A DNA stretch of 64,000 nt from Herbidospora daliensis (GTDB lineage Bacteria; Actinomycetota; Actinomycetes; Streptosporangiales; Streptosporangiaceae): contig NZ_BBXF01000013.1 in the NCBI RefSeq assembly GCF_001570585.1, forward strand, positions 1 to 64,000, written 5' to 3'. The notes beneath the pieces were generated by a model that saw nothing but the letters and a program-made list of their open reading frames with translations, had not been told where the DNA came from and searched no databases. Positions 1 to 64,000 of the stretch are shown one piece after another. How positions within the stretch are numbered: the stretch's first letter is position 1; each line of letters starts with the position of its first letter. The position numbers and the translations under genes are program-made.

Positions 1-4047
<4,047 letters not shown>

Positions 4048-4048
<1 letters not shown>

Positions 4049-5331
4049 CAGTGTTCCTCCGGGAGGTGGAAGGCCGTGACGGGGGTGGACCGGCCCTTGA
4101 CGGCGCGGGGTCCGAGGGGGATCCAGGGCAGCCCTCCGGGGAGCGCGTCCAGGGTGCTGGCGGCGGCGACCGTCCCGGCCGGGCGGGCCAGGTCCTGCAT
4201 CCGGGCCGCCAGGTTGACCGTGTCGCCGACCAGCGTGTACTCGACGCGTTCCTCGCTGCCGAGCAGCGCGGCGGCCACCTCGCCCGTGCACAGGCCGATG
4301 CCGAGGCGGAAGGGGGTCTCCCACTCGTCGTTGAGGCGGCGCTGGCGCACGTGCATCTGCCGGGCCGCCGCGACCGCCGAGGCGGCGTGGCCGGGACGCG
4401 GGTCGGGGGCGCCGAAGACGGCCATGACGGCGTCGCCGACGTACTGCATGACGGTGCCGCCCTCGCGGAGGATGGCCGCGTTCATGGCCTTGCGGTGGGC
4501 GTTGAGCCGCCCGGCGAGCACCGCCGGGTCGGTGTGCTCGGCGATGGCCGAGTAGCCCCGCACGTCGCTCATCAGCACCGTCACCGTGAGCCGTTCGGTC
4601 CGGTCGAGCCCGTCGGCCAGCAGCTTGTCGGCCAGGCCGCCGGGTAACAGGCGCGAGAGGCGCTCGCCCTGCTCGTCGCGGCGCAGGATCGCGGTGTGCA
4701 GCATGCGCAGCCGTTTCAGCGCGCCCTGCCGGCCCGCCGACGCGCCCCGCGCCAGCTTCAGGAACAGCTGCTCGACCAGCGCGTTCACCTTCTCGGGGCT
4801 GTCGCCGGCCGCCGCCGCGATGGCCTTCACCGACCGTCCCTCGGCGACCTGCCGCAGCAGCGCCTCCTCGGCCGCGCTCAGCTCCGGCGACCGCGCCGGG
4901 GAGAGCAGGTCCTGGACGATCTGGGGGTCGACCATCGACCCGCCCGCCGCCACCTCACGAATGGCCCGGCCCAGCAGCCGCGCGTCCGCGATCCGGTCCT
5001 TCAGCAGGTACGCGTACCCGTCGGCGCCCTCCGACAGCAGCTTCACCGCGTAGTCGGGGTCGTCGTACTGGCTCAGCACCACGACGCCGGTGCCCGGGAG
5101 GCGCCCCCGTACCTCCCGGGCGGCATCGATGCCCTCGTCCTGGAAGGTCGGGGGCATGCGGATGTCGGTGACGAGCACCTGGGGCCGCAGCTCCTCGGCG
5201 CGCGCCACCAGCTCGTCGTAGTCGGCGGCCACGCCGACCACGTCGAGTGCCTGATCCCTGGCCAGCAGGGCGCGCACGCCCTCGCGGACGATCAGGTTGT
5301 CGTCGGCGAGCAGCACGGTGATGCGGTCCAC
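4048..5331 (-). CDS. Response regulator with class III adenylyl cyclase output
   Basis: A 427-residue protein. Residues 1-125 are a NarL-type receiver with acidic pair LLADDN, phospho-acceptor aspartate in VTDIRMPP and the conserved lysine in LLKDR. Residues 150-205 resemble a degenerate LuxR-type HTH (LSAAEEALLRQVAEGRSVKA). Residues 240-427 are a class III nucleotidyl cyclase with metal-binding aspartates in LMSDVRGY and YVGDAVMAVFG and the transition-state Asn/Arg motif DTVNLAARM. It is predicted to make cAMP on phosphorylation; no cognate kinase is in the window. The start is GTG 5331. It is the first gene of the ABC exporter operon and is divergent from a cyclic-nucleotide-binding protein gene. 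cGMP as product cannot be excluded. Confidence 0.88.
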
Positions 5332-5353
5332 GCGGTAAATGTCCCTCCCGCGC

Positions 5354-5419
5354 GGGGCCGGGAACAGAGGGTTAGCCCTCCTGCACCCGGATGGACATCC
5401 CCCTGTGTCTCCCGGCCCC
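5354..5419. promoter_or_regulatory. Divergent promoter region with long inverted repeat
   Basis: The 125-bp gap between the cyclase-regulator operon (minus) and the cyclic-nucleotide-binding gene (plus) contains a perfect 10-bp inverted repeat: GGGGCCGGGA at 5354-5363 and TCCCGGCCCC at 5410-5419. A smaller GAGGG/CCCTC hairpin sits inside it near 5368-5380. It could be an operator shared by both transcripts or an RNA structure in the plus-strand leader. I saw no GTG-N6-CAC Crp-like site here. Confidence 0.4.
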
Positions 5420-5456
5420 CGGTTCCTAGCGTCGGAGACGACCAGAGGAGGCCGAC

Positions 5457-6437
5457 ATGCGCGTCGAGACGCAGGCCACGTCCCTTTCCTGGATCCCCTC
5501 GGAGGCGGTCAAGGGGTACACCCGGCCGATGTTCGAGGCCGGGATCTCCCACTACGACGAGCCGCCCCCCGGGCGCGTCGACGACCTGGAGGCGCTGCGC
5601 CGCGCCGACCGGTTCCGGTTCGCCAACGTGCTTAACGTCTGGGCCGATTTCGGCGACGATGGCCGGGTGCTCGCCCACGGCGCCGGAGGAGGCGGGGTGA
5701 TGGGCTCCACCACGGTCCGGCTGGGCCCGCTCGGCCTCACCTTCGCCGCCGTCAGCCTGCCCGACCTGCTGACCGAGACGGTGGGCGAGGGCTTCGTCAC
5801 CGTCACCCGGTCGGCCGGCGGCCGCACCTCGTTGCCGTTCCCGCGCGCCGCCGCCGGGGTGCCGCGCTGGCGCTCCCCGCTCGTGTGGACCACGCTCTCG
5901 GTCACCGTGCGCGCCGACGGCACCTCCGAGGTCACGCTGACGGGCGCCAGCCCGTTCCCGCGCCACTGGGTCTACGACGCCGAGGGCGCGCTGATCCTCA
6001 AGGCGGGCGTCACCGACTTCAAGTCGTGGGCCGCCCAGCGGGCCACCCCGTGGGGCGCGGAGGACTCCCCGGTCGTCGTCACGGCCGCCGAGACCGCCCT
6101 CGAACGCGAACTGTCCCGGCTGATCATGCGGGGCGCCCGCAAGCCGGTCGTCCGGGAACTGAAAGAGGGCGCGGCCCTGGTCCGCCAGGGCGAGCCCGGC
6201 GCATCGTTGTTCCTGCTCCTCGACGGCGTCGTCACCGTCGACGTCGGCGGCCGCGAACTCGGGCGGGTCGGCCCGGGCGCGGTGCTGGGGGAGCGGGCCC
6301 TGCTGGAGAACGGCCGCCGCACCGCCACGCTGACCGCGCTCACCCCGATCAGGGTGGCCGAGGCCGGCGCCGACACCATCGACCGGGCCGCCCTGGAACA
6401 CCTGGCCCAGGGCCACCGCCGCGAGGAGTTCGCGTGA
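5457..6437 (+). CDS. Cyclic nucleotide-binding domain protein
   Basis: A 326-residue protein that starts at ATG 5457, 11 nt after AGAGGAGG. Residues 1-205 form a domain I do not recognise. Residues 215-326 are a cNMP-binding beta-roll, with RELKEGAALVRQGEPGASLF, the short phosphate-binding helix region GAVLGERALLENGRRTATLTA including the expected Glu and Arg, and no HTH after it. It should therefore sense cAMP without acting as a transcription factor. The stop overlaps the GTG of the metallo-hydrolase (GTGA), so the two proteins are co-made. It lies opposite a predicted adenylyl cyclase, which makes a shared cAMP circuit likely. Confidence 0.85.
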   Translation: MRVETQATSLSWIPSEAVKGYTRPMFEAGISHYDEPPPGRVDDLEALRRADRFRFANVLNVWADFGDDGRVLAHGAGGGGVMGSTTVRLGPLGLTFAAVSLPDLLTETVGEGFVTVTRSAGGRTSLPFPRAAAGVPRWRSPLVWTTLSVTVRADGTSEVTLTGASPFPRHWVYDAEGALILKAGVTDFKSWAAQRATPWGAEDSPVVVTAAETALERELSRLIMRGARKPVVRELKEGAALVRQGEPGASLFLLLDGVVTVDVGGRELGRVGPGAVLGERALLENGRRTATLTALTPIRVAEAGADTIDRAALEHLAQGHRREEFA

Positions 6438-7207
6438 GACTGCACTTCCTGGGGGTACGCGGGTCGACGCCCGCGCCCGGCGCCGAGTTCACCCGGTGGG
6501 GCGGCCACACCTCGTGTGTGGCCGTGCTGCCCGACGGGTGCGCCGCGCCGCCGCTGGTCCTCGACGCGGGGACCGGGATCAGGAACCTCGGTCCGGCGCC
6601 CTTCCGGGGCGTGATCGCGCTGTCGCACCTGCACTGGGACCACGTGCAGGGGCTGCCGTTCAGCCGGGCGTGCGACCACCCCGACGCGGAGGTCGAGCTG
6701 ATCGTGCCCGGTGAGGCGCCGCTGGAGCTGCTCACCCGGGCGTTCTCGCCGCCGCACTTCCCGATCGAGCCGTCGGGGCTGCGGGGAGCCGTGTCGGTGA
6801 CCTCTGCCGGCGGGAGCCGTAAACACCCCGCTTTCGAACTGAGACAGGCCGAAGTGACCCACAAGGGCGGGATCACGGTCGGCACCCGGGTCGAGTGCGA
6901 CGGCGTCGCCGTCGTCTACCTGCCCGACCACGCACCCCAGCTCGGCTCTTCAGCGGCCGAGGAACTGTGCCGGGGCGCCGACCTGATCGTGCACGACGGC
7001 CAGTTCCGGCCCGAGGAGCAGGCGCTCGCCGACGACTACGGGCACGCCACCGTCACCGACGCGCTGGCCTTCGCCGAACGCTGCGGCGCGGGCCGCCTGC
7101 TGCTCACCCACCACGCGCCGGGCCGCACCGACGACCAGCTCGACGCGGTCGCCAAGGAGTGGCCCGACGTGCGGTTCGCCCGCGAAGGCGACGTCGTGAC
7201 GGTCTAG
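6434..7207 (+). CDS. MBL-fold metallo-hydrolase
   Basis: A 257-residue metallo-beta-lactamase-fold hydrolase that starts at GTG 6434, overlapping the previous stop. Metal ligands are visible as SHLHWDH (HxHxDH), the aspartate in LIVHDGQ and the histidine in LLTHHAPG. The opening LHFLGVRGSTPAPG resembles RNase Z/PhnP/phosphodiesterase-like members. Coupling to a cNMP-binding protein and an adjacent cyclase makes a cyclic-nucleotide phosphodiesterase role attractive, but this is inference. Its stop shares the palindrome CTAG with the stop of the convergent DUF3467 gene. Confidence 0.85.
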   Translation: MRLHFLGVRGSTPAPGAEFTRWGGHTSCVAVLPDGCAAPPLVLDAGTGIRNLGPAPFRGVIALSHLHWDHVQGLPFSRACDHPDAEVELIVPGEAPLELLTRAFSPPHFPIEPSGLRGAVSVTSAGGSRKHPAFELRQAEVTHKGGITVGTRVECDGVAVVYLPDHAPQLGSSAAEELCRGADLIVHDGQFRPEEQALADDYGHATVTDALAFAERCGAGRLLLTHHAPGRTDDQLDAVAKEWPDVRFAREGDVVTV

Positions 7208-7497
7208 ATCTTGTGGCCGACCTCGTTCTCGTAGGCCGTCAGCTGCTGCTCCAGCGCCTTCATCAGCTCGAAGACCTGCGCCGGGGGAATGCGCACCCGG
7301 CTCACGATCCGCGTGGGGACGCTGATGTACTGCTGGCCGTCGCCGTTGTCGGCCAGCCCGGGCGGGCGCGTGATCACCGCGAAGTCGAGCACGAACCCGT
7401 CTTGGGTGTGCCAGACGGAGGCGAAGTTGGCGTACTGGCCGGCCTCCACTTCGGGGGTGATGCTCACTTCGAGGCGGCTCTCGGGCTCGTTGGTCAA
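7204..7497 (-). CDS. DUF3467 family protein
   Basis: A 97-residue protein of the small DUF3467 family, whose function is unknown. The family signature is seen as YANFASVWHTQDGFVLDFA, the PTRIVSRVRIPPAQ segment and a C-terminal helix that ends in YENEVGHKI. I chose TTG 7497 as start because GGAGGG lies 8 nt upstream and family members begin near here. Upstream in-frame ATG 7524 and GTG 7560 lack a comparable ribosome site. It is probably a cytoplasmic single-domain protein. It ends against the metallo-hydrolase gene, with which it shares stop-codon bases. Confidence 0.8.
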   Translation of the reverse strand: MTNEPESRLEVSITPEVEAGQYANFASVWHTQDGFVLDFAVITRPPGLADNGDGQQYISVPTRIVSRVRIPPAQVFELMKALEQQLTAYENEVGHKI

Positions 7498-7564
7498 ATC
7501 CTCATCCCTCCGGGTCGCCTCCATGGTGCCCTGTCGGGGGAGCGTTCCCGCGTCCGACACGTGT

Positions 7565-8200
7565 TCATTTGAGGATCGACGGAAGCGGCTGCGCGCCGCG
7601 CGTCGTCAGCATCTCTTTCATCAGGTCGATCTCGGCGGTCTGGCCGTCGACGATGTGCTGGGCCAGGTTCCGCACCTCGGGCCGGTCGACCAGCTCGACC
7701 GCGCCCTTGGCCATCTCGACGCCGCCCTCGTGGTGGCGGATCATCAGCTGCAGGAACAGCACCTCGGCCGCCTGCCCCTTCGCGTCGGCCAGCCGCTTCA
7801 TCTCGTCGGCGGTGGCCATGCCCGGCATCACGCCCGGCGTCACGCCGGCCGCCGCCGCGTGGCCGTGGCCCGCCATCCACGTCATCGGCTTCACGCTGGA
7901 CGCCTGCGACAGGTCCCACTGCTGAAGCCAGCCGATGAACATTCCACGCTGCGCCGACTGGGTCGTGATGATGTCGTAGGCCAGCGTGCGCACCGCGTCG
8001 TCGCTGCTCTCGTCGCGCACCGCGAACGCCATCTCGACCGCCTGCGCGTGGTGAACCCCCATGTCACGGGCGAAACCGGCCTCGGGTGAGAGGTCGCCGG
8101 GGGTGCCCGGCCGGGTCAGGTTGACCAGCACCAGGACGATCGCCACGACCACGACGACGGCCGCGGCGACGGGGAGCAGAAGCGAACGGGGGTTCTTCAT
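7565..8200 (-). CDS. DUF305 family secreted/anchored protein
   Basis: A 211-residue protein with an N-terminal membrane anchor or signal sequence (about 7-27) and an extracytoplasmic four-helix DUF305 domain. The domain has two His/Met-rich repeats: ARDMGVHHAQAVEMA near residue 45 and LMIRHHEGGVEMAK near 153. This HHxxxxxM pattern is typical of DUF305, which is ferritin-like and often linked to copper. Linker MPGMATADEM adds methionines. It is divergent from a DUF3105 gene, a frequent partner in actinobacteria. Metal handling at the cell surface is the likely but unproven role. Confidence 0.88.
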   Translation of the reverse strand: MKNPRSLLLPVAAAVVVVVAIVLVLVNLTRPGTPGDLSPEAGFARDMGVHHAQAVEMAFAVRDESSDDAVRTLAYDIITTQSAQRGMFIGWLQQWDLSQASSVKPMTWMAGHGHAAAAGVTPGVMPGMATADEMKRLADAKGQAAEVLFLQLMIRHHEGGVEMAKGAVELVDRPEVRNLAQHIVDGQTAEIDLMKEMLTTRGAQPLPSILK

Positions 8201-8297
8201 CGCCCTCAGATTACTTCCCGCCGGGACGCGATGGGCCAAACGGCTATCTATACCCACTATTCTCCTTGTCCATATGTGACCGCGTGATGGAGGGTCG

Positions 8298-9038
8298 ATG
8301 ACCAAGGAGAAAGCGGCGGCACGGCGTGACCGCATCGCCCAGATGAGGGCGCAGCAGCGGGCCAAGGAACGGCGGGCCGCTGTCTTGATGTGGGGAATCG
8401 GCGGCCTCGTCATCCTGCTTCTCGTGGGAAGCGTCGCGTTCTACATCATCCGTCAGGAGATGGACAAGTCGGAGGCCGAGAAGGCCGCGACCGCCGCCCA
8501 AGAGGCGATGCTGCCGAAGGTCAAGAACTACGAGTACAAGGGCGCGGGCCACGTCAACACGAAGGTCGCCTACAAGGAGACCCCGCCGGCCGGCGGCGAG
8601 CACAACCCGGCCTGGCAGACGTGCGGCATCTACGACCAGCCGATCAACAACGAGAACGCGGTCCACTCGATGGAGCACGGCGCGGTCTGGATCACCTACC
8701 AGCCCGACCTGCCGGCCGCCGAGGTCGACAAGCTGAAGGCCATGGCGGGCGAGCCCTACATGCTGCTCAGCCCCTTCCCCGGCCTCCCGTCGAAGATCGT
8801 CGCCACGTCGTGGAACCACCAGCTCCAGCTCGACAGCGCCTCGTCCCCCGACCTGAGCGCCTTCATCCTGAAGTTCCGCCAGGGTGAGGACACCCCCGAG
8901 CTCGGCGCCAGCTGCGACGGCGGCGAGACCCGCTCGGCCGCCGACGCCCCGCTGCCGCCCGCCGGTTCCCAGCCGGCCCCGGCGCCGACGGACGCCCCGG
9001 CCACGGACGCGCCCGCCACGGACGCGCCCGCGCAGTGA
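8298..9038 (+). CDS. DUF3105 family membrane-anchored protein
   Basis: A 246-residue protein. A basic cytoplasmic N-terminus (1-28) is followed by one membrane segment (about 29-51) and an extracytoplasmic DUF3105 domain (about 75-205) with YKETPPAGGEHNPAW, the cysteine in QTCGIYD and VHSMEHGAVWITY. The tail is Pro/Ala-rich and ends in three DAPAT-type repeats. GGAGGG lies just upstream of ATG 8298. The conserved histidines (GEHNP, MEHG) could bind metal, in line with the divergent DUF305 partner. Function is unproven. Confidence 0.87.
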   Translation: MTKEKAAARRDRIAQMRAQQRAKERRAAVLMWGIGGLVILLLVGSVAFYIIRQEMDKSEAEKAATAAQEAMLPKVKNYEYKGAGHVNTKVAYKETPPAGGEHNPAWQTCGIYDQPINNENAVHSMEHGAVWITYQPDLPAAEVDKLKAMAGEPYMLLSPFPGLPSKIVATSWNHQLQLDSASSPDLSAFILKFRQGEDTPELGASCDGGETRSAADAPLPPAGSQPAPAPTDAPATDAPATDAPAQ

Positions 9039-9060
9039 CAACCGATTTGTGATCAGGGAG

Positions 9061-9148
9061 CGGCCCGTGCCCCTGTCCTTGAGGCAGATACAGGGCGCGA
9101 GACGCGGTCGGCCTTCGGCCGACCGCGTCTCGCTTGGGGCACGGGCCG
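9061..9148. other. Nested inverted repeats, three-way-junction-like; probable terminator
   Basis: Starting 22 bp after the DUF3105 stop is an 88-bp structured element. A 13-bp outer stem (9061-9073 with 9136-9148) encloses a small hairpin (CCCTGT 9071-9076 with ACAGGG 9090-9095, competing for three bases of the outer stem) and a perfect 17-bp hairpin (9097-9113 with 9117-9133, loop TTC). The long GC hairpin could end DUF3105 transcription, but no T-tract follows on the plus strand. The extra stems are more than a simple terminator needs, so a structured RNA or leader of the next gene (start 9175) is possible. Confidence 0.6.
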
Positions 9149-9174
9149 TCCCATGTCGATAGGCTCTGCGGGCG

Positions 9175-10107
9175 ATGTCAGGGATTGAGGCCGGGATGCA
9201 GAACACCCCCGTTGCGGAGGAGCCGGGTCCGCCGCAGCCGCCGCAGGCGACCAAGGGCGCCACGATCGCCCTCAGCGTCGCGCTGGTCTTCGTGGTGATC
9301 ATGTCCGGCGTGCTGGGCACCGTCGCGGTGCTGATGACCAACAACCAGGACTCCCCGCCGCTGACCCAGCCGGTCGTCACCAAGCTCGCCGTGCCCATCC
9401 ACTTCGCGCCCGTCGAGGCGTCGGGCGCCGCCCCCTGCCCGGCCGAGACCGAGTCGGTGCTCGACGACGCGGGCACCACCTGCTACCAGCTCGAACCGGG
9501 CGTGACCCTGACGACGGTGCAGAAGATCGAGACCTTCACCGAATCCGACGGGACCTACTCGATCCGGGTGGTCCTGGCCCCCGGCAACCGGGCCCAGATC
9601 GAAGACCTGACCCGCGACACCGTCAAGCGCCTGCTGGCCATCGTGGTCGGCGACAAGGTCGTCTCGACCCCGCGCGTGGCCCAGGAGATCACCCAGGACA
9701 GCCTGAGCATCGTCGGCGGCTTCACCAAGACGGAGGCCGACGCCTTCCTCGCCCGCCTGAAGGGCACCGGCGGCGCCCCGCCCGCCCAGCCGCCCGCCCA
9801 GCCGCCCGCCACCCAGCCCACCGGCGACCCGGCGGCCCCGAGCCAGCCCGGGGTCACCGACCCCAACCAGCAGCCGGGCGGCACCGACCCGAACCAGCCC
9901 GGCGGCACTGATCCGAACCAGCCGGGCGGCACCGACCAGCAGCCTTCCGCGAACAGCCAGGGGGCGGCGAACTCCCAGCGCTACCCGACCTGCGCGGCGG
10001 CCTTCGCGGCGAACGCGGGCCCTTACACCAAGGGTGTCCACCCCGAATACCAGTGGTACGTCGACAAGGACAACGACGGCATCGCGTGCGACCGCGACGA
10101 CCTCTGA
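9175..10107 (+). CDS. Membrane-anchored SecD P1-head-like protein with Excalibur domain
   Basis: A 310-residue protein: cytoplasmic Pro-rich start, one membrane segment (about 29-54), then an extracytoplasmic domain (about 75-200) similar to the P1 head of SecD/SecF with two cysteines (APCPAE, TTCYQLE). A flexible linker follows with PPAQ repeats and three tandem TDPNQ/PGG repeats (about 220-260). The C-terminus is an Excalibur calcium-binding domain (about 272-310) with CAAAFAA and the loop DKDNDGIACD. It is probably a surface protein; the role is unknown. The SecD-like part lacks the transmembrane channel, so it is not a translocase. Confidence 0.82.
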   Translation: MSGIEAGMQNTPVAEEPGPPQPPQATKGATIALSVALVFVVIMSGVLGTVAVLMTNNQDSPPLTQPVVTKLAVPIHFAPVEASGAAPCPAETESVLDDAGTTCYQLEPGVTLTTVQKIETFTESDGTYSIRVVLAPGNRAQIEDLTRDTVKRLLAIVVGDKVVSTPRVAQEITQDSLSIVGGFTKTEADAFLARLKGTGGAPPAQPPAQPPATQPTGDPAAPSQPGVTDPNQQPGGTDPNQPGGTDPNQPGGTDQQPSANSQGAANSQRYPTCAAAFAANAGPYTKGVHPEYQWYVDKDNDGIACDRDDL

Positions 10108-10194
10108 TGATGACCCCCACCCGCCGAATCGCCTGAGCGCGGGATCCGAACGGCCGCCGACGTCCCTTCCGGGCAGGGGAACCGCTTTTCCGCG

Positions 10195-12420
10195 TCAGGC
10201 CAGGACGCTCAGGGCGATGTCGTCCGGCCTGATCGGCACCCGCGACAGCGGCAGTCCCGTCGCCGCGCGGACCGCCGCCGCGATGGCCGGGGTCGACGAC
10301 AGGGTCGGGGGTTCGCCCGCTCCCCGCAGCCCGTAGGGCGCGTGCGGGTCGGGGTTCTCCAGGATCGACAACTTCATCGGCGGCATGTCGAGGATGGTCG
10401 GGATCAGGTAGTCGGTGAACGACGGGTTCAGCACCTTGCCGTCGCGCACCTGGATCTCCTCCATCAGGGCCAGCCCCAGGCCCTGGGCGGTGCCGCCGTG
10501 GATCTGGCCTTCGAGGGCCAGCGGGTTGAGGATCTTCCCGACGTCCTGGACGGCGGCCAGTTCGACCACCTTGACCAGCCCGAGCTCCACGTCGACGTCC
10601 ACGACCGCCCGGTGCACGCACAACGCCAGCTGGGTGTGGGAGTTCCCCTGGCCGGTCACCGGGTCCATCGGGAAGGTGCGGCGGTGGCGGTATTCGCGGG
10701 TCTCCTCGACCGGGCCCTCCTCGGCCAGCGCCTCGGCGAGGCCGCGGCCGCTGGCGGTCAGCGCGTCGAGGCGCTCCTTGACCGCGAGGCTGGCGGCCCT
10801 GACCGCGCCGCCGGTCACGTACGACTGCCGCGAGGCCGACGACGACCCGGCCGAGCCGACGGTGGTGTCGGCGGGCACGATGGTGACCCGGTCGATGCCG
10901 AGCTCGGTCTGCGCGATCTGGGTCTTGACCATGACCAGGCCCTGCCCGACCTCGGCCGCCGCCGTGTGCACGAGCACGTGCGGCTCGCCGCCGAGCAGCT
11001 CGACCCGCACCCGGGCGGTCGAGTAGTCGTCGAAGCCCTCGGAGAAGCAGATGTTCTTGATCCCGACGCCGTAGCCGACACCGCGCCTGACCCCCTCGCC
11101 GTGGGTGGTCTGGGCCACGCCTCCCGGCAGCTCGCGCAGGTCACGCGAGGAGGGCCCCGGCATGGGCATCGCGTCGAGCTCCCGCAGCATGTCGGCGAGC
11201 GGCGCGGGGGTGTCGATCACCTGGCCGGTGGCCAGCAGTGACCCCTGCGAGACGGCGTTGCGGACGCGGATCTCGACCGGCGACAGGCCGCACGCCTCGG
11301 CGAGCCGGTCCATCTGCGACTCGTAGGCGTAACAGGCCTGGACCGCCCCGAACCCCCGCATCGCCCCGCAGGGCGGATTGTTGGTGTAGGTCCCGTAGGC
11401 GTCGATGAAGACGTTCGGCACCTCGTAGGGCCCGACCCCCAGCGAGGCCGCGTTCCCGACCACGGCGGGCGAGCTGGAGGTGTACGCGCCCCCGTCGAGC
11501 ACGATCTCGGCCTTGACGTAGACGATCTTCCCGTCGCGGGTCGCGCCGTGCTCGTAGCGCATCCAGGCCGGGTGCCGGTGGACGTGCCCGAAGAAGGACT
11601 CCTCGCGGCCGTAGACGAACTTGACCGGCTTGCCCGTGCGCAGGGCCAGCATCGAGGCGTGGATCTGCATCGACAGGTCCTCGCGCGCCCCGAACGCGCC
11701 GCCGACGCCGGCCAGCGTGAGCCGCACCTTGTCCTTCGGCAGGTTCAGGCAGGGCGCGATCTGGTCCTGGTCGACGTGCAGCCACTGGGTGGCGACGAAC
11801 AGGTCGACGCCGCCGTCCTCGGCCGGGACCGCGAGGCCCGACTCGGGGCCGAGGAACGCCTGGTCCTGCATGCCGACCTCGTACTCGCCGGTGACGACCA
11901 CGTCGGCGGTGAAGGTCGAGCCGACGCGCACGGGCTGGTGCCTGACCAGGTTCCCGTGGACGCTGACCTGCGGGCACTCCGGGTCGAAGGCCGCCTTGCG
12001 CGGGTCGGTGACGGCCTCGCGGAGTTCGTACACGACCTCGATGAGATCGGCGGCCCGGCGGGCCGTCTCGGGGTGGTCGGCGGCCACCAGCGCGACCGGT
12101 TCGCCTTGGTAGCGGACCTGGTCGACGGCGAGGACGGGCTGGTCCTTGTGTTCGAGGCCGTAGAACTTCTCGCCGGGCACGTCCTCGTGGGTGAGCACCG
12201 CGAACACCCCCGGCACCCTGAGCGCGGGGCCGACGTCGATCGACCTGATCCAGGCCGACGGGTGGGGGCTGCGCAGGGTCGCGCCCCAGAGCATGCCGTC
12301 GAGCCACAGGTCGGAGGAGTAGGCGAACTCCCCGGTGACCTTCAGCGTGCCGTCGGGGCGGAGCAGGCTCTGCCCGATGCCCTGTCCGATGCCCTGGGTG
12401 CGTCCGGTGGCGATGCTCAT
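10195..12420 (-). CDS. Xanthine dehydrogenase-type molybdopterin-binding subunit
   Basis: A 741-residue large subunit of the xanthine dehydrogenase/aldehyde oxidase family, which hydroxylates purines or other N-heterocycles at a Mo cofactor. The aldehyde oxidase a/b hammerhead domain is at about 15-125. The Mo-binding parts follow, with GGAFGAREDL, the AMRGFG arginine motif, and the catalytic glutamate in GAGEPP near the C-terminus. The start is ATG 12420; the frame stays open upstream only as a shadow of the PucR gene. It is divergent from a PucR-type regulator, which supports purine catabolism (PucD-like). No FAD or 2Fe-2S subunit gene is nearby, so its partners must lie elsewhere. Confidence 0.87.
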   Translation of the reverse strand: MSIATGRTQGIGQGIGQSLLRPDGTLKVTGEFAYSSDLWLDGMLWGATLRSPHPSAWIRSIDVGPALRVPGVFAVLTHEDVPGEKFYGLEHKDQPVLAVDQVRYQGEPVALVAADHPETARRAADLIEVVYELREAVTDPRKAAFDPECPQVSVHGNLVRHQPVRVGSTFTADVVVTGEYEVGMQDQAFLGPESGLAVPAEDGGVDLFVATQWLHVDQDQIAPCLNLPKDKVRLTLAGVGGAFGAREDLSMQIHASMLALRTGKPVKFVYGREESFFGHVHRHPAWMRYEHGATRDGKIVYVKAEIVLDGGAYTSSSPAVVGNAASLGVGPYEVPNVFIDAYGTYTNNPPCGAMRGFGAVQACYAYESQMDRLAEACGLSPVEIRVRNAVSQGSLLATGQVIDTPAPLADMLRELDAMPMPGPSSRDLRELPGGVAQTTHGEGVRRGVGYGVGIKNICFSEGFDDYSTARVRVELLGGEPHVLVHTAAAEVGQGLVMVKTQIAQTELGIDRVTIVPADTTVGSAGSSSASRQSYVTGGAVRAASLAVKERLDALTASGRGLAEALAEEGPVEETREYRHRRTFPMDPVTGQGNSHTQLALCVHRAVVDVDVELGLVKVVELAAVQDVGKILNPLALEGQIHGGTAQGLGLALMEEIQVRDGKVLNPSFTDYLIPTILDMPPMKLSILENPDPHAPYGLRGAGEPPTLSSTPAIAAAVRAATGLPLSRVPIRPDDIALSVLA

Positions 12421-12456
12421 AGACGCCCAGTAGACCAACCTTTTGTTTCCGGACCT

Positions 12457-12470
12457 ATCGGCTGACCGAT
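12457..12470. promoter_or_regulatory. Inverted repeat between PucR and Mo-subunit genes
   Basis: ATCGG-CTGA-CCGAT, 5-bp arms, lies midway in the 108-bp divergent gap and is a candidate operator for the PucR-type regulator. Short arms make chance occurrence possible in GC-rich DNA. Confidence 0.35.
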
Positions 12471-12528
12471 GAAACGCCGGGGCCGCAAGGGGCGGCGCTT
12501 GTAGATTCATCCAAATAAGGTGGGTCTT

Positions 12529-13998
12529 GTGCAGATAAGTGAGCTGCTGGCCCATGAGACGCTGCGGCTCATCCTGCTGACCGGGGAGCCGGTCGGCGAG
12601 ATCACCGGCGTCGTGGTGACCGACCTGCCCCGGCCCGGCCGCTACCTGTCGGGCGGCGAACTGGTGCTCACCGGCATGATGTGGCGGCACCGGCCCGCCG
12701 ATTCCGAGGTCTTCGTCGACCATCTGGTACGGGCCGGCGTCACCGCCCTCGCCGCCGGAGACGCCCGCCTGGGCCACGTGCCCGACGACCTCGTGGCCGC
12801 CTGCCGCTCCCGCGGCCTGGCCCTGATCGAGGTCCCGATCGAGGTGTCGTTCGGCGCGGTCATCGACGTCGTCGACCGCCGCATGGCCGGGGAACAACGG
12901 TTGGCCCTCGGCCGCCACCGCCGCATCTTCGCCGCCGTCGCCGAGGGCGCCGGGCTGCCGGAGCTCTTCCGGATGGCCCACGACGAGCTCGGCGTCACCG
13001 GCGGCGTGATCTCCGCGACCGGCCGCGTGATCGCGGGGGAGGTGCCCGACGCCTCGCGCATGGCGCTGGAGTTCCTGCGGGCGGTCCGCGTCCCGCACGT
13101 GACTGCCGACCCCCGCACGATCTTCACCGTCGACCGCAGCCCCCGCGTGGCCGGCTGGGCGCTGGTCCTCGACGGCGACGTCAACCCCGAGATCGGCTTC
13201 GAGCTGGCCGCGTGCGTCGCCCTCGAACGCACCCGCATGGAAGAGGGCCGCCGCGTCGAACGGCGGCTGCTCGAACAGCTCATCGGCCTGGCAGGCAGCG
13301 CCGACCTGCCCGAGTTGTCGGCCCGGATGCGCACCTGCGGCCTCGACGTGGCCGCTCCCTACACGATCGTCGCCTGTACGGCCCTCCGCTCCGGCGCCTC
13401 CGACGGCCCCGACGCCGCCACCCTGGGCGGGCTCGTTTTGGAGGAGATGCTCGACCGGTCGGTGGTCGCGGTGGCCGCCGCCGACGCCGGGCTGGCTCTC
13501 GTGCCGCTGCCCGGCGCCGTCGAGGAGCTGACATCCCTGTTGACCGCGCGGGCCGCCGCCGTGGCCGGTCCCGGGATCCGCCTCTCGCTCGGCGTCAGCG
13601 CCGCCCTGACCGGCCCGGCCGCGATCAGGGGCGGCATCGAGGAGGCCGGATACGCCCGGCGTATGGCCGAGGCCCGCGACGGCGGCCTGGTGACCAGCGA
13701 CGAAATCTACACCCACGCATTGTTGCTGGCTACGGTGCCCGACGACATCCGGCGGGGGTTCGCTTCACGGCTGCTCGACCCGCTGTTCGGATATGACCGC
13801 AAACACCAGGCCGACCTCGTGCGGACGTTGTCGACTTTCCTCGACTGTGCAGGATCGTGGAACGTCTGCGCGGAGCGGCTGCACGTGCACGTGAACACCG
13901 TGCGGTATCGCATCAAACGCGTCGAGGAACTGACCGGACGGAATCTCACGACGATGGCCGACCGCGTCGACTTGTATTTGGCGTTGCGCGCTTCTTGA
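12529..13998 (+). CDS. PucR family transcriptional regulator
   Basis: A 489-residue regulator with the PucR layout: N-terminal purine-catabolism sensory domain (about 1-120, VQISELLAHETLRL to IDVVDRRMAG), a GGDEF-like middle region (about 255-380), and a C-terminal HTH_30 domain (about 425-485) with LHVHVNTVRYRIKRVEELTG. GTG 12529 is chosen because AAGGTGG ends 5 nt upstream and family members begin here; GTG 12520 has no ribosome site. It probably binds a purine or related effector and controls the divergent Mo-subunit gene and itself. Confidence 0.88.
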   Translation: MQISELLAHETLRLILLTGEPVGEITGVVVTDLPRPGRYLSGGELVLTGMMWRHRPADSEVFVDHLVRAGVTALAAGDARLGHVPDDLVAACRSRGLALIEVPIEVSFGAVIDVVDRRMAGEQRLALGRHRRIFAAVAEGAGLPELFRMAHDELGVTGGVISATGRVIAGEVPDASRMALEFLRAVRVPHVTADPRTIFTVDRSPRVAGWALVLDGDVNPEIGFELAACVALERTRMEEGRRVERRLLEQLIGLAGSADLPELSARMRTCGLDVAAPYTIVACTALRSGASDGPDAATLGGLVLEEMLDRSVVAVAAADAGLALVPLPGAVEELTSLLTARAAAVAGPGIRLSLGVSAALTGPAAIRGGIEEAGYARRMAEARDGGLVTSDEIYTHALLLATVPDDIRRGFASRLLDPLFGYDRKHQADLVRTLSTFLDCAGSWNVCAERLHVHVNTVRYRIKRVEELTGRNLTTMADRVDLYLALRAS

Positions 13999-14521
13999 TC
14001 ATGGACATCGCGCCGTGAATGGCCGATGGCGGCGGGGCGAAATCCGCCTGGATGACGTGAAAAGCCGACGAGTTCCGGGCGCGCGCCGAAATCCACGGAC
14101 TTCGCGCATCACGATTTATGGTCGCATTCGCAGTGATATCGGTTCTCGCGAAAGAATGGCGGTCGCTCGCCGAATAAGCGGAGCGATTATCCCGGTCGCC
14201 AAGATGATCGACGTGCCCCGGAGGCGCGGGCCGCGGCGGCTGAGGGAGCGGTGCCGCGGCGATCGAGACAGAGCGGTCTTCGGGGCAGGTTCCACGCACC
14301 GAGCGTGGTCTCTTTCATCTGCACGTGCATCTGGCGTCACCTGAGTCACAGATCGACACAGGATGTCAGGACTGTCCGGCTTGGGGCAGACCTGCGACGC
14401 GGGTAATTGAGGTGGCTTCAGTGGCCGGTGGGACGCCGACTTGGCCGGACTCTGGTTTCCGTGGTCGCTCACCGTGACCATTCAACGGCGGAAAGTGAAA
14501 AGCGCAGGTGAGACATAAAAA

Positions 14522-14551
14522 GAATCGCGGCACTGGCCAGTGCCGCGATTC
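14522..14551 (-). terminator. Perfect 15-bp palindromic hairpin with T-tract on minus strand
   Basis: Arms 14522-14536 and 14537-14551 are perfectly complementary with no spacer (GAATCGCGGCACTGG and its complement). Read on the minus strand it is followed by a run of five T, the form of an intrinsic terminator. No minus-strand gene is recognised between here and the XRE gene, so it would end an unannotated divergent transcript. Confidence 0.6.
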
Positions 14552-14648
14552 CGATTTCATGCTGTGGCCAGGGGATCCGTCCCGGTGCCTGGGAGTCGGT
14601 GGGGGAGGCTCACATGGGGTTCACGCTAGGAAACTTCTCTTGACTTTC

Positions 14649-14684
14649 CTGACTCACGTAACGAGTCAGCAGCATTCGATGCTG
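14649..14684. promoter_or_regulatory. Inverted repeat and hairpin upstream of XRE-TPR gene
   Basis: CTGACTC (14649-14655) and GAGTCAG (14663-14669) form a perfect 7-bp inverted repeat with a 7-nt spacer. Directly after it CAGCAT-TCG-ATGCTG (14670-14684) forms a hairpin. A TTGACT hexamer lies at 14640-14645. The group looks like an operator in the promoter or leader of the XRE-TPR gene, possibly for self-control. Confidence 0.4.
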
Positions 14685-14846
14685 TAAACCTTGAGGGGGG
14701 ACGAAGTGGCGCTGGCGGCCGTAGCATTGATCCCTGCGGCGGTGGTAACCGCAAACAAGGTCGTAAGAGCAAGCGTGATCAGGCGGCGTCGCACGGTGGG
14801 GCTCCCGTCGGGTCTAGAGGTTCTTGCATTTTTCCAGGGGGTGCTG

Positions 14847-16136
14847 GTGACCGGTCAAGATCTAGTGGGTCAGCGCATCAAGACCATCCGCCGACAGCGG
14901 GGGCTCTCTCAAGCGCAACTCGCACATCCTGAGCTGTCCGACAGCTATGTTTCCCTAATTGAGAGCGGTAAGCGTACCCCTACTCCGGCAGTTCTGGAGC
15001 TCCTAGCCCAGAAACTCGACTGTTCTCTCACTTATCTCGTCAACGGCGTCACCGCCGAACAGATGGAAGAGATCGAGGTCGGCCTGCGATTCGCGCGGCT
15101 GGCGCTGGAGAACGGCGAGGCCCAGGAGGCCCGCCGCCGTTACGCCGAGCTTCTCACCGACACCAGCCTCACGGGTCTGGCCCAGCTCCGCCAGGAGGCC
15201 GAATACGGCTGCGCCCTGGCGACCGAGGCCTGCGGCGACCGCGGCGAGGCGATCCGGCTTCTGAAGGGCCTGCGCGCCGACACCGAGCGGCCGATGTCGG
15301 TCGAGTGGCAGGTGGCCGTCGCGGTCGCGCTCTGCCGCTGCTACCGCGACGAGGGCGAGCTCGGCGAGGCCGTGCGCGTCGGCGAGGCGCTGCTCGGCGG
15401 CACCACCCGCCCGGCCTGGACCGACGCCCTGATCGAGCTCGGCTCGACGCTGCTGTCGGTCTACCGCACCCGCGGCGACCTGCTGCGGGCCCGCCACTTC
15501 GCCTCCGAGCTGCTGTCGGCCGCCGAGCTTCTCGGCACGCCGCGCGCGATCGTGGCGGCCTCGTGGAACGCGGCCTTCGTCGCGCAGGAGACCGGCCGGG
15601 GCGAAGAGGGCATGAGCCTGCTCGAGCGGGCCATGGCCATCCACTCCGAGAACGGCGACCACCGCAACCTGGCCCGCCTCCGGGTGGCCTACGCGACCAT
15701 GATCGTCCGCACCCGCGCCAGCGACGTCGAGGCGGCCCGCGACCTGCTGCTGCGGGCGCAGCGCGAGATGAGCGAGTCGTCGGCCTCGGTGCTCGACAAG
15801 GCCCGCTGCCAGATCGAGCTGGGCCGGACCGAACTGGCGCTCGGCAACCCGCGCCAGGCGGTCGAGAACACCCGCGCGGCCGACGAGATGCTCCGCGACT
15901 CCCGTGGCGAACACTGGGCCGACGCGAACCTGGTCCAGGGCCAGGCCCTGCTGATCCTCCACGAGGACGAAGAGGCGGCCGTCGCCCTCAACCACGCGAC
16001 CGAGGCCTTCGACCCGGCGCCCATGCGCCGCTGGGCGCAGAGCTGGATGACCGTGGCCGAGGCCTACGACCGCCTCCACGACCACGACCAGAGCATCATC
16101 GCCGCCCAGAAGGCGCTGGCCTGCGTCGGCCTGTGA
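14847..16136 (+). CDS. XRE-family HTH regulator with C-terminal TPR repeats
   Basis: A 429-residue protein. The XRE HTH is at about 5-60 (GQRIKTIRRQRGLSQAQLA, then SDSYVSLIESGKRTP). The remaining 350 residues are tetratricopeptide-like helical repeats, the layout of many actinobacterial regulators that bind a peptide or protein partner. GTG 14847 follows AGGGGG by 5 nt; in-frame starts at 14706 or 14691 would add about 50 residues with no recognisable domain. About 40% of codons in the HTH part (14847-15047) end in A or T, against about 12% just after it, so the gene looks mosaic. A hairpin terminator follows. Confidence 0.82.
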   Translation: MTGQDLVGQRIKTIRRQRGLSQAQLAHPELSDSYVSLIESGKRTPTPAVLELLAQKLDCSLTYLVNGVTAEQMEEIEVGLRFARLALENGEAQEARRRYAELLTDTSLTGLAQLRQEAEYGCALATEACGDRGEAIRLLKGLRADTERPMSVEWQVAVAVALCRCYRDEGELGEAVRVGEALLGGTTRPAWTDALIELGSTLLSVYRTRGDLLRARHFASELLSAAELLGTPRAIVAASWNAAFVAQETGRGEEGMSLLERAMAIHSENGDHRNLARLRVAYATMIVRTRASDVEAARDLLLRAQREMSESSASVLDKARCQIELGRTELALGNPRQAVENTRAADEMLRDSRGEHWADANLVQGQALLILHEDEEAAVALNHATEAFDPAPMRRWAQSWMTVAEAYDRLHDHDQSIIAAQKALACVGL

Positions 16137-16146
16137 CGACGGCGTG

Positions 16147-16195
16147 GCCGGTGGTCTCCCGGGTCCGGGAACGGGCTCACGGTGAGACCACCGGC
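16147..16195 (+). terminator. Hairpin terminator after XRE-TPR gene
   Basis: A perfect 12-bp inverted repeat, GCCGGTGGTCTC (16147-16158) with GAGACCACCGGC (16184-16195), starts 10 bp after the stop codon. It has a 25-nt GC-rich loop that can itself fold. There is no T-tract, which is common for actinomycete terminators. Confidence 0.6.
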
Positions 16196-16219
16196 ATGCG
16201 TCGGTAGCCTTAGCACGCC

Positions 16220-16777
16220 ATGAAGAGTTCACCGATCGTCGCCGTTCTGGCCGTCGTCGCGGCCCTTCTGCTGCCCTCCGCGCCGGCCGCCGCGCACACC
16301 TCCCTGCGGGGCAGTGATCCCGCCGAGAACACGCGGGTCACCGCGCTGCCCAAGGTGACACTCGAGTTCAGCGAGTCGGTGCGGTTCCCCGCCGTCGTGC
16401 TGACCGGGCCCGACGGCCAGCGCTACGAGAACGGCAAGCCCCGGGTCGACGGGCGCAGGGTCGTCCAGGACGTCGGGCCCGCCTCCGCGCTGCCCTCCGG
16501 GGCCTACACGATCGCCTACCGCGTCGTCTCGCGCGACGGGCACCCCGTCGAGGGGGAGATCCCGTTCACCTACGTGCCGGTGTCCTCCGGGCGGGGGGCC
16601 GTCGCGGCCTCGCCGCAGCCGGTGCAGGCGGCCGCCGCCGCGCCTGCGCCGAGCGCCTCCGCGAACCCCGCCGAGCCCGAGGAGAGCAGGCAGATTCCCG
16701 CCTGGGTCTGGATCGTGGTCTTCGGCATCGCCGGCATCGGGATCGGCATGGCCTTCAGCATGCGCAAGAAGCCATAA
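16220..16777 (+). CDS. CopC domain copper-resistance protein
   Basis: A 185-residue secreted protein anchored by its C-terminus. The signal peptide (1-25) is cleaved just before the histidine of AAAHTSLRGSDPAENTRV, so the copper-binding histidine would be at the mature N-terminus, as in CopC/YobA. The second family motif RDGHPVEGEIPF follows at about 110-121. A Pro/Ala-rich linker leads to a membrane helix (about 158-178) and a basic tail. The stop overlaps the ATG of the CopD-CtaG gene (TAATG). Together they probably deliver copper to or across the membrane, for resistance or oxidase assembly. Confidence 0.9.
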   Translation: MKSSPIVAVLAVVAALLLPSAPAAAHTSLRGSDPAENTRVTALPKVTLEFSESVRFPAVVLTGPDGQRYENGKPRVDGRRVVQDVGPASALPSGAYTIAYRVVSRDGHPVEGEIPFTYVPVSSGRGAVAASPQPVQAAAAAPAPSASANPAEPEESRQIPAWVWIVVFGIAGIGIGMAFSMRKKP

Positions 16778-18804
16778 TGGCCGGAATGTCCGATGGGAAG
16801 GCCGCCCGGATGAACCGTACCGTCCGGCTCGCGATCGCGGGCGGGTGCGCCGCCGCCGGGGCGCTGGTCGTCGGCATGGTGGCGGGGGGCGCGGCCACGC
16901 CGCGGGTCATCCCGGGGCTGCCCGACGAGGGCACGCTCACCCGGTGGATGGTGCCGGTCTCCAAGCTCGGCATGGACGTCGCGGGGCTGGTCACCGTCGG
17001 GCTCCTGCTGATGGCCGCCGCGCTGCTGCCCTCCGACAAGGGGCTGCTCGGGAAGACCGCCCTCGGCTACGCCAAGGCGGCCAGCTGGTCCGCCCTGGTG
17101 TGGGGCGGGGCGGCGGCGCTCAACCTCGTCTTCGGGTTGTCGCAGTCGCTCGGCCAGCCGATCGGGGTCGTGCTCGACGGCAATCAGCTGACCAGCTACG
17201 CCGGGCAGACCCCGCAGGGCATCGCACTCACGCTCGTCGTGCTCTTCTCGGTCTCGATCGCGCTGTTCGCGCGGGGGGCCATCACCGTCGGCGCGGCCGG
17301 CGGGCTGCTGGTGTTCTCGCTGGCCACGCTGCTGCCGCCGGCGCTGACCGGGCACTCCTCCAGCGCGCCCAACCACGGGCTGGCGACCACCTCGGTCGCC
17401 TTCCACCTGCTCTTCCTGGCGCTGTGGGTCGGCGGGCTCGGGCTGCTCTGCTACCACGCCCTGCGCGGCCACGACCGGCTGTCGCTGGCCGCCGACCGGT
17501 TCTCCCGCATGGCGTTCTGGTGCTTCGTCGGGGTCGGCCTGTCGGGGCTGGCGTCGGTCGCGGCCCGCATCGCGTCGGTGTCCGACCTGTTCACCTCGGC
17601 CTACGGGGTGATCCTGCTCCTCAAGATCGTCGCCTATGGCGTGCTCGGCGGCGTCGGCTGGTGGCACCGTAAGCGCACGCTGCCCGACCTGGCCGCCGGG
17701 CGGCCGATGGCGTTCGTCAAGCTGGCGCTGGGCGAGATCATGCTGATGGCCGGCACCGTCGGCATCGCCGTGGCGCTCGCGCAGACCGCGCCGCCGCCCG
17801 TCGAGACGCTGCCCACCGACCGCGCATTCGACCTGCTCGGCTACGTCATGCCGCCGGAGATCTCGTTCACGAACCTGCTCACGCTCTGGTGGTTCGATCT
17901 CTTCTTCGCCGTGATCGCCGCGGTCCTCGGGGGCCTGTACGTCGCCGGGGTCGTCCGCCTCGTCAGGCGCGGCGACAAGTGGCCCGTCGGGCGCTCGCTC
18001 GCGTGGGGACTGGGCATCCTGATCCTCGTGCTGACCACGCAGAGCGGCGTGGCCCGCTACGCGCCGGTGCTGTTCAGCGTCCACATGACCGAGCACATGA
18101 TCCTGTCGATGCTGGTGCCGATCTTCCTGGTGCTCGGCGCGCCGGTCACGCTGGCGCTGCGGGCGCTGAAGCCCGCCCCCCGCAGGGGCGACCGGGGACC
18201 GCGCGAGTGGATCACCGTGATCCTGCACAGCCGGGTCGCCAAGTTCGTCGCCCACCCGGCCATCGCGACCGCCCTGTTCGTCGTGTCGACGTACGCGCTC
18301 TACTTCACGCCGCTGTTCGAGTCGGCCATGGAGGAGCACCTCGGGCACATCGCCATGTCGCTGCACTTCCTGCTGACCGGCACCCTGTTCTTCTGGGTGA
18401 TCGTCGGGGTCGACCCCGCGCCGAACAAGCTGCCCTACATCGGCCGCCTGCTGCTGCTGTTCGTCACGATGCCCTTCCACGCGTTCTTCGCGATGGCGAT
18501 CATGAGCATGGGCGGCGTGCTGGCCGTCGACTGGTACGAGCAGCTCGGCCGCACCTGGGGGGCGTCGTCGTTGTCCGACCAGAACACCGGCGGGGCCATC
18601 GCCTGGGGCTTCGGCGAGATCCCGACGCTGATCGTGCTCATCGCGCTGGCCGTGCAGTGGTGGCGGGCCGACGAGCGGGTCGCCCGGCGGCACGACCGCA
18701 AGGCCGACCTGGTCGCGGCGCGCACGGGCGGGTCGGGTGACACCGAACTCGACGCCTACAACGACTATCTGGCAAAGCTCAACAAGCGTGACCAAAAGCG
18801 GTAA
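16777..18804 (+). CDS. CopD - CtaG fusion membrane protein
   Basis: A 675-residue polytopic membrane protein. The N-terminal half has about eight helices with a CopD region (about 195-330, HLLFLALWVGGLGLL). The C-terminal half (about 375-640) is a CtaG/caa3 oxidase-assembly domain with SVHMTEHMILSMLVPIFLVLG and MPFHAFFAMAIM. Conserved histidines in both halves are suitable copper ligands. This CopD-CtaG fusion is usual in actinobacteria and is thought to supply copper to cytochrome oxidase. Start ATG 16777 overlaps the CopC stop; ATGs at 16786 and 16810 are alternatives. Confidence 0.9.
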   Translation: MAGMSDGKAARMNRTVRLAIAGGCAAAGALVVGMVAGGAATPRVIPGLPDEGTLTRWMVPVSKLGMDVAGLVTVGLLLMAAALLPSDKGLLGKTALGYAKAASWSALVWGGAAALNLVFGLSQSLGQPIGVVLDGNQLTSYAGQTPQGIALTLVVLFSVSIALFARGAITVGAAGGLLVFSLATLLPPALTGHSSSAPNHGLATTSVAFHLLFLALWVGGLGLLCYHALRGHDRLSLAADRFSRMAFWCFVGVGLSGLASVAARIASVSDLFTSAYGVILLLKIVAYGVLGGVGWWHRKRTLPDLAAGRPMAFVKLALGEIMLMAGTVGIAVALAQTAPPPVETLPTDRAFDLLGYVMPPEISFTNLLTLWWFDLFFAVIAAVLGGLYVAGVVRLVRRGDKWPVGRSLAWGLGILILVLTTQSGVARYAPVLFSVHMTEHMILSMLVPIFLVLGAPVTLALRALKPAPRRGDRGPREWITVILHSRVAKFVAHPAIATALFVVSTYALYFTPLFESAMEEHLGHIAMSLHFLLTGTLFFWVIVGVDPAPNKLPYIGRLLLLFVTMPFHAFFAMAIMSMGGVLAVDWYEQLGRTWGASSLSDQNTGGAIAWGFGEIPTLIVLIALAVQWWRADERVARRHDRKADLVAARTGGSGDTELDAYNDYLAKLNKRDQKR

Positions 18805-18907
18805 CGGGCATCATCTTCTGGGTTCGGCAAACCCTAAGCAAACGGCAACCGTTCCTTGAGCCTCACCCGTTAGCGTCGCCGGTGAAGATCAGGGGAGTTG
18901 GAGAGCT

Positions 18908-19327
18908 TTGTCCGAGGAACTGCGGCTGCGTGAGGGCACCGGGCTCAAGCCCGCCCTCGAGGAATACCTGGGCGGCTGGTCGGTCAGAACCGGCATCGCG
19001 GTCGAGACGTGGGCGCTGCCCGACGCGCCGCTGCCGTCGGCCGTCGTACGGGGGGTCTACGCCGTGGTGACCGAGGCCCTCGCCAACGTCGAGGCCCACA
19101 GCGGGGCCCGCCACGTCGCCGTCGCCATCACGGTCGGCGACACCGGCCTGCGGATGACCGTCAGTGACGAGGGCGTCGGCTTCTCCGAGGGCACCACCGG
19201 CCGGGGGCTGGCCGAGATGAGGGCCAACTTCGTCGAGATCGGCGGCACCCTGTCGATCAACAGCGTGCTGGGCTCCGGCACGACGCTCAGCGGGGTCGTG
19301 CCGAAGCGGGCCCTCAGAGGGGCGTGA
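18908..19327 (+). CDS. Stand-alone HATPase_c protein (kinase-like ATPase domain)
   Basis: A 139-residue protein that is only a histidine-kinase-type ATPase domain: N-box EALANVEAHS, G1 DEGVGF, G2 GRGLAEMR and a C-terminal GSGTTLSGVVP. It most resembles the ends of NarL-family sensor kinases (DegS/NreB) but lacks a DHp histidine and any sensor. TTG 18908 is preceded by GGAGAG. It may be a remnant, a partner acting in trans, or an anti-sigma-like kinase. AACGG-CAA-CCGTT at 18841-18853 lies in its promoter region. Confidence 0.75.
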   Translation: MSEELRLREGTGLKPALEEYLGGWSVRTGIAVETWALPDAPLPSAVVRGVYAVVTEALANVEAHSGARHVAVAITVGDTGLRMTVSDEGVGFSEGTTGRGLAEMRANFVEIGGTLSINSVLGSGTTLSGVVPKRALRGA

Positions 19328-19358
19328 AACCCCGCCGGGAGCGGCGTGAGGGCCGTGT

Positions 19359-20207
19359 TCAGGGGAGGGTGAGGATCTCCACGCCCGAGTCGGTGACCAG
19401 CACCGTGTGCTCGAACTGGGCGGTGCGCTTGCGGTCTTTGGTCACCGCCGTCCAGCCGTCTGACCAGATCTCGTAGTCGATCGTGCCGAGGGTCAGCATC
19501 GGCTCGATCGTGAACGTCATGCCCGGCACCAGCGTGACCGCGAGCGACGGGTCGTCGTAGTGGGGGACGATCAGGCCGCTGTGGAACGAGTGGGCGATGC
19601 CGTGGCCGGTGAAGTCGCGCACCACGCCGTAGCCGAACCGCTTCGCGTAGGCCTCGATCACCCGGCCGACGATGTTGAGCTGGCGGCCCGGGGCGACGGC
19701 CTTGATCGCGCGGGCGGTGGCCTCGCGGGTGCGCTCGACGAGCAGGCGCGACTCCTCGTCGACGTCGCCGCACAGGAAGGTCGCGTCGGTGTCGCCGTGG
19801 ACGCCGCCGATGAAGGCGGTGATGTCGACGTTGACGATGTCGCCGTCGTTCAGGACCGTGTCGTCGGGGATGCCGTGGCAGATGACCTCGTTGATCGACG
19901 TGCAGAGCGACTTGGGGTAGCCGCGGTAGCCGAGGGTCGAGGGGTAGGCGTCGTGGTCGAGCAGGAACTCGTGGCCGATCCGGTCGAGCTCGTCGGTCGT
20001 CACGCCCGGCGCGACGTGCTTGCCGACCTCTTCCAGCGCCTGGGCGGCGATGCGCCCGGCGACCCGCATCTTCTCGATCGTCTCGGGGGTCTGCACGTCT
20101 GACGCGCCGCGTTTCGGCTCCTTCTTCCCCACGTATTCCGGACGCTCGATGTGCGCGGGAACCTTGCGGGTGGGCGAGATCCGCCCGGGCCGGAGCAGTG
20201 TCGTCAT
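19359..20207 (-). CDS. map: Methionine aminopeptidase, type I
   Basis: A 282-residue enzyme that removes the initiator methionine from new proteins. Five metal ligands are seen: Asp in VNVDITAF, Asp in GDTDATF, His in GHGIAHSFH, Glu in TIEPMLT and Glu in QFEHTVLV. An N-terminal extension of about 35 residues with Pro-rich [17 protein letters not shown] matches the actinobacterial MetAP1c form, whose extension is thought to contact the ribosome. The start is ATG 20207. It is convergent with the HATPase gene and divergent from a small conserved gene. Confidence 0.95.
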
Positions 20208-20241
20208 GCGCGCAAGTCTATGTGCGCGCGGAAGGGGCAAG

Positions 20242-20439
20242 ATGGCCGTTGTGAGCGAGCAAAATGGACACTGGTGGTTCTGTCTCAAGCACATGCGCGT
20301 CGAGGGCGACCAGGGCTGCCCCAACAAAGACCGCATGGGGCCCTACGACACCGAAGCCGAGGCCGCCAACGCCCTGACGACGGCCTCCGCCCGCAACAAG
20401 GCCTGGAAGGACCAGGACAAGGAGTGGGACGACGACTGA
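20242..20439 (+). CDS. Small conserved actinobacterial protein
   Basis: A 65-residue acidic protein, [17 protein letters not shown] followed by [17 protein letters not shown] and a tail of repeated Asp/Lys/Trp. Small proteins of this kind (Trp/Cys-rich start, GPYxTxxEA core) recur beside map or panB in actinomycetes from memory; the function is not known. ATG 20242 follows GGAAGGGG by 4 nt; GTG 20251 is an alternative. Two cysteines (about 14 and 26) could bind metal. Confidence 0.75.
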
Positions 20440-21057
20440 CCGCCGGCCGGGCACTCCCTGGTCGGCGAGTTCATCAAGGGCCGGCGCGCACCGCATGCGA
20501 TCGGCCCCGGCCGCGCCCGCAGCCGCTTCCTGATCGCGAACTGAGGCCCTCGCCGGGCGCTCCGCTGTGAGTCCGCGTCATCGGGACGGTTCGGTGACGA
20601 CGCCCTAACGCGACAAGGCGGGCGGAACGGAAGCCACGCCGTTCCCCGTTGGGGTCTCCCTCGCGATGATCCCGGTCAGCGGCACGCGAGATGGTCGCCG
20701 GCGGACCCGGCCAGGCAGGCACCATCGGTTCCCGCATCGGCGGGGCGACCCGCGGCTGCCGGCTCCCGCGTCGAGTCATGCCGGGGAGCACGCCAAGAGC
20801 ACGCTGTGGAGATCGGTCAGCGCAAGCCGCTGCTCATCGCGCCAAGCTCATCGGATCCCCCTTCGACGAACTGGCCGGCGCTCCGCAGGCGGGAGACCCC
20901 CGGGTACGCCTGAAGCCGCGCTCGGTCAACGGGCGCACCGTCCTGCCGCTGACCCGCCGGCCGGGCTCCTCGCAGGCATGGAAGGTCATCCCTGAGGTGC
21001 ACGTGTGCGCCTCGCCTCGCCGTGCACGGAAGGATCTTTGAAGGATCCTCTTATCAA
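20440..21057. other. Intergenic stretch without recognisable gene
   Basis: About 620 bp of GC-rich DNA. Open frames exist on both strands (for example plus 20691-21041), but codon bias, ribosome sites and domains are lacking. It may be the remains of decayed genes. It ends in an AT-rich promoter region just before the SPFH gene. Confidence 0.5.
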
Positions 21058-21070
21058 ATTGTTCAACAAT
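21058..21070. promoter_or_regulatory. Palindromic operator candidate for GntR regulator
   Basis: ATTGTTCAACAAT is a perfect palindrome around a central C, 15 bp before the ATG of the SPFH gene. TTGT-N3-ACAA is the usual pattern bound by FadR/FCD-type GntR proteins, and the second gene of this unit (22075-22749) encodes one. Self-repression of the SPFH-gntR operon is the simple reading. Confidence 0.55.
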
Positions 21071-21085
21071 CCTTAGATTGAACGT

Positions 21086-22057
21086 ATGTCCAAGACCTTG
21101 ATCGGTGTCTTAGCCGTCGCCCTGACCGGGCTCACGCTGATCACGTACGCGACCGGATTCACCCAAACGGACGCGGGAGTCGTCACCGTCATCCGCGACG
21201 GTGGCCCATTCGACGAGAGCGGCATTCGTCAGATCCTCAACCCGGCCAGCGGGCCCACCTGGACCGGGTTCATGTCCGCCGCCCACCCCTATCCGGCGCA
21301 GCAGCGCATCTACACGATCACCTCCGACCCCAAACGGGCCACCACGCTCGGCGTCGACGAGGTGGTGGTGCCGAGCGGCGACGGCGTCAACGTGGGCGTG
21401 GAGGGCACGTTCTACTTCTCGCTCAACCTCGACCACGAGACCCTCAGGGCATTCGACGACCGCTACGGAACCCGCACCTACATCGGCGACGGCGACGACA
21501 TGCTCTACGCCTGGGACGGCGACGAGGGCTGGAGCGCCTTCTTCAGCCAGGCGGTCAGGCCGGTCATCTACAACACCCTGAGGGTGCAGATCGGGGCCAT
21601 GCGCTGTGAGGAACTGGTGCCCACCTGCGCCTTCCTCAACGGCGCCGACCTGCCCGAGCCGAGCGCCGGGCTGGCCAACCTGGCCAAGGTGCAGTCGGGG
21701 GTCAACGCCAGCCTGGAGCGCGAGATACAGGCCATGCTGGGCGGGCCCTACCTGACCGGGTTCCGGTTCAACCTGGTCCGGATCGCCCTGCCGGACGAGG
21801 TCCAGCAGAGCATCACCAGCGCCCAGGGCGCCCAGGCCGACATCCGCCAGGCCGAGGCCAGGGCCGAGCAGGCCAAGATCGACGGCCGCGCCCTGGTGAC
21901 CGGCGCCGAGGCCGAGGCCGACGCCAACCGCGCCCGCCAGAAGGGCTACGAGGCCTGCCCGGCCTGCGTGGAGATCGACAAGATCGGGGCGCTGCCCGAC
22001 GGCATCACCGTCTACGCCCCGGGCAATCCCCAGGGCGTGGACGCCGGCGGCGAGTAG
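21086..22057 (+). CDS. SPFH/Band 7 domain membrane protein
   Basis: A 323-residue protein with an N-terminal membrane anchor (about 5-23), then a Band 7/SPFH domain (about 24-225) and an Ala/Glu/Gln-rich helix (about 235-285, QAEARAEQAKID) typical of stomatin/prohibitin/flotillin oligomers. A CPAC motif near residue 295 is unusual and could form a disulfide or bind metal. Such proteins organise membrane domains or scaffold proteases. It is followed after 17 nt by a GntR regulator and preceded by a matching palindrome, so expression is probably induced by a ligand. Confidence 0.85.
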   Translation: MSKTLIGVLAVALTGLTLITYATGFTQTDAGVVTVIRDGGPFDESGIRQILNPASGPTWTGFMSAAHPYPAQQRIYTITSDPKRATTLGVDEVVVPSGDGVNVGVEGTFYFSLNLDHETLRAFDDRYGTRTYIGDGDDMLYAWDGDEGWSAFFSQAVRPVIYNTLRVQIGAMRCEELVPTCAFLNGADLPEPSAGLANLAKVQSGVNASLEREIQAMLGGPYLTGFRFNLVRIALPDEVQQSITSAQGAQADIRQAEARAEQAKIDGRALVTGAEAEADANRARQKGYEACPACVEIDKIGALPDGITVYAPGNPQGVDAGGE

Positions 22058-22074
22058 ATGATTGTCTGCCAACC

Positions 22075-22749
22075 GTGAGTGAACCAGGCCCCTCCGACGC
22101 CTACGGGGAGACCCGCCCGTTCCGGGTCCGCAGCAGCACGGCCGAATGGGCGGCGGCGATCCTGCGGCAGCGCATCACCGAGGGCGGCCTGGCCCCCGGC
22201 CGCCGCCTGGCCGAAGACGAACTGACCGCCGAGCTGGAGGTCTCCCGCAACACCCTGCGGGAGGCCTTCAGCCTCCTCGGCTACGAGCGGCTCCTGGAGC
22301 ACCGGCTCAACCGGGGCGTCTACGTGAGGGTCCTGTCACCGGCCGACGTCGCCGACATCTACCAGGTCAGGCGGATGATCGAAGGCGCGGGGGTCCGCCG
22401 CGCGGACCGGGATCCCGCGGGCCTGGCCGCCCTGCGCGAGGTGGTCGCCGAGGCCGACAAGGCCGCCGCCGAGGGCCGGTGGCCCGACGTCGGCGCCGCC
22501 GACCTGCGCTTCCACCTGGTCATCGCCTCCCTCAACGGCAGCGAGCGGGTGAACACGATGATGGCCCAGCTCCTGGCCGAACTCCGGCTGGTCTTCCACA
22601 CCCTGGACCCCCGCGCCCTGCACGCGCCCTTCCTGCCGCTCAACCGCGAACTGCTGACGCTCCTCGCCGCGGGGCGCGGCCCCGACGCCGAGGCCCTGCT
22701 CGCGGCCTGTCTCGACCAGGCCGAACGGGTGCTGCTGGCCACCTGCTGA
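22075..22749 (+). CDS. GntR family regulator, FCD (FadR) subfamily
   Basis: A 224-residue regulator: winged HTH at about 20-88 (LAEDELTAELEVSRNTLREA) and an all-helical FCD ligand-binding domain at about 95-220 with the Asp/His metal-ligand pattern (AADLRFHLVIA). FCD proteins bind small acids, often with a metal. GTG 22075 lies 17 bp after the SPFH stop. It most likely controls its own operon through the palindrome at 21058-21070. Confidence 0.88.
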   Translation: MSEPGPSDAYGETRPFRVRSSTAEWAAAILRQRITEGGLAPGRRLAEDELTAELEVSRNTLREAFSLLGYERLLEHRLNRGVYVRVLSPADVADIYQVRRMIEGAGVRRADRDPAGLAALREVVAEADKAAAEGRWPDVGAADLRFHLVIASLNGSERVNTMMAQLLAELRLVFHTLDPRALHAPFLPLNRELLTLLAAGRGPDAEALLAACLDQAERVLLATC

Positions 22750-22778
22750 CCGTGGCGGCGCGCACCGGGAGCGCGGGG

Positions 22779-22845
22779 CCGGCGCCGGAAACCGGGGGGC
22801 GCCGGAGACGGCGGGCGGGGCCGGGGCAGGCGGAGCCGTAACGGA
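22779..22845. repeat. Intergenic repeat, copy 1 (hairpin plus conserved tail)
   Basis: This lies between two convergent genes. An 8-bp stem CCGGCGCC/GGCGCCGG (22779-22786, 22798-22805) is followed by a 25-bp tail at 22821-22845 that ends GGCGGAGCCGTAACGGA. The tail recurs with one mismatch at 47380-47404, again between convergent genes and again after GGGGCGCCGGA (22796-22806). It is probably a dispersed terminator-associated repeat. Confidence 0.6.
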
Positions 22846-22917
22846 GCAGGAAATCGCCCGCCGAACGGTTCCCGCCGCTGAGCATGCGACCGTCGGTTCG
22901 GCTACGGAAGGAGGCTT

Positions 22918-23547
22918 CTAGACCACCGCGTAGGCCCGCACCGGGAAGGTGCCCATGCCGGCGACCAGGGGCGGGGCCGCGTGGAAGCGGAAGCCCGAGG
23001 CCGGGAGCGCGCCCAGGTTGGTGAGGTGCTCGACGATCGGGATGCCCGCGGCCAGCAGGGTCGTGTGGGCCGGGCGGTCGCCCTTCGGGGGTGTGGCGTC
23101 GATGTTGAACGAGTCGATGCCGACCAGGGCGGCGCCGCCCGCGACCAGGGCCGCCGAGGTCCCGGCGGTGAGATGGGGGTGGCCGGTGAAGTAGGCGTCG
23201 GTACCCCAGTTGGTGTCCCAGCCGGTGTGGAAGAGCACGGCCTTGCCGGCGACGTCGAGGTCGGCGGGCAGGTCGACGCCCTTCACGACCACGCCCTCCA
23301 GGTCGGCGAGCTTGTCCAGCGGGAGCCCCGACAGGTCGGCGCCGTCGGCGAAGCGGTGGTTGGGGCTGTCGAGGTAGGTGCCGGTGTTGGCGGCCATCGT
23401 GATCGTGCCGATGAAGAACTCGGTGCCCTCGGCGTAGAGGTCGCGCGAGGCCTCCCGGCTCAGGTGCACGCCCATGACGGGCGCGGGGATGCCCGGGTAG
23501 GTGATCATCCCTTCGACGATGCGGTGGCTCAGTTCGATGAGGCTCAT
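22918..23547 (-). CDS. Cyclase family protein (kynurenine formamidase-like fold)
   Basis: A 209-residue metal-dependent hydrolase of the cyclase/arylformamidase family. It begins SLIELSHRIVEGMITYPG and carries the signature TGTYLDSPNHRFADG (HxGTHxDxPxH is the full form; here the first His is replaced, TGTYLDSPNH) and GIDSFNID. Substrates in the family include N-formylkynurenine and cyclic amides or isatin, so the substrate is open. ATG 23547 overlaps the stop of the CBU_0592 gene (ATGA). The two-gene unit is divergent from a LysR regulator. Confidence 0.82.
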   Translation of the reverse strand: MSLIELSHRIVEGMITYPGIPAPVMGVHLSREASRDLYAEGTEFFIGTITMAANTGTYLDSPNHRFADGADLSGLPLDKLADLEGVVVKGVDLPADLDVAGKAVLFHTGWDTNWGTDAYFTGHPHLTAGTSAALVAGGAALVGIDSFNIDATPPKGDRPAHTTLLAAGIPIVEHLTNLGALPASGFRFHAAPPLVAGMGTFPVRAYAVV

Positions 23548-23801
23548 GTGTTCCGTGCCGCCCTTCGTGCGATGAACCGGCTGAGGGTGAGGACGCCGAT
23601 GGCGCTCCACACGATGTTGAGGATCGCCGACGGCCAGGCGCCGTGGTACCCGCTGTTGATCGCCAGGGCGGCCGCGCCCCCCAGGTTGATGGCCTGGTAG
23701 GCGAGGCTGTCCCCGGTCATCCTGGACGTGGAGACGAGGCCGTAGGCGATGAGGAGGGCGATCGCGCCGAGTGTGCCGATCGCGGTGATGAACGTTGACA
23801 T
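23544..23801 (-). CDS. CBU_0592 family small membrane protein
   Basis: An 85-residue protein with three predicted membrane helices (about 5-22, 33-50, 58-76). It matches the CBU_0592-type pattern LIAYGLVSTSRMTGDSLAYQ, INLGGAAALAINS and GAWPSAILNIVW. The family function is unknown; its size and repeated half-barrel look resemble SemiSWEET-like transporters. It overlaps the cyclase-family gene and shares the divergent promoter with a LysR gene, so it may move that enzyme's substrate. Confidence 0.8.
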   Translation of the reverse strand: MSTFITAIGTLGAIALLIAYGLVSTSRMTGDSLAYQAINLGGAAALAINSGYHGAWPSAILNIVWSAIGVLTLSRFIARRAARNT

Positions 23802-23822
23802 TTGCCCCTCATGTTCGCGGTA

Positions 23823-23839
23823 TGTCCATTTGAAGGACA
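23823..23839. promoter_or_regulatory. Inverted repeat in LysR divergent promoter
   Basis: TGTCC-N7-GGACA lies in the 75-bp gap between the CBU_0592/cyclase unit and the LysR gene. It has the T...A dyad form bound by LysR-type regulators and is the obvious operator candidate here. Confidence 0.5.
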
Positions 23840-23876
23840 AGTGAAGAAAACTTAAGCGGCCAATAAGCTGCTCTAC

Positions 23877-24827
23877 ATGGAAATTGACCCCCGACGGCTG
23901 CGCATCCTCCACGAGGTCGCCCGCCGCGGTGGCGTGATGAAGGCCGCCGAAGCGCTCCACCTGACCCCGTCGGCCGTCTCGCAGCAACTGGCCCAGCTCG
24001 AACGCGAAGTCGGCCTGGCCCTGCTCGACCGCTCCCAGCGCCGCATCTCGCTGACGCCCGCGGGGCGGGTGCTGTCGGCCTACGGGGAGCGCATCGAGGA
24101 ACAGCTCTCCGAGGCCAGGAACGAGCTCAACCGCTTCACCGAACGCCTGTCAGGTCCGGTGACGATCGCGGCCTTCCCGACGGTGATCCGGCACCTGCTG
24201 GTGCCCGCGCTGCGGGTGCTGGCCGAGCGGCATCCCCGGATCGTGCCGGTGATCAACGAGGTCTACGGCAGCGACGCCCTCCAGGAGCTCCGGCTGGGCT
24301 CGGTCGACCTCGTGGTGACCGAACGCGACATGAGCACCCCCGCGCCGTCGCTCCCGTCGATGACGCGGCACCGGCTCTACGACGACGAATACCGCATCGT
24401 GGCCCCGCCGACCCTCGACCACATCCCCGCCCACGTGAGTGAACTGGCCGACCTGCCGTGGGTGGCCGGGGTGTCGTTCCAGGCGTGCGGCGCGGCGCTC
24501 GAACGGCTCAGCCAGCTCCACGGCTTCGAGCCCCGGCGCACGCACGTCATCTCGGAGTTCCCGCCCGTCCTCAGCCTGGTCGCGGCCGGGCACGGGGTGG
24601 CGATCGTGCCCTCGCTGGCGCTGCTCGACTTCCCCCGGGGCGAGGTCGTGGTGACCGGCATCCACGAGGTGGGCTCGCGCCGGATCGAGGCGCTGACCCG
24701 GGTGAGCCGGACCCGGTCGGGGGAGCCCGACCCGGTGCAGGCGGTGGTGATCGAGGTGCTGCGCGAGGCGGCGGAGGAACTGACCGAGCGGGTGGCGGCT
24801 CTGAGCGCTTCACTCGAAGCCCACTGA
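23877..24827 (+). CDS. LysR family transcriptional regulator
   Basis: A 316-residue regulator: winged HTH at about 5-63 (LHEVARRGGVMKAAEALHLTPSAVSQQ) and a LysR substrate-binding domain at about 92-300. It is divergent from the cyclase/CBU_0592 pair, which it probably controls in response to the enzyme's substrate or product. ATG 23877 lacks a clear Shine-Dalgarno and may be leaderless. Confidence 0.9.
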   Translation: MEIDPRRLRILHEVARRGGVMKAAEALHLTPSAVSQQLAQLEREVGLALLDRSQRRISLTPAGRVLSAYGERIEEQLSEARNELNRFTERLSGPVTIAAFPTVIRHLLVPALRVLAERHPRIVPVINEVYGSDALQELRLGSVDLVVTERDMSTPAPSLPSMTRHRLYDDEYRIVAPPTLDHIPAHVSELADLPWVAGVSFQACGAALERLSQLHGFEPRRTHVISEFPPVLSLVAAGHGVAIVPSLALLDFPRGEVVVTGIHEVGSRRIEALTRVSRTRSGEPDPVQAVVIEVLREAAEELTERVAALSASLEAH

Positions 24828-24868
24828 AGCGGGGCGATATGCCGAAATTCCGGGCGGCGGCTCTGATG

Positions 24869-25456
24869 TCAGTCGGGGACGCGCGGGCCGCTGATCTTGT
24901 CGGCCAGCCTGGCCAGGCGTTCGCGTAAGCCCAGCCGGGGGGCCTCGCCGGCGGCCATGCTCACCAGGTGCTGGGCTCCGTCGAAGGTCAGCGGGGCGGT
25001 CAGCAGGGGGACGGCGAAGGCGTCGTGGGCGAGCGCCTCCAGTTCGGGGTCGCCGCCGTCGATGGCCAGGATGGTCGCGCCGGTCTTGCGGGCGTCGGAG
25101 ACGCGCTCCAGCAGGGGCACCGGGGCCTCCGACTCCGACACCACCACCAGCGTCTCGCCCCGCCGGGCCTCCAGCAGGCGGTCGACGCCCACCCGCAGGT
25201 GCGGGGGCGCCGTCAGGTCGGGGGACCAGCGGACCAGGGTCGGGGTCAGCTGGGTCAGGCCCGACAGGCGGGCCTCGTCGGCCAGGTGGGCGGTCAGGTG
25301 CCAGGGCTCGTCGTCGGGGGTGCCGGCGATCAGCAGGCCGCCGGGGGAGCGGGTGGTGCGCATCGCCCGGCCGAGGGCACGGGCCCGGTCGGGCCATTCG
25401 GTGGAGTCGAGGGCCTCGCGGAGGAGGCTGACCGCTTCGGCGTCCATGGCGCCCAT
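24869..25456 (-). CDS. SIS-domain-like protein of unknown function
   Basis: A 195-residue cytoplasmic protein. The middle (about 95-150) resembles half of a SIS sugar-isomerase domain: TLVVVSESEAPVPLLERVSD, then KTGATILAIDGG and ALAHDAFAVPL. That pattern is close to the Ser-rich phosphosugar loop and following strand. The family is not otherwise recognised. ATG 25456 follows GAGG; ATG 25447 is an alternative. It is convergent with the LysR gene and divergent from a secreted lipase. Confidence 0.6.
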   Translation of the reverse strand: MGAMDAEAVSLLREALDSTEWPDRARALGRAMRTTRSPGGLLIAGTPDDEPWHLTAHLADEARLSGLTQLTPTLVRWSPDLTAPPHLRVGVDRLLEARRGETLVVVSESEAPVPLLERVSDARKTGATILAIDGGDPELEALAHDAFAVPLLTAPLTFDGAQHLVSMAAGEAPRLGLRERLARLADKISGPRVPD

Positions 25457-25529
25457 CGTGCCTCAGGGGCTCGGAGCGCACGGGGCGCTTCGGTTTTTCC
25501 GGCCCCGGACAATTCGCCTGACTCGGTAC

Positions 25530-25557
25530 TTGACTCGCGTCTACTCGCGGGTAACCA
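25530..25557 (+). promoter_or_regulatory. Possible promoter of secreted lipase gene
   Basis: TTGACT (25530-25535), 16 bp, TAACCA (25552-25557), about 55 bp before the lipase ATG. Repeated ACTCG motifs (25521, 25533, 25543) overlap it. This is a fair match to housekeeping actinomycete promoters; no transcript data support it. Confidence 0.4.
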
Positions 25558-25612
25558 TCGGCTCACGGCGCCGTCCCCCGAGAAGTGATCCCGTGAAGGG
25601 CGGCATGTCCCC

Positions 25613-26758
25613 ATGCGTCTTCGAGTCCGTGCGACCGTGCTCGCGATCGCGGCCCTCGTGGTCCCCCTCCTCCTGCCGTCGAGCGCCCAGGCCGCCGCGC
25701 CGGGCGACATCGTCGAGGCCACGCCCACGACCGTCTACCTCGCTCCCGGGCGGCTGCTGGAGGTGCCGGCGCGGGCGTGGCACCTCCGCTACCGGTCGAC
25801 CTCGGCGGTCGGGGGGTCGAACGTCGTCTCCGGTACGTTGCTCGTCCCCAAGTCCGGATATCTGGGTAAACGGCCCATCGTCGGCTACGCCGTCGGCACC
25901 CACGGCCTCGGCGACCCGTGCGCGCCCAGCGCCGCCATGGCGCGGGGCACCGAGCTCGAACTCGCCTTCGTCAGCCTGATGCTGCTCAAGGGCTGGGCCG
26001 TGGCGATCACCGACTACGAGGGGCTCGGGACGCCGGGAGACCACACGTACATGGCCGGGAAGTCCCAGGGGCACGCCGTGCTCGACTCGATCAGGGCGGC
26101 CACCCGGGTGCCCGACGCGGGGCTGGCGGCCGGCGGGCCCGTGGTGGTCATGGGCTACTCGCAGGGCGGCGCGTCGGCGGGCTGGGCGGCCCAGCTCCAG
26201 CCGGCGTACGCGCCGGAGCTGCGGCTGCGGGGCGTGGCGGCGGGCGGTGTGCCGGCCGACCTGAAGAAGGTCGCCGAGAACGTCGACGGCGGCGGCGACT
26301 TCGGGCTGGCCGCCGCGGCGGGGCTCGGGTTCGACGCGGCCTACCCCGAACTGCGGCTCGCCGACTACCTGACCCCCGAAGGGGCCGCGCTGTTCGCCGA
26401 CGCCCGTGACGACTGCGTCGACGAGCTGCGCGACAAGCTCGCCGGGCGCACTCTCGCCGAGCTCACCACCCAGGACGTCATGAACCGCCCCGACTGGACC
26501 GCCCGGCTCCAGGAGAACCGCCTCGGCGCGACCCGGCCCCCGGTGCCGGTGTTCGTCTGGCACGGCGCCGGCGACGAGATCATCCCGATCGGCGTCAGCC
26601 GCACGCTGCGCTCCGAGTGGTGCGCCAAGGGGGCCACGGTGACCTGGACGAGCGTCCCGGCGCCCAATCACGTGCTCGGCGCGGTCGAAGGAGGGCCGCT
26701 GGCCATCGCGTGGCTGGCCGGGCGGGTGCTGGGCCTGCCCGCCTTCGGGAACTGCTGA
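25613..26758 (+). CDS. Secreted lipase-family alpha/beta hydrolase
   Basis: A 381-residue protein with a Sec signal peptide (1-28, cleaved near AQAAA). The body matches the secretory lipase (LIP) family: nucleophile serine in MGYSQGG (about 182-188), an acid in the segment HGAGDEIIP (about 320-328) and the last histidine in APNHVLG. Paired cysteines (about 103, 265, 342, 381) may form disulfides. The likely activity is triacylglycerol or ester hydrolysis outside the cell. A promoter-like pair lies upstream. Confidence 0.88.
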   Translation: MRLRVRATVLAIAALVVPLLLPSSAQAAAPGDIVEATPTTVYLAPGRLLEVPARAWHLRYRSTSAVGGSNVVSGTLLVPKSGYLGKRPIVGYAVGTHGLGDPCAPSAAMARGTELELAFVSLMLLKGWAVAITDYEGLGTPGDHTYMAGKSQGHAVLDSIRAATRVPDAGLAAGGPVVVMGYSQGGASAGWAAQLQPAYAPELRLRGVAAGGVPADLKKVAENVDGGGDFGLAAAAGLGFDAAYPELRLADYLTPEGAALFADARDDCVDELRDKLAGRTLAELTTQDVMNRPDWTARLQENRLGATRPPVPVFVWHGAGDEIIPIGVSRTLRSEWCAKGATVTWTSVPAPNHVLGAVEGGPLAIAWLAGRVLGLPAFGNC

Positions 26759-26794
26759 GGTCGGCCGGGTGTTGCCCCTGGCATGATCGAAGCC

Positions 26795-27457
26795 ATGTCC
26801 GACCAATTTGAGAATGTGACGATCGCGATCCTCGGCGGAACCGGCGACCAGGGCAACGGCCTGGCCCGCCGGTTCGCCCTCGCCGGGCACCGCGTGCTCA
26901 TCGGCTCCCGCAGCGCCGAGCGCGCCCAGGCCGCCGCCGACGCGCTGGCCGGCGCGGGCCGCGTCGAGGGCGGCGCCAACGCCGACGTCGCCGCCGAGGC
27001 CGACCTGGTGATCGTCGCGGTCCCGTGGGACGGCCACAAGGCGCTGCTCACCGACCTGGCCGAGGTGCTGGCCGGCAAGATCGTGGTCGACTGCGTCAAC
27101 CCGCTCGGGTTCGACAAGCAGGGCGCCTACGCGCTGCCCGTCGAGGAGGGCAGCGCCGTCCAGCAGGCCGCCGCGGTGCTCCCCGGCAGCCGGGTCGTCG
27201 GGGCGTTCCACCACGTCTCGGCCAAGCTGCTGCTCGACCCGGCGGTCGAGGCGATCGACCTCGACGTGCTGGTGCTCGGCGACGACCGCGAGGCCACCGA
27301 CCTGGTGCAGGCGCTCGCGCAGCGCATCCCGGGCGTGCGGGGGATCTACGGCGGGCGGCTGCGCAACGCCCACCAGGTCGAGGCGTTCACCGCCAACCTG
27401 GTGTCGATCAACCGGCGCTACAAGGCCCACGCGGGCATCCGGGTGACCGACGTCTGA
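26795..27457 (+). CDS. npdG: NADPH-dependent F420 reductase
   Basis: A 220-residue Rossmann enzyme that moves hydride between NADPH and coenzyme F420. The nucleotide loop AILGGTGDQGNGLARRFA at the start, GSRSAERAQAAADAL for the NADPH phosphate, and the family segments VPWDGHKALL, DCVNPLGFDKQGAY and VGAFHHVSAKLL are all present. F420 use is a marker of actinobacteria. ATG 26795 is preceded by a weak GAAG; ATG 26783, four codons upstream, is equally possible. It is convergent with an alpha/beta hydrolase gene. Confidence 0.92.
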   Translation: MSDQFENVTIAILGGTGDQGNGLARRFALAGHRVLIGSRSAERAQAAADALAGAGRVEGGANADVAAEADLVIVAVPWDGHKALLTDLAEVLAGKIVVDCVNPLGFDKQGAYALPVEEGSAVQQAAAVLPGSRVVGAFHHVSAKLLLDPAVEAIDLDVLVLGDDREATDLVQALAQRIPGVRGIYGGRLRNAHQVEAFTANLVSINRRYKAHAGIRVTDV

Positions 27458-27469
27458 TCCTCATCGACG

Positions 27470-28147
27470 TCAGGCGTTGGCGACCAGCCAGTCGGCCACC
27501 GCGCCCGGCGCGACCACCTGGTGCAGGTGGTCGCCCGGGATCCGGGTCACCGGCCAGCCCCGCTCGTCGGCCTCCTTGGCCGTGCGCTCGTAGGGGTCGC
27601 TGAACCACAGGTAGGCCCCGCGCACGTGGTCCCACGTGTGCGGGACCGGGATGTGCTGGCTGTAGTAGAGCAGCGGCAGGCGCGGCTGCTCGGCCACGAT
27701 CTCGTCGCGGGTGCGGCGGTCGGGCACCAGCGCCGACACCATCTCCTCGGGCCACCAGTCGGTCCAGCGCGGCAGCAGGCCGTTCTCGTCGGCCATCGCG
27801 CCCAGGAACGTCAGGTGGTCGGACTCGGCCGCCGGGATCGAGCCGCGCCGGGGCGGGAGGGCGGCGTCGACGAACAGCACCGCCGTCACCTGGCCGCGCA
27901 GGCGCTCGGCGACGAGGGGGACGTACAGGCCCGCGTTGCTGTGGGCGACGACCACCACCGGGCCGTCGGGGGCCGACACGGACACCTGGTCGACCACGCG
28001 CGGCCAGTAGGGCGGCGGGCCCGCCGTCACCTCGGTCAGCGACGGGACCACGGCGCGCCGGCCGCGGGCGCGGAGCTCGGCCGCCACCGGGGTCCACGTG
28101 GCCGGTCCGACCGCGGGGCTGTGCACGAGGAGGAAGGTGGCGTCCAT
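27470..28147 (-). CDS. Alpha/beta hydrolase
   Basis: A 225-residue cytoplasmic alpha/beta hydrolase that begins MDATFLLVHSPAVGP (oxyanion region). Nucleophile serine is in AHSNAG (about 86-91) and the catalytic histidine in PGDHLHQV near the C-terminus. The substrate is unknown; similar proteins act on esters or lactones. ATG 28147 is chosen to fit the family start; ATG 28159 is four codons upstream. It lies 64 bp downstream of the MocR gene on the same strand and may be co-transcribed with it. Confidence 0.82.
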   Translation of the reverse strand: MDATFLLVHSPAVGPATWTPVAAELRARGRRAVVPSLTEVTAGPPPYWPRVVDQVSVSAPDGPVVVVAHSNAGLYVPLVAERLRGQVTAVLFVDAALPPRRGSIPAAESDHLTFLGAMADENGLLPRWTDWWPEEMVSALVPDRRTRDEIVAEQPRLPLLYYSQHIPVPHTWDHVRGAYLWFSDPYERTAKEADERGWPVTRIPGDHLHQVVAPGAVADWLVANA

Positions 28148-28211
28148 GGGCACCAGCATTCACCCGCCGCACCGGTTTTGGGTGGCTTGTCCGCTGCCCG
28201 TGAACAATCTT

Positions 28212-29657
28212 CTAGACGACGAGCGTGGGCAGCGCCGGCCGGCGGCGGTTGCCGTTGTAGTCGTGCCACGCCGACCGCAGGCCCTCGACGCAGCGGGTCA
28301 GCTCCTCCTCGGGATGCACGAACGGCAACCGCAGCATGACCTCGTAGCCGGTCCCGGCCGGGTCGAAGGCCGTGCCCGGCGGCACCGCGACCCCGTGGCG
28401 CGCGGTGAGCTGCGCGAACGCGCCCGCGTCGCCCCGGGGCAGGCGCACCCACAACGTCTGCCCGCCCGCCACCGGCTGGGCCGACCACTCGGGCAGGTGC
28501 GCGCGCAGCAGTGACACCAGGTGGTCGTGGCGGCTCTTCAGCACGGTGAGCCTGGCCCGGCGCACATCGTCGGCCCGGTCGAGCAGGATCGCCGCCGCGA
28601 GCTGCCCGATCGCGTCGCCGCCCAGGTCGTGGATGGCCCGCCGCCGCGCCAGCCGCGAGATCACCGGGGCCGCCGCCCTGATCCAGCCGACCCGCAGGCC
28701 GCCCCACACCAGCTTGCTCAGCGAGCCCACCGTGAGGACCTGCTCGCCCCGGGCGTAGGCGGCCAGCGGGAGCGGCCGCTCGCCGTCGAAGCACAACTCG
28801 GCCGGGACCGCGTCGTCGATCACCGGCACGTCGGCCTCCTCGGCCCACGCCACCAGCCGCCGCCGGGCCAGCGGCGGCATCACCCTCCCCGTGGGGTTGT
28901 GCGCGGTCGGGATCGTGTACGCCAGCGCGGGCCGCACCGGCGCCGACCGGCCCCGGGGCGACAGGACGCCCCGTTCGTGCAGCTCGTCGAGGTCGCAGGC
29001 GTCGATCCTGGCCCCGGCGTCGAGCAGGATCTCCGAGGCCCCGGTGTAGGTCGGCGACTCGACCCTGACCGTGTCGCCGGGGCTGACGAACTGGCTCGCC
29101 AGCAGGGAGATCGCCTGCTGGCCGCCGTTGGTGGCGAGGATCTCGCCGGGCTCGGTCGGCAGCCCGAGCCGGGTGAAGTGGCGGGCCACCGCGCGCCGGA
29201 ACTCCGGCAGCCCGGCCGGGTGGTAGCCGATGTCGCGGGGCAGCCGCGTGGCCGCCTCGCGGTAGGCCTCGACCAGCTCGGGCGGCGGCTCGACCGGGGC
29301 CGCGCAGGTCAGCAGCGTCACCCCGTCGGGCGGGTCGAGCACGTGCAGCAGCAGCGGGTTGGTCCCGGCCCCGGACGACCGGCTGATCGGCAGCTCCGCC
29401 TCGGCCACGCGTGTGCCGCTGCCCTGCCGCCGCACCAGGCGGCCCTCCTGCTGGAGCAGCTCGTACGCCGAGACGACCGTGCCTCGCCCGACCGCCAGCC
29501 GGCGGGCCAGCACCCGATCGGGCGGCAGCGGGGAACCGGGGGCCAGCAGCCCGTCGTCGATGAGGCCGCGTAACCGGGCCGCCAGCAGGAGATAGAGCGG
29601 CCCCCGCCCGGACGCCCAGCGCCCGAGCCAGCCGACGAGGCGATCCTCCTCCGTCAT
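28212..29657 (-). CDS. MocR-type regulator (GntR HTH fused to aminotransferase domain)
   Basis: A 481-residue fusion. The GntR winged HTH (about 18-85, PLYLLLAARLRGLIDDGLL, then LAVGRGTVVSAYELLQQEGRL) is joined to a fold-type I PLP aminotransferase domain (about 120-475) with the PLP-lysine in VGSLSKLVWGGLRVGW and AHNPTGR. MocR proteins use PLP or its adducts with amines and amino acids as signals. It is divergent from a PLP-dependent sulfur amino acid enzyme and shares an operator region with it (29687-29710). ATG 29657 gives the usual length. Confidence 0.88.
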   Translation of the reverse strand: MTEEDRLVGWLGRWASGRGPLYLLLAARLRGLIDDGLLAPGSPLPPDRVLARRLAVGRGTVVSAYELLQQEGRLVRRQGSGTRVAEAELPISRSSGAGTNPLLLHVLDPPDGVTLLTCAAPVEPPPELVEAYREAATRLPRDIGYHPAGLPEFRRAVARHFTRLGLPTEPGEILATNGGQQAISLLASQFVSPGDTVRVESPTYTGASEILLDAGARIDACDLDELHERGVLSPRGRSAPVRPALAYTIPTAHNPTGRVMPPLARRRLVAWAEEADVPVIDDAVPAELCFDGERPLPLAAYARGEQVLTVGSLSKLVWGGLRVGWIRAAAPVISRLARRRAIHDLGGDAIGQLAAAILLDRADDVRRARLTVLKSRHDHLVSLLRAHLPEWSAQPVAGGQTLWVRLPRGDAGAFAQLTARHGVAVPPGTAFDPAGTGYEVMLRLPFVHPEEELTRCVEGLRSAWHDYNGNRRRPALPTLVV

Positions 29658-29686
29658 CCCGCCATCGTGACATTGGATCGCGATGC

Positions 29687-29710
29687 GAGCCAATTCACCG
29701 TGATTGGCTC
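29687..29710. promoter_or_regulatory. MocR operator candidate
   Basis: GAGCCAAT (29687-29694), 8-nt spacer, ATTGGCTC (29703-29710): a perfect 8-bp inverted repeat in the 89-bp gap between the MocR gene and the divergent PLP enzyme gene. Extra half-sites ATTGG (29672) and CCAAC (29712) flank it in the same phase. Confidence 0.6.
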
Positions 29711-29746
29711 TCCAACCAGTCCGCCCGACCCGTCATCCTTAGCTGT

Positions 29747-30922
29747 GTGACTGATTTGCGACCGGATACACGAGTTGTCCACCTTCCCAAGGTTCAGCCA
29801 GAAGGTAGCGCGCCGATCTCGACGCCGATCTACCAGACCTCCGGGTTCCTGTTCGACGACCCGGCCGTGTTCGCCGACGGCATGGACCGCCCCGACGGCG
29901 CCTTCGTCTACGGCCGCTACTCCAACCCCACCACCCGGGTGTTCGAGGAGGCCGTCGCCGGCCTGGAAGGCGGCGTCGCCGCCGTCGCCGCCGCGACGGG
30001 CATGGGCGCGATCAACACCGTCTTCCTGGCCCTGCTCAGCCCCGGCGACCACGTCGTCGCCCAGCACTCCCTGTACGGCGGCACCGGCCACATGCTGGAG
30101 GAACTGGAGGCCAGGTTCGGGATCTCGGTCACGTACGTGCCCGAGGACGACCCCGAGGCCGCCCGCGCGGCCCTGCGCCCGGAGACGAAGCTCCTCTACC
30201 TGGAGACCATCGCCAACCCGATGACCCAGGTCGCCGACCTGCCCGGCATGTGCGCCGTCGGCCGCGAGGCGGGCGTACCGGTGATCGTCGACAACACCTT
30301 CGCCTCGCCGATCGTGTGCCGCCCCATCGAGCACGGCGCCTCGATCGTCGTGCACTCCTCGACCAAGTACCTGTCGGGCCACGCCGACATCGTCGGCGGC
30401 ATCTCGGTCTTCGCCGACCACGAGCTGCACCGCAAGGTCTGGAAGTTCCACTGCGGCCTCGGCGCGGCCCCCGACCCGTTCGCGTCGTGGTTGTCGCTGC
30501 GCGGCCTCCAGACCCTGCCGCTCCGGATGGCCCGCCACCAGGAGAACGCCCGCGTCCTGGCCACCCGCTTCGCCGAGCATCCGGCGGTGGCAGCCGTTCA
30601 CTGGCCGGGCCTGCCCACCCACAAGTCCCACGCCCTCGCCGCGAAGCTGCTGCCCGACTTCGGCGGCGTGTTCTCGATCGACCTGGCGGGCGGCCGCGAG
30701 GCCGGGGTGCGGTTCATGAAGTCGCTGAAGGTGGCGCTGCTCGCGCCGTCGCTCGGCGGCGTGGAGACGCTGGTGCTGCACCCGGCGTCGACGTCGCACC
30801 GCTCGGTCTCGGACGCGGCCCTGGCGGCGGCCGGCATCAACCCCGGGACGGTCCGGATCGCGGTCGGCATCGAGCACCCGGAGGACCTGTGGGCCGACTT
30901 CGCCCAGGCGCTGGAAGCGTGA
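29747..30922 (+). CDS. Cystathionine gamma-synthase/lyase-family PLP enzyme
   Basis: A 391-residue Cys/Met metabolism PLP enzyme. The PLP lysine is in SSTKYLSGHADIVGG (about 203-217), with YGRYSNPTTRVFEEAVAGLEG near residue 55 and the C-terminal LGGVETLVLHPASTSH. Candidate activities are methionine gamma-lyase, cystathionine gamma-synthase or lyase. The residue that is Cys in classical methionine gamma-lyases (LYGC) is Gly here (LYGGT), which argues against the classical form. The next gene, a threonine/serine dehydratase homologue, starts 19 bp downstream, which suggests a catabolic pair. It is controlled by the divergent MocR. Confidence 0.85.
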   Translation: MTDLRPDTRVVHLPKVQPEGSAPISTPIYQTSGFLFDDPAVFADGMDRPDGAFVYGRYSNPTTRVFEEAVAGLEGGVAAVAAATGMGAINTVFLALLSPGDHVVAQHSLYGGTGHMLEELEARFGISVTYVPEDDPEAARAALRPETKLLYLETIANPMTQVADLPGMCAVGREAGVPVIVDNTFASPIVCRPIEHGASIVVHSSTKYLSGHADIVGGISVFADHELHRKVWKFHCGLGAAPDPFASWLSLRGLQTLPLRMARHQENARVLATRFAEHPAVAAVHWPGLPTHKSHALAAKLLPDFGGVFSIDLAGGREAGVRFMKSLKVALLAPSLGGVETLVLHPASTSHRSVSDAALAAAGINPGTVRIAVGIEHPEDLWADFAQALEA

Positions 30923-30941
30923 CGTGCACGATGATGGGCCG

Positions 30942-31841
30942 ATGAGGCTCACGCGTGACGAAGTGATCGAAGCCGCCTCGGTGATCGGCGGGCGCGTCAG
31001 GCGCACGCCGGTCGTCGAGGCCGCCCCCGGGGTCTGGCTCAAGCTGGAGTGCCTGCAGCATTCGGGTTCGTTCAAGGTCAGGGGCGCCTTCAACCGCATG
31101 CTCGCCGCCGACCTCCCGGCCGCCGGGGTGATCGCCGCCAGCGGCGGCAACCACGGCCTGGCGGTGGCCTACGCGGCGCGGGCGCTGGGGATCAGGGCGG
31201 AGATCTTCGTCCCGGAGGTCTGCGCGCCGGTCAAGATCGCCGGTCTGCGGGCCCTGGGCGCGCAGGTCGTGGTGACCGGCGCGATCTACGCCGACGCCCT
31301 CGACGCCTCCCGCAAACGCGCCGCCGAGACGGGCGCCCTGGAACTGCACGCCTACGACCAGCGCGAGGTCGTCGCGGGGCAGGGCACCCTGGCCCTGGAA
31401 CTGGAGCAGCAGGTCCCCGGCCTCGACACGATCGTGGTCGCGGCGGGCGGCGGCGGGCTGGCCGGCGGGGTGCGGGCGGCGTTCGGGGGAGAGGTCGTGG
31501 TGGTCGAACCCGAGCTCATCCCGACCGTCCACGCGGCCCTGTCGGCGCGGGAGCCGGTCGGCGTGGACGTATCGGGCGTGGGCGCCGACGCGCTGGGCGC
31601 CAGCAGGGCGGGCCTGATCGGGCTGGAGGTGCTCCAGGACCGGGTCACGAGCGTGCTGGTGACCGACGAGGCGATCGCGGAGGCCCGCCGGACCCTGTGG
31701 AGCGAGCACCGCGTCGTGGCCGAGCACGCGGGCGCGGCCGCCTTCGCCGCCCTCCAGTCGGGCCGCTGGGTTCCCCGGGCGGGCGCCACGACGGCGATCG
31801 TGGTGTGCGGTTCGAACACCGACCCCTCGACGCTGGCCTGA
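30942..31841 (+). CDS. Threonine/serine dehydratase-family PLP enzyme
   Basis: A 299-residue fold-type II PLP enzyme. The PLP lysine is in GSFKVRGAFNRM (about 43-54), with SGGNHGLAVAYAA and the glycine loop AAGGGGLAGGV; SN at the end (CGSNTD) completes the site. There is no ACT regulatory domain, so it is the short catabolic form. It deaminates threonine or serine to 2-oxobutanoate or pyruvate; a racemase or other beta-eliminating role is possible. It begins 19 bp after the cystathionine-type enzyme, so the pair could funnel sulfur amino acids and threonine to 2-oxobutanoate. Confidence 0.87.
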   Translation: MRLTRDEVIEAASVIGGRVRRTPVVEAAPGVWLKLECLQHSGSFKVRGAFNRMLAADLPAAGVIAASGGNHGLAVAYAARALGIRAEIFVPEVCAPVKIAGLRALGAQVVVTGAIYADALDASRKRAAETGALELHAYDQREVVAGQGTLALELEQQVPGLDTIVVAAGGGGLAGGVRAAFGGEVVVVEPELIPTVHAALSAREPVGVDVSGVGADALGASRAGLIGLEVLQDRVTSVLVTDEAIAEARRTLWSEHRVVAEHAGAAAFAALQSGRWVPRAGATTAIVVCGSNTDPSTLA

Positions 31842-31849
31842 GGGACCTC

Positions 31850-31893
31850 CCGGTCACCCCCGGCGGAGTCGTTGTCGCGACGGGGGTGACCGG
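31850..31893. terminator. Bidirectional hairpin terminator
   Basis: A perfect 12-bp inverted repeat, CCGGTCACCCCC (31850-31861) with GGGGGTGACCGG (31882-31893), lies in the 57-bp gap between convergent genes (dehydratase and panB). It can end both transcripts. Confidence 0.7.
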
Positions 31894-31898
31894 CGAGG

Positions 31899-32723
31899 TT
31901 AGCTGTAGCTGTGCTCCTTGGCCGGGAAGGCGCCGGAGCTCACCTCGTCGGCGAAGGCGCGGACCGCGCGGTCCATCTCGCCGTGGAGGTCGAAGTACTT
32001 CTTCACGAACTTCGCCGGGCGTTCGGTCAGGCCCATCAGGTCTTGCCAGACGAGCACCTGGGCGTCGGTGCCGGGGCCCGCGCCGATGCCGATCGTCGGG
32101 ATCGACAGGGCGGCGGTCACGCGGTCGGCCAGGTCGGTCGGCACGCATTCGAGCACGAGGGAGAAGGCTCCGGCGTGTTCGAGGGCCTTGGCGTCGGCCA
32201 TCAGCTCGTCGCCCGACTGGCCCCGGCCCTGCACGCGGTAGCCGCCGAAGGCGTTGACCGACTGAGGGGTCAGGCCGAGGTGGCCCATGACCGGGATGCC
32301 GGCCGACACGAGGGCCTCGACCTGGGGGAGGACGCGGTGGCCGCCTTCGAGCTTGACCGCGTGGGCGCCGGCCTCCTTCATGAAGCGGGCGGCGGTCTCC
32401 AGGGCCTGCGCGGGGCTGGCCTGGTAGGAGCCGAAGGGCAGGTCGGCGACGACGAGCGCGCGCGACGAGCCGCGGACCACGGCCGCCGTCAGCGGGATGA
32501 GGTCGTCGACCGTGACCGGCAGGGTCGAGTCGTAGCCGTAGACGACCATCGCGGCCGAGTCGCCGACGAGCATGACCGGGATGCCGGCGTCGTCGAAGAC
32601 GCGGGCGGTCATGGCGTCGTAGGCGGTCACCATCGGCCACTTCTCGCCGCCCGGCTTGGCTGCCTGGATGTCGCGTACGGTCACCCGGCGGCCGGCGGCC
32701 CCGCCGTAAAGTGCAGAGGACAT
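31899..32723 (-). CDS. panB: 3-methyl-2-oxobutanoate hydroxymethyltransferase
   Basis: A 274-residue enzyme of pantothenate (coenzyme A) synthesis that makes ketopantoate from 2-oxoisovalerate and methylene-tetrahydrofolate. Family motifs are [37 protein letters not shown] (metal Asp), [19 protein letters not shown] (metal Glu), [20 protein letters not shown] and [24 protein letters not shown] 32723 has AGGAGGT 5 nt upstream. It is divergent from an MFS transporter gene. Confidence 0.97.
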
Positions 32724-32766
32724 GGCTACCTCCTGGTCTCGTGGCGCCCCTGTGGCGTCCCCGGAC

Positions 32767-32788
32767 AGTCGCATCATCGCATGCGACT
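32767..32788. promoter_or_regulatory. Inverted repeat between panB and MFS gene
   Basis: AGTCGCAT (32767-32774), 6-nt spacer, ATGCGACT (32781-32788): a perfect 8-bp dyad 44 bp upstream of the panB start. A second small dyad GGCA-CAA-TGCC (32848-32858) is just before the MFS ribosome site. No regulator gene is adjacent. Confidence 0.45.
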
Positions 32789-32876
32789 TCGGGATAGAAC
32801 ACCCCGCCCACTACCCGTAATCCGGTTCTGTCAGAAGCCGTCCGCTTGGCACAATGCCGTGCGGAGGTTGTAAGTA

Positions 32877-34073
32877 ATGAAAACGGCGGTTGAACCTTAC
32901 CGGAGGCTCTTCAGGCTCCCGGGCATTCCCTCTCTGGTGGCCCTGGGGCTGCTCACACGCATCCCGGCGACGGCCACCGGGTTGACGATCACGCTGCACG
33001 TCGTGCAGACGCTGGGGCTCTCGTGGGCCCAGGCGGGCATCGCGGGCACGGCGTCGACCGTCGGCATAGCGGTGGGGTCGCCGCTGCTCGGGCGGGTGGT
33101 CGACCGGCGCGGGGCGCGGTCGGTGGTGGCGGTGACGGCGGCGGTCCAGCTGGTGTTCTGGCTGGTGGCGCCCTCGCTGCCCTATGAGGTGCTGGTCGGG
33201 GCGGCGTTCGCAGGCGGGCTGCTGATGTTGCCGGTCTTCGGGCTGATCCGGCAGTGCGTGGCCGCGATGGTGCCCAAGGAGCAGCACCGGACCGGGTTCG
33301 CGCTCGACTCGATGGCGGTCGAGTTGTCGTACATGATCGGACCGGCGGTCGGCGCGGCGGCGGTGAGCGCGTTGTCGAGCACGGTGGCCATGCGGGCCGT
33401 CGGCATCGGGTTCGCGCTGGCGGGGGTGGGCTTCTACCTGCTGAACCCGCCGACCCGGTCGGCCGAGGAACTGGCCGAGGGGCCGCACCAGAAGGTGCCG
33501 ACGCGGCGCTGGCTGAACACGCGGGTGCTGACGATCTTCGGGGTGACCTCCGCGCTGACCTTCGTGCTGACGGCGACCGACCTGGCGATCGTGGCCACGC
33601 TGGAGAAGGCCGGCGACGCCGCGTGGATCGGGCTGGTCATCGGCCTGTGGTGCTTCGCCTCCCTCATCGGCGGGTTCGTCTACGGCGTGCTGCCGCGCGG
33701 GTTCTCCCCGCTGGTCATGATCGGCGGCCTGTGCGCGCTGACCATCCCCGTCGGGTTCGTCGGGGGCGGCTGGTGGTGGCTGATCCCGGCGCTGATCCCC
33801 GGCGGGCTGCTCTGCGCGCCGTCGTTGTCGACGACGGTCGACTACGTCAACAAATCGGTGCCGGCCGCCGCGCGCGGGGAATCGATGGGCCTGCACGGGA
33901 CGTTCCTCACCATCGGCGTCTCCTCCGCCGGTCCGGTGGCCGGTCTGATCATCGACGGGTGGGGCCCGAGCTGGGCGTTCGTCGGGGCCGGGGCCATCGG
34001 GCTGGTGCTGGTGCTGGTCGCGGTGCCCTTCTGGCGGCTGGCGCCGCGACAGGCTGTTGAGGTGCCCGCCTAG
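32877..34073 (+). CDS. MFS transporter
   Basis: A 398-residue major facilitator protein with 12 predicted helices. The loop 2-3 motif reads GRVVDRRGARSVV, and the central loop carries EELAEGPHQKVPTRRW. It resembles uncharacterised actinobacterial drug or metabolite exporters. GGAGG precedes ATG 32877. It is divergent from panB; pantothenate-related export is conceivable but not shown. Confidence 0.85.
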   Translation: MKTAVEPYRRLFRLPGIPSLVALGLLTRIPATATGLTITLHVVQTLGLSWAQAGIAGTASTVGIAVGSPLLGRVVDRRGARSVVAVTAAVQLVFWLVAPSLPYEVLVGAAFAGGLLMLPVFGLIRQCVAAMVPKEQHRTGFALDSMAVELSYMIGPAVGAAAVSALSSTVAMRAVGIGFALAGVGFYLLNPPTRSAEELAEGPHQKVPTRRWLNTRVLTIFGVTSALTFVLTATDLAIVATLEKAGDAAWIGLVIGLWCFASLIGGFVYGVLPRGFSPLVMIGGLCALTIPVGFVGGGWWWLIPALIPGGLLCAPSLSTTVDYVNKSVPAAARGESMGLHGTFLTIGVSSAGPVAGLIIDGWGPSWAFVGAGAIGLVLVLVAVPFWRLAPRQAVEVPA

Positions 34074-34117
34074 TTTTCGAAACGCGACCGTTGCGTATCG
34101 TTATTCGCCGGGTGTAC

Positions 34118-34148
34118 CTTTCGATACGAAACGACATCGTATCGAAAG
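34118..34148. promoter_or_regulatory. TetR operator candidate
   Basis: CTTTCGATACGA (34118-34129), 7-nt spacer, TCGTATCGAAAG (34137-34148): a perfect 12-bp inverted repeat that ends 15 bp before the GTG of the exporter gene. A further half-site GTATCG (34095-34100) and TTTTCGAAA (34074-34082) lie upstream. TTGCGT (34091) and TACCTT (34115) could be -35 and -10, so binding at the dyad would block transcription start. Confidence 0.75.
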
Positions 34149-34163
34149 TTAACGGGGGCATCC

Positions 34164-35720
34164 GTGGATGCACACTCGGGACACCCGCGCCGCTGGCAGA
34201 TCCTCGGCGTGATGGTGTTCTCGCTGCTCGCGGTGGTGCTCGACCAGACGATCCTGAACGTGGCGATCAAGACGATCGCCGATCCCGTTCACGGACTGGG
34301 CGCCACCCAGAGCGAACTCGAATGGGCCATGAACTCCTACACCCTGGCGTTCGCCGGCCTGCTGTTCACCTTCGGCGTGCTCGGCGACCGCCTCGGCCGC
34401 AAGCGCATGCTGATGGCGGGCATGGTCGTCTTCCTGCTGGCCTCGGTGGCCAGCGGGTACGCGCAGGACCCCAACCAGCTGATCGCGGCCAGGGCCCTGA
34501 TGGGCATCGGGGGCGCCGCGATCATGCCGGCCACGCTGGCGATCATCTCCAACGTCTTCCCCTTCCACGAGCGCGGCCGGGCCATCGGCATCTGGGCGGC
34601 CGGGGTCGGCATCGCCGTCGCCATCGGCCCCATCACCGGCGGTCTCCTCCTCGAGCACTTCTGGTGGGGTTCGGTCTTCCTCGTCAACGTGCCGATCGTG
34701 CTGATCGGGCTGGTCCTCAACGCGATCCTGGTGCCCGACTCCAAGGACCCGCACAAGGCCAAGCTCGACCCCATCGGCGTGGTCCTGTCGATCCTCGGCC
34801 TGATCTCGCTCGTCTACGGCATCGTCCGGATCAGCGACCTCGGCACCGTCGCCGACGTGACCGTCATCGTGCCGGTCGCGGTCGGCGTGGCGATCCTCGC
34901 GGGGTTCGTCTGGTACGAGTACCGCACCGACCACCCGGCCTTCGACGTCCGCCACTTCCGCAACCCGGCGTTCTCCACCGCCATCACCACGGTCGGCCTG
35001 ACCTTCTTCTCGGCCATCGGCGTGATGTTCTTCATGGCCTTCTACTGGCAGATCGTGCGCGGCTACTCCCCGCTCCAGTCGGGCGCGCTCGTGCTGCCCT
35101 TCGCGGCCGGGCAGCTGCTGTTCTCCCCGCGCAGCTCGGCCATGGTCGAGCGGTACGGCGCCAAGCTCGTCGGCACCGTCGCGATGAGCGTGATCACGGT
35201 GGTGCTGGGCGCGTACGTCTTCGTCGGCGTCGACACCCCCATCTGGATCCTGCTCGTGCTGGGCTTCGTCCAGGGCGGGGCGATGGCGAACATCCTGCCG
35301 CCCGCCACCACGGCGATCATGAACGCGCTGCCGCGCGAGAAGGCCGGCGTCGGCTCCTCGATGAGCAACGTGTTCCGCCAGGTCGGCTCGTGCCTGGGCA
35401 TCGCGGTGCTGGGCGCGATCCTGTCGGCCAGCTACCGCAACGACATGGAGGGCGTGGCCGCCGCGCTGCCCGGCGACGTCGGCCACGTGGCCCAGGAGTC
35501 GATCGCCGGCGCGGCCGGGGTCGCCTCGGCCCTCGGCCCGCAGGGGAGCTCGCTGCTGCACGCCGCCAACGAGGCGTTCGTCACGGGCGTCCACTGGGCG
35601 TCGGGCGGGGCCGCGCTGATGACCCTGATCGGCGTCTTCGTGGTGGCCCGCTGGATGCCCGGGAAGTCGGCCCCCACGGTCATCCCGGACCTGGTGAAAG
35701 CCGAAAGCGCCGTAGGATAA
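34164..35720 (+). CDS. DHA2-family (EmrB/QacA-like) multidrug MFS exporter
   Basis: A 518-residue drug:H+ antiporter of the 14-helix DHA2 family. Signatures are VVLDQTILNVAIKTI in helix 1 (motif D1), GVLGDRLGRKRMLMAG in loop 2-3 (motif A) and IGPITGGLLLEHFWW in helix 5 (motif C). GTG 34164 follows GGGGG. The downstream TetR gene starts 8 bp after its stop, and a strong inverted repeat lies directly upstream, the normal layout of a ligand-induced efflux operon. The substrate is unknown. Confidence 0.93.
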   Translation: MDAHSGHPRRWQILGVMVFSLLAVVLDQTILNVAIKTIADPVHGLGATQSELEWAMNSYTLAFAGLLFTFGVLGDRLGRKRMLMAGMVVFLLASVASGYAQDPNQLIAARALMGIGGAAIMPATLAIISNVFPFHERGRAIGIWAAGVGIAVAIGPITGGLLLEHFWWGSVFLVNVPIVLIGLVLNAILVPDSKDPHKAKLDPIGVVLSILGLISLVYGIVRISDLGTVADVTVIVPVAVGVAILAGFVWYEYRTDHPAFDVRHFRNPAFSTAITTVGLTFFSAIGVMFFMAFYWQIVRGYSPLQSGALVLPFAAGQLLFSPRSSAMVERYGAKLVGTVAMSVITVVLGAYVFVGVDTPIWILLVLGFVQGGAMANILPPATTAIMNALPREKAGVGSSMSNVFRQVGSCLGIAVLGAILSASYRNDMEGVAAALPGDVGHVAQESIAGAAGVASALGPQGSSLLHAANEAFVTGVHWASGGAALMTLIGVFVVARWMPGKSAPTVIPDLVKAESAVG

Positions 35721-35728
35721 CGACAACC

Positions 35729-36352
35729 ATGACGACCATTCAGGAATCCGCGGGACGGGGGCGTCCCCGCAGCGAGCGCGCCGAGAAGGCGATCGTCGAC
35801 GCCACCCTCGACATGATCGGCGAAGGCGTCACGGTGTCGGAGTTGTCGATCGAGGCGGTGGCCAGCCGCGCCGGGGTCGGCAAGACGACGATCTACCGCC
35901 GCTGGGCGAACAAGGAAGACCTGGTGGTCGACTCGCTGGCCACGCTCCGGCTGCCCATGCCGGAGCCGGGCGGCGCCGACGTGCGGGCCGACCTGGTCGA
36001 ATACCTCGAGGTCATGCGGTCGGAATCGAGCGAGCTGCGCAACCGGTGCATCACCAACATCGCGCTCAACGAGGCCGACCGGTTCCCCGACCTCTACCGC
36101 CGGTTCCGCGAACTCGTCATCGAGCCGCGCCGCGAGGCCTTCAGGCAGGTCCTGCGGCGCGGCGTGGCCACCGGCGAGCTGCGCCCCGACCTCGACGTCG
36201 AAGTGGCGATGTCGATGCTGGTCGGGGCGATGCTGTTCCACACGAAGATGTCGGGCCCCGGCTACCCGGTGCCCGACGACCTCCCCGAGCGGCTGGTCGA
36301 CGAGGCGCTGCGCGGCTTCCGCTACGACGTCACCCGGAACGTCGCGTCCTGA
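35729..36352 (+). CDS. TetR family repressor
   Basis: A 207-residue regulator: HTH at about 15-60 (IEAVASRAGVGKTTIYRRWANKE) and a C-terminal helical domain (TetR_C_11-like) that starts near PGGADVRADLVEYL. It follows the DHA2 exporter by 8 bp and probably binds the perfect dyad at 34118-34148 to repress the operon until a drug binds. The last 31 bp overlap the end of the convergent GH43-like gene. Confidence 0.92.
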   Translation: MTTIQESAGRGRPRSERAEKAIVDATLDMIGEGVTVSELSIEAVASRAGVGKTTIYRRWANKEDLVVDSLATLRLPMPEPGGADVRADLVEYLEVMRSESSELRNRCITNIALNEADRFPDLYRRFRELVIEPRREAFRQVLRRGVATGELRPDLDVEVAMSMLVGAMLFHTKMSGPGYPVPDDLPERLVDEALRGFRYDVTRNVAS

Positions 36353-37698
36353 CGCTCGGTCGCCGTGCTGATCGGGTCGATGCGCAACAGGTAGTCGTAG
36401 TGCCGCAGGTACCGCGTCGGGAAGTTGTACGACCGGAACGACGACCAGTTGCCGTCGGCCAGCCCGGCCACCCGGTAGAAGGTGGCGTCGGCGCGGAAGA
36501 CCGCCGAGCCGTCGTTGACGTCCAGGCGCATCGCGTAGTCCCAGTGCCGCAGGTAGCTGCCCGGCCGGTTGACCGACTCGAACGACACCCCGGCCGAGTC
36601 GGCCAGCCCGGCCACCATCCGCCACATCTGGTCCTGGTGCGGGTCGAACGGGTAGGCGTCGATGCGGCCGACCAGGTTGGCGTGCCGGGCGAAGCGGTCG
36701 GGGAAGTTGTACGACTTGAGCCTGACCCAGTTCGGCAGCCCCCACCGGGAGACCAGCGCGGTGTACTCGGCGTCGGTGATGCCGGCGATCGAGCCGTGCT
36801 TGGAGTTCAGCGGCGGGGTGTAGTCGCGCTGCCCGGCCACCGCCCAGGAGTTGCCGCCGATGTTCGACGACGTCCACAGGTAGTAGTCGTTGTTGACCGG
36901 GCTGAACGAGTCGCCCCAGAGCCGCCAGCCGCCCTCGTTGGTCTTGAGCAGCAGCGGCGCCTCGATGGAGTTGCCCTGCCGCAGGCCGCTCGTGTACGTC
37001 GTGAAGCTGTTCGGCTGGCCGGTGGAGGACCGCGCGCCGTAGAGCAGCCCGTCGTTGAGGTTCTTGTAGTAGAGGTACGTGGTGTTGCCGTCGACGACGA
37101 TGTCGCCGTCGAGCACGTTGAAGCTCGGGCTGAAGAAGGTCTGCTGCGCGCCGATCGTATAGAAGTCGCTGGTGTAGTTGACCGCGAAGACGTCCCGGCC
37201 GCCGGTGTTGAACGAGTAGACGATGCCGTACTGGCCGCGCGAGTTGTCGCGGAAGACGGTCGGGGCCCAGGTGTGGCCGCCGGTGGTGTGCATGCGCAGG
37301 CGGCGGTAGTTGGTGAAGCTGGTCAGGTTGACCGAGTCCCAGGCGTGCAGATACTGGCTGACCGAGCTGAAGTTGGTCCCCTTGAGGTCGGTGGCGACCA
37401 CCACGAAGGTGCCGTCGAGCTTGCGGTAGACCTGCGGGTCGCGCAGCCCCTGCTCCCCGGCGGTGGGGGTGACGACGGGGTTGTTCTGGTTGAGCGGCGA
37501 CCAGTTGAGGCCGTCGCGGCTGACGGCCAGATGGAGGCCGTAGTTGGAGGCCGACTGGTTGGGGGTCTCGGTGAAGTAGGCGAAGACGTAGGCGGTGTTG
37601 GCCGCCCACGCGGCGCGGGGGAAGGCGGCCACGCCGGTCGTGGCCAGGGCGGCCGAAGCGAGGGCGGTCTTGCCGAACTGCCTGCGGCTGAGGGACAC
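36322..37698 (-). CDS. Secreted GH43-like arabinan/xylan hydrolase with CBM42 (AbfB) domain
   Basis: A 458-residue secreted enzyme. A Tat signal peptide (SRRQFGK, residues 4-10; cleavage near AWAAN) leads to a five-bladed propeller of the GH43 type (about 35-300), with DP in GLRDPQVYRKLDGTF, WAPTVFRD and the later acidic position in LDGDIVVDGNTTYLYYK. The C-terminus (about 325-458) is an arabinose-binding AbfB/CBM42 domain with repeated SYNFPDRFARH, SYLRHWDYAMRLD and YLRHYDYLLRID motifs. The likely role is removing arabinofuranosyl groups from plant polysaccharides. A LacI-type operator lies upstream. It ends inside the tetR gene (31-bp overlap). Confidence 0.85.
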   Translation of the reverse strand: MSLSRRQFGKTALASAALATTGVAAFPRAAWAANTAYVFAYFTETPNQSASNYGLHLAVSRDGLNWSPLNQNNPVVTPTAGEQGLRDPQVYRKLDGTFVVVATDLKGTNFSSVSQYLHAWDSVNLTSFTNYRRLRMHTTGGHTWAPTVFRDNSRGQYGIVYSFNTGGRDVFAVNYTSDFYTIGAQQTFFSPSFNVLDGDIVVDGNTTYLYYKNLNDGLLYGARSSTGQPNSFTTYTSGLRQGNSIEAPLLLKTNEGGWRLWGDSFSPVNNDYYLWTSSNIGGNSWAVAGQRDYTPPLNSKHGSIAGITDAEYTALVSRWGLPNWVRLKSYNFPDRFARHANLVGRIDAYPFDPHQDQMWRMVAGLADSAGVSFESVNRPGSYLRHWDYAMRLDVNDGSAVFRADATFYRVAGLADGNWSSFRSYNFPTRYLRHYDYLLRIDPISTATERQDATFRVTS

Positions 37699-37717
37699 GG
37701 GAGCGTCCTTTCCGGGG

Positions 37718-37733
37718 ATGTTATCGCTAACAT
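37718..37733. promoter_or_regulatory. LacI-type operator
   Basis: ATGTTATCGCTAACAT, a perfect 6-bp dyad around TCGC, lies 20 bp upstream of the GH43-like start. It differs only in the centre from the TGTTAGCGCTAACA sites bound by LacI-family regulators of arabinose and xylose genes in actinomycetes. No LacI gene is in the window, so the repressor acts in trans. Confidence 0.7.
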
Positions 37734-37868
37734 TCGTGAGCGGGGTCCCCTGGGGGTGTCTGCGGTGAGTATCCGGCCGCCGGATCCGCCGTCAACGCGC
37801 CGTCGTGACCGTGGCGAGGGTGGCCGGGTGGGAAGCCCGTCCCGTCCCGTGGCCGTGAAACTTACATG

Positions 37869-38348
37869 TCAGCAGGCGCACTGCACCACGACGTCGTCGA
37901 GCACCGAGACCCAGTACGCCTGCCGCTGCGCGACGGTCAGCCGCAGCACGACGTCGACGCGGCGGGCCGTCCAGCCCACCGCCTGCTGCTCCCAGTCCTG
38001 CGTGATCGACTTCAGCGCTCGATCACCTCCAGGTTGAACTGGGCTCGCCCCACAGGTCCGTCCAGACGGCGGCCGAGCAGCGCCCCCCCGGGTGCATGAT
38101 CACCGGCGGGAGCCGGAGGGCGCGCTGGATCGAGCACCAGTCGCCGCCCGTGTAGGCCTCCATCCGGGCCGGCCCGCTCCCGGTGCGCGGCGTGACCGTC
38201 GTGCTCGTGTACGAGGGCCCGCCGCAGCCGCCCACCTCGGTGAACGACCCGCGGTGAGCTGCCAGACCCCCGCGGCGGCGGGGCCGGTGGGGAAGACAGC
38301 CGCCGTGAGGGCGACGACGACGGCCGTGCGTAACAGGGGTGAGCGCAT
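37869..38348 (-). pseudogene. Frameshifted small secreted cysteine-containing protein
   Basis: On the minus strand a clear signal peptide starts at ATG 38348 (RTAVVVALTAAVFPTGPAAAG). Coding then continues in a second frame from about 38260 to 38025 (GGCGGPSYTSTTVTP, YTGGDWCSIQRALRLPPVI, GGRCSAAVWTDLW), and in a third frame to TGA 37869 (ITQDWEQQAVGWTARRVDVV, VSVLDDVVVQCAC). All pieces have actinomycete codon bias, so one protein of about 160 residues appears broken by two or three frameshifts. It may be true decay or sequencing error, for example near the seven-C run at 38083. The family is not recognised. Confidence 0.6.
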
Positions 38349-38428
38349 GCCGTCGCTGTGGGCGTGACCAGTGGATCTGTTCCCCTTGGGCTTTCCGCCG
38401 TGGAAGCGGGGTCCGACTTTGGGCCTAG

Positions 38429-38601
38429 CTGCTCTGCCGGCTCACCGCCGACGCGACCGGCCTCCCCGTGGTGGCCGGGCCGGCCGAGGCGACCGCGCTT
38501 GGGAACGTCGGCGTGCAGGCGCGTGCCTCGTCTCCGGCCCGGCGGCGCTGCGTTCCCTCGTCGCGGCCACCCAGCCGCTGCGCCGCTACGAACCGCGCGG
38601 G
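38429..38601 (+). pseudogene. Rhamnulokinase (FGGY kinase) C-terminal remnant
   Basis: A plus-strand fragment, with no start, encodes LLCRLTADATGLPVVAGPAE and then ATALGNVGVQARA, the ATP-binding C-terminal domain signature of rhamnulokinase (RhaB). After a frameshift near 38523 it continues as LVAATQPLRRYEPRG, the usual end of that enzyme. About 90% of the gene is missing. It shows that a rhamnose-use locus was once here or was brought here by rearrangement, next to the plant-polysaccharide hydrolase gene. Confidence 0.65.
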
Positions 38602-38641
38602 CCGGCCGCCCCCCGGCGCGCCGCCGCCGGCCGTCTCGGCG

Positions 38642-39433
38642 TCACTTCTCGGCCGCGCGCCTGATGACCTCGGCCGTCACGCCCGGCTGGGACACCATCG
38701 CGACGTGCGAGGAGGCGACCTCGCGGATCTGCGACCCCGCCCGCTGCGCCATGAACCGCTGCGTCGCGGCGGGCAGCACCTGGTCGTTCTTGGCCACCAG
38801 GTAGTAGGACCGGATGGACCGCCAGGCCGGCGCGCCCGACTTCTCGCCGAGCGCGCGCAGGTCGGCGGGGCGCTGGGTGGCCTGCATCAGGTTCGTGGCC
38901 GCCCGGGGCAGGTCGCCGGCGAAGACGTCGTGGAAGACCTCCTTCTTGATGTACGCGTCCAGGAGGCCCTCGGCGTAGGGGCGGATGTCCAGCGCCGACT
39001 CGTCGAGCCGGGTGCCGGGGAACCTGCCCTGGAGGTCGATCAGGGATTCGTCCTTGTCGGGGGCGAACGCGGCGACGTACACGAGCGCCTTCACGTTCGG
39101 GTTGCCCTCGGCGGCGTTGGTGGCGACGATCCCGCCGTAGGAGTGGGCCGCCACCACGATCGGGCCGCCGATCGTGGCCAGGACGCTGGCCAGGTAGGCC
39201 GAGTCGGACGACACCGAGCGCAGCGGGTTCGCCGGCGCGATGACCGGATAGCCGTCGCGGATCAGCCGGGCCGCGACGTCGTTCCAGCCGGAGGCGTCGG
39301 CGAACGCGCCGTGCACGAGCACCACGGTGGGTTTGGGCTTGTTCTTGGGACGGGCCTGCGCCTCGGCCGCGCCCAGCATCGCGCCGGCCGCCACGACGGC
39401 GGAGCCGGCCAGAATCGCTCGACGAGTCATCAT
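38642..39433 (-). CDS. Secreted alpha/beta hydrolase
   Basis: A 263-residue protein with a twin-arginine-like signal (MMTRRAILAGSAVVAAGAML, cleaved near AEAQA). The alpha/beta hydrolase body has oxyanion motif LVHGAFADASGW, nucleophile serine in AHSYGG (about 95-100) and the catalytic histidine in ASSHVAMVS. It belongs to the large EstC-like esterase group common in actinomycetes; the substrate is unknown. It is divergent from the 2TM gene. Confidence 0.87.
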   Translation of the reverse strand: MMTRRAILAGSAVVAAGAMLGAAEAQARPKNKPKPTVVLVHGAFADASGWNDVAARLIRDGYPVIAPANPLRSVSSDSAYLASVLATIGGPIVVAAHSYGGIVATNAAEGNPNVKALVYVAAFAPDKDESLIDLQGRFPGTRLDESALDIRPYAEGLLDAYIKKEVFHDVFAGDLPRAATNLMQATQRPADLRALGEKSGAPAWRSIRSYYLVAKNDQVLPAATQRFMAQRAGSQIREVASSHVAMVSQPGVTAEVIRRAAEK

Positions 39434-39560
39434 CGAATGCGCCTTTCAAAGGGGTGGATTTCGGCACCCATTGAACGGCGGAGGCACTGGACGACCACTG
39501 GACGCGCGATTCACTGGCCGTCAACTCCGCCGGCCTACCGTGCCGGATATGAGAAGCGCC

Positions 39561-39761
39561 ATGAGCGAAAGCGGAAAGAAGTGGGGCCTGCGGCTCCACC
39601 TGCTGTTCTACGTGCTGTCGAACCTCTCCCAGGTCGTCGTGTGGCGGCTGTTCGACTCCGACCACTTCTTCTGGCCGATGTGGTCGATCGTGTTCTGGGG
39701 GATCGGGCTCGCGTTCCACTACTGGGCGGTCCTGGCGCCGCCCAGGACCACGACGTCATGA
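39561..39761 (+). CDS. 2TM domain small membrane protein
   Basis: A 66-residue protein with two hydrophobic helices (LHLLFYVLSNLSQVVVWRL and FWPMWSIVFWGIGLAFHYW), which matches the 2TM domain family of unknown function. ATG 39561 has GAGAAG 4 nt upstream; ATG 39549 would add four residues. Its stop overlaps the 3' end of the convergent nadE by 6 bp. Confidence 0.78.
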   Translation: MSESGKKWGLRLHLLFYVLSNLSQVVVWRLFDSDHFFWPMWSIVFWGIGLAFHYWAVLAPPRTTTS

Positions 39762-41504
39762 CGGCATCTCGCGCCACTTGCTGGTGATGGGCAGGCGGCG
39801 GTCGCGGCCGAAGTTCTTCGGGCTGATCTTGGGGCCCGGCGGGTACTGCCGCCGCTTGTACTCGGCGAAGTCGACCATCCGGATGACGCGCAGCACCAGC
39901 TCGGGGTCGTGGCCGGCCGCGATGAGCGCGTCGCGGCCCATGTCCTTCTCGACGTAGTCGTCGAGCAGCCGGTCGAGCACCTCGTAGGGCGGCAGGGAGT
40001 CGGTGTCGCGCTGGTCGGGCCGCAACTCGGCGCTGGGCTCCTTGATGATCGAGTTCTCCGGGATCGGCGGCGGGTCGGACTGGGTGTTGCGCCACCGCGA
40101 CAACTCCCAGACCAGGGTCTTCGGCACGTCCTTGATGGGCGCGAAGCCGCCCGCCGAGTCGCCGTAGAGGGTCGAGTAGCCGGCCGCCAGCTCGCTCTTG
40201 TTGCCGGTCGTCAGCACCAGGTGGCCGTGCTGGTTCGAGAGCGACATGAGGAACATGCCGCGGACGCGGGCCTGGAGGTTCTCGGCCGCCAGGCCGGTCA
40301 GCTCGACCTCCTTCTCGAAGGCGGCGACCGTGTCGGCGATCGGCAGCACCCGGGAGTGCACGCCCTGGCGGCGCACCAGCTCCTCGGCGTCGGCGATCGA
40401 GTGGTCGGAGCTGTAGCGCGAGGGCATCAGGACCACATGGACCCGGTCGGCGCCGATGGCGTCGGCGGCGATGGTGGCGGTCAGGGCCGAGTCGATGCCA
40501 CCCGACAGGCCCAGGATGACCGAGCGGAAGCCGTTCTTCTCGACGTAGTCGCGCACGCCGAGCACGAGCGCGCCGTAGACCTCGGCGGCGTCGTCGAGCC
40601 GTTCGGCGACGACCGGCTCCTGGGCCTCGAAGGCCACCGGCTCCTCCGACAGCACGACCCGCTCGACCGTGATCGTGGTGCCGTCGCCGGCGTCGTACAC
40701 CGACTCGCCGGGGTCGCCCGAACCGAGCGGCAGGTCGAGGTCGGCGAACAGGAGTTCCTCGGTGAACTGGGCCGCGCGGGCGATCAGCGCGCCGTCGGCG
40801 CCGACGACCAGGGAGTCGCCGTCGAAGACCAGTTCGTCCTGGCCGCCGACCTGGTTGGCGTAGGCCAGGGCGCAGCCCGCCTCACGGGCGCGGCGGGCGC
40901 ACAGGTCGCGGCGCACGTCGTCCTTCTCGCGCTCGTACGGCGAGGCGTTCGGCACCACCAGCAGGCCCGCCCCGGCCGCCCCGGCCACCGACACCGGGCC
41001 GCCCTCCTGCCACAGGTCCTCGCAGATCGCGACGGCCACGTCGACGCCGTGGAGGCGGACGACGGGCAGCCGGTCGCCGCGCACGAAGTAGCGGTATTCG
41101 TCGAAGACGCCGTAGTTGGGCAGGTGGTGCTTGGCCGTGCGGGCGACCACGCGGCCCTGGTGGAGGACCGCCGCGGCGTCGAGGGGGGCGCCCTTGGGCT
41201 GGCCCACCCGGGCCACCCGGTCGGCGCGGTCGACGTAGCCGACGACGACCGGCAGGTCGCCGTATCCGGCGTCGGCCAGGCGGCGGGCGCAGCTCTCCAG
41301 GGTCGCGATCGACGCGTCGACGAAGGAGGCGCGCAGCACCAGGTCTTCGACCGGATAGCCGGTCAGGAACATCTCGGTGAAGAGCACCAGATGGGCGCCG
41401 CCCGCGTGGGCCTTGCCGGTCCATTCGACGAGCCGGTCGGCGTTCCCGGCGAGGTCGCCGACGACGGGATTGGTCTGGGCGAGTGCGATGCGGAGTTGGG
41501 CCAC
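39756..41504 (-). CDS. nadE: Glutamine-dependent NAD+ synthetase
   Basis: A 582-residue two-domain enzyme that makes NAD from deamido-NAD, ATP and glutamine. The N-terminal nitrilase-type glutaminase (about 1-260) shows Glu in LFTEMFLTGYPV, Lys in AKHHLPNYG and Cys in AICEDLWQEGG. The C-terminal synthetase (about 300-582) has the PP-loop LSGGIDSALTATI and TGNKSELAAGYSTLYGDSAGG. Length is typical for this slightly short form. The next gene upstream on the same strand, a SARP-type regulator, ends 57 bp before it. Confidence 0.96.
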   Translation of the reverse strand: MAQLRIALAQTNPVVGDLAGNADRLVEWTGKAHAGGAHLVLFTEMFLTGYPVEDLVLRASFVDASIATLESCARRLADAGYGDLPVVVGYVDRADRVARVGQPKGAPLDAAAVLHQGRVVARTAKHHLPNYGVFDEYRYFVRGDRLPVVRLHGVDVAVAICEDLWQEGGPVSVAGAAGAGLLVVPNASPYEREKDDVRRDLCARRAREAGCALAYANQVGGQDELVFDGDSLVVGADGALIARAAQFTEELLFADLDLPLGSGDPGESVYDAGDGTTITVERVVLSEEPVAFEAQEPVVAERLDDAAEVYGALVLGVRDYVEKNGFRSVILGLSGGIDSALTATIAADAIGADRVHVVLMPSRYSSDHSIADAEELVRRQGVHSRVLPIADTVAAFEKEVELTGLAAENLQARVRGMFLMSLSNQHGHLVLTTGNKSELAAGYSTLYGDSAGGFAPIKDVPKTLVWELSRWRNTQSDPPPIPENSIIKEPSAELRPDQRDTDSLPPYEVLDRLLDDYVEKDMGRDALIAAGHDPELVLRVIRMVDFAEYKRRQYPPGPKISPKNFGRDRRLPITSKWREMPS

Positions 41505-41561
41505 GGCACCAGCCTACGGGGCGCGCTTCGTTTTCATCAATGTGACGATAAGCACCCCGTG

Positions 41562-43004
41562 TCACGTTCCCGGGCTGACCAGTCCCGTCTCGTACGCGAG
41601 CACGACGAGCTGGGCGCGGTCGATCAGGTCGAGGCGTTTCAGCAGGCCGGTCACCTCGGCGGCGACCTCCGACTCGTCGACGGCCAGGGTGACCGCGATC
41701 TGCCGGTTGGTGAAGCCGCGCGCGATCAGCCGGACCAGGTCGACCTCGGTGTCGCTCAGCCCGCCGGGCGCGGCCGGGTTGTGGCGGCCCGCGAAGGCGG
41801 CGATCAGGTGGGTCGTCACGGCCGGGTCGATCAGCGCGTCGCCCGCCACGGCCGCCCGGATCGCGGCGATGAGCTGCTCGGGGGCCGAGGTCTTCAGCAC
41901 GAAGCCGCTGACCCCGGCGCGCAGCGCCGAGTAGAGGTTGTCGTCGGTGCCGAAGGTGGTCATCATGATCACCTTCGGCGGGTCGGTCTCGGCCAGGATG
42001 CGCCGGGCCGCCGCCAGGCCGTCGAGGCGCGGCATCTGGATGTCCATCAGCACGACGTCGGGTCGGGTCAGGTGGACCTGCTGGATCGCCTGCTCGCCGT
42101 TCTCGGCCACGGCCACCAGTTCGAGGCCCGGCTCGCTGTCGAGCACCACCTTCAGCCCGGTGCGCACCAGGGCCTGGTCGTCGGCCACGACCACCCGCAG
42201 CACCTCGGCCGGGCGCGACGCGACGGCCGTCGCGGGCGGGGCGGCCGGACCGTCGAGGTGGGCGGCCTGCCCGAGGATGTCCTGCTCCAGCCGCTGGAGC
42301 GCGGGGCCCAGGTCGAGCCCGAGGTCGTCGCGCAGCACGTCGCGGGCCCGGCGCAGCGCGCCGAGCGCGTCGGCCTGGCGGCCGGCCCGGTAGAGGGCCA
42401 GCGCGAGCAGCCGCCACGCCTCCTCACGCAGCGGGTGGGCCGAGGCGTGCGCCTCCAGGTCGGGGATGAGCGCGGCGCTGCGGCCCAGCCGGACGGCCGC
42501 GTCGGCGCGCCGCTCGACCGCGATCAGCCGCAGGTCGTCGAGCCGCTGCGCCTCGGCCTGGGCCCAGGGCAGGTCGCCGAACTCGGCCAGCGCCGGGCCC
42601 CGCCACAAGCCGAGCGCGGTGTCGAGCCGGGTCAGCGTGGCCGCCAGGTCGCCGCCGTCGTCGCGTTTCACCAGGTGTTCGAAGTGCCAGACGTCGACGT
42701 CCTCGACGCCGGCCCGCAGCGCGTAGCCGGGCGGGGCCGACACCAGCACCCCAGCCTCCTCGCGGGGCGCGCGGCCGGGCTCCAGCGCCCGCCGCAGGCG
42801 GGACACGTAGCCCTGGATCGTCGACAGCGCCTGCGCGGGCGGCCGCCCCGGCCACAGCTCGTCGATCAGGGTGGTGACGGGGATCGCCCGCCCGCCCGCC
42901 ACCAGAAGGCGGGCCAATACGGCCTGCTGCCGCTGACCGCCGAGGTCGAGCGGCCGCCCGTCGGAAACGGCCTGGAACGGCCCCAGGGCCCGAAGAATCA
43001 CCAT
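41562..43004 (-). CDS. SARP - receiver - LuxR fusion regulator
   Basis: A 480-residue fusion of two regulator types. Residues 1-95 are an OmpR-like winged HTH and 97-245 a BTAD helical domain, together a SARP/AfsR-type activator (LGPFQAVSDGRPLDLGGQRQ, ALSTIQGYVSRLRRAL). Residues about 265-385 are a NarL-type receiver with phospho-acceptor Asp in VVLMDIQMPRLDG and lysine in FVLKTSAPE. Residues about 405-475 are a LuxR HTH (LSDTEVDLVRLIARGFTNRQ). The protein has two DNA-binding domains and one phospho-switch. The gene starts 24 bp after the histidine kinase stop, so it is that kinase's partner. SARP and receiver functions normally sit in separate proteins. Confidence 0.9.
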   Translation of the reverse strand: MVILRALGPFQAVSDGRPLDLGGQRQQAVLARLLVAGGRAIPVTTLIDELWPGRPPAQALSTIQGYVSRLRRALEPGRAPREEAGVLVSAPPGYALRAGVEDVDVWHFEHLVKRDDGGDLAATLTRLDTALGLWRGPALAEFGDLPWAQAEAQRLDDLRLIAVERRADAAVRLGRSAALIPDLEAHASAHPLREEAWRLLALALYRAGRQADALGALRRARDVLRDDLGLDLGPALQRLEQDILGQAAHLDGPAAPPATAVASRPAEVLRVVVADDQALVRTGLKVVLDSEPGLELVAVAENGEQAIQQVHLTRPDVVLMDIQMPRLDGLAAARRILAETDPPKVIMMTTFGTDDNLYSALRAGVSGFVLKTSAPEQLIAAIRAAVAGDALIDPAVTTHLIAAFAGRHNPAAPGGLSDTEVDLVRLIARGFTNRQIAVTLAVDESEVAAEVTGLLKRLDLIDRAQLVVLAYETGLVSPGT

Positions 43005-43028
43005 GGTGGCAGTAAGCGTAGAGCAACG

Positions 43029-45026
43029 TCACATGGTGCCGGTCAACGGCAACCGGGCGGTCACGACCGTGCCCCCGGTGTCGGGCGCGGTGATCGCGCA
43101 CGAGCCGCCGAGCTCGGCCGCCCGCTCCCGCATCGACGAGGTGCCGACCCCCGCCCGGCGCACCTCGGGCAGCCCGATCCCGTCGTCGGCGACCCGGACC
43201 GTCAGCAGGTCGCCCTCCCGCGCCAGCGTGATCGTCACCCGCTTGGCGTGGGCGTGCCGCCGCACGTTCGTGAGCGCCTCCTGCGCGATCCGGTACGCCG
43301 CCACCTCCACCGCCGCCGGGAGGTCGTCGAGAGAACCGCCGGCGCTCACGTGGGCGGCCGTCCCCTCGCCGAGGGTGTCGGCGGCCAGGGTGCGGATCGC
43401 CTCGACCAGGCCGAGGTCGTCGAGGGCGGGCGGGCGCAGGCCGTAGACGAGCTCGCGGATGTCGCCGGCGACGGCGTCCATGCCCGAGCGCAGGTCGCGC
43501 AGCAGGTGGTCGGCGGTGGCGGGGGAGCCCTTGATGTTGAGGCGGGCCATGTTGAGCGTCATCGCCATCGCGCCGAGCGTCTGGCCGAGCCCGTCGTGCA
43601 GGTCGCGGCGCAGCCGGCGGCGCTCCTCCTCGCGGGCCGCCAGGATGCGCTCCCTGGAGCGTTGCAGGTCGCCGGCCATCCTGACCGCGTGGGCGACGTC
43701 GGCGACGTAGGGGAGCAGGGTGGCGACCACCCGCTCGTCGTGGGCGGCGCCGAACCGGCCGCCCTCGGGCGGGCCCAGGAGCAGGCGGCCGACCGGTTCG
43801 CCGTGCCAGACGAGCGCGAGCTCCCGGGGCGCGGCCCCGACCTGGCCCGAGGCGACGTGGAGGCCGTTGACGACCTCGACGGCGGCCCCGCCGACCGCCA
43901 GGCCGTCGCGGACCACGTCGACCACGGCGGCCAGCGCCTCCGACGGGTCGGCGTTGCGCACCTCGTCGACGAGCCGCGCGGTCAGTAAACGGGGGTCGCC
44001 GACGGGGCCGTAGAGGAGCCGGTCCATGCCGCGCTGGATCAGGCGGCGCAGCGGCTGGTAGAAGGCGCCCGCGAAGAGGGCGGCGGCCAGGCCCGCGAGG
44101 ATGTCCCACTCGGCGGCCATCAGGCTGAAGACGGCCCCGGTGGCGAAGTAGACGGCGCTCACCCCGGCCACCGTCCCGGCCACGACGACGGTGCGGCTGA
44201 GCACGTCGTCGATGCCGAACAGGCCGTGCCGCAGCACCGAGAAGGCGATCGAGACGGGGATCAGCGCGACCCAGCCGACGAGGAAGGTGTGGAAGGCCGG
44301 GTCGCCGGTCACCACCAGCACGGCGTAGACGGCGAAGGTCAGGGCCGGCCAGGCGATGGCCCGGCGGGTCTCGGCGTCGGCGCCGCGCATCCGGACCACC
44401 ATCGAGACCAGTGCGAGCAGGATGCACCCCTGCTCGGCCAGCCACAACGTGTCGGTGACCGGCAACCAGATCTCGCGCGGGATGCCGAAGTCGAGCGGGT
44501 TGGGGATGACCGCCGACATGCCCCGGACCGGGGCGGGCGGGGCCGGGCGGCCGACGCGTAGCGCCGTCTGGACCGCGATGACCACCGCGGCGACGACGGC
44601 GAACACGCCCCACCCTCGCGACGGCCGCCGCCCGCTGATGGCGAACAGCGGCACCAGGATGGCGAGGAACCCGCCGCCGAGCGACCAGGCGGCGACGCCG
44701 ACGATCCGGTGCAGCGCCGCCGTGCCGAGGTCGCCGCCGTTCTCGGCCTGCACCATCAACGCCGAGGTCAGCACGCTGACCGCCTCGAACACGCCGCCGG
44801 CGATCATCAGCCAGCCGATCGGCAATCGGGGCCGCCGGGCCGCGATGTAGGCCCCCAGGGCGGGGAACATCACCCCCGCCGTGTAGTCGGGCGTCGGCTC
44901 GAAGGCGACCCGGAACTGGGCGGGCAGCCCCAGCTGGATCGCCAGCGCGGCGCCCACGGCGGCGGCGGAGACCACGCCGACGACGGCCGCGATCACCAGT
45001 GCCGGACCCGAACCTCTGTCTCCCAT
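43029..45026 (-). CDS. Multi-pass sensor histidine kinase (NarL/DegS type)
   Basis: A 665-residue kinase. The N-terminal half has about eight membrane helices, then a GAF-like region (about 340-450). HisKA_3 follows with the phospho-histidine in RRDLHDGLGQTLGAM and an ATPase with N-box EALTNVRRHAHA and G-box DDGIGLPEV. It belongs with the SARP-receiver-LuxR protein directly downstream. An MFS gene ends 22 bp upstream on the same strand, so transporter, kinase and regulator form one unit. The kinase at 47415-49280 is a close paralogue in layout. Confidence 0.92.
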   Translation of the reverse strand: MGDRGSGPALVIAAVVGVVSAAAVGAALAIQLGLPAQFRVAFEPTPDYTAGVMFPALGAYIAARRPRLPIGWLMIAGGVFEAVSVLTSALMVQAENGGDLGTAALHRIVGVAAWSLGGGFLAILVPLFAISGRRPSRGWGVFAVVAAVVIAVQTALRVGRPAPPAPVRGMSAVIPNPLDFGIPREIWLPVTDTLWLAEQGCILLALVSMVVRMRGADAETRRAIAWPALTFAVYAVLVVTGDPAFHTFLVGWVALIPVSIAFSVLRHGLFGIDDVLSRTVVVAGTVAGVSAVYFATGAVFSLMAAEWDILAGLAAALFAGAFYQPLRRLIQRGMDRLLYGPVGDPRLLTARLVDEVRNADPSEALAAVVDVVRDGLAVGGAAVEVVNGLHVASGQVGAAPRELALVWHGEPVGRLLLGPPEGGRFGAAHDERVVATLLPYVADVAHAVRMAGDLQRSRERILAAREEERRRLRRDLHDGLGQTLGAMAMTLNMARLNIKGSPATADHLLRDLRSGMDAVAGDIRELVYGLRPPALDDLGLVEAIRTLAADTLGEGTAAHVSAGGSLDDLPAAVEVAAYRIAQEALTNVRRHAHAKRVTITLAREGDLLTVRVADDGIGLPEVRRAGVGTSSMRERAAELGGSCAITAPDTGGTVVTARLPLTGTM

Positions 45027-45048
45027 TTCGGGCCAGAGTATTGCCGAA

Positions 45049-46269
45049 TTATGACTGTTGTGTCCTGGTCCTATTACGGATCGAGGGCGCGAGCAGCACC
45101 TGCCCGGCGGCGGCCACCAGGCCGAGCGCGCCCGTGATCAGCCAGAGCGCCTCGTGCCCGATCTCCAGCAGCCGGGTGCCGAGCACCGGGGTGACCGCCG
45201 CGCCGATCGACCACGACAGGCCGTAGAGGCCGTTGTAGCGGCCGCGCAGGTGCGGCGGGGCCAGCGACGAGGTGATCGCCAGCGGCATGCCGGCGGTGAG
45301 GATCTCGCCGCACGTCCAGACGGCGACGGCCAAGGCGTACTGCAGGGTCGTGGTGGCGAACGCCTGGAGCGCGAATCCGAGGCCCACCACGGCGAACCCC
45401 GAGGCCAGCACCAGGCTGGGCGAGAACCGGCTCAGCCACGACGTGGTGATCGGCTGCACCACGATGATCAGCGCGCCGTTGACCGCGATGGCCGCGCCGA
45501 ACGCCTCCGGCGGCAGCCCCCGCTGGGTCATCGCGATGGCCAGCGTCTGGAACGCCTGCAGATAGGTGCAGGTGTAGGCCAGGTTCATCAGCACGAACGC
45601 GACCATGGTCCGGTCGCGCAGCACGTCGCGGTAGCCGCCGGGCAGCCGCTGCGCCGCCGGCGGCCGGGTCTCCGGGATCAGCCGCCAGACCAGGAGGCCG
45701 AAGATCAGGCAGCCCGCCGCGTCGATCCAGAACAGCAGCAGGAAGCCGCCCGACGCGAGCCGCCCCCCGGCCACCATGGCGACCGAGAAGCCCAGGTTGA
45801 TCGCCCAGAACAGCAGCCCGTAGGCGCGCGGCCGGTCCTCCGGCGACACCAGGTCGGCCAGCATCGCCTGCGAGGCCGGCCGGTACGTGTCCACGACCAT
45901 CCCCAGCACGAACATGCCGACCGCGATGGCGGTCAGGTCGTGGGCGTAGCCGAGGAAGATCAGGGTCGCGGCGGTGGCCGTCATGCCGCCCGTCAGCGTG
46001 GCCCGCCGCCCGATCCGGTCGGCCAGGAAGCCCGCCACCGGCTGCGACAGCAGCGACCCGCAGCCCCACAACATGAGGACGAACCCGGTCGTGGCCATCG
46101 AGACGCCGCGCGACTGGGTCAGGTAGATGCCCATGAACGGCTGCGCCATCGCGCCGAGCTTGTTGACGGCGGTGCCGGAGAACAGCACCCAGAACTCGCG
46201 GGGCAGCCCGCCGACGCGGGAGTGGACGAACCGGCGGAACGGGGTGCGGGTGACGGGGGGAGCGGCCAT
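45049..46269 (-). CDS. MFS transporter
   Basis: A 406-residue major facilitator with 12 predicted helices and motif A as AGFLADRIGRRATLTGG. It is divergent from a DUF5937/ArsR regulator across a 96-bp gap with a clear operator-like dyad, so expression is probably derepressed by a ligand that may also be the transported compound. It is also the first gene of a unit with the histidine kinase and the SARP-type regulator. Confidence 0.88.
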   Translation of the reverse strand: MAAPPVTRTPFRRFVHSRVGGLPREFWVLFSGTAVNKLGAMAQPFMGIYLTQSRGVSMATTGFVLMLWGCGSLLSQPVAGFLADRIGRRATLTGGMTATAATLIFLGYAHDLTAIAVGMFVLGMVVDTYRPASQAMLADLVSPEDRPRAYGLLFWAINLGFSVAMVAGGRLASGGFLLLFWIDAAGCLIFGLLVWRLIPETRPPAAQRLPGGYRDVLRDRTMVAFVLMNLAYTCTYLQAFQTLAIAMTQRGLPPEAFGAAIAVNGALIIVVQPITTSWLSRFSPSLVLASGFAVVGLGFALQAFATTTLQYALAVAVWTCGEILTAGMPLAITSSLAPPHLRGRYNGLYGLSWSIGAAVTPVLGTRLLEIGHEALWLITGALGLVAAAGQVLLAPSIRNRTRTQQS

Positions 46270-46307
46270 GGGACAAGCGTCGTGACCGGGTGCGGGCGGA
46301 CGCGAAC

Positions 46308-46327
46308 GTTTTAGGCTCTGCTAAAAC
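46308..46327. promoter_or_regulatory. ArsR-type operator candidate
   Basis: GTTTTAG (46308-46314), 6-nt spacer, CTAAAAC (46321-46327): a perfect 7-bp AT-rich dyad in an otherwise GC-rich divergent gap between the MFS gene and the DUF5937/HTH gene. It is the evident site for that regulator. Confidence 0.6.
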
Positions 46328-46365
46328 ATGGTCTGAAATGCGTAAACGATGGGGGTTGGTGGCGC

Positions 46366-47331
46366 ATGGCCGTGGAGTGGTTGTTCACGCCCGGTGACGT
46401 GGCGCGGTCGCGGTTCGCCTTCTCGCCCATGTGGGAGGTGATCGCCAGCCTCCGCGCCGTGCAGGGGGCCGCGCTGCACACCCCGCAGGTGCCGTGGCTC
46501 CGCGCGGTCCGCGACCGGCTCGGCGCGCTCGGGCTCGGCGAACTGACCGGCCTGGTGCCCGCCGCCGGGTACGTCCCCGACTTCCTCACCCCGACGCCCG
46601 ACACCCACCAGCCCGACTTCGCCGCCGAACTCGCCCGGGTGCGGGCCGCCGATCCCGCCGTCGCGCGGGCCGAGGTCGCCCGGTCGGCGCCCCGCAGCGC
46701 CGGGATGGCCGCCCGCTTCGACCGCGACCCCGCCGGGACGCTCGCGTGGGTGGGGGACGCGCTGGAGTCGTACTGGGCGCTGGTGTTCGAGGAGTTCTGG
46801 CCGAAGGTGCGCGGCATCCTGGAGGCCGACGTGCTCTTCCGGTCGCGGCGGCTGGCCGAGGGCGGGGTGCGCGACCTGTTCGCCGGCCTGCACCCGTCGG
46901 TGAGCTGGCACGGCGACCGGCTGATCGCCGACAAGGGCTGCATCCACTGGGGCGAGCTGGGCGGCGCGGGGCTGGTGCTGCTGCCCAGCGTGTTCCAGCC
47001 GCTCGACCGGGTGTCGGTCATGCACGCCCCCTACCGGCCGATGCTCGTCTATCCGGCCCGGGGCATGGGCAACCTGTGGCGGCGCGGCCCCGACGAGGCG
47101 CCCGGCGCGTTGTCGGCCCTGATCGGCCGGACGCGGGCCCGCATCCTGACGGCGCTGGAGCTGCCGGCCTCGACGTCGGGGCTGGCCCGCGTGATGGAGC
47201 TGACCCCGGGGGCGGTCTCGCAGCACCTGACGGTGTTGTCGGACGGGGGACTGGTGTCGCGGCAGCGGCTCGGCCGGGAGGTGCTGTATCAGCGCACGGC
47301 CATCGGCGACGCGTTGGTGGGCGGCGACTAG
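46366..47331 (+). CDS. DUF5937 family ArsR-type transcriptional regulator
   Basis: A 321-residue protein. A DUF5937 domain (about 1-240, VEWLFTPGDVARSRFAFSPM) comes before a C-terminal ArsR-like winged HTH (about 250-315, LARVMELTPGAVSQHLTVLSDGGLV). Such proteins are usually found next to MFS genes in actinobacteria, as here. The N-terminal domain presumably senses a small molecule. The 3' flank carries the second copy of an intergenic repeat. Confidence 0.85.
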   Translation: MAVEWLFTPGDVARSRFAFSPMWEVIASLRAVQGAALHTPQVPWLRAVRDRLGALGLGELTGLVPAAGYVPDFLTPTPDTHQPDFAAELARVRAADPAVARAEVARSAPRSAGMAARFDRDPAGTLAWVGDALESYWALVFEEFWPKVRGILEADVLFRSRRLAEGGVRDLFAGLHPSVSWHGDRLIADKGCIHWGELGGAGLVLLPSVFQPLDRVSVMHAPYRPMLVYPARGMGNLWRRGPDEAPGALSALIGRTRARILTALELPASTSGLARVMELTPGAVSQHLTVLSDGGLVSRQRLGREVLYQRTAIGDALVGGD

Positions 47332-47404
47332 CGGCGCGGGGCGCCGGACGCGGCGGCCCGCCGGGGGCGGCGGTCGGTGCCGGGGCGGGCGGAGCCGTAA
47401 CGGA
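47332..47404. repeat. Intergenic repeat, copy 2 (hairpin plus conserved tail)
   Basis: Directly after the DUF5937 gene: hairpin CGGCGC-GGG-GCGCCG (47332-47346), GGGGCGCCGGA at 47338-47348, and a 25-bp tail at 47380-47404 that matches 22821-22845 in 24 of 25 positions. It lies between convergent genes, as does copy 1. The spacer between the two conserved parts is longer here (31 against 14 bp). Confidence 0.6.
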
Positions 47405-47414
47405 AGAAGGGTTT

Positions 47415-49280
47415 TCAGAGGGGGAGGCGGGCGGTGACCGTGGTGCCCTCGGCCGAGCCGCGCACCTCGCAGGTGCCGCCCAGTTCGGCGGCGCGTTCGC
47501 GCATCGAGGCGAGGCCCACGCCCGGCCGCGCGTCGGCGGGCAGGCCCCGGCCGTCGTCGCGGACCTCCACGACCAGGTCGCAGCCCCGGCTGAGACTGAT
47601 CGAGGAGCGGGTCGCGGCGGCGTGGCGGCGGATGTTGGTGAGCGCCTCCTGGGCGATGCGGTAGGCGGCGACCTCGACCGCCGCCGGGAGGCCGGTCAGG
47701 TCGCCGTCGACGACCAGCTCGCCGGGGCCCAGCTCCTTGATCGCGCCGGCCAGGCCGAGGTCGTCGAGGGCGGGCGGGCGCAGGCCGTGGACGAGCACGC
47801 GGATGTCGCCGGAGACGGCGTCCATGCCGCAGCGCAGGTCGGCGAGCAGGGTGTCGGCGGTCTCCGGGCTGCGGCTGAGGCTCATGCGGGCCATCGTGAT
47901 GCGCATCGCCATCGCGCTGAGGGTCTGGCCGAGGCCGTCGTGCAGATCGCGGCGCAGGCGGCGGCGCTCCTCCTCGCGGGCGGTCAGGATGCGCTCCCGG
48001 GAGCGGCGCAGGGCCGTGGTCAGCCGCATGGTGTGCGCGGCGTCGGCGATGTACGGGGTCAGCCCCGCGATCACCCGCTCGTCGTGGGCGGCCGGGAACC
48101 GGCGGCGGCCCGGCGGCCCGATGAGCAGCGTGCCGACGGGCTCGCCGTGCCACACCAGGTCGACCCGGCGCGCCACCACGGGCAGCTCGCCCCACTGGGT
48201 GCGGGCGCCGTCGAGGTCGAGGGCCGCCCCGGTCACCGCCAGGCCCTCCCTGATCGTCTCCAGGGTGGCCAGCAGCCCGTGGACGGGATCGCTCTGCTGA
48301 AGCCGCCGGCGCAGGTCGGCGGCCAGGCTGATCGGGTCGCCGCGGGTGCCGTAGAGGGCCCGGTCGGCCAGCCGGTGCAGCACCCGCTTCATCGGGTGGA
48401 AGAACACCCCGGCCCCCAGCGCCACGACGAGGCCGAAGTAGCGGTCGACCTCGGCCACGAACAGGCTGGAGGCGGTGCCCGCCAGCACGTAGGCCGAGGC
48501 GAACACGGTCACCATCCCGGCGCCGACCAGCGCGCGGGTGATCAGGGTGTCGATGCCGAACAGCCGGTAGCGCAGCACGGCCAGCGTGATCGCGGCCGGG
48601 ATCAGCGGGATCGTGATCGCGGTGATCCACCAGAGCGACCCGCCGATGATCCACGGCACGCTCAGGCAGGCGATGGCCAGCAGCGGCCAGAGGATCTGCC
48701 GCCGCTCGTCGTCTCCGGCCCGCCGGAACCTGATCACCAGCGAGGAGAACGCCAGCACCAGCGCCGCGGTGACGAGCGGCGGCAGCACCCCGGTCCCCGG
48801 CGTGACCCATTCGGCGGCCAGCACGACCGCCGCGAAGCCGCCCGGCCAGCACCACGCCTTCGACAGCAGCGCCCCGGTCGGGTAGAGCATCGGCAGCAGC
48901 ACGCCGAGGGCGTAGGTGGTCAGGTTCCAGACCCCGTGGGAGAACACGCCGAGCGGCGCGGCCAGCGGGTGGCTCTGGACCAGCAGCGCGGCCAGGTCGG
49001 CCGAGGCGGCGCTGGCCGCCGCGCCGAGCCCGCCCAGCGCCAGCAGCCAGCCGATCACCAGCTTCGGCCGCCGCTGCACCAGCAGCGCCCCGAAGACCGG
49101 GAAGGCCAGCCCCATCACGTCCTGCGGGCTGACCGGCAGCGGCCCGCCGGGCCCCGGCAGCCGCTCGCCGATCGCCAGGTCGGCGACCACCAGGAGGATC
49201 GCGGCGCCCGCGGCGCCCGCCGCGCAGATCCGGGCCGCCCGGTCGGGCAGCCGCATCCAGCGCGGCCGGGTCTCTTCCAC
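47415..49280 (-). CDS. Multi-pass sensor histidine kinase, orphan
   Basis: A 621-residue kinase built like the one at 43029-45026: about eight N-terminal membrane helices, linker with YGTRGDP, GAF-like region with WHGEPVGTLLIGPP, HisKA_3 histidine in RRDLHDGLGQTLSAM, N-box EALTNIRRHAAA and G-box DDGRGLPADARPGVG. Shared segments (REEERRRLRRDLHDGLGQTL, LRPPALDDLGL) show the two are paralogues. No response regulator gene is adjacent, so it may feed the SARP-receiver protein or a distant partner. It lies last in a minus-strand run after terpene synthase and expansin-like genes. Confidence 0.9.
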   Translation of the reverse strand: MEETRPRWMRLPDRAARICAAGAAGAAILLVVADLAIGERLPGPGGPLPVSPQDVMGLAFPVFGALLVQRRPKLVIGWLLALGGLGAAASAASADLAALLVQSHPLAAPLGVFSHGVWNLTTYALGVLLPMLYPTGALLSKAWCWPGGFAAVVLAAEWVTPGTGVLPPLVTAALVLAFSSLVIRFRRAGDDERRQILWPLLAIACLSVPWIIGGSLWWITAITIPLIPAAITLAVLRYRLFGIDTLITRALVGAGMVTVFASAYVLAGTASSLFVAEVDRYFGLVVALGAGVFFHPMKRVLHRLADRALYGTRGDPISLAADLRRRLQQSDPVHGLLATLETIREGLAVTGAALDLDGARTQWGELPVVARRVDLVWHGEPVGTLLIGPPGRRRFPAAHDERVIAGLTPYIADAAHTMRLTTALRRSRERILTAREEERRRLRRDLHDGLGQTLSAMAMRITMARMSLSRSPETADTLLADLRCGMDAVSGDIRVLVHGLRPPALDDLGLAGAIKELGPGELVVDGDLTGLPAAVEVAAYRIAQEALTNIRRHAAATRSSISLSRGCDLVVEVRDDGRGLPADARPGVGLASMRERAAELGGTCEVRGSAEGTTVTARLPL

Positions 49281-49312
49281 GGCTTCTGAGACGGGGCCTG
49301 GAGAGGGAAAGT

Positions 49313-50074
49313 TCAGCAGATCTCCGGCGAATCGGGTGACTGTTTGTCAGACGGGGTGGTGATGGTCCGGACCCTCGGCGGGGGCGTGCCGTAGAGGCGC
49401 TGGGAGAAGCGCTGTGTCGTGCCCGGCCGCAGCAGAATCCCAGCGATCGTGGCCTCGCCGCCGTACACGTCGGAGACCCGCAGCGTGAAGGGCCCCGGCC
49501 CCGGCTCGCCCGGGAACACCCAGTAGTTGTCGGCTCCCCGGCGCAGGTCACGCCAGTGGGGGCCGCTGCGCACCCGCACGTGCGCCAGCCGGTTGCCGTG
49601 GTCGAGCACCTGGAGCGCCGCCCAGTGGACGGTGGAGCCCGGCTTGACCCGGAACGCCAGCCGCCGGGCCGGGTCGGGGTCGCGGACCTCGCGGTACGCG
49701 ATGGCGGCGCTGCCGTCGTCGCGATCGGCGATGCTGATGAACGCCTCCGCCGACAGGTCGAGATCACCCGGGCCGCAGGCCGGGCAGCGGTCGACCACCA
49801 GCACCCTGACCGTGCCCGTCGGCCCCGTCACGTCGAGATAGCCGCCGCAGGCGGCCGACCCGGCGTACTCGGCCGTCGACACCGAGGCCACCAGCATGGC
49901 CGTGCCGGGCAGTGAGCAGTTCCCCGGCGTTCGGGTCTCGTAGAAGTAGGCCCGCCCCCGCCGGTCGGGCGAGGCGCAGACCGGCCCGGTCAGCTGGACG
50001 AACACCGCCGCCGCCACCAGCGCCGCCACGGCGAACACCACCCCGCGCCTCTTACGGCGTCGCGCATGCCTCAT
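49313..50074 (-). CDS. Expansin-like secreted protein
   Basis: A 253-residue protein with a basic start and membrane/signal helix (about 11-33). A double-psi beta-barrel of the expansin/RlpA type follows (about 40-125, STAEYAGSAACGGYLDVTGP, VLVVDRCPACGPGDLDLS with the conserved Asp), then a beta-sandwich like the expansin CBM63 domain (about 145-235). Bacterial expansins loosen plant or microbial cell walls without hydrolysis. The gap of 43 bp after the terpene synthase stop and 32 bp before the kinase start suggest one transcript. Confidence 0.82.
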   Translation of the reverse strand: MRHARRRKRRGVVFAVAALVAAAVFVQLTGPVCASPDRRGRAYFYETRTPGNCSLPGTAMLVASVSTAEYAGSAACGGYLDVTGPTGTVRVLVVDRCPACGPGDLDLSAEAFISIADRDDGSAAIAYREVRDPDPARRLAFRVKPGSTVHWAALQVLDHGNRLAHVRVRSGPHWRDLRRGADNYWVFPGEPGPGPFTLRVSDVYGGEATIAGILLRPGTTQRFSQRLYGTPPPRVRTITTPSDKQSPDSPEIC

Positions 50075-50117
50075 GCCGGATACATAGAGACACGCGGTGA
50101 TTACGTTACGTAGATCT

Positions 50118-51023
50118 TCACTGGTAGCGCGGGGACTCCAGCAGCCATTCGAGATAGGCCCGGGGTGCGCCGAACAGCGCCGCGGCCACCTTCTCGACCT
50201 CGTCGGGCACCCCGAGCTCCGCGTACGCCTCGGGCAGCGCCTTGGCCGCGTCGGTCAGATCCTCGGCCCGTTCGGCGATCCGGTCGGCCACCCACTCGGC
50301 CGGGGCGGGCACCCCGATCCGCGAGGCCGCCACCCGCAGGTAGTTGTGCGGGTCGCCGCGCTCCTTGCCGAGCGAGGCCACGTCGTTGCACCAGGCCGCC
50401 ACGTCGACCATCGCCTCCACGAGCGTGCGCCAGGGCGGCGTGGCGTGCAGGCGGCCCGGCACCTCGATCCGCAGGCAGCCCTCGACGATCTCCGCGCCGG
50501 GGCCGGCGAACACGTCCCGCCGCAGCGACGGGTACTCCCCGGCCGACGGCACCCGCCCGATCGACCGGTTCACCGCCTGCATCCGGCACGCCTGCGCCTG
50601 CGCCTCCATCCGCGCCGTGAACCGCTGCTCCCAGGCCGGGCTCATGTCGGGCGCGGTTACCCGCCACAGGTCGGCGAACGCCGCCACCAGCGGCTCGTCG
50701 GTCCCCCTGCCGGTCCGGGCGGCGTCGCGCAGCCGGCCCTGCATCTGGTCGAGCACGGTCGTGTCGCGGCTGCCGGTGCCCTCGTCGCACCAGTCGTCGT
50801 AGGCCAGCTGCCAGGTGATCCAGCGGGCCAGCAGCTCGTTGCCCGGCAGCACCCGCGCGGCCAGGCGCTGCGGCCGGGCGGAGATCGACAACCCGTACAG
50901 CCCCGCCCAGGCCCCCAGCGCCCGCGTGTCGCAGACGACGGGCTCTCCGAGGACCGGCGGGAGGCCGTACGCGAGCGGGGCCAGAACGGCCGCAACCGAA
51001 GGTATGCGCAGCTCAGGGGTCAT
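50118..51023 (-). CDS. Class I terpene synthase
   Basis: A 301-residue all-helical terpene cyclase. The aspartate-rich metal motif is DDWCDEG (about 76-82), the NSE triad is NDVASLGKE (about 218-226), and the C-terminal Arg-Tyr pair is in ESPRYQ. It should cyclise a linear prenyl diphosphate (C10, C15 or C20), releasing pyrophosphate; the product cannot be told from sequence. No prenyltransferase, P450 or methyltransferase is adjacent, so it is not a geosmin or 2-methylisoborneol locus. The next genes on the same strand are an expansin-like protein and a kinase. Confidence 0.87.
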   Translation of the reverse strand: MTPELRIPSVAAVLAPLAYGLPPVLGEPVVCDTRALGAWAGLYGLSISARPQRLAARVLPGNELLARWITWQLAYDDWCDEGTGSRDTTVLDQMQGRLRDAARTGRGTDEPLVAAFADLWRVTAPDMSPAWEQRFTARMEAQAQACRMQAVNRSIGRVPSAGEYPSLRRDVFAGPGAEIVEGCLRIEVPGRLHATPPWRTLVEAMVDVAAWCNDVASLGKERGDPHNYLRVAASRIGVPAPAEWVADRIAERAEDLTDAAKALPEAYAELGVPDEVEKVAAALFGAPRAYLEWLLESPRYQ

Positions 51024-51093
51024 AAGATGACACGGTAGGTGAGCGTTCGCCGGTTGTCCCTGAGGCGCGACGGGGTGTCCTCACGGCAGGTGC

Positions 51094-51109
51094 GTAACGT
51101 ATGTGAAAC
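51094..51109 (+). promoter_or_regulatory. GlnR-type box upstream of glnA2
   Basis: GTAAC (51094-51098), 6 nt, GAAAC (51105-51109) fits the actinobacterial GlnR half-box pattern gTnAC-n6-GaAAC exactly. It lies 56 bp before the TTG start of a glutamine synthetase gene. No clear second box follows at the usual spacing. Confidence 0.6.
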
Positions 51110-51165
51110 ACACAAGGGGCACACTGGTAGGTGTCCAGACCTGGAACTTTCGTGAGGTAGTCGCC

Positions 51166-52527
51166 TTGGACCGCCAGCAGGAATTCGTCCTCCGCACGCT
51201 TGAAGAGCGCGACATCCGGTTCATCCGGCTCTGGTTCACCGACGTCCTCGGTTTCCTGAAGTCCGTGGCCATCGCGCCGGCCGAGCTCGAAGGCGCCTTC
51301 GCCGAGGGCATCGGCTTCGACGGCTCGGCCATCGAGGGCTTCTCCCGCGTCTACGAGTCGGACATGCTCGCCAAGCCCGACCCGTCGACCTTCCAGATCC
51401 TCCCGTGGCGCAGCGAGACCCCGGGCGCGGCCCGGATGTTCTGCGACATCCTGATGCCCGACGGCTCCCCGTCGCACGCCGACCCCCGCTGGGTGCTCAA
51501 GCGCACCCTGGCCAGGGCCGCCGACATGGGCTTCACCTTCTACACCCACCCCGAGGTCGAGTTCTTCCTGCTCAGGAACCGCCCCGAGAAGGGCGTCAGG
51601 CCCGAGCCGATCGACGACGGCGGCTACTTCGACCACACGCCCCACAGCGCCGGCCACGACTTCCGCCGCAACGCGATCATGATGCTGGAGGCCATGGGCA
51701 TCTCCGTGGAGTTCAGCCACCACGAGGGCGCCCCCGGCCAGCAGGAGATCGACCTCCGCTACGCCGACGCGTTGTCGACCGCCGACAACATCATGACGTT
51801 CCGCCTGGTCATGAAGGAGGTCGCGCTCGAACAGGGCGTCTGGGCCTCGTTCATGCCCAAGCCGTTCACCGAATACCCCGGCTCCGGCATGCACACCCAC
51901 ATGTCGCTGTTCGAGGGCGACCGCAACGCCTTCTACGAGCCCGGCTCCGACTACCAGCTCTCCAAGGTCGGCCGCTCCTTCATCGGCGGCCTGCTCAAGC
52001 ACGCCGCCGAGATCACCGCCGTGTGCAACCAGTGGGTCAACTCCTACAAGCGGCTGTGGGGCGACACCGAGGCCATCGCGGGCGCGGGCGGCGAGGCCCC
52101 CTCCTACATCTGCTGGGGCCACAACAACCGCTCGGCCCTGGTGCGGGTGCCGATGTACAAGCCGCACAAGGGCGGCTCGACCCGCATCGAGTTCCGCTCG
52201 CTCGACTCGGCGTGCAACCCCTACCTGGCGTACGCGATGATCCTGGCGGCCGGGCTGAAGGGCATCGAAGAGGGCTACGACATCCCCGCGGGGGCCGAAG
52301 ACGACGTGTGGGCGCTGACCTCGGGGGAGCGGCGGGCGCTGGGCATCCACCCGCTGCCGCAGTCGCTCGACGAGGCGATCACGGCGATGGAGCACTCGGA
52401 GCTCGCGGCCGAGACGCTCGGGGAGCACGTGTTCGACTACTTCCTGCGCAACAAGCGGTCGGAGTGGCGCGAGTACCGGCGTCAGGTGACGGAGTTCGAG
52501 CTGGGACGCTACCTGCCGGTCCTCTGA
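51166..52527 (+). CDS. glnA2: Glutamine synthetase-like enzyme, GlnA2 type
   Basis: A 453-residue GSI-family enzyme. TTG 51166 is chosen because the family begins (M)DRQQEFVLRTLEERDIRF and GAGG lies 8 nt upstream; an upstream frame to 51103 adds nothing conserved. Catalytic motifs are GFDGSAIEGF, HPEVEFFLL, HHEGAPGQQEIDLRYADAL, PGSGMHTHMSLF and CWGHNNRSALVRVP. The adenylylation loop of typical GlnA (NLYDLPPEE) is absent; here the segment is GYDIPAGAEDD. By resemblance to streptomycete GlnA2 the substrate may be polyamines (gamma-glutamylation), not ammonia. A GlnR-like box precedes it. Its last 19 bp overlap the convergent TPR gene. Confidence 0.9.
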   Translation: MDRQQEFVLRTLEERDIRFIRLWFTDVLGFLKSVAIAPAELEGAFAEGIGFDGSAIEGFSRVYESDMLAKPDPSTFQILPWRSETPGAARMFCDILMPDGSPSHADPRWVLKRTLARAADMGFTFYTHPEVEFFLLRNRPEKGVRPEPIDDGGYFDHTPHSAGHDFRRNAIMMLEAMGISVEFSHHEGAPGQQEIDLRYADALSTADNIMTFRLVMKEVALEQGVWASFMPKPFTEYPGSGMHTHMSLFEGDRNAFYEPGSDYQLSKVGRSFIGGLLKHAAEITAVCNQWVNSYKRLWGDTEAIAGAGGEAPSYICWGHNNRSALVRVPMYKPHKGGSTRIEFRSLDSACNPYLAYAMILAAGLKGIEEGYDIPAGAEDDVWALTSGERRALGIHPLPQSLDEAITAMEHSELAAETLGEHVFDYFLRNKRSEWREYRRQVTEFELGRYLPVL

Positions 52528-53621
52528 TGCCGGGTGAGCATCGGCACCAACGCCGCCACGAACCAGGCGACGTGGAGCAGGGTGACGACGAGCCACGCGC
52601 GTTCGTTCGTCACCTGTGCGGCCGCCATCACGATGGCGGTCAGCATCAGGCCGGCGGTGACCGGCAGGTAGACGCGTAGCGCCCAGCCTGCCGTGAGGAA
52701 CCGCCAGGTCTGCCCGGGGCCGAGCCACCAGCGCACGACCAGCCAGACGAGCAGGCCCAGGGCGGCGACGACACCCCCGGCGGCGGCCGCCGCCCCGGGG
52801 GAGGGCGGCCGCCCCTCGTCCAGCACGGGGAAGCCGAGCCACATCGTGGCGGCGAAGGGCAGGAAGCACAGCCAGGCCGCCAGGACGTTCGCCGCGATGG
52901 CGAGCCGGCCCGGGAGCGTGAGGTGGAGCTCACGGGACACGGCCCGCCAGCGCTGCACGGCGGCGCCGACTCTGTCGCCGCCGCGCCGGATCCTGAAAGC
53001 CCGGAAGCCCAGGAACCCGGCCGCCGTCAGGGCCGCCATGATCACGACCCCTGCCAGGGGAGACCGGTCCGGGGGCCGGTCGACGCCCAGCAGGTCCTCG
53101 ATCAGGCCGCCCAGCCACTTCGTGACGGGGATCCAGGTCAACGTGACGACGACGGCCGTCAGGGCCGCGGCCCACGTCCAGGAGCGGGGCTTCTCCACCG
53201 GTTCGTCGGGCACCGGCTCGTCCGCCTTCTCGGCGTGGTGCTCCGCTTCGAGCAGCAGGTCGCGGGCGGGGTCGGCGGCGTAGGCCTTCGCCAGCGCCTG
53301 GTTGGCCATCGGGTCGTCGGGATCGAGCTCGACCGCGCGGCGGCCGTAGGAGATGGCCTGGGTGACGTCGCCCAGCAGGCGGAACGTCCAGGAGGCGAGG
53401 GCGAGGTGGTCGGCCCGGAGGTCGGGGGAGACGATCATCGCCCGGTCGATCGCCGCGCGGGCGGCGCGGGGGTCGCCCTGGAGGATGTGAACGTGCGCCG
53501 AGAGGAGGACGGGGTTGGGGTCGTCGGGGTACTTCTCCATCAGGGCGTCCACTTTGAGGCGGGCCTGACCGTAGTCTTCGAGGACGCATAATTCGCTGAT
53601 CGAGTCGTACTCATCCTCCAT
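52509..53621 (-). CDS. TPR-containing multi-pass membrane protein
   Basis: A 370-residue protein. Residues 1-115 carry about three TPR-like helical hairpins (ISYGRRAVELDPDDPMANQA is the clearest). An acidic linker follows, then five or six membrane helices (about 150-365). It is the last gene of a minus-strand run, 37 bp after the TIR gene. It may dock other cluster proteins at the membrane. The function is unknown and the link to the cluster rests on position only. The 3' end overlaps glnA2. Confidence 0.7.
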   Translation of the reverse strand: MEDEYDSISELCVLEDYGQARLKVDALMEKYPDDPNPVLLSAHVHILQGDPRAARAAIDRAMIVSPDLRADHLALASWTFRLLGDVTQAISYGRRAVELDPDDPMANQALAKAYAADPARDLLLEAEHHAEKADEPVPDEPVEKPRSWTWAAALTAVVVTLTWIPVTKWLGGLIEDLLGVDRPPDRSPLAGVVIMAALTAAGFLGFRAFRIRRGGDRVGAAVQRWRAVSRELHLTLPGRLAIAANVLAAWLCFLPFAATMWLGFPVLDEGRPPSPGAAAAAGGVVAALGLLVWLVVRWWLGPGQTWRFLTAGWALRVYLPVTAGLMLTAIVMAAAQVTNERAWLVVTLLHVAWFVAALVPMLTRHQRTGR

Positions 53622-53658
53622 TTCTCCAGCTTAATCAGCTGATTTCCGTTATAGGCGT

Positions 53659-54759
53659 TCAGCGGATGACCCACTGGCTGATCAGGCCGTTGGAGTCCTG
53701 CAGCGAGCTGAGCGCCTTGCTCATCTTTCCGAGCGGTTTCGCCAGGTCGCGGCTGATGCCCTTGGCGCCGTCGAGGTTGCGGAGCAGTTCGTCGAGGCCG
53801 GCGACGGCCGGTTGCATGGTGTCGGCCAGTTCGCGCATGACCTTGACGAACGACGCCCGTTCCTCCGGGGTCGCGGTGCCCGAGTCCTGCTCGTACTCGC
53901 GGATGGCCGCCAGGATGGCCGGGTTGATGGTGACGACCTGGTCGGCGTACCGGGTCGAGACGGCGACCAGCCGATCGGCGACCGGGTCCATTTCGTCGGC
54001 GAACTCCCGCAGGAGGGCGAGCCGCCCGGCGAAGCCGTGGCCGGCCTGGTCGCTCTCCTGGATCCGGGCCGCCATCGGCGTCACCACGACCCCCAGCTCG
54101 GTCAGGGTCGTGCGCAGTTCGTCGATGGTCGAGGCCCACGCCGGCACGGCCTTCTCGGCCTCGGCCATGACGTCGACGATGCCGGGGCCCTCGCCCGCCC
54201 AGGCGTCGCCGGCCAGTTCCTCAGGGGTCGGCAGGGCCGGCGGGTTCTCCTGCAGGTTCTCCGCGATCCTGACGAGCCGGCCCGCCAGGGCGTGCACGGC
54301 CGCGCGGTAGGCGGCCGAGTTCTCGTCGAGGAGGCGGAGCTCGCGCCAGTCCTGGAAGTGGGTGCGGCGGACCAGCGCGACGATCTCGTCGTCGTCCTCC
54401 CCGGTGTCGAGCTGGCGGATGGGGGCGTACACGATCGGCAGGAAGAGCTCCTTCACGCCGAGGCTCTCGGCCTTCCCCGCGAACCGGAGCAGTTCCCGGC
54501 GGCACTCGTGGCTCCGCAGGTAGCGGGTGGTGATGATCGGGATGAAGAACGTGGTGGACTGCAGTGCCTGATCGATGCGCTGACGCCATTCGTCGCCCCA
54601 CTCGATGCCCTCGCGGTCGACGAAGATCTCCAGGTCGTCGCCGGTGAGGAGGGCGTACTCCTCGCGGACGCTCTCGGCGAGGCGGAGCAGGCGGCCGCCC
54701 TCGGCCTGGTCGTCGCGGTGTGTGTAGCTCCAGAAGCCGGCTGCGTTGGTCGCATTCAT
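53659..54759 (-). CDS. TIR domain protein
   Basis: A 366-residue protein. Residues 7-140 are a TIR domain: FWSYTHRDD (strand A), LEIFVDREGIEWGDEWRQRI (BB-loop region), STTFFIPIITTRYLRS and the SxxCxxE motif with Glu89 in SHECRRELLRF, the catalytic position of NAD-cleaving TIRs. Residues 180-366 are helical with no known fold. Intact Glu suggests NADase or cyclic ADP-ribose synthesis. ATG 54759 is 62 bp after the ADP-ribosylglycohydrolase stop. With the Hsp70/GTPase/GAP1 genes upstream it looks like the effector of a conflict system. Confidence 0.87.
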   Translation of the reverse strand: MNATNAAGFWSYTHRDDQAEGGRLLRLAESVREEYALLTGDDLEIFVDREGIEWGDEWRQRIDQALQSTTFFIPIITTRYLRSHECRRELLRFAGKAESLGVKELFLPIVYAPIRQLDTGEDDDEIVALVRRTHFQDWRELRLLDENSAAYRAAVHALAGRLVRIAENLQENPPALPTPEELAGDAWAGEGPGIVDVMAEAEKAVPAWASTIDELRTTLTELGVVVTPMAARIQESDQAGHGFAGRLALLREFADEMDPVADRLVAVSTRYADQVVTINPAILAAIREYEQDSGTATPEERASFVKVMRELADTMQPAVAGLDELLRNLDGAKGISRDLAKPLGKMSKALSSLQDSNGLISQWVIR

Positions 54760-54821
54760 GCGGGGGAGCCTATTCGGGTGTACGTGACTAAAGTGAAGAA
54801 AGTCGTGCGACTCCGGCCTTT

Positions 54822-55706
54822 TCAGGATTTGCGGGCCGGCCGCAACCAGCCGGGCAGCGGTTCGCGGCGGCTCAACCACTTGGGCGGCAGCGTGACCTGC
54901 GGTGCGGCCGCGACGATGCCGCCGACGATCGCGCACGTCGTGTCGACGTCGCCGCCCGCCGAGGCCGTCGTCCACATGGCCCGTTCGAAGTCGCCGCGTT
55001 CCCGGGCCGCGACCCACAACGTGAACGGGACCGTGTCGTGCGCGGTCACCCGGCGGCCGTTGCCGAGCATCCGGGCGGCCAGGCCCGGGTCGGCGATCGT
55101 GAGCAGCTGCCGCGCCTCGGCGAGGCCGTCGCGGACCAGGCCCGGCGCGACGTGGGCCATGACCTGGTCGAGGAAACGTCCCGGCGGGAGCGACGGGTCG
55201 AGCGCCGCCGCGACGGCCACGGCGACCGCCCCCGCGACCGCTTCGGGGTGGGCATGGGTGACCTCGGCGGACAAGGCCGCCTCCGCGGCTGCTCTGGCCG
55301 GGTCGCCGGCGAACCAGGCGCCCAGCGGGGCGACGCGCATCGCGGCGCCGTTGCCCCAGGAGCCCGTGCCGTCGAACAGGCCGGTGGCGAGCTCGCGCCA
55401 GTCGCCACCCTCTCTCACCAGGCGCAGCAGCCGGTTGGTGGCCGGGCCGTAGCCCCGGTCGAAGTCGTGGCGGGCGGCGAAGGCGTCGGCGAGGTCGTCC
55501 TGGTCGACGGCGCCTCTTCTGGTCAGGACGTCGACGACCGAGCAGGCCATCTCGGTGTCGTCCGTCCACTGCCAGGGGGCCGGGGGGAGTGTACGGGCCG
55601 ACAGGTGGGGGCGGTTGGCGGGGACGAAGAACTGGGAGCCGAAGGCGTCGCCGAGGGCGAGGCCGAGCAGGGAGGCGTGCGCGAGGGAGGGGGACATCCC
55701 TGCCAT
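54822..55706 (-). CDS. ADP-ribosylglycohydrolase family protein
   Basis: A 294-residue DraG/ARH-fold enzyme with LGLALGDAFGSQ near the start, the metal-binding WTDDTEM (about 47-53) and the second metal motif GGDVDTTCAIVGGIVAA (about 246-262). Family members remove ADP-ribose from proteins, nucleic acids or small molecules, using two Mg ions. It starts 4 bp after the membrane GTPase stop and is followed by a TIR gene, an unusual pairing that puts an ADP-ribose-processing enzyme next to a likely NAD-cleaving one. ATG 55697 is an alternative start. Confidence 0.9.
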   Translation of the reverse strand: MAGMSPSLAHASLLGLALGDAFGSQFFVPANRPHLSARTLPPAPWQWTDDTEMACSVVDVLTRRGAVDQDDLADAFAARHDFDRGYGPATNRLLRLVREGGDWRELATGLFDGTGSWGNGAAMRVAPLGAWFAGDPARAAAEAALSAEVTHAHPEAVAGAVAVAVAAALDPSLPPGRFLDQVMAHVAPGLVRDGLAEARQLLTIADPGLAARMLGNGRRVTAHDTVPFTLWVAARERGDFERAMWTTASAGGDVDTTCAIVGGIVAAAPQVTLPPKWLSRREPLPGWLRPARKS

Positions 55707-55710
55707 TCGA

Positions 55711-57333
55711 TCATGTTCTGGTGGTGAACCAGAGGATCGCGGCGGCCACCGCGCCCGCGCTCAGCAGCGCGCTGGCCGCGAACAGCAGCCGCCGCACCAC
55801 CGTGTAGCTCAGCGGCGGGCGGCCCGCCGGGCGGGACCCGGGCCGCCACGGTTCCCCCGCCGCACCATCCGCCTTCCGCTCGCCGGTCAGCCCGGTCAGC
55901 CACGTCACCAGCCCCGCGATCTCGTCGGGTTTCGGCGGCAGCCCCGACGTCGTGTAGCGCACCTCCGACCCCCGGTTCGCCAGGTCCCTGACCAGGTTCC
56001 CCATCCCCATCGTCGTCAGCCACGCCCGGGGGTCGGCGGCGGCCCCCTGGCCCGTCGTTGTCCGGTCGAGGAGGTCGCCCTTGGTCACCACGACCGCGAT
56101 CCGCCGCTGGTGGCCTCCGTCGGCCCGGGAGGAGAGCTCGTTGCGGACCCGGTGCACCGTGTCGGCCGGGTCCTCCCGCGACGGCACCACGCCGCCCGCC
56201 GCCAGCAGCTCGCGGTCGGCCGGGACCAGGCTGTCCTGGACGGCCGGCAGCGCGAACGGGTCGATGAGCAGCACCATCGCCTCGCCGTGCGCCAGGTATC
56301 CCATCGCCTCCACCCGGCTGGCCCCCGTGTAGTGCTCTCCCGAGGGGTCGAACAGGTAGAGGATGCGAGCGGACACGTCGAGGATGACGGCCTTCGGCGG
56401 TTGGGTGCCGGTCTTGGTCATGGTCCCGGCCGCCAGCTGGTTCCGCAGGCGGAGGAACGTCTGCTCGTCCCCCTGGTCGACGAACCGGGCCCCGGACGTC
56501 TCGCGCAGCGCGTCGACGGCCACCGCGAGGAAGGTCGTCTTCCCGGCGTCGGGGCCGCCCACCAGGGGGACCGGTTCGACCCGCACCTTGCCGATCTTCC
56601 CCGGCAACGTCCGGCCGCAGTGGGGGCACAACGCCCGCAGGCGGTGGCGGCCGAGCAGGATCGTCGTGGGCAGCCGGGCTCCGCACCGGCACACGTGCCG
56701 GAACGCGCCGTTCCGGTCGGGGCGCAGGGCCCGGTGCTGGGCGCCGCACGACGGGCAGGCGTAGATCGGCCGGGCGATGCGGGCGTAACAGCCCGGGTAG
56801 GGGCACGCCTGGAGGATGCGCCGCAGCAGCATGACCGACTGCTCGGCCCCGCGCAGCACCCCGACGAACGCCAGCCACGCCAGCAGGCCCGTGACCGCCG
56901 TCACCAGGTAGGCGGCCGTGACCAGCAGCGCGACCACGCTCAGCGGGAGCAGCGCGGCCAGCAGGCCGGCCACCACGGCCAGCCACAGCGGGAAGAGCAC
57001 GTAGCGGCGCTCGTCCGACATCAGCAGCTTGGTCAGGGCGCGCACGACCCGCCGGACCCGCCCGTCGACGACCGGGACCGCGCCGGCCAGCACCGACCAC
57101 CAGTCGTGCCAGACCTGGGAGACCAGGTAGTGGCGGTAGGCGGGTTCGGCTCCCTCAGGCGGGCCGCGTACCCCCTGGTCGGGCAGCAGCACGCGGGCGG
57201 CCGTCGCGAAGTACGCCGCCAGCGCCCCCAGCACCGCCACCACCACGGTCGCCGCGAAGACGACCGGGAAGACGAACGCGAAGGCCGCCCACATGGCGAC
57301 GAGCCAGAAGCCCACGAGGACGAGCCACCACAT
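55711..57333 (-). CDS. Membrane zinc-ribbon GTPase (double-GTPase type)
   Basis: A 540-residue protein. N-terminal membrane helices are at about 2-45 and 115-155. Cysteine pairs of zinc ribbons (CPYPGC, YACPSCGAQH, CRCGARL, CPHCGRTL) span about 176-260. A TRAFAC-like GTPase domain follows (about 265-480) with Walker A VGGPDAGKTTF and the TKxD motif VVVTKGDLLD. A C-terminal membrane helix lies near 515-535. It fits the DO-GTPase families found beside GAP1 proteins. Start ATG 57333 directly abuts the GAP1 stop. It may relay a membrane signal to the downstream effector genes. Confidence 0.82.
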   Translation of the reverse strand: MWWLVLVGFWLVAMWAAFAFVFPVVFAATVVVAVLGALAAYFATAARVLLPDQGVRGPPEGAEPAYRHYLVSQVWHDWWSVLAGAVPVVDGRVRRVVRALTKLLMSDERRYVLFPLWLAVVAGLLAALLPLSVVALLVTAAYLVTAVTGLLAWLAFVGVLRGAEQSVMLLRRILQACPYPGCYARIARPIYACPSCGAQHRALRPDRNGAFRHVCRCGARLPTTILLGRHRLRALCPHCGRTLPGKIGKVRVEPVPLVGGPDAGKTTFLAVAVDALRETSGARFVDQGDEQTFLRLRNQLAAGTMTKTGTQPPKAVILDVSARILYLFDPSGEHYTGASRVEAMGYLAHGEAMVLLIDPFALPAVQDSLVPADRELLAAGGVVPSREDPADTVHRVRNELSSRADGGHQRRIAVVVTKGDLLDRTTTGQGAAADPRAWLTTMGMGNLVRDLANRGSEVRYTTSGLPPKPDEIAGLVTWLTGLTGERKADGAAGEPWRPGSRPAGRPPLSYTVVRRLLFAASALLSAGAVAAAILWFTTRT

Positions 57334-59511
57334 CTACCGTTCTCCGCGCCCGAACAGCCGTCTCCGCTGTCCGGCCAGTTCCCGCAGGCCGGCGGCCAGT
57401 TCGGCGTCCTGTTTGAAGCGGGCCTCCATGGAGCCGAAGCGGGTCCAGTTGTTGACCTCGGAGCGGGCCCAGGCGTCCAGGCGGGGTTCGATCACCCCGG
57501 CGACGCGCATCCTGATCGCGATCTCCAGGAGGGCCATCTGCTGGTCGCGGTTGCGGCGCGGTTTGAGCCATTCGGGGATCAGCCAGCGGCGGGTCGCGTC
57601 GGTGACGGCCTTGGCGACCGTCGAGCGGAAGCGGGGGTCGCGGGTGGCGAGGACCTTGGCGGCCGTGGCCCGGGTCAGTTCGGCGAGTTCGGCGTTGCCC
57701 TCGCGGGTGAGGTCGGTGAGGCGGTCGATGGCGGTGGCGGCCTCCACGGGCGTGGGGGCCGCGGGGAGGCGGGCGGCGATCAGGGTCGCCTCGGCGTCGT
57801 CGGCGGGGAAGCCGGGCAGCCCGTCGCGGACGCGTTCGGCCAGGGCCAGGGCCTCGCCGCTGGACAGGCCCGCCTTCACGAACGCGCGGCCGGGCAGTTC
57901 GCCCAGGGTGGGGCTGGCGTCCATGCGGGGGCCGAGCAGGTCGACCAGGCGGCCGATCTCGCCCGGCGTGGGCTGGGTGGTCCACATCGACGGGAGGGCC
58001 TGTTCGCGGAAGCCGTCGTAGGCGCGGTCCATGAGCTCGGCCGTGGTCTCGACGCGGTCGCGGCCGCCGTGCAGGGTCTGCCAGCGCAGCACCGCCACGC
58101 CCGTGCGGGGGGCGCGCCGCCAGTCGCGGCCGGCTCCGGCGAGCAGGCCGCACAGGGTGGCGCTCACCTCGCCGGGGGCGGCCTCCAGCCCGGCCACGTA
58201 GCCGGCGGTCATCGCCTCGCGCCAGGTCGCGGGCACGCGGGCCAGTTCGGCCGCCGCCTCCTCCTGGTCGCCCGGCACGGCCCGCGCCGCCGCCGACTCC
58301 ACCTCGGCCGCGTCGACGGGCAGGTCGCAGGCGTCGGCCACCCGCACGATCCCGGCGATCTGGGCGGGGGTGAGGGCCGCCCGCAACGCGGCGGTGGCCT
58401 CGGCGCCGAGCGCGGAGGCGTGGCCGGGGGGCGGGAGCCGTACCGGAAGGGGCAGTGCCGGGTCGCGCAGCGCGAGCGACACGCACCGGGCCGCGCCCTC
58501 GGCGGCGTGCACGGCCACCGCGGCGGCCAGGTCGTAGGTCAGCAGCCCGGCCCGGGACGCCAGCCGCTGCCACGCCCAGTCGGGCAGGCCGGCCGCCGAG
58601 AGCCGGGCGACGGCGGTCTGCTCCTCGGGGGAGACGGTGTGGTCGCCCCGGCAGAGCGCCAGCAGCGCGGCCGCCGTCTCGGGGTCGTCGCCCAGTTCGC
58701 CGAGCGCGTCGAGGCCGTCGAGGTCGCCGCGCCGCCAGAACCCGGCGACCGTCCCGGCGAACCGCCCGGTCCGCACCGGCGCGGGCGGTTCGTCGAGCCG
58801 GATCACGGTCGCGTCGACGTCGGGCGGGATCCACACGTCGGGGGTGGTCCCGGCGATGACCTGGCCGGAGGAGGCCGGGTCGGCCGTGTACGTCACGAAC
58901 GACAACCGGATCGCCGACGCCCACGGCAACGAGAACGAGACGACCGCGATCCACCGCACCACCTCGGCCACGTCGGCGCCGACCAGCACCAGCCGCCCGT
59001 GCCCCCGGGTGAGGAACAGCCGCACCGCCTCCAGCAGCCCGCCGAGCCGCACGTAGGCGTCCGGGCCGAGCGCGGCCAGCCACGCCACCAGCCCCTCGGG
59101 GTCGAGGACCGGACCGGGCGCCGGCTCCAGCACGGGCAGCTCCGGACCGTCGGCGGGCGCGGACGCCCACCAATCGGCCTCCCAGAACTCGATCGGCCGC
59201 AGCCCGACCAGCTCGCCCTCGCCGAGCAGCACGGCGTGCGCCAGGAAGTTCCCGTACCGTCCTGAATAGTCCTGCCCCAGGTAGACGCACCGGGCGAGCA
59301 GGCCGCCCCCGTAGGCCATGGAGACCGGCAGCGCCGCGATCTCCTCAGGCGTCGGCGCGAGCGGGGCGTCGGGCGGCGGCTGGTAGACCAGGTAGGGCGC
59401 GCTGCGCTCCCGCAAGACCGGCGGCACGCCGGGCGTCTCGGCGGTGATCTGGAACCCCGAACGGCCCGAGGGCCCCGATTCGGCCGACGTGTAGTGGAGC
59501 TGCCAGGCCAT
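57334..59511 (-). CDS. GTPase-associated protein 1 (GAP1-N2 type)
   Basis: A 725-residue protein. The N-terminus (about 1-150) carries the GAP1-N2 pattern: WQLHYTSAESGPSGRSGFQI, AYGGGLLARCVYLGQDYSGRYGNFLAHAVLL. The middle and C-terminal parts are mostly helical with no catalytic motif that I recognise. GAP1 proteins occur with paired GTPases in bacterial conflict systems; their mechanism is unknown. It lies between two GTPase genes, 3 bp after one and abutting the next, which matches the family's usual neighbourhood. Confidence 0.8.
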   Translation of the reverse strand: MAWQLHYTSAESGPSGRSGFQITAETPGVPPVLRERSAPYLVYQPPPDAPLAPTPEEIAALPVSMAYGGGLLARCVYLGQDYSGRYGNFLAHAVLLGEGELVGLRPIEFWEADWWASAPADGPELPVLEPAPGPVLDPEGLVAWLAALGPDAYVRLGGLLEAVRLFLTRGHGRLVLVGADVAEVVRWIAVVSFSLPWASAIRLSFVTYTADPASSGQVIAGTTPDVWIPPDVDATVIRLDEPPAPVRTGRFAGTVAGFWRRGDLDGLDALGELGDDPETAAALLALCRGDHTVSPEEQTAVARLSAAGLPDWAWQRLASRAGLLTYDLAAAVAVHAAEGAARCVSLALRDPALPLPVRLPPPGHASALGAEATAALRAALTPAQIAGIVRVADACDLPVDAAEVESAAARAVPGDQEEAAAELARVPATWREAMTAGYVAGLEAAPGEVSATLCGLLAGAGRDWRRAPRTGVAVLRWQTLHGGRDRVETTAELMDRAYDGFREQALPSMWTTQPTPGEIGRLVDLLGPRMDASPTLGELPGRAFVKAGLSSGEALALAERVRDGLPGFPADDAEATLIAARLPAAPTPVEAATAIDRLTDLTREGNAELAELTRATAAKVLATRDPRFRSTVAKAVTDATRRWLIPEWLKPRRNRDQQMALLEIAIRMRVAGVIEPRLDAWARSEVNNWTRFGSMEARFKQDAELAAGLRELAGQRRRLFGRGER

Positions 59512-59514
59512 GAC

Positions 59515-60609
59515 CTACCTCCGCACGCCGTCGAGCATCTTGAACCGGTGCAGGAGCCACAACAGCGGATCCTCCACCCGATAGGGGCGGATGCCGCCGG
59601 GGCCGACCTCGGCCTCCCCGGGCACCTCGCCGAGCGACGACAACGCGAAGAACGCGAAGTCGGCGTAGTTCTGCCGCAGGTAGCGGTCGAGCCCGCCGGC
59701 CTGCCAGCCCTCCAGCAGCGCCCGGACCTGCTCGTGCACGCCCTCGTGGTCGTCGAGGTCGAAGGCCCCCGACGGGACCCGCGACCGGTGCAGCGCCGAG
59801 CCGGGCTCCCGCCGCAGGGCGTCGGCCTTGCTGAGCGCCACCGCCACGGGGATCCTCAACGGCCCGTCTCCGGTACGCAGCAGCTCCGTCACCCGGGCGA
59901 TCACGTTCACCGGGTCGCTGTCGGGGTCGTCCGACGGCTTCTCCAGCGAGGCGGGGTCGACCAGGAACACCACGGCGTCGGAGGCCCGCAGGTAGCGCAG
60001 GTGCCGTTCGGTCACCTCGCGGCTGCGCAGGTCCTCGCCCGCCGTGTCGAACAGCACCAGCGTCAGCGCGGCCCGGCGGCTGCGGAACCGGCCCTTCACC
60101 GTCCGGGTAAGCAGGTAGACGAGGGGGTCGCGCAGGGTGTCGGTCACCGCCGACTGGGTGGCCCGCAGCAGCCGGTGCTCGCCGAACAGGGGGCGGGCGA
60201 AGTCGCGGCGGTAGCGTTCGATCGTGCGGTCGTCGCACGGCACCAGCGACGCGTCGAGCTCCGCGCCGACCCGGTTCATCAGCTCGTGCAGCAGCACCGC
60301 GATGTAGGTGCTCTTGCCCGACCCCTTCGCCCCGACCAAGGCGACGATCCGGCCGGGGTTGGCGCAGTATTCGGCGGCCAGCCCGCTGTGGCACTCGGGG
60401 CAGACCCGCCGCCCGGTGTCGCGTCCGCAGGTCGGGCAGTCGGCCCGGCGGCCCGGCCGCCGCACCTGGAACACCGGCGGCAACGACGGGGGAGCGCCGC
60501 CCCGCAGCCTGCCGAGCAGTTCGTCGGCCACCGGCTCGCACCCCCCGGCGCACCGGAACGCGATCCGGTCCTCGGCCACCTTGGCGAAGCAGTAGGGGCA
60601 GGTGATCAT
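59515..60609 (-). CDS. Zinc-ribbon GTPase (double-GTPase partner)
   Basis: A 364-residue soluble protein. The N-terminus has zinc-ribbon cysteines (ITCPYCFAKV, CAGGCEP, CPTCGRDTG, CPECHSG). A Ras-like/TRAFAC GTPase domain follows: P-loop ALVGAKGSGKSTY (about 87-99), switch-II LVLFDTAGEDL, and G4-like VALSKADAL. It starts at ATG 60609, overlapping the FN3-like gene's stop (ATGA). Unlike the second GTPase of the cluster it has no membrane helix, so the two probably act as a soluble/membrane pair. Confidence 0.83.
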   Translation of the reverse strand: MITCPYCFAKVAEDRIAFRCAGGCEPVADELLGRLRGGAPPSLPPVFQVRRPGRRADCPTCGRDTGRRVCPECHSGLAAEYCANPGRIVALVGAKGSGKSTYIAVLLHELMNRVGAELDASLVPCDDRTIERYRRDFARPLFGEHRLLRATQSAVTDTLRDPLVYLLTRTVKGRFRSRRAALTLVLFDTAGEDLRSREVTERHLRYLRASDAVVFLVDPASLEKPSDDPDSDPVNVIARVTELLRTGDGPLRIPVAVALSKADALRREPGSALHRSRVPSGAFDLDDHEGVHEQVRALLEGWQAGGLDRYLRQNYADFAFFALSSLGEVPGEAEVGPGGIRPYRVEDPLLWLLHRFKMLDGVRR

Positions 60610-63065
60610 GACCCCACCTTGAGCCGTCGCACCGGCGGGCCGACCAGCTCGACGCCGTCGTCCGCGAAGCACTTCAGCCAGTACGGCTTCGCCCGCCGGG
60701 GCGCGGCCGTCTCGAACCGGGCCGGGGTGCGCACGCCGGTCCATTCCGCCAGCACGACGCCCTGGTCCTCCGCCAGCGGCTCCACCCGCCCCGGTCGCAG
60801 CACCAGCGCCAGCCGGGCCAGCGTGACCGGCCGATCGGCGTCGACCTCGACGACCAGCCGCCGCCGCCAGAACGGGCCGGTCCGGGAGAGGTCGTACCGC
60901 ACCGGGCTCGCCGCCTCCAGCGACCGCGACAGGCCCGGCCCGCGCAGCCGCACCCCGCCCACCAGCGCCGTCGGCACCACCTCGACCGTGACGGGCTCGT
61001 CCTCGGCGACGTCCAGCCGGATCCCGCCCTGCGCCCGGTAGGAGGCCGCGCTGACCAGCGTCGCCGTCCCGTTCACCACCACCTCGACCTCGGGCACGTC
61101 GGCCGGCCAGTCGAGCCCGACGTGCACGGCCCGGCCGAGGCGCTCGGCGGTCAGCGAGCGCGGCGGGGTCAGGTTGACGTGCTCGCGAGTGCCGCCGATC
61201 GTGGCCAGGTCGCCCGCCACGGTCAGCGCCAGCAGCACCCCCGAGGCGGCCCTGACCAGGTGGCCGTCGGGGGCGGGCAGCACCGCCAGGGCACGGCCGG
61301 TGGCGCGGGCCTCGGCGAGCGAGACCGTCGTGCCGTAGGGCCACGGGGGAGCTGACTCCAGCAGCCGGAACTCCACGTGACCGGCGGGCGGCGGCGCGCA
61401 GCGCAGCAGCACCTGCCCGTCGGGCGCGGGTTCGACGGTGAACTCGGCGACCGGCACGGGCCGGGCGTGCGGGGTGGCGCGGGCGCGCACCCCGGGCGTC
61501 GTGACCCCACCGGAATAGACCGCTTTGACCAGGTAGACGTAGCCGGTGCCGTTGCGCACCCGCCGGTCGGCGAAGCCGTCGCCGTCGATCTCGATCGGCG
61601 TGCCGTCGCGGGTCACCACGACCCCGGCCGCGGCGGCGGGCCGCGTCCAGCCGCCGGTGACCAGGCCGTCGCCCGCCCGCACCCGCACGTCGGCGACCTC
61701 GGGCCGCACGGTCACGGCCGGTGCGGTGACGGCGCGGGCGGCGGCCGTGCCCCGGTGGGCCACCACGCCGTAGACGACCGGCTCGTCGATCGGCGGGGCG
61801 GGGTCGGTCACGCGGAAGGGCTCGCCGCCGTCGATGGGCAGGCCGTTTCTCAAGATTTCGTACGATATTTCGCCCGCCTTCGACCCCGACGGCCGCCACG
61901 TGACGACCACCGAGGCGTCGTCGGCCGTGGCCGTCACCTCCTGGGCGGGCAGCGGGGCCAGCCGCCGCTGCAGGTCGGCCGCGCCGGGGAGGTCGGGCAC
62001 CCGGCGCAGCGCGTCGGCCAGCGCGAGCCACGCCTCGTCGGAGTCGGCGGCGGCCAGCGCCCTGTCTCGCAACGCCTCGGCGGCGGCCAGCCGGGCCCGG
62101 ATCTCGGCGGCCAGCTCTGCGGCGGGCCCGTCGAGGTCGGTCAGGGTGGCGGCCAGGTCGGCGGCGGCGTGGATCTCCCCGGCGTCGGCCAGCTCCCGCA
62201 GCCGCGCCGCCGGTCCGCCCGCGATCCCGGTCTCCTGCCTGACCGCGAACACCAGCCGACGTGCCTCGCCCGATTCGAGCCCCAGGTCGTCGACGGCGTA
62301 GCGGAGCAGGGTGTCGTCGTAGGGGTGCTCGCGCACCCGTTCGCGCAACCGGGTCACCAGGTCGTGGCGGATCAGCGCCGCCGGGTCGGACTTCAGCGCG
62401 GTCAGCAGGGTGTCGGCCGCGGTCGTCCACGGTCCCCGGGTGCGGCGCCGCCAGTCGGCCTCGACCGCGGCGAGCGGCAGGCTGACCGGCCGCAGCACCC
62501 GGTAGGGCCCGGCGTCGCCGAGCACGAAGGCGGCCAGGTGGCGCACGCCCAGCGTGTCGAGCGCGTCGCGGACCCGGTCGTAGGCGGCGTAGGGCGAGCC
62601 GGTCGCCAGCGCCTCGGGCTCCTCGACGGCGACGCCCAGCTCGTGGGCCAGCGGGCGCAGGTCGCAGCCGGTGGAGCGGGCGATGCCCTCGGCCACCTCG
62701 GGGGTGACCATCCGCAACCTCCCGGCCGCGTCGTCGAGCCGCCGGCGGGCCTCCTCGCGCCGGGCCCGGTCGCGCTCCCCGGCCTCCGCGAGCGCGCCGC
62801 GCAGCGGTCCCAGGTCGCCGCCGGCCGCCGCGTCGAAGACGGGGGCCAGCCGCGCGTGGTCGGCTTCGAGCCGGTCGACGAGCCGCCGGAACTTCAGCTG
62901 GCCGCGCTGCCGCCGCCAGCACTGCCGCACGGCTTTGACGGTGGCGCCGACGTCGGCCAGGTCGGCGCCCAGGGCGTACCGGACCAGGAGGTCGTCGGGC
63001 GGAGCGCCCGCCGCGCGGGCCGGATCGAGCACCTCCCGCACGTAGCGGGCCTCGTCGAAGGGCAT
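60606..63065 (-). CDS. Hsp70-linked protein with FN3-like domains
   Basis: An 819-residue cytoplasmic protein without signal peptide. The N-terminal half (1-370) is helical and Arg/Asp-rich with repeat-like segments such as EGIARSTGCDLRPLAHELGV. Two fibronectin-III-like beta-sandwiches follow (about 378-460, VVVTWRPSGSKAGEISYEIL; about 468-550, NGTGYVYLVKAVYSGG) and then further beta-rich domains. The family is not named with certainty. It starts 7 bp after the Hsp70 stop and overlaps the GTPase gene, so it probably works as client, scaffold or sensor for the Hsp70 protein. Confidence 0.7.
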   Translation of the reverse strand: MPFDEARYVREVLDPARAAGAPPDDLLVRYALGADLADVGATVKAVRQCWRRQRGQLKFRRLVDRLEADHARLAPVFDAAAGGDLGPLRGALAEAGERDRARREEARRRLDDAAGRLRMVTPEVAEGIARSTGCDLRPLAHELGVAVEEPEALATGSPYAAYDRVRDALDTLGVRHLAAFVLGDAGPYRVLRPVSLPLAAVEADWRRRTRGPWTTAADTLLTALKSDPAALIRHDLVTRLRERVREHPYDDTLLRYAVDDLGLESGEARRLVFAVRQETGIAGGPAARLRELADAGEIHAAADLAATLTDLDGPAAELAAEIRARLAAAEALRDRALAAADSDEAWLALADALRRVPDLPGAADLQRRLAPLPAQEVTATADDASVVVTWRPSGSKAGEISYEILRNGLPIDGGEPFRVTDPAPPIDEPVVYGVVAHRGTAAARAVTAPAVTVRPEVADVRVRAGDGLVTGGWTRPAAAAGVVVTRDGTPIEIDGDGFADRRVRNGTGYVYLVKAVYSGGVTTPGVRARATPHARPVPVAEFTVEPAPDGQVLLRCAPPPAGHVEFRLLESAPPWPYGTTVSLAEARATGRALAVLPAPDGHLVRAASGVLLALTVAGDLATIGGTREHVNLTPPRSLTAERLGRAVHVGLDWPADVPEVEVVVNGTATLVSAASYRAQGGIRLDVAEDEPVTVEVVPTALVGGVRLRGPGLSRSLEAASPVRYDLSRTGPFWRRRLVVEVDADRPVTLARLALVLRPGRVEPLAEDQGVVLAEWTGVRTPARFETAAPRRAKPYWLKCFADDGVELVGPPVRRLKVGS

Positions 63066-63072
63066 CGCGGGG

Positions 63073-64000
63073 TCAGCTGACCGTCAGGTGCGACAGGCTC
63101 GCCCGCGACTCGGCGACGTCCTCCTCCGTCATTCCGCCGATCTGCACGTTCAGGCTGAGCTCCTGGCCGGTCTCGTGCTCCCGGGCGGTGACGTGCAGCA
63201 GCCCCGAGGTGTCGAGGGTGAACGTCACCTCGATCGGGAACCCGGCCGGTTTCCCCGGCGGGATCGCCAGGTCGCCCTCGGCGATCCGGTTGTTGTCCTC
63301 GACCGCCTCCGACGCCTCGGCCCCGGCCTGCTCCATCACCTCGATGGCGACCCGGGTCTGGTAGTCGTCGAGGGTCGCGAAGCCCTCGGTCACGTCGGCG
63401 GGCAGCGGGTCGTTGGCCTGGACGAGATGGGCGACGTACTCGCGGCGGGTGTTCACCGAGACGGCCTTGATGCCGAAGGCCCGCGAGGCGACGGTCTTGA
63501 TCGTGCGCCCGGCGATGCGCTGCTGCTCGCCCGAGCTGAGGCCCGCGCGGGCGGCCATCTCCTCGGCCTGTTCGCGGGCTCCGCCCGCCAGCAGTCTCCG
63601 GTACGTCTCCTCGAAGGCGTAGAGCGCCGCGCCCTTGGCCACCGCGAGGTCGGGGTCCTGCAGCCGGGGCTGCACACCGAGCTCCTTGGCCAGCGTCTCG
63701 GCCACGGCCGGCATCTTCGCCGAGCCGCCCACCAGCACCAGGTGGTCGAACGAGTCGACCCCCTTCGACCGGGCGGTCGCCAACGTCCGGCGGGTGATCT
63801 CGACGGTGCGGTCGAGCAGGTCGCGGGTGAGGCGTTCGAAGTCCTCGCGCGACACCTCGGCCTTGGCGACCCGGCCGTCGTGCATGACCCGGACGGTGTG
63901 CTTCGTGCGCGAGGTGAGCGACTTCTTCAGCTCCTCGGCGTCGCGGCGTAACTGCTGCTCGGTCTGCTTGTCGTCGAGCGGGTCGGTCACGTCGGGGTGC
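63073..64000 (-). CDS. Hsp70 family protein (N-terminus beyond window)
   Basis: The last 308 residues of an Hsp70-type chaperone; the ATPase N-terminus lies past the right edge. Visible are the end of the nucleotide-binding domain (LVLVGGSAKMPAVAETLAKE, VAKGAALYAFEE) and a substrate-binding beta domain (VTFTLDTSGLLHVTAREHET, LNVQIGGM). The long helical lid of DnaK is missing and an insert near KTVASRAFGIKAVS differs from DnaK, so this is an accessory Hsp70 and not the housekeeping one. It is the first visible gene of a tightly packed minus-strand operon with GTPases, GAP1, ADP-ribosylglycohydrolase and TIR genes. Confidence 0.87.
   Translation of the reverse strand, partial: HPDVTDPLDDKQTEQQLRRDAEELKKSLTSRTKHTVRVMHDGRVAKAEVSREDFERLTRDLLDRTVEITRRTLATARSKGVDSFDHLVLVGGSAKMPAVAETLAKELGVQPRLQDPDLAVAKGAALYAFEETYRRLLAGGAREQAEEMAARAGLSSGEQQRIAGRTIKTVASRAFGIKAVSVNTRREYVAHLVQANDPLPADVTEGFATLDDYQTRVAIEVMEQAGAEASEAVEDNNRIAEGDLAIPPGKPAGFPIEVTFTLDTSGLLHVTAREHETGQELSLNVQIGGMTEEDVAESRASLSHLTVS

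What the first reader, a model, noticed from the sequence alone, without database searches (positions are those of the whole stretch)
53659..64000. Seven-gene Hsp70 / GTPase / GAP1 / ADP-ribosylglycohydrolase / TIR operon: candidate conflict (defence) system
Seven minus-strand genes run in series: Hsp70, FN3-like protein, zinc-ribbon GTPase, GAP1, membrane zinc-ribbon GTPase, ADP-ribosylglycohydrolase, TIR protein. Junctions are 7 bp, ATGA overlap, 3 bp, 0 bp, 4 bp and 62 bp, so co-expression is near certain for the first six. GAP1 proteins with paired GTPases are known parts of NTP-dependent bacterial conflict systems. Adding an Hsp70/FN3 input arm and two NAD/ADP-ribose enzymes gives a full chain: sensing by chaperone and scaffold, GTPase switch, and NAD-based output. 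I do not know of a described system with this exact set.
Basis: partly seen in the sequence, partly recalled or inferred. Interest (0 to 1): 0.88.

Follow-up and report, generated by a model that had tools for sequence, protein, structure and literature searches.

The report
Known GTPase–chaperone operon, variable defence-gene tail

Summary
The seven genes and all six junctions are real. The genome is a Herbidospora. The first five genes, plus a GrpE gene just outside the window, form the GAP1-N2/DO-GTPase "HSP70 theme" predicted as a conflict system by Kaur et al. 2020 (PMC7159879). These six genes occur in the same order in 39 of 47 fetched loci, 34 of 39 from other genera. The ADP-ribosylglycohydrolase (ARH) and TIR genes do not belong to that unit. 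This ARH type sat beside GAP1 in 0 of 20 other-genus genomes that had both; TIR_2 lay beside GAP1 in 2 of 43 genomes. In 7 Herbidospora genomes the stretch between the last GTPase gene and glnA is a variable slot: ARH intact in 4, TIR in 2, an intact TPR gene in 1; in two, Septu-type genes start 13 bp behind the GTPase stop. So the core is a new member of a known kind, its mechanism untested. The exchangeable slot is the one notable part.

The parts
63073..64000 (-). Hsp70, C-terminal part; the full gene is 527 aa and runs to C13:64656. Nucleotide-binding domain plus beta substrate-binding part, ends without a lid; no LLLD-type linker motif
   Evidence: the reading of lid and linker rests on the sequence and recalled DnaK anatomy
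60606..63065 (-). FNIII-type protein (819 aa): N-terminal part without Pfam match, FN3-like region about 390-595
   Evidence: no Pfam hit; weak matches
59515..60609 (-). Zinc-ribbon DO-GTPase2, no TM stretch; GAKGSGKS, DTAG and SKAD motifs present
57334..59511 (-). GAP1 protein (GAP1-N2 + GAP1-M + C-terminal region)
   Evidence: no PDB relative
55711..57333 (-). Membrane zinc-ribbon DO-GTPase2; hydrophobic stretches 1-51, 110-162 and 515-538 (about 4 N-terminal and 1 C-terminal TM helices); GGPDAGKT, DPSG and TKGD motifs present
54822..55706 (-). ADP-ribosylglycohydrolase (ARH): accessory gene, first gene of the variable slot; TDDT and GGDVDT motifs intact
   Evidence: (nearest solved chains: ARH3)
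53659..54759 (-). TIR protein (TIR domain plus a C-terminal region without Pfam match above cut-off; CRRE at 86-89 holds the Glu expected for NADase TIRs, by recall): slot gene
52509..53621 (-). TPR protein with C-terminal hydrophobic stretches, third slot gene (not in the finding); intact only here among the 7 Herbidospora loci
51103..52527 (+). glnA, convergent: far border of the variable slot in Herbidospora
   Evidence: name from my reading of the sequence; not scanned against Pfam

Best explanation
The conserved unit is GrpE-Hsp70-FNIII-DO-GTPase-GAP1(N2)-membrane DO-GTPase, a member of the GAP1-N2 'HSP70 theme' that looks vertically inherited. Most likely mechanism (inferred from Kaur et al. 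and the domain set): the variable FNIII protein and the lidless Hsp70/GrpE pair bind a disturbed or foreign protein; GAP1 passes this to the soluble/membrane GTPase pair; GTP binding assembles a complex at the membrane. ARH, TIR and TPR behind it are accessory genes in a variable slot before glnA. ARH was probably in the slot in the ancestor of the genus and is probably co-transcribed; TIR has a separate history (later arrival or replacement) and would act by itself as an NAD-cleaving enzyme. Shown: gene content, order, conservation, slot turnover. Inferred: ages of the slot genes and every biochemical step.
For: Six-gene core in the same order and strand in 39 of 47 loci L003-L049; of the 8 exceptions 5 are cut by contig ends (L004, L011, L027, L028, L035), L009 lacks a GrpE hit, L037 and L047 are incomplete. 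The core matches the published description. ARH homologues (E<=1e-30) in 52 of 150 family genomes, 23 of them also with GAP1 (E<=1e-20); beside GAP1 in the 3 Herbidospora among these 23 and in none of the other 20 (compared by hand). 14 of 14 fetched ARH regions of other genera hold no core gene. TIR relatives (E<=1e-20) in 4 of 345 order genomes, 2 of them beside GAP1; one (60%) in a genome without a GAP1 hit. Slot turnover in 7 Herbidospora loci. TIR dS 0.81 between window and H. mongoliensis against 0.22-0.51 for core genes and ARH. GAP1 distances follow glnA (Spearman 0.86, 14 loci, pairs not independent).
Against: ARH starts 4 bp behind the GTPase stop in the window, H. sakaeratensis and H. 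solisilvae, with dN/dS 0.16-0.26, so it looks like a functional, coupled gene. ARH presence is weakly associated with GAP1 presence (23 of 48 versus 29 of 102, Fisher p 0.027, uncorrected for relatedness). A different ARH subfamily lies 2.0-5.5 kb upstream of GrpE in 8 of 43 scanned genomes (3 other genera). P0002 shows no DnaJ or TPR part, which the paper calls typical. I found no experimental test of a defence role of this class in the papers searched.
Confidence: 0.82

Rival explanations
1. One reading: one seven-gene system in which chaperone/FN3 sensing drives the GTPase switch and TIR plus ARH make and remove the NAD-derived output.
For: Near-zero junctions through ARH; ARH and TIR both keep catalytic motifs; TIR is listed as an effector in the sister GAP1-N1 systems (passage of section 28); H. 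mongoliensis also has ARH followed by TIR behind this operon.
Against: ARH intact in 4 of 7 and TIR in 2 of 7 Herbidospora loci, with the core intact wherever the contig covers it; 0 of 20 linked ARH in other genera; TIR_2 near GAP1 in 2 of 43 genomes; a TIR relative at 60% identity in a genome without a GAP1 hit.
Confidence: 0.06
2. Exchangeable effector slot: the core is a constant chassis and the genes placed directly behind GTPase2 (ARH, TIR, Septu PtuAB, TPR) are its swapped, co-expressed effectors, as in the 'constant core, variable effector' grammar of Kaur et al.
For: PtuA-type genes (PADLOC 4.4e-167 and 1.2e-162) start 13 bp behind GTPase2 in H. galbida and H. yilanensis, with PtuB next (3.6e-85 in H. 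galbida) and ARH remnants behind; ARH 4 bp behind GTPase2 in three genomes; core constant.
Against: PtuAB is known as a self-sufficient system (recalled); H. mongoliensis has a ricin-lectin/pectate-lyase gene in the same slot; H. cretacea has nothing called there; outside the genus the next called gene is on the opposite strand in 20 of 37 loci, and none of the 37 is ARH or TIR. Chance insertion beside an operon end fits as well.
Confidence: 0.18
3. The core is not a defence system but a membrane-linked protein-quality or envelope-stress system.
For: Place near glnE, its amidotransferase neighbour and/or glnA in 10 of 40 loci L010-L049; core genes under purifying selection in Herbidospora (pairwise dN/dS 0.05-0.29, like the flanking hydrolase and amidotransferase genes at 0.13-0.31; Hsp70 98% identical); GAP1 divergence follows glnA; no PADLOC hit for GrpE, Hsp70, FNIII, GAP1 and GTPase2 and only a weak one (mad8, 1.6e-4) for GTPase1. 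A paper on PSP stress systems cites a DO-GTPase as predicted to act in membrane stress (passage).
Against: Patchy presence: 48 of 150 family genomes, 8 of 298 in the phylum sample; FNIII, GAP1 and GTPase2 are the least conserved core proteins (84-95% against 98% for Hsp70); no HAIR or CIRCE site beyond shuffle level upstream (motifs recalled).
Confidence: 0.35

Closest known systems
GAP1-N2 GTPase-centric conflict systems, HSP70/GrpE theme (Kaur, Burroughs, Iyer, Aravind 2020, eLife 9:e52696)
   Same: GrpE, Hsp70, FNIII-type protein, zinc-ribbon DO-GTPase, GAP1-N2/M and a second DO-GTPase with about 4+1 TM helices; actinobacterial
   Different: No DnaJ or TPR domain detected on the FNIII protein; the ARH/TIR/TPR tail is not described for this theme in the text seen (0 occurrences of 'adp-ribosylglycohydrolase' in the main text)
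GAP1-N1 systems with TIR effectors (same paper, passages of section 28)
   Same: GAP1 + DO-GTPase with a TIR domain in the system
   Different: This GAP1 is type N2 (1.4e-38); TIR here is a separate, rarely linked gene; no EAD or GAAD family among the Pfam hits (whether Pfam holds all of them was not checked)
Septu (PtuA/PtuB)
   Same: Occupies the same slot in H. galbida and H. yilanensis
   Different: Not in the window; stands as its own system
ARH/DraG ADP-ribosylhydrolases (human ARH3, DraG)
   Same: Family and the motifs TDDT and GGDxDT
   Different: Relatives at 51-78% identity are scattered single genes in other genera of the family; substrate unknown

Membership tests
GAP1-N2 GTPase-centric system (Kaur et al. 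2020) | GAP1 protein with GAP1-N2 and GAP1-M domains | tested here: met
   GAP1-N2 132.5 bits (cut-off 24), GAP1-M 71.8 bits (cut-off 24)
GAP1-N2 GTPase-centric system (Kaur et al. 2020) | one or two DO-GTPases with N-terminal zinc ribbons | tested here: met
   DO-GTPase2 44.3 and 74.2 bits (cut-off 27); CxxC motifs before the P-loop and GTPase motifs
GAP1-N2 GTPase-centric system (Kaur et al. [quoted passage not shown]
   hydrophobic stretches 1-51 and 110-162 (each long enough for two helices) and 515-538; Kyte-Doolittle only
GAP1-N2 GTPase-centric system (Kaur et al. 2020) | FNIII-repeat protein | tested here: inconclusive
HSP70 theme of GAP1-N2 systems | HSP70 and GrpE genes in the operon | tested here: met
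   HSP70 3.3e-107, GrpE 6.8e-11, 1 bp overlap
HSP70 theme of GAP1-N2 systems | FNIII protein fused to DnaJ or TPR (stated as typical, not as defining) | tested here: not met
   no Pfam hit; TPR_19 in 1 of 28 members at E 0.014, DnaJ in none
HSP70 theme of GAP1-N2 systems | acts against invaders | not testable with these tools
   prediction of the paper; no experiment found in searches (open-licence PMC papers)
NAD-cleaving TIR proteins | TIR domain with catalytic Glu | tested here: inconclusive
   TIR_2 1.4e-9; CRRE at 86-89; position judged by recall, no PDB relative, no structure

The most novel reading that the evidence does not exclude
The 3' end of the GrpE-Hsp70-FNIII-GTPase-GAP1-GTPase operon works in Herbidospora as a docking slot: independent defence genes (Septu PtuAB, ARH, TIR) are placed a few bases behind the last GTPase stop, so that they come under the operon's transcription and possibly under its GTPase switch, and are swapped between species while the core stays fixed.
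Probability: 0.15. Interest if true: 0.6.

Novelty: new member of a known kind. Interest (0 to 1): 0.3.

Why it matters
The core is one more instance of a predicted class for which the searches made here found no experiment. Seven Herbidospora loci with a constant core and different tails are a natural comparison set: H. cretacea (no tail), H. solisilvae (ARH only), this genome (ARH, TIR, TPR) and H. galbida/H. yilanensis (Septu-type genes) would let one test whether the core acts alone and whether the genes behind it depend on it.

Tried and rejected
1. Seven genes as one conserved unit: rejected by neighbourhood data. 2. A recurrent ARH link: in 8 of 43 genomes (3 other genera) another ARH subfamily (31-33% identical in the 3 cases where BLAST matched) lies 2.0-5.5 kb upstream of GrpE. 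In all 8 an opposite-strand gene (ACT-like; label from reading, not a call) stands between it and GrpE, and in 6 of 8 it neighbours the same acyl-CoA-dehydrogenase-like gene (label likewise), so I took it as conserved chromosome order and did not count it as operon linkage. 3. Heat-shock control by HAIR or CIRCE boxes: 5 of 44 upstream stretches with a HAIR match at up to 4 mismatches against 3.4 in shuffles; CIRCE none at up to 5 mismatches. 4. Arms-race signal: pairwise dN/dS of the core 0.05-0.29 in Herbidospora, no higher than the flanking hydrolase and amidotransferase genes; whole-gene averages cannot exclude single selected sites. 5. TIR on mobile elements: no match in 50,697 phage records; 2 of 72,556 plasmid records, both over under half of the query at 30-33% identity. 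6. PDB relatives for GAP1, TIR and FNIII by single sequence: none. 7. Dropped rows: L001 (a piece of the window) from all counts; L027, L035 (contig ends) and L048 (GTPase2 not called) from the next-gene count. Loci L084-L088 were fetched but not analysed, as they repeat L003-L008 regions.
Full report
OBSERVATION. The seven minus-strand ORFs exist and the six junction lengths are exact. Pfam supports HSP70, two DO-GTPase2, GAP1-N2 with GAP1-M, ADP_ribosyl_GH and TIR_2. FN3 is only weakly supported. The window is positions 1-64000 of contig C13 (102,687 bp) of an 8.52-Mb genome. Of 7 loci with a GAP1 relative found by name, 6 are Herbidospora (83-95% identity) and one is a Blastocatellia MAG. 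Two genes were missed. GrpE overlaps the Hsp70 start by 1 bp just outside the window. A TPR protein with hydrophobic C-terminal stretches lies 37 bp behind TIR, followed by convergent glnA.

WHAT THE CORE IS. Kaur et al. 2020 (PMC7159879; seen: outline, section 29, part 1 of section 35, and search passages of other sections, 27 and 28 among them; [quoted passage not shown] About 14% of their neighbourhoods add HSP70 and GrpE. Here these parts are present (FNIII weakly), except that no DnaJ or TPR part was found on the FNIII protein.

CONSERVATION OF THE CORE. GAP1 relatives (E<=1e-20) occur in 48 of 150 sampled family genomes. In a sample of the phylum GAP1-N2 occurs in 8 of 298 genomes, the window's own included. 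I fetched 40 regions: 39 from other genera and one paralogue in a Herbidospora genome (L047). The weakest matches and some second copies were not fetched (for example in G001, G020, G088, G113, G134). With the 7 loci this gives 47 loci. The complete six-gene order on one strand is found in 39 of 47, and in 34 of the 39 from other genera. Ten of 40 loci L010-L049 also carry glnE, the neighbouring amidotransferase or glnA within the fetched stretch, and GAP1 and GTPase1 distances rise with glnA distances (Spearman 0.86 and 0.67 over 14 loci; pairs are not independent). This speaks for vertical descent, in part at a fixed place. Core genes are under purifying selection within Herbidospora (pairwise dN/dS 0.05-0.29). 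Hsp70 is the most conserved (98% in all five comparisons made); FNIII, GAP1 and GTPase2 are the least (84-95%).

THE TAIL. ARH homologues (E<=1e-30) occur in 52 of 150 family genomes. Of the 48 GAP1 genomes 23 have one. In the 3 Herbidospora it is beside GAP1; in the 20 from other genera it is on another contig or at least about 0.49 Mb away (coordinates compared by hand). Of 16 regions fetched, 14 are ARH regions of other genera; none holds a core gene, and I saw no neighbour common to them (first residues read by eye, not clustered). The other two regions are the TIR region L050 and the H. mongoliensis locus. Telling against my reading, ARH is somewhat commoner in GAP1 genomes (23 of 48 versus 29 of 102; Fisher p 0.027, uncorrected for kinship or genome size). 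Pfam models were run over 43 of the 48 GAP1-bearing genomes. TIR_2 (E<=1e-4) lies near GAP1 only in the window and H. mongoliensis (coordinates compared by hand). ADP_ribosyl_GH lies near it in 3 Herbidospora, and in 8 genomes of three other genera as a different subfamily upstream, behind an opposite-strand gene. Among 37 loci with a called gene behind GTPase2 (L010-L049 without L027, L035 and L048) the first gene is on the opposite strand in 20. In two of the other 17, L025 and L047, the 'next gene' is probably a piece of GTPase2 or a mis-assigned GAP1.

THE SLOT. Between GTPase2 and glnA the seven Herbidospora loci differ. This genome has ARH, TIR, TPR. H. sakaeratensis has ARH and a broken TPR gene, no TIR. 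H. solisilvae has ARH only. H. cretacea has 438 bp without a called gene. H. mongoliensis has a ricin-lectin/pectate-lyase gene, ARH and TIR; its contig ends behind TIR without glnA. H. galbida has a Septu pair (PtuA 4.4e-167, PtuB 3.6e-85) starting 13 bp behind GTPase2, then an ARH remnant and a broken TPR gene. H. yilanensis has PtuA (1.2e-162) at the same distance, a PtuB relative that is shorter as called (182 against 234 aa; itself not scanned against PADLOC) and ARH remnants. ARH identity between this genome and H. mongoliensis (85%) and its dS (0.51) match GTPase2 (86%, dS 0.49), so ARH is probably old in the genus. TIR is 64% identical with dS 0.81, so it has another history or was replaced. 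TIR relatives (E<=1e-20) exist in 4 of 345 order genomes, the window's own included. The 60% one is in a genome without a GAP1 hit at E<=1e-20 and has no core gene in the 16.3 kb held; the 24% one has none in the 4.0 kb held.

MECHANISM. Inferred: an FNIII/Hsp70/GrpE front end, GAP1 as coupler, and a soluble plus a membrane GTPase as switch, ending in assembly at the membrane. That chaperones can mediate phage sensing has a precedent in another system (bNACHT25 needs DnaJ; PMC12169576, abstract and outline seen). Whether the core is defence or stress is open; I put about one third on stress. TIR, if active, would cleave NAD by itself; ARH would remove ADP-ribose from an unknown target. The simple scan found no promoter-like or terminator-like site on the minus strand in 52400-57400; its one terminator-like site, between TIR and TPR, is on the plus strand, with 0.9 expected in shuffles. 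So read-through into ARH is likely and into TIR possible. The 62-bp ARH-TIR gap is A+T-rich for this genome (GC 0.56).

NOVELTY. New member of a known kind. Searches for earlier reports: (open-licence PMC papers only; listings seen). I found no paper on an HSP70-theme GAP1 operon with ARH/TIR, nor on a slot behind it; the supplements of Kaur et al. could not be read.

Noticed in passing
L004:6363-8356 (H. galbida) and L006:13812-15798 (H. yilanensis): Septu-type PtuA and PtuB genes placed 13 bp behind the membrane GTPase gene, in front of remnants of ARH; the L006 PtuB is shorter as called and was not itself scanned.
   Followed up: partly
L007:13885-15228 (H. mongoliensis): A ricin-lectin/pectate-lyase gene sits between the membrane GTPase gene and ARH.
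   Followed up: partly
L066-L072 and L029:17279-18214: In 8 genomes of three other genera another ADP-ribosylglycohydrolase subfamily lies 2.0-5.5 kb upstream of GrpE, behind an opposite-strand gene.
   Followed up: partly
L002:15134-15213 (C13:65133-65212, just outside the window): The gap between an alpha/beta-hydrolase gene and GrpE is strongly conserved in Herbidospora and holds the palindrome GGAAATTTCC in 4 of the 5 loci printed; a candidate control site of the operon.
   Followed up: no
L047 (second GAP1 locus in genome G083) and L049: A divergent second GAP1-N2/Hsp70 locus in a Herbidospora genome; L049 (another genus) has an additional Hsp70 gene upstream, as Kaur et al. describe for a subset.
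   Followed up: no
L037 (G062:C8): GAP1 and GTPase2 stand behind glnE without GrpE, Hsp70, FN3 or GTPase1 hits: a reduced core or an assembly effect.
   Followed up: no
plasmid records NZ_CP084267.1 and NZ_CP116698.1: Distant relatives (30-33%) of the N-terminal half of the TIR protein on large plasmids of Caballeronia and Agrobacterium.
   Followed up: no
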